From the IMG/VR virus record IMGVR_UViG_3300033149_004949, positions 1 to 42,362 of that record: DNA of 42,362 bases; one strand, 5' to 3'. Origin of the DNA: a virus. Positions 1 to 42,362 of the stretch are shown here, piece after piece. The notes under the pieces are model-generated. The model saw only the letters and a list, made by a program, of their open reading frames with translations, did no database searches and was not told where the DNA came from. A program made the translations under genes and the position numbers. Position 1 is the first letter of the stretch. Each line of letters opens with the position of its first letter.

Positions 1-1
1 A

Positions 2-448
2 GACCGTCCCCTGACATCCACAAAGCGATTCGGTTTTTGGCAGCGTAAGTTCGGGGAGGATACCTACACCGTCAATCTCTGGCTGGCACTTCCCATCACA
101 GCCTTGACCGGCCTGGCTGCGGGGGCAGTAGGCATTTCCGGTGGCTCATTCAAAGTTCCACTGATGGTTTTGGCCTGTGGTGTCCCGATGCGGATCGCCG
201 TCGGGACGTCCTCGGTCATGGTGGCAGCCACCGCCGCGATGGGGCTTGCTGGACATGCGACCCAAGGGCACTTCGACGCACATTGGGCGATACCGATGGC
301 CTGTGTCGCCGTGGTCGGCGGCGTTCTCGGCAGCAGATTTGCCTTGAAGACAAAGCCAAAGAACCTGAAGACGCTTTTTGCAGTCACGACGCTGGCGGCT
401 GCCGTCTTCATGGCGGCCAATGCTTTTCTGTCGGGAGGTGGGGATTGA
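2..448 (+). CDS. TauE/SafE family permease, C-terminal part (5' end outside window)
   Basis: The frame is open from base 2 to a TGA at 446-448, so only the C-terminal part of about 148 residues is present. Hydrophobic segments alternate with short loops, and a glycine-rich stretch (GAVGISGGSFKVPLM) is followed by GTSSVMVAATAAMG and a closing membrane helix. This is the pattern of the TauE/SafE (DUF81) inner-membrane permeases, which move sulfonates, sulfite or other small anions. The GISGG-type segment is the repeated family signature. The substrate cannot be told. An internal TTG at 104 could be mistaken for a start, but the frame is uninterrupted upstream of it. It is the only non-phage protein gene on the plus strand and probably marks host chromosome. 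Confidence 0.8.
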   Translation, partial: DRPLTSTKRFGFWQRKFGEDTYTVNLWLALPITALTGLAAGAVGISGGSFKVPLMVLACGVPMRIAVGTSSVMVAATAAMGLAGHATQGHFDAHWAIPMACVAVVGGVLGSRFALKTKPKNLKTLFAVTTLAAAVFMAANAFLSGGGD

Positions 449-471
449 TTGCCCCTTCTCGTAAACGATCA

Positions 472-670
472 GTTCGAAATCGCTGCTGGTCCCAAAGCGA
501 ACGGTTCTGTTAACCCGTCTCGACCTGTTCAAGAGAGAGTCAGAGAGTTCGCGGCCGTTTTTTCGGCCAACGGAAACAACCGTGTTGGTTGCTTTCGGAC
601 CCCAGTCGGAAGGCTGCGAAACAGAGAGCGCGGGGGCGGGCGGCAGCAACGCCGTAACCCTTTGCCAGCA
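472..670 (+). other. Structured non-coding block, left copy of a diverged direct repeat
   Basis: No credible gene lies here. The block aligns, with nearly constant spacing, to 41960-42160: GTTCGAAAT at 472, GTTAACC at 509, GAGAGAG at 533, CAACC-5nt-GGTTG at 577-591, ACCCC at 599, GAGAGCGCG at about 624, and CGCCGTAA[C/G]CCTTTGC at about 650. Base pairing is kept where sequence differs. The CAACC/GGTTG hairpin has a different 5-nt loop in each copy. A second hairpin GGCCG/CGGCC (553-568) lies beside it. A closing helix GTTCGC (547-552) with GCGAAAC (616-622) would form a three-way junction. A terminator follows at 681-713. It may be an RNA gene or a mobile-element end; I do not recognise the family. 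Strand is inferred from the terminator. Confidence 0.5.
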
Positions 671-680
671 TAGGTATGTG

Positions 681-713
681 AAAACGCCCGGCCAGTTGCC
701 TGGTCGGGCGTTT
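681..713 (+). terminator. Intrinsic terminator, probably bidirectional
   Basis: A 14-bp stem runs from AAACGCCCGGCCAG (682-695) to its partner at 700-713, with a TTGC loop and one G-T wobble. It is bordered by an A-run on the left and a T-run on the right. It would end transcripts of the structured block or the permease from the left and the peptide operon from the right. From 714 to 925 I see no convincing gene; a weak minus frame of 51 codons (717-872) lacks a clear ribosome-binding site. Confidence 0.75.
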
Positions 714-925
714 CCGTTAACTTGAACCGACGGCAAATTCCGTCGGATTGATTTTGGCTCCCCGAACGCAACCCTCTTCATAACCACTATCACTTTCATT
801 GTCACCCTTAACTTGCACCGCAACAGATGGTTCCACGAAGCATCCCGGGGGGATCTGGATCAAGCCCGACATTTTGGCCCGGCTCCGGCAGCGTTTGTGG
901 ACCACGTCAGTAGCGGCTCGACCCT

Positions 926-1234
926 TCACGGAATTACAGCTTGCCTTTGCCCTCCCTCCGGCAGGCCGGCAGCATCCCGCCACATTGCCTCGACTTCCTT
1001 GGCCTGTTGGAGATTCTTCCTCAATCGCGCCTTTAGTGGGCCTATTCTCGCAGGATCATCGCCCTCGAGGTCCGAAAGGATGCTTTCAAGTAAACTACCT
1101 TCAGCGGCAGCGACGATGATGGCCTGTTCGAAGCCTCGCGACCTCACGTGGTCTTTATAGATCAAGAAGCCGACAATCAGGGCCACATTCAACAGTAATG
1201 AACTCGCCGTAACTACTTTCATCGCTTTGCTCAT
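926..1234 (-). CDS. Small membrane-anchored protein, last gene of peptide operon
   Basis: A 102-residue protein with a short charged N-terminus, one hydrophobic helix at about residues 9-26, and a helical, charged remainder rich in Ala, Glu and Arg. The ATG follows AAGGAA at a suitable distance. The stop of the preceding 46-codon gene ends only three bases before this ATG, so the two are probably translated together. The topology suggests an inner-membrane anchor with the bulk on one side. I do not recognise a family. Its place as the final gene after the Tat-exported proteins is the only clue to function; a role with the exported peptide is possible but unproven. Confidence 0.65.
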   Translation of the reverse strand: MSKAMKVVTASSLLLNVALIVGFLIYKDHVRSRGFEQAIIVAAAEGSLLESILSDLEGDDPARIGPLKARLRKNLQQAKEVEAMWRDAAGLPEGGQRQAVIP

Positions 1235-1237
1235 CGG

Positions 1238-1378
1238 TCATTTCCTTACCGGCCAGCTTGGTTGTTGCTGTACTTCCTTGCGATCCCTATTACGCTTGCG
1301 CAGAATAGTACAGACCACGCCATTCCTGAATACATACACTCCCTCGTATTCCCAGGCAAGTGCCATCAACTTGGCCAT
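1238..1378 (-). CDS. 46-residue basic small protein
   Basis: ATG at 1378, TGA at 1238-1240, giving a basic protein that begins MAKLMALAWEYEGVYVF and ends in an Arg/Lys/Gln-rich tail. A GGTGAG ribosome-binding site lies about nine bases before the ATG. The stop and the ATG of the downstream 102-residue gene are separated by three bases, the spacing of coupled genes, which argues that this short frame is real. It has no signal peptide and no recognisable domain. An 81-bp gap separates it from the beta-propeller gene, so it may belong to the same transcript. Confidence 0.5.
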   Translation of the reverse strand: MAKLMALAWEYEGVYVFRNGVVCTILRKRNRDRKEVQQQPSWPVRK

Positions 1379-1459
1379 GTTGGTCTCACCTCAGCACCAT
1401 CTAACTTCAGCCGATATACGAGCCACTCCCAACTATCCACGTTTGCCCGAGAGCATGCA

Positions 1460-2560
1460 TTAGAGGGGCAGCCTTGCCATCTTGGATCTCGGCTTCCCGC
1501 TGATGTCAAAAGCACTCAGTGCCTCGTGTACCTGACGGGTCTTCAGAATATCCTCGAAGAAACTATGTCCGCCATCGCTGAGCACAACAACATCGAGCAC
1601 AGTCAATGCGCTGCTATCGGCCATACTTACTGGAGCATAGAAATGGTACGATAGGTCATCCTGTGCAATCCCAGGGACTTCCTTCACAAAGCAACTCTTA
1701 GCCAAATCATATATCTTGATTACTGGCAACCCATCCAGGATCGCATAGAGAAATACATATTTCGCAGTGGGGCATAGGCTTGCTGATGCGAAGGCATCCA
1801 TATCATTCAACGGTATTCTGCGATCATCAACAATACGATTCGGCTTGGCGCGGCAGACATTGACTTCAATGCCCTGTGTGCTACGAGTTTGCTTTGTGAA
1901 GTGCAGCTCGTCTTGTCGGGTCGTAATACTACCGATTCGGTTGCACTGCTGGGGGCCGATCAGCGTGCGGATTGCCCCCGATGTGCAGTCAATCACCACA
2001 ATCGAATTGTCGTTGCCACACATACACACGGCGTTATCGCCATACCATGTCAGGCCACCATCCACGCGCACGTCTGTAAGTAACTGTCGTCCGCTGCCGC
2101 TCTCTTCCCCAATCCTAACAAGCTCTCGAACAGCTCTCGTGTCTACGTTGACTAGGTAAACCGATACTGTGGCCAATCTGGAAGCGCTATTCTTGTCGAG
2201 TGAGGTGGCGGCAAACGCAATGTGCTTCTCGTCAGGGGACCACGCTATGGAATGAATATCTGAGCCGCCACTCGTCGCGGACCATATAGCTGCAAACTCG
2301 GTGGCACTGTCATCCGAATTTGCATAGAGACCGACATCTCCCAGCGTCCCAGCCGCCACGGCGGAGAGTGTCCTGGGGCTGGAAAACGCGGCAGAAGTGG
2401 TTAGCGCCGTGTTGGGCTGGGGGAGCAATTGTGTGCCTAACGGCTTAGGGAGCGAAACGGGAGGAGTCACATCGCCCAGCGATAACTGCGACAAAGCCAT
2501 AGCAGTGCCAGCAAAAGCCGCATTCTGAATGAATCTTCTTCTTGATATGCTTTCAGGCAT
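1460..2560 (-). CDS. Tat-exported beta-propeller-like protein
   Basis: 366 residues. The N-terminus carries a twin-arginine signal (SRRRFIQNA, residues 6-14) followed by a weakly hydrophobic h-region (AFAGTAMALSQL), so export by Tat is likely. The body repeats short beta-strand units ending in motifs such as IHSIAWSPDEKHIAFAA, GLTWYGDNAVCMCG and ASASLCPTAKYVFLY, typical of WD40/TolB-like propellers. It starts 38 bp after the end of the Cys-rich peptide gene and uses the same SRRRF motif, so the two products probably share the export route. It could bind the mature peptide, or act as an extracytoplasmic scaffold. No catalytic motif is visible. The fold call is inferred from repeat pattern only. 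Confidence 0.7.
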   Translation of the reverse strand: MPESISRRRFIQNAAFAGTAMALSQLSLGDVTPPVSLPKPLGTQLLPQPNTALTTSAAFSSPRTLSAVAAGTLGDVGLYANSDDSATEFAAIWSATSGGSDIHSIAWSPDEKHIAFAATSLDKNSASRLATVSVYLVNVDTRAVRELVRIGEESGSGRQLLTDVRVDGGLTWYGDNAVCMCGNDNSIVVIDCTSGAIRTLIGPQQCNRIGSITTRQDELHFTKQTRSTQGIEVNVCRAKPNRIVDDRRIPLNDMDAFASASLCPTAKYVFLYAILDGLPVIKIYDLAKSCFVKEVPGIAQDDLSYHFYAPVSMADSSALTVLDVVVLSDGGHSFFEDILKTRQVHEALSAFDISGKPRSKMARLPL

Positions 2561-2598
2561 TCTTCACCATACCTTTCCTATATTGTGATATATCCAAG

Positions 2599-3135
2599 CT
2601 AGCCTCCGCCTGAACAGCCATTGGCGACAGGACACGAAATGTCGAAGAGGCCACAGTCAGTATCACTTACGGAGCAAGTATTCGCCGTACACCAATCATC
2701 CTCTGTACAGGTATTCGTTCCGCAAGTATTATAGGAACATGAGTTTGTGCTACATCCGTCCGCATTTGCGCATATGTCAAAATTGCAGACATTCGTGTCA
2801 CATGTATTGCCGCCAGTGCAAGAATTGCCGCTGATAGTACAATGGACCTCATTGTATCCAGTGCAGGTATGTCCATTTTGACAGGTGTTGAAATTGCAGA
2901 CATTGCTGGTCTCACATACGTTGTTCTGAGTACAACTGTTCTCGTCACAATTGTCGCAGCCTGCATCACAACTCTCGCAGCCACAGGCTGCCGCTTCCCC
3001 GTTCAACGCAGCCACCACCCCTGCAGCACCAGCAACTGTCATGGACATTCGCTTCAGGAATCGCCTTCTGCTAATGCCCAATGATCTGAAGATCTCTGGA
3101 AGCTCATACGCTCTTCGACGCGGTGTTGTGTCCAT
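2599..3135 (-). CDS. Cys-rich RiPP precursor peptide with Tat leader
   Basis: About 178-180 residues. Two ATGs are possible: 3141 and 3135. The GAGG at nine bases favours 3135. Residues 24-30 (numbered from 3141) are SRRRFLK, a twin-arginine motif. A hydrophobic stretch and an AAA site follow at about residue 52, directly before the first Cys. The remaining ~125 residues hold 24 cysteines spaced every 4-7 residues, most preceded by Asn-X or Thr, with many Asn, Thr, Asp and Ser. This matches a radical-SAM substrate in which Cys thioethers form a regular ladder. I recall a family annotated as 'Cys-every-fifth' RiPP peptide (CefA); the fit is good but unverified. The gene overlaps the end of the maturase gene by about 32 bases. 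Confidence 0.8.
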   Translation of the reverse strand: MDTTPRRRAYELPEIFRSLGISRRRFLKRMSMTVAGAAGVVAALNGEAAACGCESCDAGCDNCDENSCTQNNVCETSNVCNFNTCQNGHTCTGYNEVHCTISGNSCTGGNTCDTNVCNFDICANADGCSTNSCSYNTCGTNTCTEDDWCTANTCSVSDTDCGLFDISCPVANGCSGGG

Positions 3136-4405
3136 CTGCATTATCCTCGTGATTTGCGGTACTGTCGTTATCCCGCTTACTCGCTAGACTAGGCTTCTGG
3201 TTGTGATAATACGCTTTCATGAACACGGGATTCTCCTCTGCTAGCAACGTATCATGGAACTCCTTAACCACATCCGCAGTCACTCTCATTACGTCACACG
3301 CTGTCGGATGCCGCCGCCAGATATTCCCCGTGTCTTCAAGGTTTTCGGCAGGGCAACCCCCTGAACAGAGATAGTGTGCAGGACATGCCCCACAATAGTG
3401 CATTTCTTCCCCCTTCTGGCCCAGATCGTCAATGAAGCCTTTGCTCTCATAGTTGAAATCCCCGTCATATATTGATCCTAGCCTCCATTCGTATTGGTCT
3501 TCCCTGCACCACCGATGGCATGGCCAAATATCGCCGTTGACATCTATCAATACCATCCCTCGGCCCGCTCCACAAGAGGCGGATACTGAGGGTCGCGAGC
3601 CAGTACTGGCCAATTGTCTGCATCCCTCATCGAAGAATTTCAGTTTGACAAACTGCCCATCTCGGAATATACGGATGACCCGGAGCATGATAGCTCTAAA
3701 CTGTTCAGCAAACTCCGTTACCGACTTCTCATCCCATAGCGCAAACGCCCCTGGAACAAGCGCGATATCCCTGTATCCAAGGGCTAGAAGGTACTCGAAA
3801 CTCTCTGCTAGGTTCTCGACAGTATCGGGCAACACAGTGGATCTGGCGGTCGTGTTCGGCCGAACAGAGAGAATCCTGGGCAGGTTCCCGGCAAGTACAT
3901 CCGAAGTCCCCCTTCCGTCAACAAAACGGCGGTGCCGATCCTGTACCCCTGGGCAACCGTCTATTGATGTATGGAAACCTAGGCCCCATTGTCTCCACAG
4001 AGACAGGATGTCTTCAGTAAGTATCGTGCCATTTGTTGTCATCCCAAAATGGATCTCTTTGCCATGCTGATAGGCCCTTCGCTTTGCAAACGGGACAAGC
4101 TCCCTTATCACACCAAAGCGCAGTAATGGCTCTCCGCCTATGAAGGTTGCTGTAATCTTGGGAGACTCGCCGCTTGCCAGAATAAGCCACACTATGGCAT
4201 CTTGGGCCGTCTCAAGTGACATATGCTTGGTGCCCCTTTCCTTGAAGCAGTAGTCACAGGCAAGATTGCAGTCTACAGTAAGGTCTAGATCTATAGCAGT
4301 GATCGTTACTCCCCCGATCGGCATGGACCCTGGATGGACCGTCTTCCGGCAGGCATGTGGCATGCATGTGGAGCCGGGAGTGCAGTTTCCTGTGGCATAG
4401 CTCAT
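3104..4405 (-). CDS. Radical SAM/SPASM peptide maturase
   Basis: 433 residues. The ATG at 4405 shares its A with the TGA of the upstream gene (TGATG), which decides the start over an earlier ATG at 4465. The radical SAM triad is Cys46-x3-Cys50-x2-Cys53 (CNLACDYCF). A GGEP motif lies at residues 90-93, TTNG near 124, and SIDG near 148. The SPASM domain has Cys278, Cys296, Cys338, Cys341, Cys347, Cys351 and Cys370, binding auxiliary iron-sulfur clusters. Such enzymes cleave S-adenosylmethionine and install thioether or carbon crosslinks in ribosomal peptides. The adjacent 24-Cys peptide is the obvious substrate. Three further Cys lie near the N-terminus (8, 14, 19). It would act in the cytoplasm before Tat export. 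Confidence 0.93.
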   Translation of the reverse strand: MSYATGNCTPGSTCMPHACRKTVHPGSMPIGGVTITAIDLDLTVDCNLACDYCFKERGTKHMSLETAQDAIVWLILASGESPKITATFIGGEPLLRFGVIRELVPFAKRRAYQHGKEIHFGMTTNGTILTEDILSLWRQWGLGFHTSIDGCPGVQDRHRRFVDGRGTSDVLAGNLPRILSVRPNTTARSTVLPDTVENLAESFEYLLALGYRDIALVPGAFALWDEKSVTEFAEQFRAIMLRVIRIFRDGQFVKLKFFDEGCRQLASTGSRPSVSASCGAGRGMVLIDVNGDIWPCHRWCREDQYEWRLGSIYDGDFNYESKGFIDDLGQKGEEMHYCGACPAHYLCSGGCPAENLEDTGNIWRRHPTACDVMRVTADVVKEFHDTLLAEENPVFMKAYYHNQKPSLASKRDNDSTANHEDNADGHNTASKSV

Positions 4406-5661
4406 CACATATCCTCGCCCAATGGCATTGATCGTTTGTGCACACAAGCCCGGAGATCCAAGCATTCACTGGCAACTCTCCGCAGGTACGCTTTCCGAGA
4501 TGAACACCACACACTACTGATGGAATGATACTGCTCCCGAGAGACGCTTGAGCAACTGTCCAAGCCGCCACATATATGCTTCCATGAGCAACTCCTACAT
4601 CGACCATATAGCCGTGGCTGCCTGTGAGAAGAGAACACATTCGGGGCACCGGCACCGCTAGTGCTCTGCGGAGTATGTCTCAGTAGCGCTGTAAATGGGA
4701 ATGCACGAAACCGCAATATTCGCCCATCCCCTTCTACCAATGCGTGAATATGGTTCCTGGTTCCACAATGTGATATGCGATCTTCCATATCCTCAAAGGG
4801 CTCGTCCATGAACTCAGACAATGAATGATCAGCGTAGCAACCGTCCAATGCCGCCAGGAAACCGGTGCCGTCAATACGACCGTCATCGTCTGCCGGATTG
4901 AAGTATGGCGACATAAAGTACGGCAGCAACCCTATCCCAGATAGCTTGTTTGACACCAACGCGTTTCTCAGCACGTTCGCAACGCTTTCGGCATCCTCGC
5001 CAGACCAATAGTACAAGACAGGAACACGAAGCCCGTAGCTGCATGTTCTTGACAAGGTCCCCCCTTCTCTCCCGTCAAGACCTGTAGCATAACCCAGACG
5101 TGATCCCAGGATATATCTCAGTATGACCTTGTGCCTTACCAAGAAATCCATATGATCTGAGCTGGGGCACGAAAACGATGCGTCTATGAATACATTCGTG
5201 GTGATTCTGGCGCCATGGGGGTCCCCGTTTACACTGCAAAAAGTCTTTATCCACGCTATGACGCTATCCCACTCAAATGTATCTGGACCAGTATCGAGGA
5301 AGATCCGCAGTCTTGATATGTTGGTTGCATCGGAGGCCATACCCTTGATCGCCATGACGCTCTCTGGGCCAGAGAGGCACGAGCGCCGACAGTATAAACT
5401 AACGCTTGCGCCATCCCTCCCCTTCCCGCCTGCCTTCCGGTATGGTACAGTAGTATTCTCTGATGCGCTCAGGCCTAGCTTGTGTTTCTCGACATTGCAT
5501 GGCTGAAGTAATTCCATAGCCTCTAATTCGGTCAGCACTTCAGCATGCTTTGCGAATCGGTCGAGTACTGCTATCTGGCCAGACCGCAACGGAGCCACTG
5601 GGAGTCCAAGGGCTCGTTCCAGCTCATCAACTACGTCGTAACGGTCTGTATCCATGGCCAT
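4405..5661 (-). CDS. Degenerate radical-SAM-like protein with SPASM-type C-terminus
   Basis: 418 residues. The C-terminus carries a SPASM-like Cys set (Cys355, 358, 364, 370, 386 in RCRSCSWKHICGG and after). The middle looks like a radical SAM barrel in which key parts have changed. The cluster loop reads C91-RRS-C95-LSG, so the third cysteine of CxxxCxxC is Gly98. The GGEP region reads LDTGPD, and ARITTNV resembles the usual TTNG strand. The first 75 residues are unlike radical SAM enzymes and may be a peptide-binding domain. Its stop overlaps the maturase ATG by one base. I infer a non-catalytic partner that holds the peptide or shapes the maturase. A divergent active enzyme is the alternative. 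Confidence 0.7.
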   Translation of the reverse strand: MAMDTDRYDVVDELERALGLPVAPLRSGQIAVLDRFAKHAEVLTELEAMELLQPCNVEKHKLGLSASENTTVPYRKAGGKGRDGASVSLYCRRSCLSGPESVMAIKGMASDATNISRLRIFLDTGPDTFEWDSVIAWIKTFCSVNGDPHGARITTNVFIDASFSCPSSDHMDFLVRHKVILRYILGSRLGYATGLDGREGGTLSRTCSYGLRVPVLYYWSGEDAESVANVLRNALVSNKLSGIGLLPYFMSPYFNPADDDGRIDGTGFLAALDGCYADHSLSEFMDEPFEDMEDRISHCGTRNHIHALVEGDGRILRFRAFPFTALLRHTPQSTSGAGAPNVFSSHRQPRLYGRCRSCSWKHICGGLDSCSSVSREQYHSISSVWCSSRKAYLRRVASECLDLRACVHKRSMPLGEDM

Positions 5662-5883
5662 CTATGGTGTGTCGGGTATCGGCTCGGGAAGGTTAGACAG
5701 CCCTCCCTTAGGGTCCAGCCATACTCTCACCACATCCTTATAGGAGTGGCCCAACTCAACGTGGCCACCCGATCAACTCAACCAGATGCCGGTTGCGCCA
5801 ATTCCGCGACACCTTGGACAGGTACACCATGGGGCATTCGATACTGGCGACTCCTGCCTTCCACAGTTGGCATGATATAGCAC
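5662..5883 (-). pseudogene. Small zinc-ribbon-like frame interrupted by an in-frame TGA
   Basis: From a GTG at 5883 one frame reads 36 residues including NCGRQESPVSN and APWCTCPRCRG, a zinc-ribbon-like Cys set. It meets TGA at 5773-5775, then continues 36 codons in the same frame (HSYKDVVRVWLDPKGG and beyond) to a TAG at 5662-5664 that touches the ATG of the next gene. Both halves look protein-like and the final TAG-ATG junction resembles a coupled operon gene. It is either a gene broken by a nonsense change, two tiny genes, or a read-through frame. No ribosome-binding site is obvious before the GTG. Confidence 0.35.
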
Positions 5884-5886
5884 TAT

Positions 5887-7380
5887 TTAGGAGCCATCGA
5901 TGGCTCCCACGAGAAACTTCTGCAGTCCCTGAGCCTTCAGCCAATCTAGTACGATCTTAGTGGCTGCTCCGTCATTGCCCAGAGCCCCTAGGGCACGAGC
6001 AAGATTGGAGATATCCTGAGGCTTCATAGCCTGCAAGTCATCATCCTTACCTACGGGGAACACTTCCAATAGCCTTCTTCCCCAAAGTTGACGTTCCTCC
6101 TCGTCGAGTCCGTCATGGTAGTACTTGGCAAATTGACTCCAACGATGGGTCCCAACTGATCCCGCAACTGAGTCATTCAGGAAGTATTTGCCGGTTATGT
6201 GTATGGCCACTCTCCTGCGCCCCGACGTAACCGCCTGTTCTGCCGGGTAGCCATACCCAAGTCTTCGACCAAGATCCGCAAGCTGGTCTACTGTCCAAGT
6301 CTTCCACGTGTCGCTATGGCCCGTCCAAGTAGCCAAGAACTCATTCCCATGCTGTTCGCCGAGTTCCCAGAGAACGTCCTGAATCGCTCGTGCTTCCTGA
6401 TACCCCATGGCCCGAGTACCATAGGTCGTCCTTAACTTATTTCGCCAGCCTGCCAGAGCTGCCGCGGCAGTCGGGGCATTCTTCAAGGACGCCATCGCCC
6501 GCCCTAACGAAAGTGCTTTCTGGAAATCTTCCGGTTGAAGCTCACGGTTTATATGCGTCTCTATCCAAACAAACGCCAGACTCGCAGCCTCTTCCTTCGC
6601 CCCTAAGGTCGACATTGCCTCTGCAACTGGCCCAACACTGTCGATGGAGAGTTCCCCAACGTCACTGTCAGTGACACAGAATGCAGATCGCAGTTTATTG
6701 GCCCACGTGGCTCGCTCGCTTTGGGACAATCCTTCGGTGTAGTACTTCACAAATCGTGTCCAATGCTCGAGTCCGACCGATCTTACTGATGGGTCGTCGG
6801 ACATGTGGGTGGTCGCTATATGACTGGCCACCCGCCTCCTCCCCTGCGTAACTACGGGCTCAACCGGGAATCCCCACCCCAACATGCCGCCAAGCCCGAC
6901 CAACTCCTCAAGAGTCCATGACTGCCACGATGTATGGTTGCCAGTCCACGCCGCAATGAATGCATTCCCGTGCTTCTCTCCCAGCCCCCAGAGCGCGCCC
7001 TGAATTCGCTTTGCCTCTTCATAGCCCATCTCCTTGCTACCGAAGCGAGATCGCAACTGAGTACGCCAATGCTCCCTGGTGGACAACTTCATGTCCTGGC
7101 CAAGGAACGTCACAAACTTCTCCCAGTTGTGCGCATCCACCATGTCCGTCGTGATTTCATCTGCAAGGAATCTGCAACTGATGTAGTCTGCAAGTAGCGT
7201 CCGCTGCTCGGAGGCGGCCTTGCCCTGATTGGCCAGTTGCTCAGATAGCACTGCGAGATCAACGGGGCCCATTGATGACCACTCAACAGGGCATTCAGCG
7301 GCCCGCGATATGGCCGCCGAAAGAGTCAGGGCCACAAGCCCCGCTACTACGCAGAGCCGCTTAATCATTCCGCCCATCAT
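5887..7380 (-). CDS. Exported protein with two tandem copies of a helical domain
   Basis: Up to 497 residues with an N-terminal signal peptide (KRLCVVAGLVALTLSAAISRA, cleavage near AECP). Two copies of a ~130-residue domain follow. Each contains LR[ST]xxGxxxMGYxEAxxIQ, then LW.LGE[KQ]HGN.F.A.WTG, a Trp pair (WQSWT or WKTWT), G[WY]G[FY]P, and GRRRVA.HI, then a segment around W..F.KYY..GL. The first copy lies at about residues 100-245 and the second at about 310-455. The start is uncertain among clustered ATGs (7380, 7377, 7368). The final codons include an 18-bp perfect palindrome GGAGCCATCGATGGCTCC (5889-5906). I do not recognise the family. It heads the minus-strand peptide gene set and would act in the periplasm or paryphoplasm. 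Confidence 0.75.
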   Translation of the reverse strand: MMGGMIKRLCVVAGLVALTLSAAISRAAECPVEWSSMGPVDLAVLSEQLANQGKAASEQRTLLADYISCRFLADEITTDMVDAHNWEKFVTFLGQDMKLSTREHWRTQLRSRFGSKEMGYEEAKRIQGALWGLGEKHGNAFIAAWTGNHTSWQSWTLEELVGLGGMLGWGFPVEPVVTQGRRRVASHIATTHMSDDPSVRSVGLEHWTRFVKYYTEGLSQSERATWANKLRSAFCVTDSDVGELSIDSVGPVAEAMSTLGAKEEAASLAFVWIETHINRELQPEDFQKALSLGRAMASLKNAPTAAAALAGWRNKLRTTYGTRAMGYQEARAIQDVLWELGEQHGNEFLATWTGHSDTWKTWTVDQLADLGRRLGYGYPAEQAVTSGRRRVAIHITGKYFLNDSVAGSVGTHRWSQFAKYYHDGLDEEERQLWGRRLLEVFPVGKDDDLQAMKPQDISNLARALGALGNDGAATKIVLDWLKAQGLQKFLVGAIDGS

Positions 7381-7794
7381 TCTTCCTTCTCCTACCCATA
7401 GAAATGACTGTCGCGCCCAATAGCTTACCGGACCGTATCAGCACGCATCTGAAGGGCCTGCCATACGGCTACCCAGACCCCGTTGACGATGCTCACTCTA
7501 ATCTCCACCCCGACTTGTGTCAAGCGGATTCCGCCCTGATTCATTCCCAGTTTGCGTGGGCGATTTCCTTTCTCAGTTCGCGGAGGAGGCGGAAGAGTCC
7601 GGGGAGTCGGTCCATGAAGAGGAACTGTCCAATCGCGAAGAGGCCGTATTCATGGGGTCTATAGTCGCCCCGGGCAACTGGACATGGGCGACAGAGATGG
7701 TAACCGCACCTGCCGGGGCTGTCAAACGCGGACCGGATGCTCTCGACGGCAAACGTCAGCAGGAAAGGGCGACAGGTGTGGTCGCACCACACAG
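7381..7794. other. Gene-poor gap between peptide cluster and prophage
   Basis: No frame here has convincing start signals. A minus frame at 7541-7792 encodes YHLCRPCPVARGDY followed by a Leu/Arg-rich helix and could be the relic of a host or element gene. The prophage late operon terminates at 7795-7830, so the left attachment junction is likely in or near this gap. The promoter of the peptide cluster should also lie near 7381-7450, though I see no clear consensus. Confidence 0.4.
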
Positions 7795-7830
7795 AGAAAA
7801 GAAGGCCCGGTCCGGGGGAGAGACCAGGCC
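7795..7830 (-). terminator. Intrinsic terminator of the prophage late operon
   Basis: Read on the minus strand, GGCCTGGTC (7830-7822) pairs with GACCGGGCC (7812-7804) with one G-T wobble and a C-rich loop, followed by TTCTTTTC. It lies about 115 bases downstream of the last tail-side gene. The ribosome would have left by then, so it is well placed to end the long structural transcript. Confidence 0.6.
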
Positions 7831-7946
7831 AATTTCCGGCCAGGGAGGGGGAGCCCTAACCGTGGGTTGCAGCCTACCAGAAAAACGTGCTTCTACGCAA
7901 GGTCAAGGCTGACAAGAGTAGCTCGTGGCTGTTACCTTTCGGCGGA

Positions 7947-8153
7947 TTAATCGCCTGACCGATGAATGCAGACTTGGCAAATACCGGCGTCGACATCCCG
8001 GCCAGTGAGTTGGCAAAGACTTGGCTGGCCGCAGCAGTTGGGCACGAGATGCGGGCAGCGATCTGTGGCAGTTGCGCCGCGTCGTCTGCGCAGTTCCGCC
8101 ACCGTCCTCACAGCGTCTCCTGGCCCTTTGCCGAAGGCTCTCAATTTCGTCAT
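7947..8153 (-). CDS. Small Cys-rich prophage protein, distal tail operon
   Basis: 68 residues, ATG at 8153 overlapping the TGA of the preceding gene (ATGA), which supports this start over an upstream in-frame ATG. The N-terminal half is basic and helical. The C-terminal half has seven Cys and a His in CPHLVPNCC, LCQL and ICQVCIH, likely a small metal-binding fold. It is the last gene of the late operon. Function unknown; small zinc-binding proteins often end tail operons of phages in this lineage. Confidence 0.65.
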   Translation of the reverse strand: MTKLRAFGKGPGDAVRTVAELRRRRGATATDRCPHLVPNCCGQPSLCQLTGRDVDAGICQVCIHRSGD

Positions 8154-8779
8154 AGCGTCACCGTCCAGTAGCCGCAGAAGCACGCGCTACCCGGGCTGGA
8201 GGCGTGCTCGTCGCACCAGCCGGGCGGGTAGGTGTTGCCGCTACAGTCCTTCATCACCAGGTCGAACGCCCCCGTCAGTTGCCCGCCCACGCACGAGACA
8301 TGTTCCGTCACGTCCTGCATGTCGGCCAGGCACGAACCGATGAAGCAGCTATCCGGGCAGCCCTCGCACGGGTCCACCAGGACGCTGGGGCCGGTGTAGT
8401 ACAGCCCCGCTTCGATCCGCACCCCGTCCGGCTTGCTCGCGTCGGTATAGCAGCCGATCCATAGCTTGTAGTAGAACGTCCACGTCTCCGGGTAGTATGG
8501 GTGGTCCACGAGCCGCCGCATTTCGTACAACCACTCGGTCCAGCCCGTCCCGTACCACTTCATGCAGAGGTGTTCGTACGTTCCGTCGGCCAGGAACTCG
8601 ACGTACCACCACGGAGCGTTGTCGTTGTAGTTCTCGATGTTGTCATCGTTCACCGACGGCGTGCCGACCCAATCGCGGCAGGCCTCGCAGCAGTTGCCCG
8701 CGATGGCGCAGTCGGTTGCCAACACACCACCGGTCGGACGTGTGAGGATAGCGACGTCGCCGGCCATGATCGGAGCCAT
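8150..8779 (-). CDS. Cys- and Trp-rich putative virion protein (tail tip/fibre region)
   Basis: 209 residues. The ATG at 8779 lies in TAATG, sharing a base with the upstream stop, so the much longer upstream extension of the frame is not coding. The sequence is rich in Cys, Trp and Tyr (NCCEACRDW, WYVEFLADG, WTFYYKLWIG, PCEGCPDSCF), with many likely disulfides or metal sites. The composition and the last-but-one position in the tail operon fit a surface-exposed distal tail or receptor-facing protein. No named family is recognised. Confidence 0.65.
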   Translation of the reverse strand: MAPIMAGDVAILTRPTGGVLATDCAIAGNCCEACRDWVGTPSVNDDNIENYNDNAPWWYVEFLADGTYEHLCMKWYGTGWTEWLYEMRRLVDHPYYPETWTFYYKLWIGCYTDASKPDGVRIEAGLYYTGPSVLVDPCEGCPDSCFIGSCLADMQDVTEHVSCVGGQLTGAFDLVMKDCSGNTYPPGWCDEHASSPGSACFCGYWTVTL

Positions 8780-9573
8780 TACGTCACCTCGCACGGGCCG
8801 GTGCTGAACGCCACCGACCGCGTCTCTACCGATACGGCCACGAGCGCGCCCAGCGAATCGTAGGTCGGCGTGCGGATGAACTGGTAGACCGGATCGCCGC
8901 TCACGCCCGACCAGTACAGCCGCATGGGCATGAACTGCACGCCGTAGAATCCCGGCTCCTGGGCGTCGATGGCCCACTCTTCGGTGTCTGCCGTCTCGCC
9001 GCTGCCGCCAAGCACCTTGGGGTCGCCGGAGATACCTGCCCGAAGCGGCTCGCCCAGCCGGATCACAGCCCACTTCAGCCCCGTTCCGCTGTCCTTCCAT
9101 AGGATCACCGCCGAACCGGACGCGCAGCTTGTCAGCACCGGCTGTCCGGCAGCGATGTCGGCGAACTGGTGGCCGGCGTCGGTGACGTTCACCACGGCCG
9201 GGCACACGCCCGCTGCGCAGGCCTTGCCGATCTCGCCCTCGGCGATGGGTTCCAGCAGAACGACAAACTTGCCCGCATGGCTGGCTGCGGGCGTCACGCC
9301 GACTAACGCCACTTGGTTGGCAAAGCTGTCTGCGGCTTCGGACGGTGTGAAGATAGGCGAGTCGATTCCCAGGACGGTAAAGCGGGCGGCATCCGCGCCA
9401 CTGGCGTTCTTGACGGGCACGATGCCCGTCTGGCGGAACGCCTGCGTCGGCTTGGAGCCCGTTCCCTGCTGACGCTGTAGATAATCCCTGGCCGCGTCAA
9501 CGAAGGTGTTGAACGTGGCCGCAGGTATGTCCAACGGCTGGCCGGGGCGTACCTTCTTCAGGTGGTCACCCAT
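8779..9573 (-). CDS. Prophage structural protein, distal tail operon
   Basis: 264 residues, beginning MGDHLKKVRPGQPLDIPAATFN. The N-terminal start (R-P-G-Q-P-L-D-I-P-A) followed by a helix and then a beta-rich remainder is the layout of small phage tail or fibre-associated proteins in this type of late operon. It ends in TAATG with the next gene. No catalytic motif is visible. I infer a virion protein at the tail tip. Confidence 0.65.
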   Translation of the reverse strand: MGDHLKKVRPGQPLDIPAATFNTFVDAARDYLQRQQGTGSKPTQAFRQTGIVPVKNASGADAARFTVLGIDSPIFTPSEAADSFANQVALVGVTPAASHAGKFVVLLEPIAEGEIGKACAAGVCPAVVNVTDAGHQFADIAAGQPVLTSCASGSAVILWKDSGTGLKWAVIRLGEPLRAGISGDPKVLGGSGETADTEEWAIDAQEPGFYGVQFMPMRLYWSGVSGDPVYQFIRTPTYDSLGALVAVSVETRSVAFSTGPCEVT

Positions 9574-9576
9574 GGG

Positions 9577-10407
9577 TCACGTCCCTATCCCCAGACCCGA
9601 GAAGTCACCTTCCTCGTAGACCTTCTCGATGTAGACGGCCACGGGCTTCTTGACGATGGCCTTGGCGGCAGAGTCCTCTGCGTCGGCGTAGCGGACCCAC
9701 ATGTACTCCCAGCCCTTCTTGTCGATTCCGCCGATGTCGCCGACCGTCAGGCCGGTGCGGTTCTCACTGGCCGCGAAGCGGAAGCTGATCTCCCAATCCT
9801 CGTCGCCTCGCTTCGATCCGGACGCGCCGAGGAACAGCACCTCGCCTGCGGCAAAGCCCTTGAACGACGCGTTGTTCACTCGGCCGGTGAGCGACCGCAG
9901 CGTTGACTTGTAGCCGCCCGTTACCACGCCATCGGCCAGGTAATGTGTCTCGGAGAAGTTGTAGACGGGCACTGTGATGTCCACGCCTTCGACAGAATCG
10001 TGCGTAACGCCGACAGCCCCCTTGAAGTCGGGTGCGGTCTTGCCGGCCGGGGCGTACTTGTTGACCGTGCTGATCGACTGCGTGATGTGCTGCGTCCCGC
10101 CGCCGGTGTCGAATGAGAAGGCCGAGTCGCCCGTATCCGGCGGCTCGCTGTCTTGCGAGGATCGGGCGTAGCGGACAGTTCCACTCCAGATGCAGGCGTC
10201 CGGGTTGTTGGCGTCCATCACGACCGGCTCGATCTGACTGGCCTGACGAGTGAGGTACTGGTAGCTCGAAGGTGCTTCGCCGAGCATGGCGTTCTTGGCG
10301 TCCACGTCGCTGGCCGTGCCTCTGACCTGGTAGCTGAACGTGACGGACAGGTTCGCGCCCGTCGTCCATTGCCTGCTGTCGGGGAGCTCTTCTACTGTGA
10401 TTGCCAT
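9577..10407 (-). CDS. Prophage tail-associated protein
   Basis: 276 residues, beta-rich, beginning MAITVEELPDSRQWT. It follows the tape measure gene by nine bases, the usual place of the distal tail protein or baseplate hub in siphoviruses. The sequence contains an FSYQVRGT strand and a C-terminal region (GWEYMWVRYAD, AVYIEKVYEEGDF). No named domain is recognised. The role is inferred from position. Confidence 0.65.
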   Translation of the reverse strand: MAITVEELPDSRQWTTGANLSVTFSYQVRGTASDVDAKNAMLGEAPSSYQYLTRQASQIEPVVMDANNPDACIWSGTVRYARSSQDSEPPDTGDSAFSFDTGGGTQHITQSISTVNKYAPAGKTAPDFKGAVGVTHDSVEGVDITVPVYNFSETHYLADGVVTGGYKSTLRSLTGRVNNASFKGFAAGEVLFLGASGSKRGDEDWEISFRFAASENRTGLTVGDIGGIDKKGWEYMWVRYADAEDSAAKAIVKKPVAVYIEKVYEEGDFSGLGIGT

Positions 10408-10417
10408 AGCTCGCGCC

Positions 10418-12202
10418 TTATGAGAACGTCAGGCCGCTCGTGTTCGCCTTGTCGAGCAGCTTCTTCGTGTTCTTGGCGGTTTCCTCGGTGGCCTTGGCCG
10501 TGCGGTCGGCGGAATCGCCGGATTGCAGGCCGAGAAGCGAGGCAGCATTGAAGGTGCCCGTCACGCCAATCTTTGCCGCTTGCTGCGATAGTTCCATGCC
10601 ACCCAGTTCGGCCGCCGTCTGAAGGCCCGACAAGTCCGGTGCCTTGATCTCGATTGCACCTTCCAGACCCAGCAACTTGCCCAGTGGTGTACCGCTCATC
10701 TTCTCGCGGAACTCCACGTCGTGTGCCTGCCAGTCCTTCGAGAGCTGCTCGCCGAGGGCGGCCACCCGGCCGGAGAGTTCCTTCTCAAGAGGACCGATCT
10801 GGCGCGCCGCGATCTTGGGCATCTCCTTGATTGCCGACTCGAAGCCTTCCAGCAGCGGCGTCCATTCGAAGTTCCATCCTTCGCCCTTCACGAAGCCGAT
10901 GATCGCATCCCACAGGGCCTTCAGGTTGCGGCCGATGTTGACGGCCACGGTCTTCGTGAATCGCCACATCGTGGTGAAGATGTCCCGCCAGTTCTCGGCG
11001 AACCACTTCAGCGTCGCGGGGATCACCTCGACGAAGAAGTGCTTCACCTGGGATGCGAACCGCACGATGTTCAGCACGCCGGCCACAGCCGCGTACTCCA
11101 GCACCTGCCGCCAGTTCTTCACGGCGAAGACGACTGCCGATATGGCGGTGACTACCGCCCCCTTGAACCAGCCGAACGCCTTGCCCAGCCACTCGATGGC
11201 CTTGCCGCCCAAGTCGGTCGTGCCGTGCAGGACAGCACCGAGCGCGACCACCGCACCGATCACCAGCCCCAGAGGCGACAGGATGAAGCCCAGCACGGTA
11301 GCCAGGCCGCCGAGAACCGTTCCGGCAAGTGAAATGGCCGTGCCCAGCGCAGCCAGTGCGACGCCGCCGGCCACCACTATCGCCGCTACCTTCGCGATGG
11401 ACACCACTACCTGCCGGTTGGCCTCTATCCATGACTTGGCCTTGACGCCAATGGACGTAAGGATGCCAGCTAGCTGCTGAAGCGCCGGGGCCAGCGCGGC
11501 TCCCACTTGGAAGACGCCCATCTTGACGACCTTCCAGAGGGCGTCCATTGCGTCGGTGAAGTCTTCTGCGGCCTTGGCGTCCTCGCCGGACATCGTCAGC
11601 CCAAGCGCCCGGGCCTGCTGCTGAAGTTCCTCGATGCCGGCGGCTCCGCTCGCGAACATCGGCAGCAGGTTCGTGCCCGTCCTGCCGAACAGCGTCATGG
11701 CGATGGCCGCGGCCTTCGTGGGATCGGAGATCTGCGAGATCGCGTCGGCCAGCTTCTTGAACTGCTGCTCGGGAGATAGGCCTTCGAGATCCTCGAACGT
11801 CAGGCCCAGGTCGGCGAGGGCATCGACGGCCGTGGACATGCCCCGCCCGGCGTCGTAGATGCTCCGCTGCATCCGGCGAAAGCCGGTCTCCAGCGCCTCG
11901 ATGGACGTTCCGGACTGGCTGGCGGCGTACTTCAGCTCCGAAAGCGACTCGACAGACAGGCCGGTCCGCCTGGCCATCTTGGCAACCTGATCGCCCATGG
12001 AGCTGAACGCCTTGGCCGCCCCGAGCATGGGCGCAAGCACGGCCGTGCCGAGACCGGCCATCTTCAGGCCCATGTTGCGGACGCTCGCGCCGAACGCCTT
12101 GAGCTTCCTCTCCGCCGCCCTCAGCCCGCGCACAAGCTTGCTGTCGTCGGCGAACAGCTCGACGAACGCACGACCGGCTCGGATTGCGTTAGAGGATGTC
12201 AC
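10418..12202 (-). CDS. Tape measure protein
   Basis: 594 residues from a GTG at 12202. AGGAG lies eight bases before it, so I prefer it to the ATG at 12241. The N-terminal third is helical with F-D-DxSKLxxGLxxAxxxLKxFG, the usual opening of phage tail tape measures, and a TP901-type core (TALFGRTG-like FGRTGTNLLPMF). The middle has several hydrophobic segments between about residues 265 and 370, as expected for the part that enters the membrane during DNA injection. By the known rule of about 1.5 angstrom per residue, the tail would be near 90 nm. The gene is cut off from the tail chaperones by an inserted plus-strand gene and a small lysis-like cassette. Confidence 0.9.
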   Translation of the reverse strand: MTSSNAIRAGRAFVELFADDSKLVRGLRAAERKLKAFGASVRNMGLKMAGLGTAVLAPMLGAAKAFSSMGDQVAKMARRTGLSVESLSELKYAASQSGTSIEALETGFRRMQRSIYDAGRGMSTAVDALADLGLTFEDLEGLSPEQQFKKLADAISQISDPTKAAAIAMTLFGRTGTNLLPMFASGAAGIEELQQQARALGLTMSGEDAKAAEDFTDAMDALWKVVKMGVFQVGAALAPALQQLAGILTSIGVKAKSWIEANRQVVVSIAKVAAIVVAGGVALAALGTAISLAGTVLGGLATVLGFILSPLGLVIGAVVALGAVLHGTTDLGGKAIEWLGKAFGWFKGAVVTAISAVVFAVKNWRQVLEYAAVAGVLNIVRFASQVKHFFVEVIPATLKWFAENWRDIFTTMWRFTKTVAVNIGRNLKALWDAIIGFVKGEGWNFEWTPLLEGFESAIKEMPKIAARQIGPLEKELSGRVAALGEQLSKDWQAHDVEFREKMSGTPLGKLLGLEGAIEIKAPDLSGLQTAAELGGMELSQQAAKIGVTGTFNAASLLGLQSGDSADRTAKATEETAKNTKKLLDKANTSGLTFS

Positions 12203-12285
12203 TTGAGCGGCTCCTGCACGCGAGATGCTTCCACGCGACAAATGGGTGTGGTACGCTTGCTTAACGAAGCCCGAGGTCCTGCGCT

Positions 12286-12966
12286 ATGAACTACAGACAA
12301 GAGGTCCGCCGCATCTCTTCGAAGTGTCGGGCCAGCCTCGACCTCAGTCGGACCGGCGAAGACTTGGCACATCTGCACTACCCCTGCATCCCTCTCTGCA
12401 TCATTGACGCCGTCTTCTCCATCAATGCGCGAGCGCAAGCTACGGCAAACGTGATTGAACGGTACCGGCGACACGCGGGGATTGGCAGCAGCCGTGAGCA
12501 CACGGTTCAGCAGTTCATAGAAACCGTAGATGCAGCTGGTGGTGCGGAGCGGTTTGCCTCGGAGGTATTGCACAACCGCCAGCGAACCAGCCCGAGGGGA
12601 GGAATACTCAAGGCAGAAGTTGCTTTGATGTACGGTCATGTTCTAACGGAGTTCCACGTCAACCGTCGCAGAGACATTCCCAAGATCATCGACAGCGACA
12701 GATTCTCACGGCGTATCAGGCTTCTCCCTGGGCAAGGCGTGTCCTCGGATTTCTTCCTGATGATGTTGGGCCGCGAGGATCTGGTGAAGCCGGATCGCAT
12801 GGTTGCCAGGTTTGTGTCAGACTGTCTCGACAGCAAACGCGTCGCTCCCGTCATGGCGGCCCACCTCCTTGCAGAGGCAGCCAGAGATCTGCAACACGAC
12901 CATCCGCACATGACACCCCGTCTCCTGGACTGGCTTGTGTGGGACTACCAGAGCGATTCTGGCTAG
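12286..12966 (+). CDS. HhH-GPD-like DNA-binding protein (moron)
   Basis: 226 residues on the plus strand inside a minus-strand tail operon. ATG is preceded by GAGG at nine bases. The helix-hairpin-helix-like segment RLLPGQGVSSDFFLMMLG, then DLVKPDRMVARFV, resembles the LPGVG...A...G...KPD..V.R region of endonuclease III-type HhH-GPD proteins. The catalytic Lys/Asp and the Fe-S cysteines of true glycosylases are not evident. Base use is lower in GC than the neighbours. Opposite strand, own ribosome-binding site and foreign composition mark it as a moron: a gene expressed from the prophage independently of lytic growth. A role in host DNA repair, superinfection exclusion or defence is possible but only inferred. 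Confidence 0.65.
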   Translation: MNYRQEVRRISSKCRASLDLSRTGEDLAHLHYPCIPLCIIDAVFSINARAQATANVIERYRRHAGIGSSREHTVQQFIETVDAAGGAERFASEVLHNRQRTSPRGGILKAEVALMYGHVLTEFHVNRRRDIPKIIDSDRFSRRIRLLPGQGVSSDFFLMMLGREDLVKPDRMVARFVSDCLDSKRVAPVMAAHLLAEAARDLQHDHPHMTPRLLDWLVWDYQSDSG

Positions 12967-13010
12967 TGGCCGTCGTTCTCCGTATGGCTCTGCATTCGAG
13001 CGTCATACCG

Positions 13011-13238
13011 TCACTCCCCGTCGTCCAGCGGCAGCGCATACCAGCCTTCGGGCAAGTCCATCTTCCCGGCGACTGGTTCGCCGCCGGAGTCCTTCACCCA
13101 GACCTTCGCATCCTTGACGGTCTCGCGCAGACGTACCGGCGTGCCGTGCGGGACATAGATCGTCCGCACGCATCCCGCGCAGGTTGGCAGCAACATGATG
13201 GGCAGAAGGAACGGTATCAGTCGCCTTAGAAGCTTCAT
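13011..13238 (-). CDS. Small phage lipoprotein, spanin-like
   Basis: 75 residues. A signal peptide (KLLRRLIPFLLPIMLL) ends in a lipobox-like PTCAGC, so the mature form would be lipid-anchored. The rest is short and contains YVPHGTPVRLRETVK and PEGWYALPLDDGE. The ATG overlaps the TGA of the preceding membrane gene (ATGA). A short lipoprotein nested after small membrane proteins is the layout of a two-component spanin (Rz1-like). The family match is by size and position, not sequence. Confidence 0.6.
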   Translation of the reverse strand: MKLLRRLIPFLLPIMLLPTCAGCVRTIYVPHGTPVRLRETVKDAKVWVKDSGGEPVAGKMDLPEGWYALPLDDGE

Positions 13239-13390
13239 GGTCTGCTCCAGTGCTTACGGACCTTGGCCCGCAGTTTGTCACGCGTATCGCGATCCGGGTC
13301 GGCGTCCTCCGCCGTGGGCCGCGATTGCCTGGCAACCCACGGCAGAAGGGCCTGGAAGAAAGCGGTCAGGATGGCGACGAGCCACTTCAT
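13235..13390 (-). CDS. 51-residue phage membrane protein
   Basis: ATG at 13390 sits in TGATG with the preceding stop. The protein starts MKWLVAILTAFFQALLPWVARQ, one hydrophobic helix or signal anchor, followed by a charged tail (DADPDRDTRDKLRAKVRK). It overlaps the lipoprotein gene by four bases. It could be the inner-membrane spanin partner or a holin-like protein. The coupled three-gene arrangement (126, 51 and 75 residues) argues for one function, most likely lysis. Confidence 0.6.
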   Translation of the reverse strand: MKWLVAILTAFFQALLPWVARQSRPTAEDADPDRDTRDKLRAKVRKHWSRP

Positions 13391-13770
13391 CACGCGGCCT
13401 TCGAGTCGCTCAGTCCGCCGAAGCGGTCCAGGTCGTTGTGTGTGATCTGGATGCCTTGCTTGATCTCCTCGACGAGCTTCGCCGACGGCTGCTTGCCGTT
13501 GTTGGCTTCCGCGTATGCATCGATAACGAATCGCAGAGCTGCGTCGAGCTTGGCCAGTCCGGCGTTGGGGGTGTCGTCGGGAATCTGTTTCTCTGCCAGC
13601 TTGATGCCGGTGATGATGCTGCCCTCGTACTTCTTCCACGCTTCCTGGAACGGGTTGAGCTTGCTGGCCAAGAAGATGAAGAATCCGACCACAGCTGCCC
13701 ACGTCACGGCGAAGCCGAAGCCCGAGTTGAGGAACTTACCGATGGCCTCGATGATTGCGCTGACGTCCAT
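13390..13770 (-). CDS. Holin-like phage membrane protein
   Basis: 126 residues with one strong membrane segment near the N-terminus (GFAVTWAAVVGFFIFLA, residues 19-35) and a cytoplasmic helical tail of about 85 residues. AAAGGA lies seven bases before the ATG. Holins and holin-associated proteins have this size and topology. No endolysin gene is recognisable beside it, which weakens the call; a tail-linked membrane protein is the alternative. Confidence 0.5.
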   Translation of the reverse strand: MDVSAIIEAIGKFLNSGFGFAVTWAAVVGFFIFLASKLNPFQEAWKKYEGSIITGIKLAEKQIPDDTPNAGLAKLDAALRFVIDAYAEANNGKQPSAKLVEEIKQGIQITHNDLDRFGGLSDSKAA

Positions 13771-13771
13771 G

Positions 13772-14190
13772 TCATTGTCCTTTCCGGCCTTGCCCTTGTA
13801 GGAAGGCCTGCTTCAGAGTTCCGATGTTCTCGCTGTTCACTTGCACGACCTCGCCTGACTCGCGCCCGTACGGGTCATAGTCCGACGGCTTCAGCGCCCG
13901 GCCCTTCTTCGGATCGCGGTGACAGTTGGCCGTCAGTGCCAGCAGGACCGACAGACGGCTCCACTCGTCGCGGCCGTGGCCTTCGGCCATCCACAGCAGT
14001 TGCCGCAACGTCAGCGGTCGGGGATCGACGCGGAGGCCTCCGGCAATGAGCCAGACATCGCGCCATCTATCACTTCCTGCACGTCCATCCCGCCGATCTT
14101 CTCTTCGATTGCCTTCACGGCCGCGTCGATCATCGCCGCCTGCGTCTCCACGGCGCGGGCCCGGTCGGCCCGGCCGCGGCTCTGGAAAAA
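13772..14190 (-). CDS. Tail assembly chaperone, second frame (GpT-like extension by -1 frameshift)
   Basis: The frame has no usable ATG near its start. It is open through the end of the first chaperone gene and is offset by -1 from it. The protein-like part is RVDPRPLTLRQLLWMAEGHG, then a segment ending in ALTANCHRDPKKGR and PSDYDPYG, which I recognise as the second chaperone of siphoviral tail assembly. Expression as a fusion from the slippery site T-TTT-TTC at 14191-14185 is the simplest explanation, as in the lambda G/GT pair. The fusion brings tail tube subunits to the tape measure. The sequence just after the slip is unusually Arg/Gly-rich, so a later slip or a TTG start is still possible. 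Confidence 0.6.
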
Positions 14191-14481
14191 ACCCACGAGC
14201 TCCTCGTAGAAGGCCTTCTGCGCCGCCAGCAGCGTCGCCCCGTCGAAGCCGGCCCGCACGTCCGCGGCTGTGACCTTGTTCGCCTCGAACTGGCCGGCGA
14301 GCAGCGCACAAAGCACCTCGCCGAGGAGCATCTCGTCTGTGCCCAGCCGCGTTAGCAATGGAGGGTCTCCCGCCTCCGGCTGGAGCAGGTCCACGCCGAG
14401 CGCGTCCTTGACGGCCATGGCCGTGCCCAGGTTAAGACTGATGGTCCAGTTCCGTCCGTCTGCGTCGGCGAATGCCTTCAC
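14011..14481 (-). CDS. Tail assembly chaperone, first frame (GpG-like)
   Basis: 156 residues from a GTG at 14481 that shares its first G with the TAG of the tail tube gene (TAGTG). GGAGG lies six bases upstream, so this start beats the ATG at 14505. The protein opens VKAFADADGRNWTISLNLG, then has GEVLCALLAGQFEANKVT, the layout of the GpG-type chaperone that follows the tail tube gene. A T-TTT-TTC heptamer in frame (GGT TTT TTC) lies at codons 97-99. It coats the tape measure before tube polymerisation. Confidence 0.75.
   Translation of the reverse strand: MKAFADADGRNWTISLNLGTAMAVKDALGVDLLQPEAGDPPLLTRLGTDEMLLGEVLCALLAGQFEANKVTAADVRAGFDGATLLAAQKAFYEELVGFFQSRGRADRARAVETQAAMIDAAVKAIEEKIGGMDVQEVIDGAMSGSLPEASASIPDR
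14185..14191 (-). promoter_or_regulatory. Candidate -1 ribosomal frameshift site in tail chaperone gene
   Basis: Read on the minus strand the heptamer is TTTTTTC, in the X-XXY-YYZ phase relative to the GTG-started frame (codons GGT TTT TTC). A -1 slip enters the frame that runs to 13772. GC-rich sequence follows directly (CAGAGCCGCGGCCGGGCC), able to form a stem that would stimulate slipping. Position and direction match known siphoviral tail chaperones. Confidence 0.6.
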
Positions 14482-14924
14482 TATGCACCTCCGACTTCGT
14501 GCCATTCGACGAACACGGCCAGCTTCGCCGTCACGTCAGCGACGATGGCCTCTTCCAGAGATTCGTTGCGGGAGAAGTTGGTGATGGCGAAATCGCCCAG
14601 CGGACCTTGTGCGCCGCTGACGGACACCTTCTGGTCCAGCACGGCCAGGGCGACCGTGCCGGCCGTGAGGAAGGCGGCCTTGATCGCGTCGAAGACCGCA
14701 TCGCCCGGCCGCCAGACCATCTGAAACTCGACGGTGCACTCGCGGAGGGTCGGAGCCGTCGCACGCCAGCCGGAGTTGCCCCGCGTGGTGATATCCGCTT
14801 CGCCCGCCTCCATGTTGAGCGTCACGTCGCGCACGTTGTCCACCTCGGTCATGCCCGATGGACTTGTCTCGCCGGCCGCTCCCTGGTACAGCCCGGCGTT
14901 CATGCCGAGAACGTAGGTTGCCAT
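14481..14924 (-). CDS. Major tail tube protein
   Basis: 147 residues starting MATYVLGMNAGLYQG. It has DNVRDVTLNMEAGEADITTRG, then W.A..PTL.E.TVEF.M....DA.FDA.KAAF. The order 'no-metal, GEAD-T-TRGN..W.A..P' is typical of TP901-1/lambda-V-like tail tube proteins. It lies just before the chaperone pair, as in most siphoviruses, and forms the hexameric rings of the tail tube. Confidence 0.85.
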   Translation of the reverse strand: MATYVLGMNAGLYQGAAGETSPSGMTEVDNVRDVTLNMEAGEADITTRGNSGWRATAPTLRECTVEFQMVWRPGDAVFDAIKAAFLTAGTVALAVLDQKVSVSGAQGPLGDFAITNFSRNESLEEAIVADVTAKLAVFVEWHEVGGA

Positions 14925-14937
14925 TGCGTGTCACTCC

Positions 14938-15375
14938 TTACCTGACACTGCCGGCCCACATGGCGGGCAGCTTGGGTTGCTCCTTCTCAAAGGCCGGTCC
15001 CATGTATGGACGCGCCTTCATTCGCACACGTCGCTTCCTACGATGGCCTCGCAGGCCTTCGACGATGGTGGACGTTCCGCCGTGCTCCAGCGCCTGCGGC
15101 GCGTCGCCGATCTTCTGGTTCAACCGCTGCGGTCCTATGACCACGCTTCGCCGCTGCCGGTCGTAGCCGAAGAAGATGAACCGCCTCAGCAGGCCCGTGT
15201 GGCTGCTTGGGGGCTCGCCGGGGGCGCTGATGCGTTTCCGTTTGCGGATGGAGGATCTTGCGCCGCGCCTGACGAACGCCCCGAAGCGGCTAAAGACCCT
15301 CCGCGTCGCACGGTCCACAGCGCCCGTGACCGCCTTGCTGTCGAAGAACATCTGCTTGGTCACGAAGCGGATCAT
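14938..15375 (-). CDS. HK97 gp10-like tail completion / virion morphogenesis protein
   Basis: 145 residues. The ATG at 15375 overlaps the previous TGA (ATGA). The protein is strongly basic: RATRRVFSRFGAFVRRGARSSIRKRKR, interrupted by SAPGEPPSSHTG, then RPYMGPAFEKEQPKLPAMWA at the end. The 'APGxPPxxHTGxL' motif followed by 'RPYMGPAF' is a mark of phage head-tail/tail-completion proteins. It probably caps the tail or joins it to the head. Confidence 0.75.
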   Translation of the reverse strand: MIRFVTKQMFFDSKAVTGAVDRATRRVFSRFGAFVRRGARSSIRKRKRISAPGEPPSSHTGLLRRFIFFGYDRQRRSVVIGPQRLNQKIGDAPQALEHGGTSTIVEGLRGHRRKRRVRMKARPYMGPAFEKEQPKLPAMWAGSVR

Positions 15376-16487
15376 CTGCGGTGCCCCCTCGCCGTGCTGG
15401 TAGACGTGGACGTTCCGCCGGGTACTCCGTCGGACGGTAGCGTGATCTCCAGAAAGGCCGCGTTGTCGCCGGTCAGGTCGTAGCCGTGATAGCGAGGCTG
15501 CGTAGGAGGCGTCGGGGTGTCCCACGGGTCGATGATGCACAGGTGCAAACCGTTACCCGCCGGCCATTCGCCGGCTGCGACGATGTCCGGCGACTTGATC
15601 CATCCCGCCCCTTCCTCGGGGGCGCTCTGCCAGTCGATTCCGATCGGGTGAGCGGCCACAGCGTCCAGGATGTCGGAATAGTTGTCCGCCTCGGTCAGGC
15701 CGCCCGAGATGCCTGTGCTGTTGGCCAGGCGGATGGCGGTCGGATCGGCGATGCTGTCATGCAGATACATCCGGGCCGCCAGGGGGGCCTGGTACTCGGT
15801 GATGTCGAAGGCCATTAGCGAGCGGTCTATCGCGCAGAAGCAGTCCTCGCGGACGCGGGTGGTGATGCCCGTGCCCTGCCAGGAGCTCTCGGCGGCGGCT
15901 TGTATCACGGCCCACTGGCCCGGCGCATCGTCGCGTGTGTAGATGCGCACGGCCATATCGCCGTAGGTCAGGCGGACGGTCTCCGGGTCGAGGTTGATCT
16001 CGTCGATCCCAGCCGCTTCGGCGTATGCCTTCGCCTTGGCCAAGCTGAGCTGCACCCGTTTGGCGGCAAGGTCAATCGAGCAATCCTTGCCCAGCCGCAG
16101 CTTCCAGGCGTCGAAGAACAGACCGCAACGCAGGCCCTCGATATCGGGGAACTCCAGGCCGTCGGCGACGACGCTCACGTTCCTACTGAAGTCCACGTCG
16201 AATGCCAGGCCGTCCGGGCAGGACGCGGGCGTGAGGACTGGCCCGAAGTGTGTAGCTGTGACGACATCGCGCTTGGTCGCCAGCGCCAGTGCAGCTGCGT
16301 CGGTTGCGCTTGGCCGCAGGGATATCCAATCGTCGGCCAGGCGGACAACGTAGGCTTCGCCGTCCCGCTTGACGCTCAGCAGGCTATCGACGCGCCGCCA
16401 GCGGCCTTCGTAGCGGGCGAACTTTGGTCCGGCGTACAGCCGTGCGCGGCTGCCGATGGTCTCGGTTGTGGCGTTCAGGACGGCCAA
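15372..16487 (-). CDS. Prophage structural protein of unknown role
   Basis: 371 residues, mixed alpha/beta, beginning MAVLNATTETIGSRARLYAG. It lies between small head-tail genes and the tail completion gene. A Thr/Ser-rich tail closes it (GTSTSTSTARGHRR). It overlaps the preceding gene by 13 bases. No named domain is visible. Position argues for a virion or assembly protein. Confidence 0.6.
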   Translation of the reverse strand: MAVLNATTETIGSRARLYAGPKFARYEGRWRRVDSLLSVKRDGEAYVVRLADDWISLRPSATDAAALALATKRDVVTATHFGPVLTPASCPDGLAFDVDFSRNVSVVADGLEFPDIEGLRCGLFFDAWKLRLGKDCSIDLAAKRVQLSLAKAKAYAEAAGIDEINLDPETVRLTYGDMAVRIYTRDDAPGQWAVIQAAAESSWQGTGITTRVREDCFCAIDRSLMAFDITEYQAPLAARMYLHDSIADPTAIRLANSTGISGGLTEADNYSDILDAVAAHPIGIDWQSAPEEGAGWIKSPDIVAAGEWPAGNGLHLCIIDPWDTPTPPTQPRYHGYDLTGDNAAFLEITLPSDGVPGGTSTSTSTARGHRR

Positions 16488-16801
16488 TTGTCATCCTCCG
16501 TCACGAGCACGGTTTCGTCGGGAAGCACCACGGACACCGACTGCTGCCCAGCCGGCGCCAGCAGGCGCTTGGCCAGGCCGAGAGCGGTCTCACGCTGAAT
16601 ATGCGGCTGGCCCGGAACGTCGAGCAGGCCGATCACGAAACCATCCTCGCTGCCGTTGGCGTGAACGTAGCGCGTGGGCGTGACGCTGACACACAAGCGC
16701 AAGGCGGTTACGGCATGACAGACGGCCTCATCGGCTATCGCTCGCCTGCTAGGGGCGACGCCAAGCTCTATACGCGCGAGATGTGTCGGGCAATTCCTCA
16801 C
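16475..16801 (-). CDS. Small prophage protein, head-tail region
   Basis: 108 residues from a GTG at 16801 that overlaps the upstream TGA as GTGA; the longer upstream frame lies antisense-like over another gene and is not used. It contains DGFVIGLLDVPGQPHIQRET and ends VLPDETVLVTEDDNW. No family is recognised. The four-base overlap on one side and 13-base overlap on the other show it belongs to the structural operon. Confidence 0.6.
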   Translation of the reverse strand: MRNCPTHLARIELGVAPSRRAIADEAVCHAVTALRLCVSVTPTRYVHANGSEDGFVIGLLDVPGQPHIQRETALGLAKRLLAPAGQQSVSVVLPDETVLVTEDDNWPS

Positions 16802-17160
16802 GATGCCACCGCTCCGAACGGCGTCCATGTGACGGTCGAGTCGCTCGCACCGACCGGCTTGGCGTAGAGCTTGGTGCAGCCGGCGCAGTCGATCTGGTGA
16901 TTGCCCTCGGCCTTGTAGCCGCAGCCGACGTTCGACGGATCGCCGGCCTCGACCTTGGCGACCAGGTAGGTTTCCTCGGAGACGCCAACGTGGAGGTACT
17001 GCACGTCTTCCGGCAGGTCGATTGCCGTCCATTGGCCTGCCGTCGCTGTCACCGCCGCAGGTGCGGCGATAGCCCGGAAGCCGCACGCCAGACGAACCAT
17101 CAGAGCGCCGGTCTCGTCGTCTACCTGCACGTCAGCGGAGTTGAGCCACTTCTTTGCCAT
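16798..17160 (-). CDS. Prophage protein, head-tail region, with Cys pairs
   Basis: 120 residues, beginning MAKKWLNSADVQVDDETG. GGAG lies nine bases before the ATG. A short motif NVGCGYKAEGNH and DCAGCTKLYAK give two Cys pairs that could bind metal. It ends in GTGA with the next gene. Function unknown; likely a virion or connector protein by position. Confidence 0.6.
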   Translation of the reverse strand: MAKKWLNSADVQVDDETGALMVRLACGFRAIAAPAAVTATAGQWTAIDLPEDVQYLHVGVSEETYLVAKVEAGDPSNVGCGYKAEGNHQIDCAGCTKLYAKPVGASDSTVTWTPFGAVAS

Positions 17161-17172
17161 GTCGTTCGGCTC

Positions 17173-17607
17173 CTAGGTCAGAAGTCTGTAGGTGAGAGTC
17201 AGCACCGATGTGAACAACCGCTTCTCTGCCAGATGGTCGGGCGCGTAGACGGGCTCATTGGCGGTCCTCACCCAGCACGCCTGAGGCGCTGCCGACAACG
17301 GCCGGCGCTGGAGGAACCCGGCGATCTCCTCGACCAAGCCGACCAATTCGGCTACTTCGGTATCCAGGTCCGTGCCCAGCTTCTTCTGTACGCCCACGTC
17401 GATCTGCACGTCATGCTGGCTCATCGTGCGGGAAGAACCTGTGATCTCCACGGCACGCGGAACGACAGTCACGCGCAGGTCTTGAAGGTCGGACAACTCG
17501 AAGTCCGGCAGCACACTGCGTTGCGGTGTGAAGCTCTGGCTGAGGTCTCCGGTGCCAGCCGCAAGCTCAGCCGTAACCGCGTCCGCTATGTCGATGATGG
17601 TTGACAC
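17173..17607 (-). CDS. Minor tail / tail terminator-like protein
   Basis: 144 residues from a GTG at 17607 preceded by GGAG at nine bases. The pattern is an N-terminal helix (IIDIADAVTAELAA), then beta-strands (DLRVTVVPRA, HDVQIDVGVQKK), then a helix (EVAELVGLVEEIAGFL) and a final strand (SVLTLTYRLL). This is the fold order of the tail terminator family (gpU-like) in head-tail clusters. Position supports it. Confidence 0.6.
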   Translation of the reverse strand: MSTIIDIADAVTAELAAGTGDLSQSFTPQRSVLPDFELSDLQDLRVTVVPRAVEITGSSRTMSQHDVQIDVGVQKKLGTDLDTEVAELVGLVEEIAGFLQRRPLSAAPQACWVRTANEPVYAPDHLAEKRLFTSVLTLTYRLLT

Positions 17608-17611
17608 TTGC

Positions 17612-17848
17612 TTATGCTCCGAACACCAGGTTCCAGACTGCCCCGACGGCCAGAGTGACGGTCGAGCCAGCGATGATCCAGAGCAGCCGCGACCGGGTCA
17701 TCTCGGCCGCTTCCAGGCGATCAAGTCGAAGCTGAATGCCCGGTCTGCCGTTGCCGCGAATCGCCTCGTCCATCCGGTCGAGTTTGGCGTGGATCGAGGC
17801 GAACTCGTCCCTACAGATGCTCTCATACTGTGCTTCGCAGCCGTTCAT
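17612..17848 (-). CDS. Small coiled-coil protein with C-terminal membrane helix (XhlA-like)
   Basis: 78 residues. ATG at 17848 overlaps the upstream TGA (ATGA). Residues 12-50 form an amphipathic helix (HAKLDRMDEAIRG, LRLDRLEAAEMTR) and residues 55-76 a membrane segment (LLWIIAGSTVTLAVGAVW). This layout is that of XhlA/hemolysin-type lysis accessory proteins. Its position among head-tail genes is unusual for lysis, so the role is tentative. Confidence 0.55.
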   Translation of the reverse strand: MNGCEAQYESICRDEFASIHAKLDRMDEAIRGNGRPGIQLRLDRLEAAEMTRSRLLWIIAGSTVTLAVGAVWNLVFGA

Positions 17849-18204
17849 TCCGTGCCCACTTCCTTCGTATGAATCCGCATTGTCGTCCGGTACGGATCGC
17901 TCCATCGCCAGTGCCCCTGGCCCGCCAGGTTCATCACCTCGTAGACCACGCCGTCGGCGACGATCTGGTCGCCCGCCTCCGGTTCGTCGAACGTCGGTGA
18001 AAACGCCTCGGCCAGGATCAGGAAGTCCGTCACCTGCGCACCGACCCGAAGGCCGTAGTCGTCCTCGACCTCGTACTCCGTGCGGCCGAACGTGGCGCTG
18101 ACCTGAAGTTCAGTCGCGTCCCGGCGATAGGTGACCTGGCTGGAGCAGTGCGCCGTGCGCTGCTGCTCCAGCCATTGGCTTCCTTGCCTCAACAGGTCAC
18201 CCAC
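17845..18204 (-). CDS. Head-tail joining/neck protein
   Basis: 119 residues from a GTG at 18204 with AGGAG about ten bases upstream. It contains MGDLLRQGSQWLEQQRTAH, then beta-strands and GDQIVADGVVYEVMNLAG, the pattern of small neck proteins that close the head after packaging. It directly follows the capsid decoration gene. Confidence 0.65.
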   Translation of the reverse strand: MGDLLRQGSQWLEQQRTAHCSSQVTYRRDATELQVSATFGRTEYEVEDDYGLRVGAQVTDFLILAEAFSPTFDEPEAGDQIVADGVVYEVMNLAGQGHWRWSDPYRTTMRIHTKEVGTE

Positions 18205-18219
18205 GCTCGTGAGACTCCT

Positions 18220-18515
18220 TTACTGGCTCAGGCGAACGCGAACGGTCGTGTCGTCATCGCCTGCAGCGGCGACGGTCTTGCCGATCAGCTTGTTGCCGGT
18301 GGCGGTGGTCGTCGCTTGCTGGTTCGCTTCGTCCCAGTACACGTTCGCGTGGGCAGATCGAACACACCCGTGACCGCCAGCGCCCCCAGCTTGTCCGCCG
18401 GGATGGGCACCTTGGCCACGCCGATGAGTTCTCCCTGAACCACGACATCGCCCGCCGCGACGTCGGTCGCCGGGGTGTAATCGATGGTGTTTCCGTCATG
18501 CACAAAAGTCGCCAT
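18220..18515 (-). pseudogene. DUF2190-type capsid cement protein with a frameshift
   Basis: The first frame (ATG 18515) reads MATFVHDGNTIDYTPATDV to GVFDLP, then turns into an unnatural Arg/Pro tail. The frame offset by one base continues ANVYWDEANQQATTTATGNK and DDDTTVRVRLSQ to a TAA at 18220-18222, which is the normal end of this family. The break is near 18355 at CTGCCCACGCGAAC; one base appears missing. The total length then gives a normal ~98-residue protein that binds the capsid surface. It may be an assembly error, a true inactivation, or a -1 slip on CCC. Confidence 0.7.
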
Positions 18516-18540
18516 GTGTCAGTTCCTTTCCGTTATGGGC

Positions 18541-20532
18541 TTACGCCGCGCCCTTGCTCTTGACCATGCCGCGGAAGTCCACGACGTTCGCTTCCACGTC
18601 GAAGACGACCTCGTACTCCACGCGAAGGATCGAACCGTTACCAACCTGCGTGATCGTCGGCGTGCGCTGGCCGTTGAGGTAGTCCACCTCGACGGTGTCG
18701 CAGACGGCCGTATCGCAGATCAGATACCACGCGCTCTCGCTGGCCCCGGCGTAGGTGGTGTTCGACAGGCGCGGCTCGACGATGATCGTGAACACGCCCT
18801 GGAACGGGTTGTACGTCGGGTTATTCTTGTCGGCGGCCGTAGCCGCACCGACGTGCTGGAGGCTGGCGGAATTGATCAACTGCCGGGCGATGAACTCCAG
18901 TTCCGGCGGCACCAGCAGGTATCGCGGCTGGAGGCCGATGGCGTTGCCCTGCGAGTCGGTCTGCTTGCGGAAGGTCTCTAACGCCTTACGCAGCCCCTCG
19001 GCTGACAGAACGGTCGTCGCGCCAGTGAGGTAGTTCTTGTTACCGCTGGCAAACAGGCTGGTCGTGCCGTCGGAGAGCTTGTTGGCCAGCAGCTTGGTGT
19101 AGACCAGGTCGTCAATCTTCCGCCGACAGATCGCCCCGAACGCCGCGGGAAGCCGTGTCAGCGCGCCGAGATCGTCGTTGATGATGTCCGACCGGCCAAT
19201 GGCGAACGCCAGGGCTTGGGTCTTGAGCTTCACGACGGCCGACTCGTCCGAGGCGGTCAGGTGCTTCGGTTCCCCGTCGGGACCGATCTCCTGGAGACCG
19301 CCGGAGAGATTCAGCCGCGCACGGGTTTGGGTCTTGAAGTCGGGCAGATCGCCCTGGCCGCACCAACTCAGCGCCGTGGACGGGAAGTCCGTGTAGCTCT
19401 TGAGGAGCGCCTTGTTGGCCACGTTGCTCAACAGCACCGGGAACGACGTGGTGGACAGAGCTGCGCGAACGATTGCCGCACTGTCCAGATCGGCTTCCAG
19501 CCCATCGATCCGCAGGCACATCGCCGCGGCCTGCACGAGGCCCATGCGGCGGTATCGTTGCGCGCCGTCGAGATAGTCGCGCCCGTATTCGGCCTCGACG
19601 AATTTGGTGTCATCCGTGGCGCGAAGGCACAGACCGGCCTCGATGGCACGGACCGGCGAGTGTTCGCCCGTCACCGTGACCGCCGGGGCCTTGGGACGCT
19701 CGGCGCGCAGGACTTCCAATTCGGCCTTCGTCACGTCCCATCCCTCCTTGATCGCCGTGGCGGCGAGGTCCGCGTGATCTCCACAGACCTTTCGCACGGC
19801 GGCGATACGTTCCTGTTCGGCAGCCGCTTCGGCGCGGATGTCGCCCGCCGGATCGATTCCGGCGGTTGCGGACGGACCGGTCTCCTTACCGGTCCCATCC
19901 GCTGCCTGCGCGTCGGCGGCCTCGATGTTCTGTTGTTGCTGTTTGACTTCCGTGTCCTTCATCGTGTCATTCTCCCTGGCCGAAGCGGCCACGTTTGCCG
20001 AGGTATTGCCGTCGGCTGCAAGGTCTACAAAGCTGATCTCACCCAGCGTCGAGCGCCGGACGACATAGACAGGTCCGGCGAACTCCCGGCCGTTGACGGC
20101 GGCCATCTGGCCATCCTTAACGAACTCGAACTGATCTACTGTCGCGCCGATGCTCGCCTGCCACGGGAATCCGTTATGGGCGTCGGCGACGACCTCCTGG
20201 GCCGTCCGGCCCGTACAGGAAACGATCCCCTCGGCCGTGAGTGTTCCACCGTCCACGCGGATCGCGTCGGTGTGGCCCACGCGTTTGTCGGTGTCGTGGC
20301 CGACGCGGATGGGCCGGACCTGCGAGGGAATGCTCATCCCGGCCAGGTCCACCACGACCGGGAACTTCCACTCGGCCAGGCGCATCGGTCCGCCGGTGTA
20401 GGCGATCATGCTGAATCGAGGCAGTTTCGCCTTGGCATCGTCGTCCGAACGGTCGGCGACGCCGCCTGCTTCGATCCGCATGGACGCCGTGAGCGTGAGC
20501 TGCTCAGGCGGCTTGTTGGGATTGTTCTTCAT
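18541..20532 (-). CDS. Fused prohead protease-major capsid protein
   Basis: 663 residues. The N-terminal ~190 residues look like an HK97-type prohead protease (family S78/U35): a His at 79 in RVGHDTDK, and Ser127 in PWQASIGA, the usual His and Ser positions, then STLGEISFVDLAAD. Residues about 190-290 are a Gln/Ala/Glu-rich linker that can serve as scaffold (delta) domain. From about 300 to the end is the coat: DFPSTALSWCGQGDLPDFK, AFAIGRSDIINDDLGALTRL, LVPPELEFIARQL and the beta strand YLNGQRTPTI. GAGGAA precedes the ATG. Cleavage after assembly should separate the parts. It overlaps the portal gene end by 29 bases. Confidence 0.88.
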   Translation of the reverse strand: MKNNPNKPPEQLTLTASMRIEAGGVADRSDDDAKAKLPRFSMIAYTGGPMRLAEWKFPVVVDLAGMSIPSQVRPIRVGHDTDKRVGHTDAIRVDGGTLTAEGIVSCTGRTAQEVVADAHNGFPWQASIGATVDQFEFVKDGQMAAVNGREFAGPVYVVRRSTLGEISFVDLAADGNTSANVAASARENDTMKDTEVKQQQQNIEAADAQAADGTGKETGPSATAGIDPAGDIRAEAAAEQERIAAVRKVCGDHADLAATAIKEGWDVTKAELEVLRAERPKAPAVTVTGEHSPVRAIEAGLCLRATDDTKFVEAEYGRDYLDGAQRYRRMGLVQAAAMCLRIDGLEADLDSAAIVRAALSTTSFPVLLSNVANKALLKSYTDFPSTALSWCGQGDLPDFKTQTRARLNLSGGLQEIGPDGEPKHLTASDESAVVKLKTQALAFAIGRSDIINDDLGALTRLPAAFGAICRRKIDDLVYTKLLANKLSDGTTSLFASGNKNYLTGATTVLSAEGLRKALETFRKQTDSQGNAIGLQPRYLLVPPELEFIARQLINSASLQHVGAATAADKNNPTYNPFQGVFTIIVEPRLSNTTYAGASESAWYLICDTAVCDTVEVDYLNGQRTPTITQVGNGSILRVEYEVVFDVEANVVDFRGMVKSKGAA

Positions 20533-21949
20533 CGTCGTCTTCCTCGATTGGTTCTTCCTGTTCGGGTTTCGACCGCGCCTGCGAGGCGGGAAGTCCCAGT
20601 TCCTTGATCAGGGCGACTTCGCGCGCCCGTTGGCGCAGCTCGGTCTCCCAGTCCTTTCCTTGACGGGCATACTCTGCCGCCAGCGTGGTGGTATTGCTGG
20701 TCAGGCGGGTCGCCTGGGCGTTGGCTTCCTTGGCCGGATCGACGTGTTCGTGCCCGTCCCAGAACCACTGGTGCGGCGAGTCGACCGCGTCGCCCGCCCC
20801 GAACACGCGAACAGCCTCCGACAGCCACGCGCCGAGGATGCGGTCCAGAACGCGGGATTCCAGATCGGCCTGCTCGACGGAGATGCTCTTGTAGTAGGTC
20901 TGGTGGTCCAACCGACCGGAGGCGTAGTTGTAGTCGCTGGAGTTGCAGGCAGCGATGTTGTACGGCATGTTCAGACAGCGTGCGATCTCGTTGAGAATCT
21001 CCCGTTTGAACATGTCATAGGTGGTCGCGGGCTGCTCGGCCTTGATCTGCGACGGCTCCCAACCCTCCGGCGTGAAGACGGCCATGTTCGAGACGAACTC
21101 CATTTCCGTCATGGGCTCGACCTCGGCCGACTCACCCCCGGCGGGCGTGTTAGTCTTCATCAGAATGGCGATATTGGCCGCGCTTTCCGCCGCCTTGATC
21201 ACCGCCAACGTGTAACGCCGCAGTTGGGCGAACAGCGGAAGCGCCGGCAGAATATCCGGCAGGCCGCGCGATTGGCCCGGCCGGTCGGCGCGGAACCAGT
21301 GAATCATGCTCGTCGCCGGGATGCGGTCGTACCGCGTACCCACCGACGCGCCGCTCGAGCCGGGATGCTCGCCCAGCACGTGGTACTCTTTCGGGTTGCC
21401 GAACTCGTCGAAAACGATCCCGTCCACCTTCCCGGCCGAATCGGCTATGATCGGCGAGAGGTCAGGCGTGGTGACCTGATCGGCCTCGATCAGGCGGATG
21501 TCGAGCTTGACCGGACCGTCGAGTTCGGCGTTGTTGAACAGCAGCGCGAACGCCTCCCCGTCGGCGGCGCGGGCCTGTCGCATGGTGCGGAGCTTGCCGG
21601 GCAGATCGACAGCCTTCGCCCAGGCGGCGAACTCGGCTTCGATCTCGCGATTGGTCTGATCGCTGTCGGTCAGCATCTGGAGACGCGGCCCGGTGCCGAT
21701 CACGTCGTTGGCCAGTGTGAGCACGATCCCGCGAGCATAGGCGTTGTTGGCCACCTCGTAGCGGGCGCGGCTGCGGAGGGTGCGGCGCACGTCCGGTGAA
21801 CCGGCGGCGTCAGCCGAGAGATGATCGGCATTGGCCCAGTGTTTGCGGTTATCCGGCGTGGTCCGCGCCGCGTCGAATCGGCCGCGCACGAGCATCATCT
21901 GCCCGACGGTCTGCACCTTCTTGCGTTTTATCCAGGGCCACAATCCCAT
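20504..21949 (-). CDS. Portal protein, lambda family
   Basis: 481 residues. Recognisable parts are RTLRSRARYEVANNAYARGIV, LANDVIGTGPRLQM, RQARAADGEAF, and MIHWFRADRPGQSRGLPDI near the middle, then NIAACNSSDYNYASGRLDHQ. The last motif is the lambda gpB-type signature. The C-terminus is acidic (EEPIEEDDDEEQSQQ). It forms the dodecameric DNA channel at one capsid vertex and binds terminase. It lies three bases after a gpW-size small gene. Confidence 0.93.
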   Translation of the reverse strand: MGLWPWIKRKKVQTVGQMMLVRGRFDAARTTPDNRKHWANADHLSADAAGSPDVRRTLRSRARYEVANNAYARGIVLTLANDVIGTGPRLQMLTDSDQTNREIEAEFAAWAKAVDLPGKLRTMRQARAADGEAFALLFNNAELDGPVKLDIRLIEADQVTTPDLSPIIADSAGKVDGIVFDEFGNPKEYHVLGEHPGSSGASVGTRYDRIPATSMIHWFRADRPGQSRGLPDILPALPLFAQLRRYTLAVIKAAESAANIAILMKTNTPAGGESAEVEPMTEMEFVSNMAVFTPEGWEPSQIKAEQPATTYDMFKREILNEIARCLNMPYNIAACNSSDYNYASGRLDHQTYYKSISVEQADLESRVLDRILGAWLSEAVRVFGAGDAVDSPHQWFWDGHEHVDPAKEANAQATRLTSNTTTLAAEYARQGKDWETELRQRAREVALIKELGLPASQARSKPEQEEPIEEDDDEEQSQQAA

Positions 21950-21952
21950 GTG

Positions 21953-22150
21953 TTACACCGCTCCCGGGGGTACAATCTTGGCGCGAGTGAACGCCTTGGC
22001 CGGATTCTTCCCCGCGTCTTTACTCGCGAGGTACTTGTCGGCCTCGATCTGGTCTTTCAGCGAATGCTGATCGACACTGCCCGAATCGCCGCTGGCGCGC
22101 TTGGGCCCCTCGGCGTTCTGCTTGATGGTTTCCTTCAAATCTTCAGCCAT
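21953..22150 (-). CDS. Small gpW-position prophage protein
   Basis: 65 residues with no Cys. It contains SVDQHSLKDQIEADKYLASKDA then AFTRAKIVPPGAV. Small proteins with SLxDQIxADxYLAS sit just before portal genes in many siphophages. AAGGAAAGG lies before the ATG, and the 21-bp repeat at 22161-22181 ends only ten bases upstream, so this gene is the first after the repeat. Confidence 0.65.
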   Translation of the reverse strand: MAEDLKETIKQNAEGPKRASGDSGSVDQHSLKDQIEADKYLASKDAGKNPAKAFTRAKIVPPGAV

Positions 22151-22160
22151 AGCGCCGCCT

Positions 22161-22181
22161 TTCCTTCACTACCTACCGCCG
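22161..22181 (-). repeat. 21-bp operon-front repeat, copy 1
   Basis: On the minus strand this reads CGGCGGTAGGTAGTGAAGGAA. It is identical to 35215-35235 and differs by one base over 20 from 41936-41955. It ends ten bases before the ATG of the 65-residue gene. Part of it (GAAGGAA) could double as ribosome-binding sequence, but identity over 21 bp goes beyond that. Confidence 0.75.
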
Positions 22182-22245
22182 AGGAGCGCTATGTGTCCGG
22201 GCGTGGGCCACGCGGGGGATGAGGGTTCCAGATATGGAAAGAATG

Positions 22246-22446
22246 TCAGTTGTCCGAGCCGACGGCCCGCTCGGACGTGGTCATGCGCCGGCCGCAGTGG
22301 CGGCAGCGACGGTAGCGGATGATCATCCGGTTCACCTTCCGGGTGTGGTCCACGACGAAGTGGCGACAGCCGCAATCGCGGCATTCCAGACCCACGGCCC
22401 GCTCGGTAGACGGCCAGGCTTTGCGTTCGCTCAACTGCTCGTCCAT
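22246..22446 (-). CDS. Double-CxxC zinc-ribbon protein
   Basis: 66 residues. ATG at 22446 is in TGATG with the terminase stop. Two CxxC knuckles (ECRDCGCRHF and RRCRHCGRRM) flank a short beta region, and ERAV appears at both ends (STERAVG, SERAVG). This is a zinc ribbon like those of NrdR-type or phage late-gene regulators. Between terminase and portal it may regulate packaging genes or bind DNA. 95 bases downstream hold the 21-bp repeat and no other gene. Confidence 0.65.
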   Translation of the reverse strand: MDEQLSERKAWPSTERAVGLECRDCGCRHFVVDHTRKVNRMIIRYRRCRHCGRRMTTSERAVGSDN

Positions 22447-24734
22447 CAATCTCTCCTCCGCAGATCAGCCTGCGTGTAGCGCTTCCGAGAGCGGGCGGCG
22501 GTCTCGCCGGGGGCCTTGACGCCGCACATCGAAGCCGCGGCGGCGCAGCCGACCAGGCAGTCGAACCAGTGGTTGTCCGGGCGCGTCGGACGCGGGGACC
22601 ATTCGTGGACGACCCGGCCCAGGGCGGCGGTTTCGACCCAGGTTTCCGAATGGGCAACGTGCTCTGCGAACAGTTCGTGCTCGCGGCCGTCGGTGCCGAA
22701 GATGCTGATGCCGCCCCGGTCCCCGGGGGCGGTGAGCAGGCCCGAATGCACGAACGTTTTCCAGTAGTTCACATCCGTCAGCACGTGGGGGAACTCGCCG
22801 GTCTTGCGGACGTTGGGAATGTACCAGTAGTGGCCGTGCACCTCGCCGGGATGGCGGGTGTAGGTCGCCAGCGGCTTGCGGGACGCCCGGATGCCCATGC
22901 CCTTGGCGAGCATCATGGCGTTGCCGCCGGCCTTTCGTTTCACGTCGGCGACGATGCCCGGCTTATAGCCCATGTCCACCAGCACCCGGTCGATCTTCAT
23001 CAACCCGTCGCCGCGCTTCCATTCGCGCGACAGGTAGGTCGTGACCAGTCTTTCCATCCCGGCGTGGATCGCACCGTCCACGCCCGCGCCGGGGAAAGAC
23101 CGGCCCAGCGTGCCCGTGGCAGTCTTGAGTGTGAAAATGTGCCGCCTCTGCTGCGGGAACGTGCCGTAGTCGATGATGTAGCCGGTGAAGTTCTCCTCCC
23201 AGGCGCAGACGCAATAGAACAGCAAACGGTCATGCACGTCGATGAACATGGTCAGCTTCGTGCAGGACGCGGGCACCTCGCCGCGCTTGCGCCCGTTGAT
23301 CTTTTCACAGACCTGATCAACGGTGAGAACCTGATCGTTGATCTGTTCCAGGACCGGCTCGTTTTGATACTCGCTGGCGAAGGCCTCGGGACCAACCTTG
23401 AGCTTCAGGTTCACCGCGTGTTGGATCGCCGAGGCTTCGGTCCTGCTGTCGTAGCGGGCGGGCCAGGCGACGGCCGCGCCGGCATCCATCGCTTCCCGGT
23501 TGTCGCGGTAGAACTTTGTCGCGGCGGCGTGGCCTTGCGAGCGGCGGATGTTGGCGTACTCGTCCCAGAGCTTTTCGGCGATTTGTCCGACCGGAAAGGC
23601 GTAGACCAACTTGGTGCATTCGCTATCCCATTCGGGGTTCTTCTCGCGGTCGAGCACCTGATCGGCCAGGTCGCCGTCGTAGATTTTCGTGCAGGTCAAC
23701 ACCGCCGAAATGGTCTCGCCCGGACCGGCCATGCCGAGCACATCTCCGTTGAGCAGTTCCGCGCGGCGTTTGGTCTGCGTCGGAGACGCCGCCGACTGGC
23801 GCGTCTGGGGATCGTCCAGGAGAACCAGAGACGGACGGATGACCGAGCCGTCGGCGCGGGTGTGCTGTTGGCCGCGCATGTTCGCGTCGAGACTGGTCGT
23901 CGTGATGATGGACCCGCACGACGGGCTGGTCTGGTAACCATTGTCGCGCAGCGCGCGGGGCAGGTGTCCTTCGGAAAAACCCTCGATGGTCGGGAAGACC
24001 AGCTTTTCCTGGCCCCAATGGACGTGCGTCAAGCGGCCCTGGATGTGCTGTTGAAGCTGTCGCTTCGAGCTGTTCTCCAGGCACCGTAGCGGATGGACCG
24101 CCTCGGGGAAGTCCGCCAGCAGCAGCGGGTTCTCCAGAACGTGTTTCTTGATCGGCAGCAGCAGCTCCTTGGCGCGATCGTCGGCTGCGCCGATCAGGCA
24201 GACGAACGGTCGATAGCCGTAGAGTATCGCCCACAACGCCGAGCAGCGCGCCAGCGTGGTCTTGCCCGAGCCGCGCGGCATGGCGAAGGCGAACAGCCCG
24301 CCGGCGCGCACGGCATTCTCCATCCGGCCGATCACGCGGAGGTGATCGTCCGACCACGCCCGGTAGAAGGCTGAGGGGAAGTAGGTCTCGCAGAACAGAC
24401 GGAACGACTCACCGCACGACCTGCGTCGGTCGTAGTCGTCGATCTCGGGGATGGGATGGACGTCCTGGGACGCCTTGGTAGCCGCGCGGTTGCGTTCGGC
24501 CTGCCTGCGCCGCGCCTCGGCGTAGTCGGCCTTCGGCGGTCGCGGTTTGTCCAGCTCGTCGGCCAGCCAGCGGGCGTAGCGTACCAGGTGGATGCGCGTG
24601 CCGTCTCCGAACTTCAGCGCCCCGGCGTCCATCTGACGGCGCAGGCGCGAGCGGGTCAGCACCACGCCCAGCGACGTGGCGTTGATCACCTGGAGCAGAT
24701 CGCTCCGCGTCAGACTGGTCGGGTCAATCGCCAT
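22446..24734 (-). CDS. Terminase large subunit (GpA-like) with N-terminal DNA-binding domain
   Basis: 762 residues. Walker A is PRGSGKTT (153-160), Walker B LVLLDDPQ near 300, followed by a C-terminal nuclease region (DVHDRLLFY, VLVDMGYKPGI, DNHWFDCLVGC). This is the lambda GpA type, which packages DNA into the prohead. The first ~62 residues (TRSDLLQVINA... RIHLVRYARWLADELD) resemble the whole of the 79-residue protein encoded just before it, so a small-subunit-like DNA-binding domain seems to be built in. The ATG overlaps the upstream stop by 11 bases. Confidence 0.9.
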   Translation of the reverse strand: MAIDPTSLTRSDLLQVINATSLGVVLTRSRLRRQMDAGALKFGDGTRIHLVRYARWLADELDKPRPPKADYAEARRRQAERNRAATKASQDVHPIPEIDDYDRRRSCGESFRLFCETYFPSAFYRAWSDDHLRVIGRMENAVRAGGLFAFAMPRGSGKTTLARCSALWAILYGYRPFVCLIGAADDRAKELLLPIKKHVLENPLLLADFPEAVHPLRCLENSSKRQLQQHIQGRLTHVHWGQEKLVFPTIEGFSEGHLPRALRDNGYQTSPSCGSIITTTSLDANMRGQQHTRADGSVIRPSLVLLDDPQTRQSAASPTQTKRRAELLNGDVLGMAGPGETISAVLTCTKIYDGDLADQVLDREKNPEWDSECTKLVYAFPVGQIAEKLWDEYANIRRSQGHAAATKFYRDNREAMDAGAAVAWPARYDSRTEASAIQHAVNLKLKVGPEAFASEYQNEPVLEQINDQVLTVDQVCEKINGRKRGEVPASCTKLTMFIDVHDRLLFYCVCAWEENFTGYIIDYGTFPQQRRHIFTLKTATGTLGRSFPGAGVDGAIHAGMERLVTTYLSREWKRGDGLMKIDRVLVDMGYKPGIVADVKRKAGGNAMMLAKGMGIRASRKPLATYTRHPGEVHGHYWYIPNVRKTGEFPHVLTDVNYWKTFVHSGLLTAPGDRGGISIFGTDGREHELFAEHVAHSETWVETAALGRVVHEWSPRPTRPDNHWFDCLVGCAAAASMCGVKAPGETAARSRKRYTQADLRRRD

Positions 24735-24963
24735 CGTGCTCCTTCAGCCGCCGATTCAGCCAGGCGGTGTAATGCACCAGGTTGACGCTGCCATCCGCCG
24801 CCGTCGGCGCGCCGGCCGCGATGTGCCGGCGGACCTTCGACTCGGCCAGCCCCAGTAGCCGCGCGAGCTGGACGACGGTCAGCGCCGCCGGGTCGGCCGC
24901 CCCCGCGTCGCCAGTCGGGGCGGGGGACGGAGAATTCCTCGAAGAATCTTTGCGATTAGTCAT
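24724..24963 (-). CDS. Small DNA-binding protein, terminase small-subunit candidate
   Basis: 79 residues. A disordered Ser/Pro start leads to a helix-turn-helix of excisionase/MerR kind: LTVVQLARLLGLAESKVRRHI, then NLVHYTAWLNRRL. It overlaps the large terminase by 11 bases. The order small then large supports a small-subunit role, recognising the packaging site. It starts 121 bases from a divergent plus-strand operon. Confidence 0.65.
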   Translation of the reverse strand: MTNRKDSSRNSPSPAPTGDAGAADPAALTVVQLARLLGLAESKVRRHIAAGAPTAADGSVNLVHYTAWLNRRLKEHDGD

Positions 24964-25084
24964 AACTCTTTAGCCCATAGATATCTGTGGCGCGCACTAG
25001 TCCGCTGTCCTTCCGCGAACTTGCCTTGGCACGGGCGCGAAACCATGGCCTGATGGGGTCATGGAAAACGGAAAGGACAACGCA
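24964..25084. promoter_or_regulatory. Divergent promoter region
   Basis: This 121-bp gap separates the minus-strand packaging genes from the only plus-strand gene group of the prophage core, so both promoters should lie here. AT-rich sequence (ATAACTCTTTAGCCCATAGATATCTG) occurs near the minus start. I see no clear -35/-10 pair for the plus direction. No 21-bp repeat copy is present. Confidence 0.45.
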
Positions 25085-25285
25085 ATGAAGCATGAACGCG
25101 AGAACCACAAGGAAGGCAGCACGATCTACCGGGCGACCGTCACCGACACGATCAACGGTGAACGGGTCGGACGGTTCACCTTCAGCGCTGATCGGCTGGA
25201 AGAAGCGCGGCAGCGCGGCTGGCGGATCGCCGGTAGCCGATTCGGCAACGACATCCACGTCCGCATCGAGCGGATTTCCAAGTAA
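25085..25285 (+). CDS. Small prophage protein, plus-strand operon gene 1
   Basis: 66 residues from the ATG at 25085, chosen over 25061 because AAAGGA lies seven bases before it, the same spacing as gene 4 of this operon. It reads TIYRATVTDTINGERVGRF and RGWRIAGSRFGNDIHVRIE. It is an acidic/basic mixed, mostly beta small protein with no known family. Expressed opposite to all neighbours, it may be an early or lysogenic gene. Confidence 0.65.
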   Translation: MKHERENHKEGSTIYRATVTDTINGERVGRFTFSADRLEEARQRGWRIAGSRFGNDIHVRIERISK

Positions 25286-25306
25286 CCCCCAACCGAAGGC
25301 ATGTCC

Positions 25307-25564
25307 ATGAAAACGACACGAATCGAGTTCACCGACGACGACAACGAACGCTTCGTTACCGTCCAGCGCCAGGGCGCATACCTGCTGGCCACCTTGTTCA
25401 GCCCGGAGACGCCCAACGGCAGGAACCATTGGATCGGGATCGATGACGCCGACGACATCCGTTCCGCCGCCGACCTGCTGTTCTGCTTTCTTGAAGGACA
25501 CGACGGCACGAACTCGGATATCCACGAGATGTACCTGCGGCTGCTGCCGCTTTCTGACATCTGA
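25307..25564 (+). CDS. Small prophage protein, plus-strand operon gene 2
   Basis: 85 residues from 25307 (better distance from GAAGG than the ATG at 25301). The sequence is acidic: MKTTRIEFTDDDNERFVTVQ, then NHWIGIDDADDIRSAADLLF. A 21-base gap follows gene 1. No known domain. Acidic, DNA-mimic-like composition might point to an inhibitor, but this is speculation. Confidence 0.6.
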   Translation: MKTTRIEFTDDDNERFVTVQRQGAYLLATLFSPETPNGRNHWIGIDDADDIRSAADLLFCFLEGHDGTNSDIHEMYLRLLPLSDI

Positions 25565-25582
25565 CCAGAAGGAGAGACGACT

Positions 25583-25810
25583 ATGAGACACAAACAACCG
25601 AAAACCTACGACGCGAGGATTCTCACCGACGCCATCAAGGACAGCCTCAGCCCGAAGGCCGCTGCGGCGATGGGGTGTTTCCTGCTCGACGTGAAACTGC
25701 CCATCGGCGACGACGACGTCTGGCGAGAGCTGAACTGGTTTGCGGAAGAGATCATCGACGTATTGGGCGAAGGCGAATTCACCCGCCTCTGCGACGAGAT
25801 GGGACTGTAG
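25583..25810 (+). CDS. Small prophage protein, plus-strand operon gene 3
   Basis: 75 residues with AAGGAG eight bases before the ATG. It contains LTDAIKDSLSPKAAAAMGC and an acidic, helical C-terminal half (DDVWRELNWFAEEIIDVLGE). No family recognised. Gene spacing of 18 bases from gene 2 shows operon structure. Confidence 0.65.
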   Translation: MRHKQPKTYDARILTDAIKDSLSPKAAAAMGCFLLDVKLPIGDDDVWRELNWFAEEIIDVLGEGEFTRLCDEMGL

Positions 25811-25849
25811 AAAACCGGCCCACCGGGCCCCAACAGAAAGGACAGCACG

Positions 25850-26314
25850 ATGAAGAAGAGCGAAGTCAAGATCGGCGGCACGTATCTGGCGAAGGTCACC
25901 GGAAAGGTGGTCCCCGTCCGCATCGACGCGGCCAACGCCCGCGGCGGGTGGGACGCGACCAACACGGTGACGAAGAAAAAGGTGCGGATCAAGAGCGCCC
26001 AGCGACTTCGAGGCCAGGCGGCCACACCGGATGAACCTGAGCCGAAGGCCAAGACCCCGACCGCCAGCGCCGAGAAGAAACCGAAACGCCTCAGCGGACT
26101 TGACGCCGCCGCGAAGGTCCTCGGCCTGGGCGCTGCGCTGCCGATGCGATGCGGCGACATCGTCAAGATCATGATCGACCGCGGCTACTGGAAGACCAAC
26201 GGCAAGACGCCGGCGGCGACGATTTACGCGGCAATTACGCGCGAGATCGCCGCCAAGGGCGACGCCAGCCGATTCCGCAAGGTCGAACGCGGCAAGTTCA
26301 CATTGGCCAAGTAG
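25850..26314 (+). CDS. HARE-HTH domain protein
   Basis: 154 residues. A short N-terminal beta part ([19 protein letters not shown]) and a Lys/Pro-rich linker lead to a HARE-HTH winged helix: [55 protein letters not shown]. This domain occurs in DNA-modification and chromatin proteins and is thought to sense modified DNA. AAAGGA lies seven bases before the ATG. It ends eight bases from the end of the ParB-methyltransferase on the other strand, so the two converge. A functional link to DNA methylation is plausible. Confidence 0.75.
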
Positions 26315-26322
26315 CGCCCGCC

Positions 26323-27675
26323 TCACGCCTTCGCCTCCTCCGCCCCGGCTTCCACAGGAGCGGGGGTTCCTTCTTCGGCACTGTCCGCCGCGATCCGCTC
26401 AGCCTTCCTTCCCGTGAACTGTTCCCAGCGCTGCACGATCACGTCGCAGTACAACGGGTCAAGTTCCATCAGGTACGCCTTGCGGCCGGTCTGCTCGGCC
26501 GCGATCAGCGTGCTGCCCGAGCCGCCGAACAGGTCCAGGACGTTCTCGCCGGTCAATGACGAATACTGCATCGCGCGGACGGCCAACTCGACGGGCTTCT
26601 CGGTCAGGTGAATCATCGATTGCGGGTTGATCTTCTTGACGGACCAGACATCGGAGACGTTCGCCGGACCGTGGAAGACGTGAGCCGCTCCCTCCCGCCA
26701 GCCGTAGAAGCACCACTCGTGGTTGCCCATGAAATCCTTGCGCGTCAGGACCGGATGCTCCTTGACCCAGATGATCATCTGGCTGAAGTACAATTCGCAG
26801 TCCTTCAGCGCGTTGGGGTAATTCCAGATATTCGAATAGCCTCCCCAGATGTAATAGGCCCGTCCCGGCAGCAGCGTCCGTTGGATGTTGCCGAACCATG
26901 CGCGAAGCAGACGCGCGAACTGCTCGTCCGAGATGAAGTCGTTGGCCAGCGGCCGATCCTTGGGCCGCATCTTGTCGGTGGTCGCGTGGGCCTCGCCTCG
27001 GAGCTTGGCGTCCATGCCCTGCTGGCCGGTGTATTGTTTCGCGGCCCTGGCAGTAGCCACGGCATTGTTGCTGCGCGGGGCCAGGGAGACATTGTACGGA
27101 GGATCGGTATTGACCAGATGCACCGGCTGCCCGTCGATGAGGCGGTCGACATCTTCGCCTTTACCGCTGTCGCCGCAGAGCAGTCGATGATCGCCGAGGA
27201 TGTACAGGTCGCCCGGGCGCGTGATCGCCTCGTCCGGTGGCGCGGGCACGTCGTCCGGATCGCATTGGCCGTCCTGAACGCCACCGTCGAGCATCTTGGC
27301 CAACGCGTCGGGGTCGAAGCCCAGCAGATCGAGGTTGTAGTCCGCAGCTTGGAGGTCCTTCAACTCGATGGGCAGCAGTTCGTAGTCCCACTCGGCCAGC
27401 GTATTCGTCTGGTTATCGGCGATGCGATACGCCTTGATCTGTTCCGGCGTCAGGTCTCTGGCGACGTGGACCGGCACCTTGGCCAAGGCCAGTTTCTTCG
27501 CCGCCTTCCATCGCGTGTGGCCGACGATGATCACGTTGTGCTCGTCGACCACGATAGGCTGGCGGAATCCGAACTCGCGCAGGGACGCCGCCACGGCGTC
27601 CACGGCCTGGTCGTTGATACGGGGGTTGGCCTCGTAGGGCCGAATGTCGTCGATGTTCATCAGCTTGACATCCAT
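26323..27675 (-). CDS. ParB-N domain fused to beta-class N6/N4 DNA methyltransferase
   Basis: 450 residues from an ATG at 27675 with AGGAG eight bases before it. The N-terminal ~120 residues are ParB/Srx-like: IRPYEANPRINDQ, VVDEHNVIIVGHTRWKAAKKLAL, KAYRIADNQT. The remainder is an amino-DNA methyltransferase: motif IV DPPY near residue 195, then the target-recognition part, then LTEKPVELA and motif I DLFGGSGSTLIAAE near 395. The order IV-TRD-I defines the beta class. It probably methylates phage DNA to block restriction, or marks sites for the neighbouring HARE-HTH protein. The repeat array lies upstream of its start. Confidence 0.88.
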   Translation of the reverse strand: MDVKLMNIDDIRPYEANPRINDQAVDAVAASLREFGFRQPIVVDEHNVIIVGHTRWKAAKKLALAKVPVHVARDLTPEQIKAYRIADNQTNTLAEWDYELLPIELKDLQAADYNLDLLGFDPDALAKMLDGGVQDGQCDPDDVPAPPDEAITRPGDLYILGDHRLLCGDSGKGEDVDRLIDGQPVHLVNTDPPYNVSLAPRSNNAVATARAAKQYTGQQGMDAKLRGEAHATTDKMRPKDRPLANDFISDEQFARLLRAWFGNIQRTLLPGRAYYIWGGYSNIWNYPNALKDCELYFSQMIIWVKEHPVLTRKDFMGNHEWCFYGWREGAAHVFHGPANVSDVWSVKKINPQSMIHLTEKPVELAVRAMQYSSLTGENVLDLFGGSGSTLIAAEQTGRKAYLMELDPLYCDVIVQRWEQFTGRKAERIAADSAEEGTPAPVEAGAEEAKA

Positions 27676-27767
27676 GTCATCATCTCCTGATCTGGGGTGT
27701 TCGCTATCGGCAACAAACAAAAACATGGCGCGCGACTGTTCCCGTCGCAGTCACCCGCCAAAATGGC

Positions 27768-28008
27768 GGTGAAGGAACCGTGCCGCGCGCTTCCTTCACC
27801 TTACTTCCTTCACCCCCCGTCTCACGTACACGCGAGGGGGTAAATACACGTGCGCGAGGGCGTAGGGGTGAAGTAGGGAAGTAAGTACGTAAGTTGTTGT
27901 TCTTACTACACATCTTTCTTCACCCTTCCTTCACCTTCCTTCACCATACTTCACCCCCAAACGTCCGTTTCGAGGGGGCTTCCTTGACTTCCTTCACCTT
28001 TCTTCACC
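27768..28008. repeat. Phased GGTGAA/TTCACC repeat array (putative origin or operator cluster)
   Basis: TTCACC occurs at 27795, 27809, 27919, 27930, 27940, 27950, 27993 and 28003; its complement GGTGAA at 27768 and 27867. Many sit in CTTCCTTCACC, i.e. GGTGAAGGAAG on the minus strand. The run 27919-27950 is spaced 11, 10 and 10 bases, and 27993-28003 by ten, one helical turn. The array fills the gap between prim-pol and the methyltransferase and just enters the prim-pol end. The core GTGAAGGAA matches the 21-bp operon-front repeats. Iterons of an origin or clustered operators fit best. Confidence 0.7.
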
Positions 28009-30111
28009 CCCGGATATCAGGCGGTAGACGATCCCGGTCCGTCCGGTCGTCTGGACCTGGGCGGCCGTCACATCGCCGCGCTGTACCAGGGTTTCGATCA
28101 AGTCCCGAAAGTCCCTGGCCTTGGTCTTCATCCGCTTAAGCAGCACTTGGTGGGACAGCTGCCCGCCCGGCGCGTTTCGCAGTTTCTCCATCACCTTGAG
28201 GCACTCGGCGTGAAAGGGATTGTCCGCCACGTGGGCCTGGGCCATGAACAGCATGCGACGCGTCTGGTGCATGACGAACCGCGACGCCCAGCGGGCGGAG
28301 GCGACCTCGATGCACGGCGAGCGGTGGTTGGCGCTGACGGCGTGCAGCAGCGCCAGCTTGCGGACCTGTTCGCTGACCCGACCCCAGACGGTCGTGCCCA
28401 CCGGATCGCTGCGGGCCTCGGCCCGGGCGTATTCGGTCTCGGCCTCCTCGCGGGTTTCGACCAGAACACCCAGCGCCTCGGCGGTCTGTTCGATCACGGC
28501 CGGGACCGGATGCCAGTCGGTGAGGTTGCCGGTGCCAGGCCGGTAGTCGGCCCACCATTTCGCCGTTGCCAGAACGCGGGGCGGCAGCTCGACGATCCTC
28601 GGCTCCTGGCCCTTGCATCGCCTGCCGGCTTCGAGAATCACCATGCGGGCGAAGAACCCATTGGTCAGCATCCGCTCGGACAGCGCCTGGTAGTAGTGGT
28701 TCGGGATCGCCGTGCCGAAGATGACCAGGTTGGGCTGGTCGATGACGCCCGGGGACTGCTTGCCCGCCTTGCGGCGCATGGGAAAGACGCTGTTGGCCGA
28801 CGAGTACATCGTCAGCAACGTGCTCATTGCGTTCTCGTGACGGGCGTCCTTGGCCTTGTTGATCGACTGGAGCATCCCGTCGATCTCATCGGTCTGAAAG
28901 AGCATGCACGGATTGATGAACAGCGCATCCTGCACGCCCTCGCCGGAGGCGAACTTATCACCCAGACAATCCGACAAACCGACCTCGTGGACGATGCGGG
29001 TATTGACCTTGCGGGGCCAGTCCTTGCCAGCCGCCGAGTGCGCCAACCCCAGCAGGTAGATGTTCGTGCGGTTGTCGCCGCCGTCGCGGACCTTGCGCCC
29101 GGCGAGGAAAGCCTGTAACGCCAGCGCGCCGCAGAACGCGATCACCGGGTTGGGATACGGGGCGGTCGCCAGACTGTAATCCATGACCTCCCCGACGAAC
29201 CCGGGCACGCGGAGCAGTTCGTCCGGCATGGGTCCGGGGTCCTCGATCATGGGCGTTTCGGCGTCGCCGGGCGGGCCGAAGATCTGCTCGTAGTGGTTCT
29301 CCACCAGCGCCACCGAGACCGCGTCCGGTTCGTACCGCGCGATGCTGGCGGCGATTCTATCGACCTCGCCTTCGCCCAGCGGCGGGTCGCACCGTCTCCG
29401 GTTCGCCTGCCGGAGGGCCGCGGCGATCTCGCCGGCGGACATGCCCATGCGGCGCATCCCGCCGCCCAGTCGCGCCAAGGTCGCGTTCCGTTGACCGGTC
29501 GGAATCTTGCCCGATCCGTCGCCGGATGTCGCGCCCTGCGCCAACGTGGCGCGACCTGACGCGGATTCGGCGATCCGGTCGAGCCGCTCGACGAGCCAGT
29601 CCGGCGGTTCGGGAAGCTGCTCGGGCGGAACGTCCAGTTCCAGCGTCGGCTGCCACCGGTAGGCCCGCCCGTCTTCGCGGATCGAGGGGGGCACGACGAT
29701 GTAGCCGCCGTCGGTGCGGGTATCGACTTTCGGGGCGAGCTTGCCCTCGGTGCAGCGCCACGCCTTGCCCGGCGGCCGACAGAATAGGTGATGTTGGCCG
29801 CCCCGGGGTGTGATCGACATGGGCGCTACCGCCAGGTCGAGTTGCTTTTCCGGCTCGTCGCTTAGCCACGGGTTTGGCTCGCCGTCCACCACGTCAGCGT
29901 CCACAGCCAGCATGCCCTGTGTGGGCATCCCGATGTTGGCGCGAGGATGCCGTCGCCACCAGGCCTCGATCTTTGTCGGATCGGTCGTGGCGTCCAGGAA
30001 CCCGCGGGTCGTCAGCGGCACCTTGCCGCCCGGCGCGCAGGGAAAGACCGCGTAGCCCAGTTCGGCATACGCCAGCGCCGCATCCAGCAGGATGTTCTGC
30101 TTGTCGCCCAT
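27994..30111 (-). CDS. Bifunctional primase-polymerase / DUF3987 replicase
   Basis: 705 residues. The N-terminal ~190 residues are a prim-pol domain: AALAYAELGYAVFPC, then the acidic motif MLAVDADVVDG, SITPRGGQHHLF and GGYIVVPPS. A linker follows, then a DUF3987-type helicase/primase region: VMDYSLATAPYPNPVIAFCG, GLAHSAAGKDWPRKVN, TDEIDGMLQ, SERMLTNGFFARMVILE. It would prime and help unwind phage DNA. ATG is in TGATG with the helicase stop. The last codons run into the repeat array. Confidence 0.85.
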   Translation of the reverse strand: MGDKQNILLDAALAYAELGYAVFPCAPGGKVPLTTRGFLDATTDPTKIEAWWRRHPRANIGMPTQGMLAVDADVVDGEPNPWLSDEPEKQLDLAVAPMSITPRGGQHHLFCRPPGKAWRCTEGKLAPKVDTRTDGGYIVVPPSIREDGRAYRWQPTLELDVPPEQLPEPPDWLVERLDRIAESASGRATLAQGATSGDGSGKIPTGQRNATLARLGGGMRRMGMSAGEIAAALRQANRRRCDPPLGEGEVDRIAASIARYEPDAVSVALVENHYEQIFGPPGDAETPMIEDPGPMPDELLRVPGFVGEVMDYSLATAPYPNPVIAFCGALALQAFLAGRKVRDGGDNRTNIYLLGLAHSAAGKDWPRKVNTRIVHEVGLSDCLGDKFASGEGVQDALFINPCMLFQTDEIDGMLQSINKAKDARHENAMSTLLTMYSSANSVFPMRRKAGKQSPGVIDQPNLVIFGTAIPNHYYQALSERMLTNGFFARMVILEAGRRCKGQEPRIVELPPRVLATAKWWADYRPGTGNLTDWHPVPAVIEQTAEALGVLVETREEAETEYARAEARSDPVGTTVWGRVSEQVRKLALLHAVSANHRSPCIEVASARWASRFVMHQTRRMLFMAQAHVADNPFHAECLKVMEKLRNAPGGQLSHQVLLKRMKTKARDFRDLIETLVQRGDVTAAQVQTTGRTGIVYRLISGGEER

Positions 30112-31820
30112 CAGAAGGGAATCTCATCCTCCGTGTAGACGTATTCAGGTTCGTCCGCAGCCAAGTCACCGCCCGTGACGGGCGTGGGCTTCTCGCCAAG
30201 GGTGTGTGCGACGATGCGGTCGTATTTCTCGCCGGTCACGCTGCGGACGGTGATCGAGCGTGCGGGCGCGAGGCTTCCGGCCTCGGCCAGCTCGACGGCC
30301 TGCTCGGCCGTGCCGGGCACCGGATCATCGCTGCGCTTTCGCCACCACGCCTCGGCTTTGGCGCGGGCGTAGCCGGTGTGCTCGAAGCAGACCCATTCGG
30401 AGAAGTACTGCTGCCAGCCCACCTGATACTCCACGCGCATGCTGCGCGGATGATCCGGCTCGGCGTCGCGCTTGACGTGAACGCTGTAATACGTGTCACG
30501 AACGTCGTATTCGGTATCGGTAGCCTGGCCGGAGAGAATCCCGTCCGAGGACGCCGTGGCGTCGTGCCTCGTGCGTCGCGGCGGTGGAAACTCATAGCCG
30601 CATTCGGGACAGACGGCGTAGGCGGCGTGGATGAGGGCCTGACATTCGGGACACTCCTTGGCGGGGGCTTCTCCGTTGCCCTTTTCCGGTTCGGTGATGC
30701 GGATCGCGTCGACCGGGCCGTGACGCAGGACATTGCCGCCGAAGTCCAGGACCAGACAGTCGGCCTTGCCCTCGCAGAGGCGAAATCCACGACCGACCAT
30801 CTGGTAGTAGAGTCCCGGCGACATCGTCGGGCGCAGCATTGCCACACAGTCGGTGTTCGGCGCATCGAAGCCGGTGGTCAGCACGTTGACGTTGCAGAGG
30901 TATTTCAGAGGCTTGGTCTCGCCGAACAACTCGCGCCCGCCCTGATGTTTGAACCGTGCGATCAATGCGTCGCGCTGGGCCGCCGGGGTCTCGCCGGTGA
31001 CGAATCCACACTCGACGCCGTGCTCGCGCCGAAGAATCTCCACGACATGCCGACCGTGGGCGATTCCGGCCGCGAAGATCAGGACGGAGCGACGGTCCTG
31101 TGTCTGATCAACGATCTCGGCGCAAGCGCTGCGCACCAGCGAGTCCTGATCCATCAGGTCCTCGACCTCGGAAGCGATGAACTCGCCGCCTCGGATGTGC
31201 AGGTCCGACGTGTCGGCCTTGGCTGCGCCCGCCTTGGTCCGCAGCGGACAGAGGTAGCCGTCGCGGATCAGTTCCTTCACGCCAACGTCGTAACAGACGT
31301 GATTCAGGAAATGGTCGTCCCGGCAGATCATCCCGGACGTCATGCGAAACGGTGTGGCCGTCAGGCCGATCACGTGCAGGCGCGGGTTGACGACCTTCGC
31401 TTCGGCCAAAAAGGTCCGGTACATCCCGTCGCCCTCGGGCGGGATCATGTGGGCCTCGTCGATGATGACCAGGTCGAAGGCTTGGAGATCGACCGCTCGG
31501 CGGTATACGCTCTGAATCCCGGCCACGATGACCGGATGCTCGGTGTCGCGGCGTTTCAGGCCCGCCGAATAGAGGCCGACGTGCAGTTGCGGGACCATAC
31601 GGTCCAGCGTGCCGGCCGTCTGGGCCAGCAATTCCTTCACGTGCGCGAGTACCAGGACGCGGCCGTCCCAACGCGAAACGGCGTCATCGCAGAGCGTCGC
31701 CATCACCGGCGTCTTTCCGCCGCCGGTGGGGATCACGACCACGGGGTTGTCGTCGCGCTCCCGCAGGTGACCGTAGACGGCGGCCACGGCCTCACATTGA
31801 TATGGTCGCAGTGTCAGCAT
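30111..31820 (-). CDS. SF2 DEAH-box helicase with zinc ribbon
   Basis: 569 residues. Q-like motif LRPYQCEAVAAV, Walker A PTGGGKT (31-37), VIIDEAH, GLTATPFR, and motif VI QMVGRGFR. Two CPEC knuckles in CPECQALIHAAYAVCPECG form a zinc ribbon. The C-terminal ~140 residues include a phage-specific domain (DTYYSVHVKRD, WFSEWVCFEH-like). It is an ATP-dependent DNA helicase or translocase for replication or recombination. It overlaps both neighbours slightly, showing a compact operon. Confidence 0.9.
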   Translation of the reverse strand: MLTLRPYQCEAVAAVYGHLRERDDNPVVVIPTGGGKTPVMATLCDDAVSRWDGRVLVLAHVKELLAQTAGTLDRMVPQLHVGLYSAGLKRRDTEHPVIVAGIQSVYRRAVDLQAFDLVIIDEAHMIPPEGDGMYRTFLAEAKVVNPRLHVIGLTATPFRMTSGMICRDDHFLNHVCYDVGVKELIRDGYLCPLRTKAGAAKADTSDLHIRGGEFIASEVEDLMDQDSLVRSACAEIVDQTQDRRSVLIFAAGIAHGRHVVEILRREHGVECGFVTGETPAAQRDALIARFKHQGGRELFGETKPLKYLCNVNVLTTGFDAPNTDCVAMLRPTMSPGLYYQMVGRGFRLCEGKADCLVLDFGGNVLRHGPVDAIRITEPEKGNGEAPAKECPECQALIHAAYAVCPECGYEFPPPRRTRHDATASSDGILSGQATDTEYDVRDTYYSVHVKRDAEPDHPRSMRVEYQVGWQQYFSEWVCFEHTGYARAKAEAWWRKRSDDPVPGTAEQAVELAEAGSLAPARSITVRSVTGEKYDRIVAHTLGEKPTPVTGGDLAADEPEYVYTEDEIPF

Positions 31821-32076
31821 GCTTCCTCTGTTGGCGTTGTCGATTGCGGTGCCATTCGTGAACGAGCTCCCGGTCGCGGATGGGCTGACACGAGGCGACC
31901 AGAGCCTTGGCGAACCGCAGCGTCAGGTCCATCTCGGCTGCGAAGGTCTTGGCGTAATACACGCGGAACGACCACAGCCGGAACTTGCCCTCGATGGAGG
32001 GCCAGTCCTCAGTTGTTGCGGTATTCGCCTCCGCACAGGGGGCATCGTGTAAGCGGCAGTTGTTCAAGTCGCGCAT
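31792..32076 (-). CDS. Small prophage replication-module protein
   Basis: 94 residues. GGAGG lies eight bases before the ATG, a strong site that supports a start inside the rusA 3' end (68-base overlap). It contains WSFRVYYAKTFAAEMDLTLRF and a basic C-terminus (HRNRQRQQRKHAD). Unknown function; position among recombination genes suggests an accessory role. Confidence 0.6.
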   Translation of the reverse strand: MRDLNNCRLHDAPCAEANTATTEDWPSIEGKFRLWSFRVYYAKTFAAEMDLTLRFAKALVASCQPIRDRELVHEWHRNRQRQQRKHADTATISM

Positions 32077-32413
32077 GCAATCGGCCTCCGTCCGTTCGCT
32101 GCTTCCTTCGCGTGATCAGAAGGTCGATCTGGCTGTCGTCGGCGTAGACGCCCGCGTGTTCGAGCGCGTCGAGCACGGGCTTTTGAATGTTGTCCAGATC
32201 GCGCCTGCGCCGATCCGGCGGATAGGCGTCCATGCACAACGCGATGCGCCCGCCCGACGGTGGTTTGCGTGGACCGTTGCCGCTACTGGCCGCCAACAGG
32301 GCGCAGACGGCCTTGCGGTACGCACGCCCCTGGCGGCTCAGCAGCATCCGGCCGTTGACCATGCGCCACGTGCGGTTGACCGACGGCGGGTACGGCAGGC
32401 AAAGATCAAGCAT
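32009..32413 (-). CDS. rusA: RusA-like Holliday junction resolvase
   Basis: 134 residues from the ATG at 32413, overlapping the previous stop by eight bases (ATGCTTGA). The fold signature is present: PYPPSVNRTWR near the start, GRAYRKAV, and RRRRDLDNIQKPVLDALEHAGVYADDSQI, holding the catalytic Asp residues of RusA. It ends in a short extra CPLCGGEY knuckle. RusA cuts four-way junctions in recombination intermediates, acting with the nuclease and annealing ATPase upstream. Confidence 0.88.
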   Translation of the reverse strand: MLDLCLPYPPSVNRTWRMVNGRMLLSRQGRAYRKAVCALLAASSGNGPRKPPSGGRIALCMDAYPPDRRRRDLDNIQKPVLDALEHAGVYADDSQIDLLITRRKQRTDGGRLHARLEQLPLTRCPLCGGEYRNN

Positions 32414-32765
32414 GTGCCGGTTCCGCCGATGATTCGATGCGACGGCCGTGGGCGATGCGGCGGACGTCCTGATCGAGCTTGATGTCCAGGGCGTCGGCGA
32501 TCTCCAACACGGCTCGGGCCAAGATGCGCGAGACGTGCCTGCGCGACGCGCGCGAGCCCCCACAGACGCGGCGCGGCGTCCAGGTCATCTCGCAGGCGTC
32601 GGCGACGGTGCGGATATTGTTCTCCGAACAGGCAAATCCCAGTTCCCCGCCCGCCTGCCGGGCGACCGCCGCATAGCTCGGCCGCTCGGCGCGGATTTGC
32701 TCGCTGTGGGCCTTGATATAGTCTGCCAGAGCGAACAGCTGCCTGTGCGTCATCTGGTTACGCAT
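32406..32765 (-). CDS. Small helical prophage protein, possible DNA-binding
   Basis: 119 residues, mostly helical and basic. RQLFALADYIKAHSEQIRAE and YAAVARQAGGELGFACSENN look like a helix-turn-helix; DALDIKLDQDVRRIAHGRR follows. It lies between the DUF669 gene and rusA and overlaps rusA. Possibly a regulator of the recombination module. No family recognised. Confidence 0.6.
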   Translation of the reverse strand: MRNQMTHRQLFALADYIKAHSEQIRAERPSYAAVARQAGGELGFACSENNIRTVADACEMTWTPRRVCGGSRASRRHVSRILARAVLEIADALDIKLDQDVRRIAHGRRIESSAEPAHA

Positions 32766-32777
32766 GCGTCGGCCTCC

Positions 32778-33233
32778 TCAGGTCCGCGCCCAGGGCGGGG
32801 TGTCGGTTGTCGCCTGCTGCGGCTGGCCGGAGGCGGCTTCCTTCTTCTCGAAGCCTTTGATCTCGTTGGTCAGTTCGCCGTTGTCGTTGCGCTTCTTCAC
32901 GCGGACGTTGATTTGAAGCGGCAGGTTATGCAGTTCGACACTGTCCTTGGGCTGCATCACGCCGACCGCCCGGCAGATGGCCGACAACTCGGCCCGTGCG
33001 ATCTGCACCGTCGTGGCGTTGGGGTTATCGAGGTTCAGCCGCGCCCAGAGGATGCGGCCCTTGCAGGGGCCTTCGAGTACCTGGAACGAAAGCTCCAGGT
33101 AGTTGCCGACGCCGCTCTTGGTGGCCTTCATCTCCGAGGCGATAATGGCGGCCAGGTATTTGCCCGCCGGGATCGGCTCAAATGCGACGGCCGGGTCCAC
33201 TTCGTTTGCGTTGAATCCCTGTAGGTTAGCCAT
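32778..33233 (-). CDS. DUF669-like, probable single-stranded DNA-binding protein
   Basis: 151 residues from an ATG at 33233 overlapping the ATPase stop by eight bases. It has the DUF669 layout: FNANEVDPAVAFEPIPAGKY, SGVGNYLELSFQVLEGP, NPNATTVQIARAELSAICRA. The C-terminus is short and less acidic than classical SSB. Next to a Sak4-like ATPase it likely coats single strands in the phage recombination system. Confidence 0.8.
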   Translation of the reverse strand: MANLQGFNANEVDPAVAFEPIPAGKYLAAIIASEMKATKSGVGNYLELSFQVLEGPCKGRILWARLNLDNPNATTVQIARAELSAICRAVGVMQPKDSVELHNLPLQINVRVKKRNDNGELTNEIKGFEKKEAASGQPQQATTDTPPWART

Positions 33234-33993
33234 TGGGTTTGTCTCCTTGGTTCGTGGTTGCGGTGACGAATCGCGCGTAGGCGCTGTAATCCAGGGGAAG
33301 TTCATCCGGCAGATTTAGCCGGTTCTTGGCAACGTGAGCCGGGCGCTCGGTGGTGTAGATGACGCGTTCGCCGTCGCCGACGGCGCGGGTCTTCTTGCGG
33401 TTGAAGCCCTCGTCGCTCTGACGGGTGTAGACCTTGTAGGTGGCGAACAACACCTCGTCGCACCACTCGGTCACCACGGCCGAGGCGTGTTTGTGCAGGC
33501 GCGGGGCGTAGCGGTCGTAGGCCTCGTTGGCCGGATCGTCGAACTTGGCGATCATGCTGTGCGCCACCAGCAGCACCGTCATGCCCCGCTCGCGACGCAA
33601 CGCGTCCAGTCCGGCCAGGACGTCGCGCCAGTGGTTCAGCGCGAAGACGTAGCCCTTCTGGTAGCCGATGTCCTCGATGCTCTCGACCATCTTCCGCCGG
33701 CAGACCTCGGCCCAGATCATCCGTTCCAGCCAGTCCAGCGTGTCGATCACCACGGTGCGGTAATCGTGCTTCTCGCGGTAGAGCGTCGACAGCGCCTTGA
33801 TCACGTCATCGAAGCCGGAGGCCAACGGGAACTTGTCGCAGTCGATCTGTCCCAGGCCATCTTCGGTCTGGATGAAGATGGGTTTGTCGCTGTCGGCGGC
33901 GAACCGGCTCTTGCCGATCCCCGGCGTACCGTACAGCATCATTCGCCGGGGCGCGGTCGTCTTGCCGCGCTGAATCTGGTCCATGAGTGTCAT
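33226..33993 (-). CDS. Sak4-like AAA_24 ATPase, single-strand annealing
   Basis: 255 residues. Walker A is YGTPGIGKS (about 21-29), Walker B-like TVVIDTLDWLE, then TVLLVAHS. The shape is the AAA_24/RecA-core phage nucleotide-binding family, of which Sak4 recombinases are the known members. AGGACGCAC precedes the ATG. With an exonuclease before it and an SSB-like protein after it, it forms a complete annealing module. Confidence 0.85.
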   Translation of the reverse strand: MTLMDQIQRGKTTAPRRMMLYGTPGIGKSRFAADSDKPIFIQTEDGLGQIDCDKFPLASGFDDVIKALSTLYREKHDYRTVVIDTLDWLERMIWAEVCRRKMVESIEDIGYQKGYVFALNHWRDVLAGLDALRRERGMTVLLVAHSMIAKFDDPANEAYDRYAPRLHKHASAVVTEWCDEVLFATYKVYTRQSDEGFNRKKTRAVGDGERVIYTTERPAHVAKNRLNLPDELPLDYSAYARFVTATTNQGDKPNG

Positions 33994-34015
33994 GTGCGTC
34001 CTTTCCGGTTTGGGG

Positions 34016-34885
34016 TTAGAGGTAATCGAGGGTTCGCAAGTCCTCGTATCCGGTCGGCCAGTGGTTTGCGGCGATGCAGCGGGCCAGATGCTCCATCGCC
34101 TGCTCGTTTTCCTTCTGCGCTGCGGCCAGCACGTCCTGGGCGACGGCCCAGACGCCGGTGCGATGGGGCTCGCGCTTCTCGACGCCGATGATGAAGACCG
34201 GAACCAGCACGCCGGTGGCCTGAAAGATCAGGGCGCGATAGAACGCCATCTGATGCAGATAGCCGAAGCCGCGGGATTCACCCTCGAACCACGTGAGGTG
34301 ATCGCAGGTTTTCAGGTCCACCAGCCCGCGCGAGGGATTCACCCAATCCAGCCGCCCCTGGCAGTCCATGCCCATGTACGACGTGCGAACGACGCCTTCG
34401 GCACGCCCGTCGGTCAACAGATCGACGGCAAGCTTGTGCGTGTACACCGACTCGTTGAGCTTCTCGATCAGCGCGGAGTCATCGTTGGTGATGACCGGCT
34501 TGCCCTGGGCCTCGGCCCATTGCTCGAATGCCTTGGTGTAGCGACCGAAGGGCTGGCCGGTCTTGGGGTTGACCGGACCTCCGACGGCGTATTGCTGGCC
34601 GAAGCGATCACGCCCTTCCAGAATCAGCGAGTGCGCCGCCCGTCCCAGCAGAAACGCTGGGCGGTCCTGTTCGGCGACCAAGCCGAGTTTCTTCTTGTGG
34701 TACAGGTACGGATCGCGCCGAAAGTCGGCCAACTCGTGGCTGGTCAAATGGTCATCGGCGCGTTGGCGATAGGTTTCGTCGGGTTCCTCTACGAGAAATG
34801 AGAGGTCTTTCAGTACGGTCATGGATCGGCGGTCCTTTCCGTTGTCACCAGGACAAAAGCGGTCCAGGATCGATGCGTATTTCAT
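34016..34885 (-). CDS. PD-(D/E)XK exonuclease (RecE/YqaJ/Cas4-like)
   Basis: 289 residues. The ATG at 34885 overlaps the upstream TGA (ATGA). HELADFRRDPYLYHKKK and FLLGRAAHSLILEG are the N-terminal signatures; MDCQGRLDWVN and RGLVDLKTCD hold the D...D-x-K core, and FGYLHQMAFYRA the following helix Q-x-x-x-Y. It makes the 3' single strands used by the Sak4-like ATPase. Confidence 0.88.
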   Translation of the reverse strand: MKYASILDRFCPGDNGKDRRSMTVLKDLSFLVEEPDETYRQRADDHLTSHELADFRRDPYLYHKKKLGLVAEQDRPAFLLGRAAHSLILEGRDRFGQQYAVGGPVNPKTGQPFGRYTKAFEQWAEAQGKPVITNDDSALIEKLNESVYTHKLAVDLLTDGRAEGVVRTSYMGMDCQGRLDWVNPSRGLVDLKTCDHLTWFEGESRGFGYLHQMAFYRALIFQATGVLVPVFIIGVEKREPHRTGVWAVAQDVLAAAQKENEQAMEHLARCIAANHWPTGYEDLRTLDYL

Positions 34886-35184
34886 GTGCGGATTTCTCCG
34901 GGGCCGGGGTTGTCCGAATCCAGCGCGTCGATGGCGAACGTCTCGCGCCCGAACTCGTGAATGAGAAAACCGGTAAAGATGCGCGCGATGTCCCGACCGA
35001 CCTCGGTGGTCGCGTCAACCACGCAGTGGCCGGTGTCCTTGTCGATGCGGCAGGCCGCGTCCATCTCGACGCGGGCGGTGCCGTGCAGGCCCTCCGCCGC
35101 CAGGACGGCGAGAAGAAGGCTCTCCTCGACGTCCCGGGGCGGAACCTTGCGGTCAATGCGGTAGCGGTAGATGGTCGGCGTCAT
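34882..35184 (-). CDS. Small prophage protein, first gene of recombination operon
   Basis: 100 residues. AGAGGA precedes the ATG. It reads MTPTIYRYRIDRKVPPRDVE, then HGTARVEMDAACRIDKDTG and TEVGRDIARIFTGFLIHEFG. No family recognised. It is the first gene after repeat copy 2, which ends 30 bases before the ATG. Confidence 0.65.
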   Translation of the reverse strand: MTPTIYRYRIDRKVPPRDVEESLLLAVLAAEGLHGTARVEMDAACRIDKDTGHCVVDATTEVGRDIARIFTGFLIHEFGRETFAIDALDSDNPGPGEIRT

Positions 35185-35214
35185 CGGATTCCTCTACGAT
35201 TGTGAACTCGTCGC

Positions 35215-35235
35215 TTCCTTCACTACCTACCGCCG
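35215..35235 (-). repeat. 21-bp operon-front repeat, copy 2
   Basis: CGGCGGTAGGTAGTGAAGGAA on the minus strand, identical to copy 1 at 22161-22181. It lies between the sigma factor stop and the first gene of the recombination operon, with a separate ribosome-binding site (AGAGGA) nearer the start codon, so here it cannot be just a ribosome-binding site. Confidence 0.75.
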
Positions 35236-35263
35236 CCGGGGCGGGCCTGTCCGGCGCTGACGT

Positions 35264-35839
35264 TCACACATAGTGGTCGAGGCCCGCCTCGATGAACCTG
35301 GCGCGAATCTGCTTGACCCGTTCGTAAAGGCTGCTGCGCGACATGCCCGTCTCGCGGGATATCTCCAGCACCGTTTGCGACCGGAGCCGCGCGCACAGAT
35401 CACGCAGGTCATCGGGCAGCGAGTCCATGACGTGGGCCGTATCCATCGCTAACTGAAGCGTCTCCTGGCGGCTGCGGGGAGCCTGGCCGGTGTGGGCGCG
35501 TGCGCGATCCTCGCTGATCGTGGTGTCGCGCCGGACCCAACGGCCGTCCTCGTCGTGCACCCAGTCGTCCAGGGAACAGTCGTTTCGCCGCGAGTCGCGG
35601 CAGGCGGCATGGCGGTGTTTGATAAGACTGGCGATGCGGTTGTCGATCAGGCGGGAGATGAAGGTTTTCATCCCGGCGCGATCGCCGTTGAACTTGGGCA
35701 ACCGCTGAAGAACATCTCTCAACAAATCCTGCCGGATGTCGTCGAAGTCGTCCTTGGTGAATCCGCTGGTCTTGACGACCTGCCTGGCCTTGTAGTGGGT
35801 TCGTTTCATTGCGTACTTCAGAATTCCGTCGTGTAACAT
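35264..35839 (-). CDS. Phage-encoded sigma-70 family factor (ECF-like)
   Basis: 191 residues from an ATG at 35839. The upstream extension of the frame crosses a promoter-like gap and is not used. Region 2 is FTKDDFDDIRQDLLRDVLQR, then MKTFISRLIDNRIASLIK; region 4 is LPDDLRDLCARLRSQ, then EISRETGMSRSSLYERVKQI, a helix-turn-helix. Two-region sigma factors of this size resemble ECF types. A terminator at 35907-35953 isolates it from the genes upstream, so it has its own promoter in 35840-35906. It may direct RNA polymerase to phage promoters, and the 21-bp repeats are candidates. Confidence 0.85.
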   Translation of the reverse strand: MLHDGILKYAMKRTHYKARQVVKTSGFTKDDFDDIRQDLLRDVLQRLPKFNGDRAGMKTFISRLIDNRIASLIKHRHAACRDSRRNDCSLDDWVHDEDGRWVRRDTTISEDRARAHTGQAPRSRQETLQLAMDTAHVMDSLPDDLRDLCARLRSQTVLEISRETGMSRSSLYERVKQIRARFIEAGLDHYV

Positions 35840-35906
35840 TGCTGACTCCTCGTGGCCGAGGAGGTCGAGCGGGCGTCGACGGAGTCCGTAAGAGGCGTAG
35901 GGCAAC

Positions 35907-35953
35907 GAAAAAAGGCGCTGCGAGTTCGCGGAAATCCGCGACACCCGCAACGC
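35907..35953 (-). terminator. Strong intrinsic terminator before the sigma gene
   Basis: On the minus strand GGCGTTGCGGGTGTCGCGG pairs with CCGCGAACTCGCAGCGCC (about 18 bp, wobbles and one bulge), loop ATTT, followed by TTTTTT and CGTT. It ends transcripts from the 107-residue gene and the cargo upstream. From 35840 to 35906 lies the likely sigma promoter; no consensus is clear. Confidence 0.85.
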
Positions 35954-36005
35954 CTCGGCTCAGCCTCTAGTTAGTTGCCTGATGTCTGGGTTTGTGCCTT
36001 GTGCC

Positions 36006-36329
36006 CTACGCCGCTTGATGGTCCTGTTCGATCTGGATAAGGAACGGCAAGCCGTGTTTGACCTCGATGGTCACACGCGCGCCGTCGTTAACGCGCGCCA
36101 GCGTGGACAGCGCCGACGCGTGCTCCCTGCGAAGCTCGAAGTCGGCGCTGCCCGTTTCCGGCCGGGGACGGTTATCCCCGCCGGTGAGTTTCACGGTTTG
36201 CACCGTGAGGTATGGACGGCCCACGTCCGGCTCTCCGCCCCGGACGTGAAAGGTGATCCGCCCGAAGTTGATCTGCTGGCACTGCTCAATGAGCCACTGG
36301 TTCGGTCCCGATAGTTCCTGCTTGTTCAT
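36006..36329 (-). CDS. Prophage protein of unknown function behind a hairpin leader
   Basis: 107 residues, no Cys beyond one. It contains NQWLIEQCQQINFGRITFHVRGGEPDVG split by turns, GGDNRPRPETGSADFELRRE and VKHGLPFLIQIEQDHQ. It looks like a compact beta protein. Its ribosome-binding site AGGAG lies in the right arm of a 12-bp perfect stem (see 36337-36390), so translation is probably controlled. A terminator follows 53 bases after its stop. Confidence 0.65.
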   Translation of the reverse strand: MNKQELSGPNQWLIEQCQQINFGRITFHVRGGEPDVGRPYLTVQTVKLTGGDNRPRPETGSADFELRREHASALSTLARVNDGARVTIEVKHGLPFLIQIEQDHQAA

Positions 36330-36336
36330 GTCAAAA

Positions 36337-36390
36337 GCTCCTATGAAAGTTGGACTTGCGACCGTTTTGACGGCCGCGTTTCATAGGAGC
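36337..36390 (-). promoter_or_regulatory. Ribosome-binding-site-sequestering hairpin
   Basis: On the minus strand GCTCCTATGAAA (36390-36379) is perfectly complementary to TTTCATAGGAGC (36348-36337). The second arm contains AGGAG, seven bases before the ATG at 36329. A second stem lies inside: GCGGCCGT (36377-36370), loop CAAA, ACGGTCGC (36365-36358), eight pairs with one G-U. The whole leader would hide the ribosome-binding site unless opened. Confidence 0.7.
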
Positions 36391-36517
36391 CATTGGACGG
36401 GAATCAGCCAAATCCTTGCAGGACAGGTCGATACGTGGACCGGTCAGTTCGATGTTGAGGGGGTGGGTGGAATGGGGAGCGACAGGGGGCCGCAGGTCAC
36501 TTCAAAAAAACTTGCGG

Positions 36518-37714
36518 TCAGTTCCGGCCATCAAAAGAAACAAGCGGCCGAATGGCCACTTTGAAGGGGTTCAGGCGATAACCTTCCTTGGTCGCATTGG
36601 GGGATGCCTGGATGATGTCGTCGCGCTCAGCAGCAATGCCCGCCTTGCGTAGCCGATCCGCCATACCTTCCTGAAGGCGATTGATCGTGCGGCGTACCTG
36701 CTCTTGGTCTACGACATCGCCTTTGTCATCGTCATTCAGTTTTCTGGCCTTCTGCAACTCGGTAGCCAAGTCCGAGGGCGTCAGGCAGAAGTAGTCCTCG
36801 GGCGACGTGACTTCAAGCAGATCGTTCATGAACTCCTTGACCAGCAGTTTCAGGATCGCGTAGGCGGTACGAGCCTGGGCCGCCAAGACGTCAACGCCAT
36901 TCACACGAGCGGTCTTCTTGCCAAGTTCGACCACGAACAGGCCAGTTGGCACATTCTGCGAGGATCGCGCCACCTCCGGCCGGTGGGCACCCTTTGAGTA
37001 AGCGGCAGTGGCCAACAGAGGCAGGTTTCGAGGTTCCTCGTTCGACGCGAGGTTCTGCAACGCATTTGTCAGGGTGCAGCGCCCCGCGATCAGGTCGGCC
37101 AACATTACCTTGCACAACCAATCAATGTCGGCGAACCGTTCGAGGGCGTGAGGATTAACCGCCACGTAGCATGTTGGATTCTGCTGCGCCCACTGGACAG
37201 ACATGATGCGTTGATGATCACAGTAGTCGGCCAGGCAAATATGAACGCCACCCAGACCGGCATCGATGCGCCAGACGTGGGACACGCCGTCCACTGGCTG
37301 CAAATCTCCATCAAACCCGTCAAGCAAGGTGCGGACGTACTTTTCCACTCCCTCCTGAAGCACTTTGCACCGTAGCTCTTGAAACTGCTTTTTCCGATGA
37401 CGAAAGGGATGGACCGTTCGGCCGCATTCCGGACAAGTGTAGTCTCCGGCGTTTTCGTCGAGTTGATCCTCGATGGGCAGACGCCCCGAGCAGGTCCGGT
37501 TCGAGTACGGGAAATCCTTGTCCTCAGTGAGCGCACAGCGCACATACCGGCGATTCTCGAATGAGATGACGCCCAGATTTCCCAATCGTTCGGCGGCGGC
37601 TGTCAGGGAAGACGTGACCGGTTCGATTCCGGCCTTGCTTTGCAGCAGCCGCGCAAACTGGGCAGCAGGCTCACTTCTTGTGCCGTTTTTCTGTCGAGAG
37701 GGTGCGGAGACCAT
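36518..37714 (-). CDS. Zinc-finger plus winged-helix cargo protein of unknown function
   Basis: 398 residues from the ATG at 37714, behind GGGAAG; an earlier TTG at 37741 is possible. Both starts lie inside the end of the preceding gene. A Cys set (NRTCSGRLP, YTCPECGRTVHP) can bind zinc at about residues 75-105. A central segment reads HVWRIDAGLGGVHICLADYC. The C-terminal third looks like a winged helix (RTAYAILKLLVKEF, LTPSDLATELQKA, EQVRRTINRLQEGM). The overlap with the 416-residue gene marks a two-gene operon. It resembles no system I can name; a defence or superinfection role is a guess from position between integration and replication modules. Confidence 0.6.
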   Translation of the reverse strand: MVSAPSRQKNGTRSEPAAQFARLLQSKAGIEPVTSSLTAAAERLGNLGVISFENRRYVRCALTEDKDFPYSNRTCSGRLPIEDQLDENAGDYTCPECGRTVHPFRHRKKQFQELRCKVLQEGVEKYVRTLLDGFDGDLQPVDGVSHVWRIDAGLGGVHICLADYCDHQRIMSVQWAQQNPTCYVAVNPHALERFADIDWLCKVMLADLIAGRCTLTNALQNLASNEEPRNLPLLATAAYSKGAHRPEVARSSQNVPTGLFVVELGKKTARVNGVDVLAAQARTAYAILKLLVKEFMNDLLEVTSPEDYFCLTPSDLATELQKARKLNDDDKGDVVDQEQVRRTINRLQEGMADRLRKAGIAAERDDIIQASPNATKEGYRLNPFKVAIRPLVSFDGRN

Positions 37715-38921
37715 ATGGTTCTTCCCGGAGTTTCGTTTCAAAGGCTTTGCGCTGCCTGGCGTTCAGCGACTTGTCAGCATATCGCACGACATATCCCTCC
37801 TCGACATTCTCAATGGGCTCGAACGTCAGCTTCACGCGCTTGCCGCAGTAGAGAACCTTGACGGTCTTGATCAGATCAACATCGGACAGAATGCTGCCGA
37901 CTGCTTTCTCGAAGTGGCGCACGGATTCTGCGATGGACTCCCCATCATCGCTGTTGAGCCGCAAACTCGGCGCGCCGTCCAGCGGGGAGTTCTTGACGAT
38001 GACTTCGACCAACCTCAGGAAATCACAGCCGTCAGTCTTCAGCGTATCCAGGAACTTCAGGATTTGCTGCTCGTAGGTAACCTGGATTTCGTTCTCGTAC
38101 TCCCGCTTGCCGCCAAAGTAGGCGGACGCCAGCCGATTGGCGATTTCCAGCGGAACCGACATGCTCAATGACGAGATGTCCACACGCTTGCCGTTCTTGC
38201 CGAAATCCAGAACGATCCATTCAGGGCTGAAACCGTGGACGGCGTGGTGCGACTTGAGCAGCATCGTTCGCCGTTCCTCACGACGGATGAACACCAAGTG
38301 CTGCCCGGCATGCTGGACGATGTTCTTGAACTCGCTGCTGCGTCCATCGCGGCGAGTTGCATCGAACTGCGTCAGAACCCTCACGATGACCTCTGGCGTA
38401 AGAAACTCCTCAAACGTCGCGTTATTCGGTTTGCGGGCGTTACCCTTGAGCTTCATTCGGGCGAAGCCGGTGGAGTGCACTTTTTCCAGGTGGAAGACAG
38501 TCCGCATATGTTCCGGATCAAGCTGGAACAGGGCGAACAGCAAGGCCAACGTGTCGTAGTTGTCTTCGCCCGACCTGCACGCCTCGATTACGCCAGCCGG
38601 TAGTACGGAGGCGGCATAGTCCGACGTGGCGAATTTGGACCGACGGTAGGCAAAGCGATCCACGAGGAAAAAACGGGTGAGTTGGCCGTCACACGAAATC
38701 AGCGCGTCGCGCTGGTCCTTGATTTTCGCGTCGCCGTCCAGGCCAAGGTTTGAGCAGAGAACCCGCAGCTGACGTTTGGTCAGGCCCTTGACCCAGTTCC
38801 GTATGTACGCCTTGTCCTCGGCGAGCTTTAGCCACGGATCAAGGCACATCTGAAGGTCATCTTCCCAGAAGTCTCGGGCGACCCCCGGTTCATTCAAGGC
38901 AGCAGTATCTGTATCTGCCAC
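37671..38921 (-). CDS. Large cargo protein of unknown function
   Basis: 416 residues from a GTG at 38921 with AAGGA nine bases before it. The N-terminal ~150 residues are helical (WVKGLTKRQLRVLCSNLGLD, YDTLALLFALFQLDPEH). The middle has HLVFIRREERRTMLLKSHHAVHG and EWIVLDFGKNGKRVDISS. The C-terminal ~130 residues are a separate domain with KTVKVLYCGKRVKLTFEP and a basic tail. No catalytic motif is clear. It is transcribed first of a coupled pair with the zinc-finger/winged-helix protein. GC is somewhat below the neighbouring phage genes by eye. Confidence 0.6.
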   Translation of the reverse strand: MADTDTAALNEPGVARDFWEDDLQMCLDPWLKLAEDKAYIRNWVKGLTKRQLRVLCSNLGLDGDAKIKDQRDALISCDGQLTRFFLVDRFAYRRSKFATSDYAASVLPAGVIEACRSGEDNYDTLALLFALFQLDPEHMRTVFHLEKVHSTGFARMKLKGNARKPNNATFEEFLTPEVIVRVLTQFDATRRDGRSSEFKNIVQHAGQHLVFIRREERRTMLLKSHHAVHGFSPEWIVLDFGKNGKRVDISSLSMSVPLEIANRLASAYFGGKREYENEIQVTYEQQILKFLDTLKTDGCDFLRLVEVIVKNSPLDGAPSLRLNSDDGESIAESVRHFEKAVGSILSDVDLIKTVKVLYCGKRVKLTFEPIENVEEGYVVRYADKSLNARQRKAFETKLREEPYGLRTLSTEKRHKK

Positions 38922-39144
38922 GAAACACCGTCCTTCCCTGAACTTACCGGCCGTTTGGGCACTCCTTTATGCCCGGCCTGTTCAGCACCCCGCAAGCCTA
39001 CCAGAAACCAAACATGAACGCAATCTTCAACATCGAACTTTTCCCGCTTCTTGCTGCAACTCGTTGAAAGGACGGGGCCATTAGAAATCGCAGTTCTGGG
39101 CACAAGCGACGAGCAACTGTCACCAGCGCGAAGCATGGCGGCAA
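38922..39144. promoter_or_regulatory. Probable promoter region of the cargo pair
   Basis: No convincing gene. A minus-strand frame of about 80 codons here is not supported by a start site. On the minus strand GGGCA (38974-38970 side) and TGCCC close a small hairpin whose loop holds AAAGGAG, flanked by GGCC on both sides; it lies about 40 bases before the GTG and could be a leader hairpin. The gap is large for this compact genome, so the cargo pair likely has its own promoter here. Confidence 0.45.
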
Positions 39145-39546
39145 TCAGTTTCCGCTTGTGAGTTCCGCCCAGAGTTTCCGCTGTTTTCGCCAGTCGGGGA
39201 TAGCGGCGACGGGCCGGATCATGCGCTCGCCGACAGGGTCGCGGCCGCAAGTGGTGCGGGGCAGGAACAGAAGTTCCTCCTGGATGTCCGGGGCCAGGAG
39301 GGTGAGGTTCATAATCTGCGTCAGTCGGGCGCGGGTGACGCCGCCCAGGCGGGCCAGGTCGGCATAGTCGCGGGCCACACCTTCGCCGAGCAAACGCTCG
39401 AAGCGGATCGCCAGGGCCATTAGACGAGACACGCGCGGAATGCTGCCCGGTTCGACAATCGGTTCCGGCGACGGGTCACCGACCTTGAGCGTCTTCCGCG
39501 TCCTGCGGCCAACCTCGAAATGGACCTTACACTCGACGGTCAGCAT
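39145..39546 (-). CDS. HTH protein associated with the serine recombinase
   Basis: 133 residues, ATG at 39546 overlapping the recombinase stop by seven bases. It contains RVSRLMALAIRFERLLGEG, then the helix-turn-helix DYADLARLGGVTRARLTQIMNL (KorB/ParB-like), and a basic C-terminus. Small HTH proteins of this type directly follow large serine recombinases in many phages of this group; a directionality or repressor role is likely. Confidence 0.75.
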   Translation of the reverse strand: MLTVECKVHFEVGRRTRKTLKVGDPSPEPIVEPGSIPRVSRLMALAIRFERLLGEGVARDYADLARLGGVTRARLTQIMNLTLLAPDIQEELLFLPRTTCGRDPVGERMIRPVAAIPDWRKQRKLWAELTSGN

Positions 39547-41111
39547 GTTACGCCCTCCAATTCCTCGGCCAGCGCCTTGATCCCGGTCGGTCGGAACGTA
39601 ATGGCCAGCGTTCCGGCCGCGCCGTCGTAGGTGACTTGTTCGATTAGCAGATGCATCACGCGAGCCTGCTCATTGGGCGACAGAGAATCCCAGACCGGAT
39701 CGAACAGGGACAGCGCCCGGGCCAGTTCGCCCTCGTCCACGACCTTCTCGCTCAAGGCGATGATCTGCTCGCGGACCTCGGTGGCGCGCTGCTCGCCCGT
39801 GCGGATGCGTTCCTGGAGGTCGGCCAGTCGCGCCGCCGTCGGCGATTCGCCCGGCGCTGTGGCTTGGTCGATCAACTTGCGGACCTCCGCGCCGTATCGG
39901 GCCAGTTCGCGTTCCAGACGGCGGCGCTCGGTTTGGAGTTCCTCCAGCCCCTTGGTGCTTTGTTGTTTCGCCTGCTTCAACGTTCGGCCGAGGACCTCGT
40001 CATCCTGGCCGATGGCGCGAATGCGGTCCACGACAAACCGCTCGATCTCGGCGGCGGGAACCGACTTGGTCGGGCAATTCTCCCAGCCGCGTTTCTGGGC
40101 GTTCATGCAGACGTAATAGCGGTAGCGCCGGTTCTTCTTCGATGTGTAGGTGTGCATCATGCCGCAGCCGCAAGGCTTGCACTGAAGCAGGCCTTTGAGC
40201 AGGGCTCCGTACTTGTTCCGTACCAGTTTGCCGCCGTTGCGCCCGTTGAGCCGAAGGGCGTCCTGCACGCGGTGCCACAGCGTTTCGCTGACGATTGCCG
40301 AGTGCTCGCCTTCGAAGATTTCCTCGTGGTAGCGTACCTTGCCGATGTACGTGACGTTGGTCAGCAGGCGATAGAGCGCATCCTTGGTGAACCGTCGGTC
40401 ACCGCGCACGTTTCCTTTCTTCGTCGTCCATTGCTTGGTGCGCCAGCCGCGCCGGCCCAACTCCCGGATCGTGGGAATCAGCGACCGGTGGTGCAGATAC
40501 AGTTCGAATATCCGGCGTACCTGCGCCGCCTCGTCCTCGTTGACGCTCACGCGCCCGCCGTTGCCGTTGGAGGTGATGTCGTATCCGAGGATCGGACGAC
40601 CGCCGACCCACTTGCCCTTGCGTCTGGCAGCGGCGATCTTGTCGCGCGTCCGCTCGGAGATGATTTCCCGCTCGAACTGGGCGAACGACAGAAGCACGTT
40701 GAGCATCAAGCGTCCCATCGACGTGCTGGTGTTGAACTGCTGGGTGACCGAGACAAAGGAGACGGAGTGCCGTTCCAACACATCCATGATCCTGGCGAAG
40801 TCGATCAGCGAACGGCTGAGCCGGTCCACCTTATAGACCACGATGCAATCGACCTTCCCCGCATCGATGTCGGCGAGAAGCCGTTGGAGAGCGGGACGGT
40901 CCATGTTGCCGCCCGTGAAACCGCCGTCATCGTACCGCGTGGACGAGACGACCCAGCCCTCATGCTTCTGGCTGGTGATGTACGCCTCGGCGCTTTCGCG
41001 CTGGGCGTCCAACGTGTTGAAATCCTGCTCCAGACCCTCGGCGGTGCTCTTTCGCGTGTAGATGGCGCAGCGAAGCGCCTTGGTTTGTTTCTTGTCAGCC
41101 GAATGTGTCAT
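39540..41111 (-). CDS. Large serine recombinase (phage integrase)
   Basis: 523 residues from the ATG at 41111, which overlaps the previous TGA (ATGA). Catalytic Ser is in IYTRKS; YKVDRLSR and QFEREIISERT are resolvase-domain motifs. A recombinase domain follows (LGYDI..NG, RFTKDALYRLLTNVTYIGK), then a zinc ribbon LQCKPCGCGMMH with C and C near YYVCMNAQKRGWENC, then a long coiled coil (QTERRRLERELARYG). It integrates the phage at a short att core. No match to a tRNA is needed for this enzyme class, though a tRNA-Asn is close. Confidence 0.93.
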   Translation of the reverse strand: MTHSADKKQTKALRCAIYTRKSTAEGLEQDFNTLDAQRESAEAYITSQKHEGWVVSSTRYDDGGFTGGNMDRPALQRLLADIDAGKVDCIVVYKVDRLSRSLIDFARIMDVLERHSVSFVSVTQQFNTSTSMGRLMLNVLLSFAQFEREIISERTRDKIAAARRKGKWVGGRPILGYDITSNGNGGRVSVNEDEAAQVRRIFELYLHHRSLIPTIRELGRRGWRTKQWTTKKGNVRGDRRFTKDALYRLLTNVTYIGKVRYHEEIFEGEHSAIVSETLWHRVQDALRLNGRNGGKLVRNKYGALLKGLLQCKPCGCGMMHTYTSKKNRRYRYYVCMNAQKRGWENCPTKSVPAAEIERFVVDRIRAIGQDDEVLGRTLKQAKQQSTKGLEELQTERRRLERELARYGAEVRKLIDQATAPGESPTAARLADLQERIRTGEQRATEVREQIIALSEKVVDEGELARALSLFDPVWDSLSPNEQARVMHLLIEQVTYDGAAGTLAITFRPTGIKALAEELEGVTC

Positions 41112-41608
41112 GTCTTGCTCCTGCCTTTCATCCCGAAGAAGTACTTCCCGCTCCAGTGCGAGCCGGTGACCGCCTTCGCCACGGCCGAGAGGCTGCGGTA
41201 GACCTCGCCTTCCCACTCAAGACCGTCGTCGAGGACCGTCACCGTAATGGTTCGGCCCTTATACGGACGGGTCAGGATCGTGCCCGGCATCGGGAGACCC
41301 GCGCGGTCGCCGAAGTCCACCTTGGCGGTCCGGGTTGTGGCAAAGGACGATGGCTGCGGCCTGTCCGATGGGCGACGAATCCGCAGGTCGGCATCGTTGG
41401 CAAGTTCCTCGGCGCGCCGCCGGGCGCGTTCGGTCAGGTCGCCTTCGGCGTTGGCCTGCATTCGCCAGACGATCCGCTTCCAGAGGAAGTCCTTGTTGCC
41501 CGACCGTGTCCGCTCACCGAATACCTCCACGTATCGGCCACGCAGCTGCTTAACGGTCATGCGCTTCAGCGTGGCGATCTCGCGTGCAATGTTCAGTTTC
41601 GTGCCCAT
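41108..41608 (-). CDS. DUF2924 protein
   Basis: 166 residues from the ATG at 41608 (an upstream ATG in the frame is not used). It has IAREIATLKRMTVKQLRGRY, VEVFGERTRSGNKDFLWKRI, then a Lys/Arg linker and RPYKGRTITVTVLDDG, LEWEGEVYRSLSAVAKAVTG and WSGKYFFGM, the DUF2924 pattern. DUF2924 genes are regularly paired with phage serine recombinases. It overlaps the recombinase gene by four bases. Its biochemical function is not known. Confidence 0.9.
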   Translation of the reverse strand: MGTKLNIAREIATLKRMTVKQLRGRYVEVFGERTRSGNKDFLWKRIVWRMQANAEGDLTERARRRAEELANDADLRIRRPSDRPQPSSFATTRTAKVDFGDRAGLPMPGTILTRPYKGRTITVTVLDDGLEWEGEVYRSLSAVAKAVTGSHWSGKYFFGMKGRSKT

Positions 41609-41637
41609 GTCATCTCCGGTATCTCTGGCCGTTAACG

Positions 41638-41835
41638 TCAGTGACACAGGGCCGAGGATTCCGAAAGATGGCAAGGCGATTTCGGCGGGGTTTTCGAACT
41701 TTCTGCGCTCTCGGATGCCGACGGCGGAAGGCAGCCGGTGCGGCGTTTCAGACGCAGGAATCCAGCCGCCAGCAGCGCGGTCAATTCGTCCAGGCGGTCG
41801 TCAATGGACATGTCAGTAGGGTCGTTGGTGAACAT
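41638..41835 (-). CDS. Small phage protein, first gene of the integration operon
   Basis: 65 residues from ATG 41835 (GAGGAG before it). It contains DPTDMSIDDRLDELTALLAAG and FLRLKRR, a helical pattern seen in small genes ahead of DUF2924/recombinase pairs. The larger upstream frame has no ribosome-binding site. It starts about 100 bases after repeat copy 3. Confidence 0.65.
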   Translation of the reverse strand: MFTNDPTDMSIDDRLDELTALLAAGFLRLKRRTGCLPPSASESAESSKTPPKSPCHLSESSALCH

Positions 41836-41935
41836 GGGCGCTCCTCGAGCTTGTCGCCCACAACGACCTTCCCTCAGGGACCGGTGAGTTGTCCGGCGGT
41901 GGTGAATCGGTCGACGCCACGCGGCTGCGGCGTCC

Positions 41936-41955
41936 TCCTTCACTACCTACCACCG
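41936..41955 (-). repeat. Operon-front repeat, copy 3
   Basis: CGGTGGTAGGTAGTGAAGGA on the minus strand, one mismatch over 20 bases to copies 1 and 2. It lies about 100 bases before the first integration-operon gene, so spacing to the start differs among the three copies (10, 30 and 100 bases). Confidence 0.7.
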
Positions 41956-41959
41956 GAGA

Positions 41960-42160
41960 GTTCGAAATGTCGCGTTCGGGGGTCTCAATGCGATAAGGGT
42001 GTTAACCAACGGGGGATGTTAACGAGAGAGCGCGATAGTTTGAGACGCCCCGCGAAGGCCGCCGATTGCAACCCCATAGGTTGGGATCGCACCCCGAATA
42101 TCGCGGCTACGAACCGAGAGCGCGAGCAGTGACGGGTGGGTCGCCGTAAGCCTTTGCGGT
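41960..42160 (+). other. Structured non-coding block, right copy of a diverged direct repeat
   Basis: It aligns with 472-670 over its whole length: GTTCGAAAT (41960), GTTAACC (42001), GAGAGAG (42024), CAACC-CCATA-GGTTG (42069-42083), ACCCC (42091), GAGAGCGCG (42116) and CGCCGTAAGCCTTTGC (42142). GTTTG (42038-42042) pairs with CGAAC (42110-42114), the same helix that the left copy makes with different bases. It lies between the integration operon and tRNA-Asn, i.e. at the right edge of the element. Strand assumed from the left copy. Confidence 0.5.
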
Positions 42161-42212
42161 CAACGGGATACGACGTTCATGCGGCGGGGGCAGAATGCGG
42201 CGTGGGTGTAAA

Positions 42213-42246
42213 CGAAAACCGGCCTTCTCTTTCGAGAAAGCCGGTT
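42213..42246 (-). terminator. Intrinsic terminator downstream of tRNA-Asn
   Basis: AACCGGCCTTCTC (42217-42229) pairs with GAGAAAGCCGGTT (42234-42246) with one mismatch and a TTTC loop. On the minus strand it is followed by TTTTCGTTT. It begins four bases after the tRNA 3' end and ends its transcript; on the plus strand it could also end the structured block. Confidence 0.8.
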
Positions 42247-42249
42247 AAG

Positions 42250-42322
42250 CTCCCCGACAAGGACTCGAACCTTGAACCTAGCGGTTAACAGCCGCTCGCT
42301 CTACCAATTGAGCTATCGGGGA
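42250..42322 (-). tRNA. tRNA-Asn (anticodon GTT)
   Basis: 73 nt on the minus strand. Acceptor TCCCCGA (42322-42316) pairs fully with TCGGGGA (42257-42251); discriminator G at 42250. The D-arm reads GCTC..GGTAGAGC, the anticodon stem-loop CGGCTGTTAACCG gives GTT, and the T-arm contains GGTTCGAGTCC. No CCA is encoded. It is likely host sequence beside the prophage. Confidence 0.97.
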
Positions 42323-42362
42323 ACAGCAAACGCCCGCCGTAGCGGGCTAATCTATTAGCTTA

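Follow-up and report, generated by a model that had tools for sequence, protein, structure and literature searches.

Most RiPP precursors are small, and ABC transporters usually carry them out of the cell; in the QhpD/QhpC system of quinohemoprotein amine dehydrogenase, cross-linking of the gamma subunit (QhpC) precedes export. Several radical SAM/SPASM maturases of known chemistry form thioethers within such substrates. PapB, the enzyme of the freyrasin system (PapA/PapB), joins Cys to the beta-carbon of Asp in CX3D motifs and accepts Cys-Xn-Asp with n = 0–6 (PMC9413430). QhpD forms Cys-Asp and Cys-Glu thioethers, NxxcA contains a Cys23-Asn20 beta-thioether, and a Cys32-Thr34 (i/i+2) link has been reported for CteA (PMC8326336). 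The Tat system carries pre-structured cargo (PMC11048544), and an engineered nisin fusion on phage pIII, exported by Tat, is cited in the same article (Hetrick et al.). Within the limited library searched, no publication was found uniting the terms twin-arginine, radical SAM, precursor peptide and ribosomally synthesized.

The window analyzed here is the whole of the IMG/VR virus record IMGVR_UViG_3300033149_004949 (42,362 bases). Close to one end it contains a set of genes, all located on the minus strand, whose four-gene core spans positions 1460–5661. The features are listed below in the order of their transcription.

5887..7380, minus strand: 497-aa protein with a signal-like N-terminus and two tandem domains of about 135 aa each
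4405..5661, minus strand: partner, 418 aa, a degenerate radical SAM/SPASM homologue
3104..4405, minus strand: radical SAM/SPASM maturase, 433 aa (the longest ORF starts at 4465)
2599..3135, minus strand: precursor, 178 aa (180 aa if started at 3141), with Tat leader SRRRFLKR and a 24-Cys core
1460..2560, minus strand: 366-aa Tat-leader protein, a probable beta-propeller (weak matches)
926..1234, minus strand: 102-aa protein with an N-terminal membrane segment, 3′ of the propeller-like gene

The start of the maturase is most likely at 4405 and not 4465, since the former gives an ATGA overlap with the stop codon of the partner gene. The precursor gene starts inside the 3′ end of the maturase gene (overlap of approx. 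32 nt). The coupled gene set described in the original prediction was recovered in full, with each gene at the listed position and with overlapping core genes, and it is a real observation rather than a product of chance. What the sequence supports is a set composed of an active-type radical SAM/SPASM enzyme, a homologue lacking CxxxCxxC, a Tat-leader precursor with [N/D]-x-C units and, often, an exported propeller-like protein.

The distribution of the cassette was examined by a genome-contig scan and by searches of 161 genomes of the order, 397 sampled genomes of the class and 392 sampled genomes of the phylum. The contig scan revealed one close relative, L087, in a Sedimentisphaerales MAG, with the same four-gene order, overlapping core genes, and amino acid identities to the window of 36% (partner), 58% (maturase), 44% (peptide) and 26% (the propeller-like protein, encoded directly after the peptide). 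The position of the 497-aa protein is occupied in L087 by an exported TPR protein. More distant members comprise eight loci in seven further Planctomycetota genomes: L100 and L101 (both in G424), L214 (G648), L215 (G718), L216 (G706), L236 (G105), L237 (G261) and L238 (G068). The order partner-maturase-peptide was found in L100 and L214. L215 has the order peptide-propeller-partner-maturase (with one in-frame stop in the partner), and L216 contains propeller-partner-maturase, with no peptide seen. In L101, the gene approx. 3 kb upstream of the maturase encodes a Tat protein of 661 aa that contains 144 Cys, and the maturase is followed by a two-SPASM partner, while in L236, L237 and L238 maturase and peptide are adjacent (the partner signal being weak or absent).

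A Tat-like Cys-rich precursor is therefore encoded near the maturase in eight of the nine loci besides the window (seven of the eight distant ones), and the precursor gene is conserved beside a modifying enzyme, the arrangement by which RiPP loci are recognized. The propeller-like gene is missing from some clusters. The co-occurrence search suggested with the original prediction revealed joint conservation of the genes for maturase, partner, Tat-leader Cys peptide and propeller-like protein, with the full order kept in L087. In a phylogenetic tree the ten Planctomycetota maturases, including that of the window, cluster together with moderate support (80–94). The cassette family is rare; the partner was detected in one of the 392 sampled phylum genomes, using an insensitive two-sequence query.

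The maturase matches the Pfam Radical_SAM family (8.9e-13), and its three radical SAM cysteines (CxxxCxxC) and SPASM cysteines are invariant in an alignment with homologues, which bears out its original identification as a radical SAM/SPASM enzyme. The best curated family is PapB (1.5e-73), followed by the nif11-type, QhpD and SCIFF maturases, but all scores fall far under the respective cut-offs: 247.9 bits for the PapB family NF047865 (cut-off 340), 193.5 for QhpD (453), 113.8 for TIGR04115 (350) and 63.2, far below PapB, for CefB, NF038107 (600). By sequence, the nearest solved structure in the PDB is CteB (entry 5wgg; 7e-35). Since only approx. 45 residues precede CxxxCxxC, there is no room for an N-terminal domain of RRE length. 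Several maturase homologues possess an N-terminal RRE-type domain.

No Pfam family matched the window partner. This protein lacks CxxxCxxC but retains the C-terminal SPASM cysteines (CxxC-x5-C ... C). Relatives were gathered from L087, L100, L101, L214, L215 and L216; the L101 protein was recovered at 6.7e-17 by a partner model from which it had been left out. None of the collected partners contains the radical SAM CxxxCxxC (the single regular-expression match, in L214, falls within the SPASM tail), and the SPASM cysteines at the C-terminus are present in most of them. Seven partners, combined into one profile, aligned with a radical SAM/SPASM profile from the barrel to SPASM (hhalign 97.3%, E 2.1e-11; 2.3% with two partners only). 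Absence of the motif and this alignment together identify the partner, as judged from its sequence, as a catalytically dead radical SAM/SPASM homologue, in agreement with the radical-SAM-like partner first proposed. An RRE at its N-terminus found no support (hhalign of N-termini, 0.15%). The AF2 model of the partner, built from a two-row alignment, had a pLDDT of 41 and was uninformative.

Of the flanking proteins, the 366-aa one had been described as a Tat-exported beta-propeller. Its leader passes the NCBIfam TAT_signal_seq cut-off (17.3 versus 16.7 bits), but its WD40/PD40 matches are all sub-threshold, and the assignment as a propeller is a weak one. The 497-aa protein indeed carries a signal-like N-terminus and two tandem domains, which are 47% identical to each other (E 9e-48). 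As a conserved part of the cassette it was rejected: its sequence is not conserved in other clusters, and no homology links it to the TPR protein of L087. Exported helical-repeat proteins are encoded close to the clusters in L087, L100 and L101. No relatives of the 102-aa protein were found, and its membership in the cassette is doubtful.

The window precursor consists of an N-terminal extension, the Tat leader and the core. The leader scored 19.5 bits against TAT_signal_seq (cut-off 16.7), in line with the twin-arginine signal originally assigned to the peptide, and the RR leader is shared by homologous precursors. TatC was detected in seven of eight member genomes. In another genome, G538, tatA-like and tatC-like frames (the latter broken into several) lie upstream of an enzyme and a Tat DxC precursor. 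The AF2 model of the precursor, from a three-row alignment, had a pLDDT of 33 and was likewise uninformative.

The window core has the 24 cysteines counted earlier, mostly separated by gaps of 5–7. As the rule of the repeat, the Cys about every fifth residue noted earlier is displaced by [N/D]-x-C; Cys spacing varies among precursors from about 5 to 12, and in L215, L236, L237, L238 and L102 it is 6–16. In the window, Asn or Asp occupies position −2 of Cys in 16 of 22 testable cases and position +4 in 11 of 23, and the precursor does not conform to the CX3D/E motif of the PapB family. Counts were made over nine precursors, i.e. eight of the clade and L102, which belongs to a separate maturase lineage and has DxC. 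Asn/Asp was found at −2 in 173 of 202 cases (86%), compared with 8–39% at other offsets, and permutation gave p≤0.0002 (the floor) in eight of the nine. The exception is L100 (6/15, p 0.14). The clade exceeds one motif, because L100 is weak and the L101 precursor has a different repeat (CETG/CEVS type). Generic radical SAM/SPASM loci of the class were examined as well, and those inspected had no [N/D]xC precursor beside them.

Taken together, these features suggest that the cassette may direct the biosynthesis and export of a thioether-rich, Tat-exported peptide of Planctomycetota; for this reading, in which the cross-links and the function are deduced, we see the chances as evenly balanced. 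The N-terminal extension and Tat leader would form the leader region. The RRE-less maturase would act in complex with its dead homologue, which would hold or position the substrate, and would take hydrogen from the Asn/Asp side chain; the resulting carbon would then be bonded to the Cys sulphur two residues further along. By the precedents of PapB, QhpD, NxxcA and CteA, each [N/D]xC would yield one small thioether ring, with at most about one ring per Cys and a loss of 2 Da for each. The ring-bearing chain would be exported by Tat, a route for pre-structured cargo, and outside the cell the propeller-like and helical-repeat proteins might bind or assemble the product, a guess from their co-location. 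As to its role, the size of the precursors (up to 388 aa and 45 Cys) leads us to favour a rigid component of the envelope or periplasm, resistant to reduction, over a small diffusible antibiotic, though our confidence in this is low. In its most specific form the proposal is that of Tat-exported polythioether proteins, in which a pair of active and dead radical SAM proteins closes every [Asn/Asp]-x-Cys into a three-residue ring, so that each protein carries tens of rings when it is exported, folded, to the envelope; this we advance tentatively, at somewhat less than even chances. The acceptors of PapB lie downstream of Cys, whereas the predicted acceptor lies upstream and in a small ring, which counts against the proposal. 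The exceptions L100 and L101, the uninformative AF2 models, the unsupported RRE in the partner, and the clusters in which the propeller-like gene is missing or the partner signal is weak or absent weigh on the same side.

The maturase may alternatively modify the precursor in another manner: by sactionine (alpha-carbon) thioethers, by thioethers that link Asn/Asp to the preceding Cys (CX3-4N, PapB-like), or by a change of Asn/Asp without cross-linking, the cysteines forming disulfides. We consider this rather unlikely, although the profile matches of the maturase cover PapB, nif11-type, QhpD, SCIFF and CXXX enzymes, and the hexad precursor of L214 also has Asn/Asp at +4 of the previous Cys (31/45), which is PapB spacing. 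The variable-spacing precursors separate the two relations: Asn/Asp stands at −2 of the next Cys in 14/15 (L215), 20/21 (L236), 17/17 (L238) and 25/26 (L102) cases, but at +4 of the previous Cys in only 2/16, 7/22, 2/18 and 4/26, respectively. As the tie to the previous Cys thus vanishes, the pattern points to a pairing of Cys with the residue two before it. Alpha-carbon chemistry is further disfavoured in that neither PapB nor QhpD acts at the alpha-carbon (PMC8326336, PMC9413430).

It is less probable still that the precursor is exported unmodified, as a Cys-rich protein that is built on disulfides or binds metal, and that the radical SAM genes have some other role nearby. Tat export and many cysteines are compatible with metal or disulfide proteins, and Tat-exported copper storage proteins provide a comparison. 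However, adjacency and gene overlap of precursor and maturase recur across divergent genomes in several gene orders, and Asn/Asp at −2 appears to correspond to no known copper-storage or ferredoxin-type motif.

Phage genes fill positions 8150–41216 of the window, with a serine recombinase at 39540–41216, and the cassette is probably host DNA flanking this prophage. That it is cargo of the phage seems very improbable: although it directly adjoins phage tail genes on the same strand of an IMG/VR record, and related radical SAM enzymes and Cys-rich proteins are paired on many other viral contigs, none of 79 related phage loci carries a cassette gene (23 of them include 5 kb or more beyond the tail gene), the homology shared with related phages runs out near 8150, GC3 drops from approx. 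0.83 to 0.50–0.60, no phage genes were recognized beside the L087 cassette, and viral maturases fall outside the cassette clade, except for one long-branch sequence. In phage and plasmid records the maturase has only distant homologues (identity of about 30% or less), and tblastn detected no partner in plasmids. Viral Cys-rich proteins were rejected as relatives of the precursor, as [N/D]xC is mostly absent from them. A near-identical contig, L002, diverges from the window at position 816.

In the cassette, a radical cross-linking enzyme is accompanied by large precursors that bear a Tat-type leader, in a lineage from which few examples have been studied; the cassette is a candidate natural case of a peptide modified in the cell and then exported folded, the chemistry being deduced. 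Conversion of the [N/D]xC units to thioether rings, if it occurs, would provide a scaffold chemistry that withstands reduction, follows a one-line sequence rule and can be tested by simple mutants and mass spectrometry. The proposal, if true, would also describe a radical SAM heterodimer in which one subunit is dead, and would allow a direct test of Tat serving cytoplasmic peptide modification.

The original prediction, whose interpretation is upheld in part, could not match the system to a described pathway. The system does have relatives: enzyme and partner are kin to the PapB/QhpD ranthipeptide-type maturases and to the NCBIfam CXXX-repeat system. The ranthipeptide systems PapA/PapB, NxxcA/NxxcB and SCIFF (CteA/CteB) belong to the same broad maturase family and, like the cassette, pair a Cys-rich precursor with an adjacent enzyme, with Asn/Asp as the likely acceptor. 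The cassette differs from them in its [N/D]xC repeat in place of CX3D or NxxC, in its many more units (16–45 Cys) and Tat-type leader, and in a maturase that lacks an RRE-length N-terminus, is accompanied by a separate dead radical SAM partner and scores under every cut-off. The CXXX-repeat system (TIGR04115 radical SAM enzyme, TIGR04119 partner) likewise combines a radical SAM enzyme, a SPASM-type partner and a Cys-repeat peptide, but the window precursor has no CXXX repeat, the scores lie far below the cut-offs, and the window partner does not match TIGR04119; the L101 partner does so at 3.8e-13 (49 bits, cut-off 150), and none of the 161 genomes of the order has a TIGR04119 match over the cut-off. 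The QhpD system has a homologous maturase and thioethers from Cys to Asp/Glu; the cassette is distinguished from it by the Tat leader, the repeat precursor and the two-protein maturase, and no dehydrogenase subunit genes were found among the window ORFs near the maturase. CefB is the named family for peptides with a Cys about every fifth residue, from which the window enzyme is remote by score. The nisin-pIII fusion, as cited, shows Tat carrying an already modified ribosomal peptide, in an engineered fusion and not a natural pathway. On the best reading of these comparisons, the cassette would be a ranthipeptide/CXXX-repeat-like system, set apart by its export route, its dead partner and its [N/D]xC rule.

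Three further loci carry radical SAM genes together with genes for Tat-leader proteins:

L101:2649-4634, Tat-leader protein of 661 aa with 144 Cys (genome G424, Planctomycetota)
L102:2926-8269, tatA-like, tatC-like, radical SAM and Tat-leader precursor genes (genome G538)
L103:6526-10008, two radical SAM/SPASM genes in tandem and a Tat-leader protein gene

The cysteines of the L101 protein are held in CETG/CEVS-type repeats, and the same region contains a maturase of the main clade (ten Planctomycetota enzymes, including that of the window) as well as a partner of 758 aa that carries two SPASM domains. The L102 maturase falls outside this clade. Its 333-aa precursor has DxC at 25 of the 26 testable cysteines, and the tatA-like and tatC-like genes, the latter frame-broken, lie upstream of the radical SAM and precursor genes. 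The tandem genes of L103 share 73% identity; the adjoining Tat-leader protein contains RF[AS]xETDE repeats and fewer cysteines.

The window and the near-identical contig 3300033141_004964 diverge at window position 816 (13651-13764 of the contig), beyond which the contig sequence is unrelated; the break is perhaps an insertion sequence end or an assembly junction. Within the prophage region, the following features were identified:

8150-8773, phage gene adjoining the cassette, encoding a many-Cys protein (CCEACRDW..., CEGCPDSCFIGSC)
22162-22197, 35216-35251 and 41936-41971, three copies of TCCTTCACTACCTACC[GA]CCG

The many-Cys protein is present in 3 of the 79 related loci. The repeat copies appear to occupy intergenic positions and perhaps constitute a shared regulatory site.

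Among 78 viral contig loci with related radical SAM/SPASM genes (L009-L086), 58 have a Cys-rich repeat ORF no more than 4 kb from the radical SAM/SPASM gene and in the same orientation, and 11 have one on the opposite strand. The repeat types vary (CSGC, CETC/CQ, CNC), and the PHROGs are for the most part of unknown function. Judged from this pairing of genes, phages appear to apply radical cross-linking widely to phage proteins.
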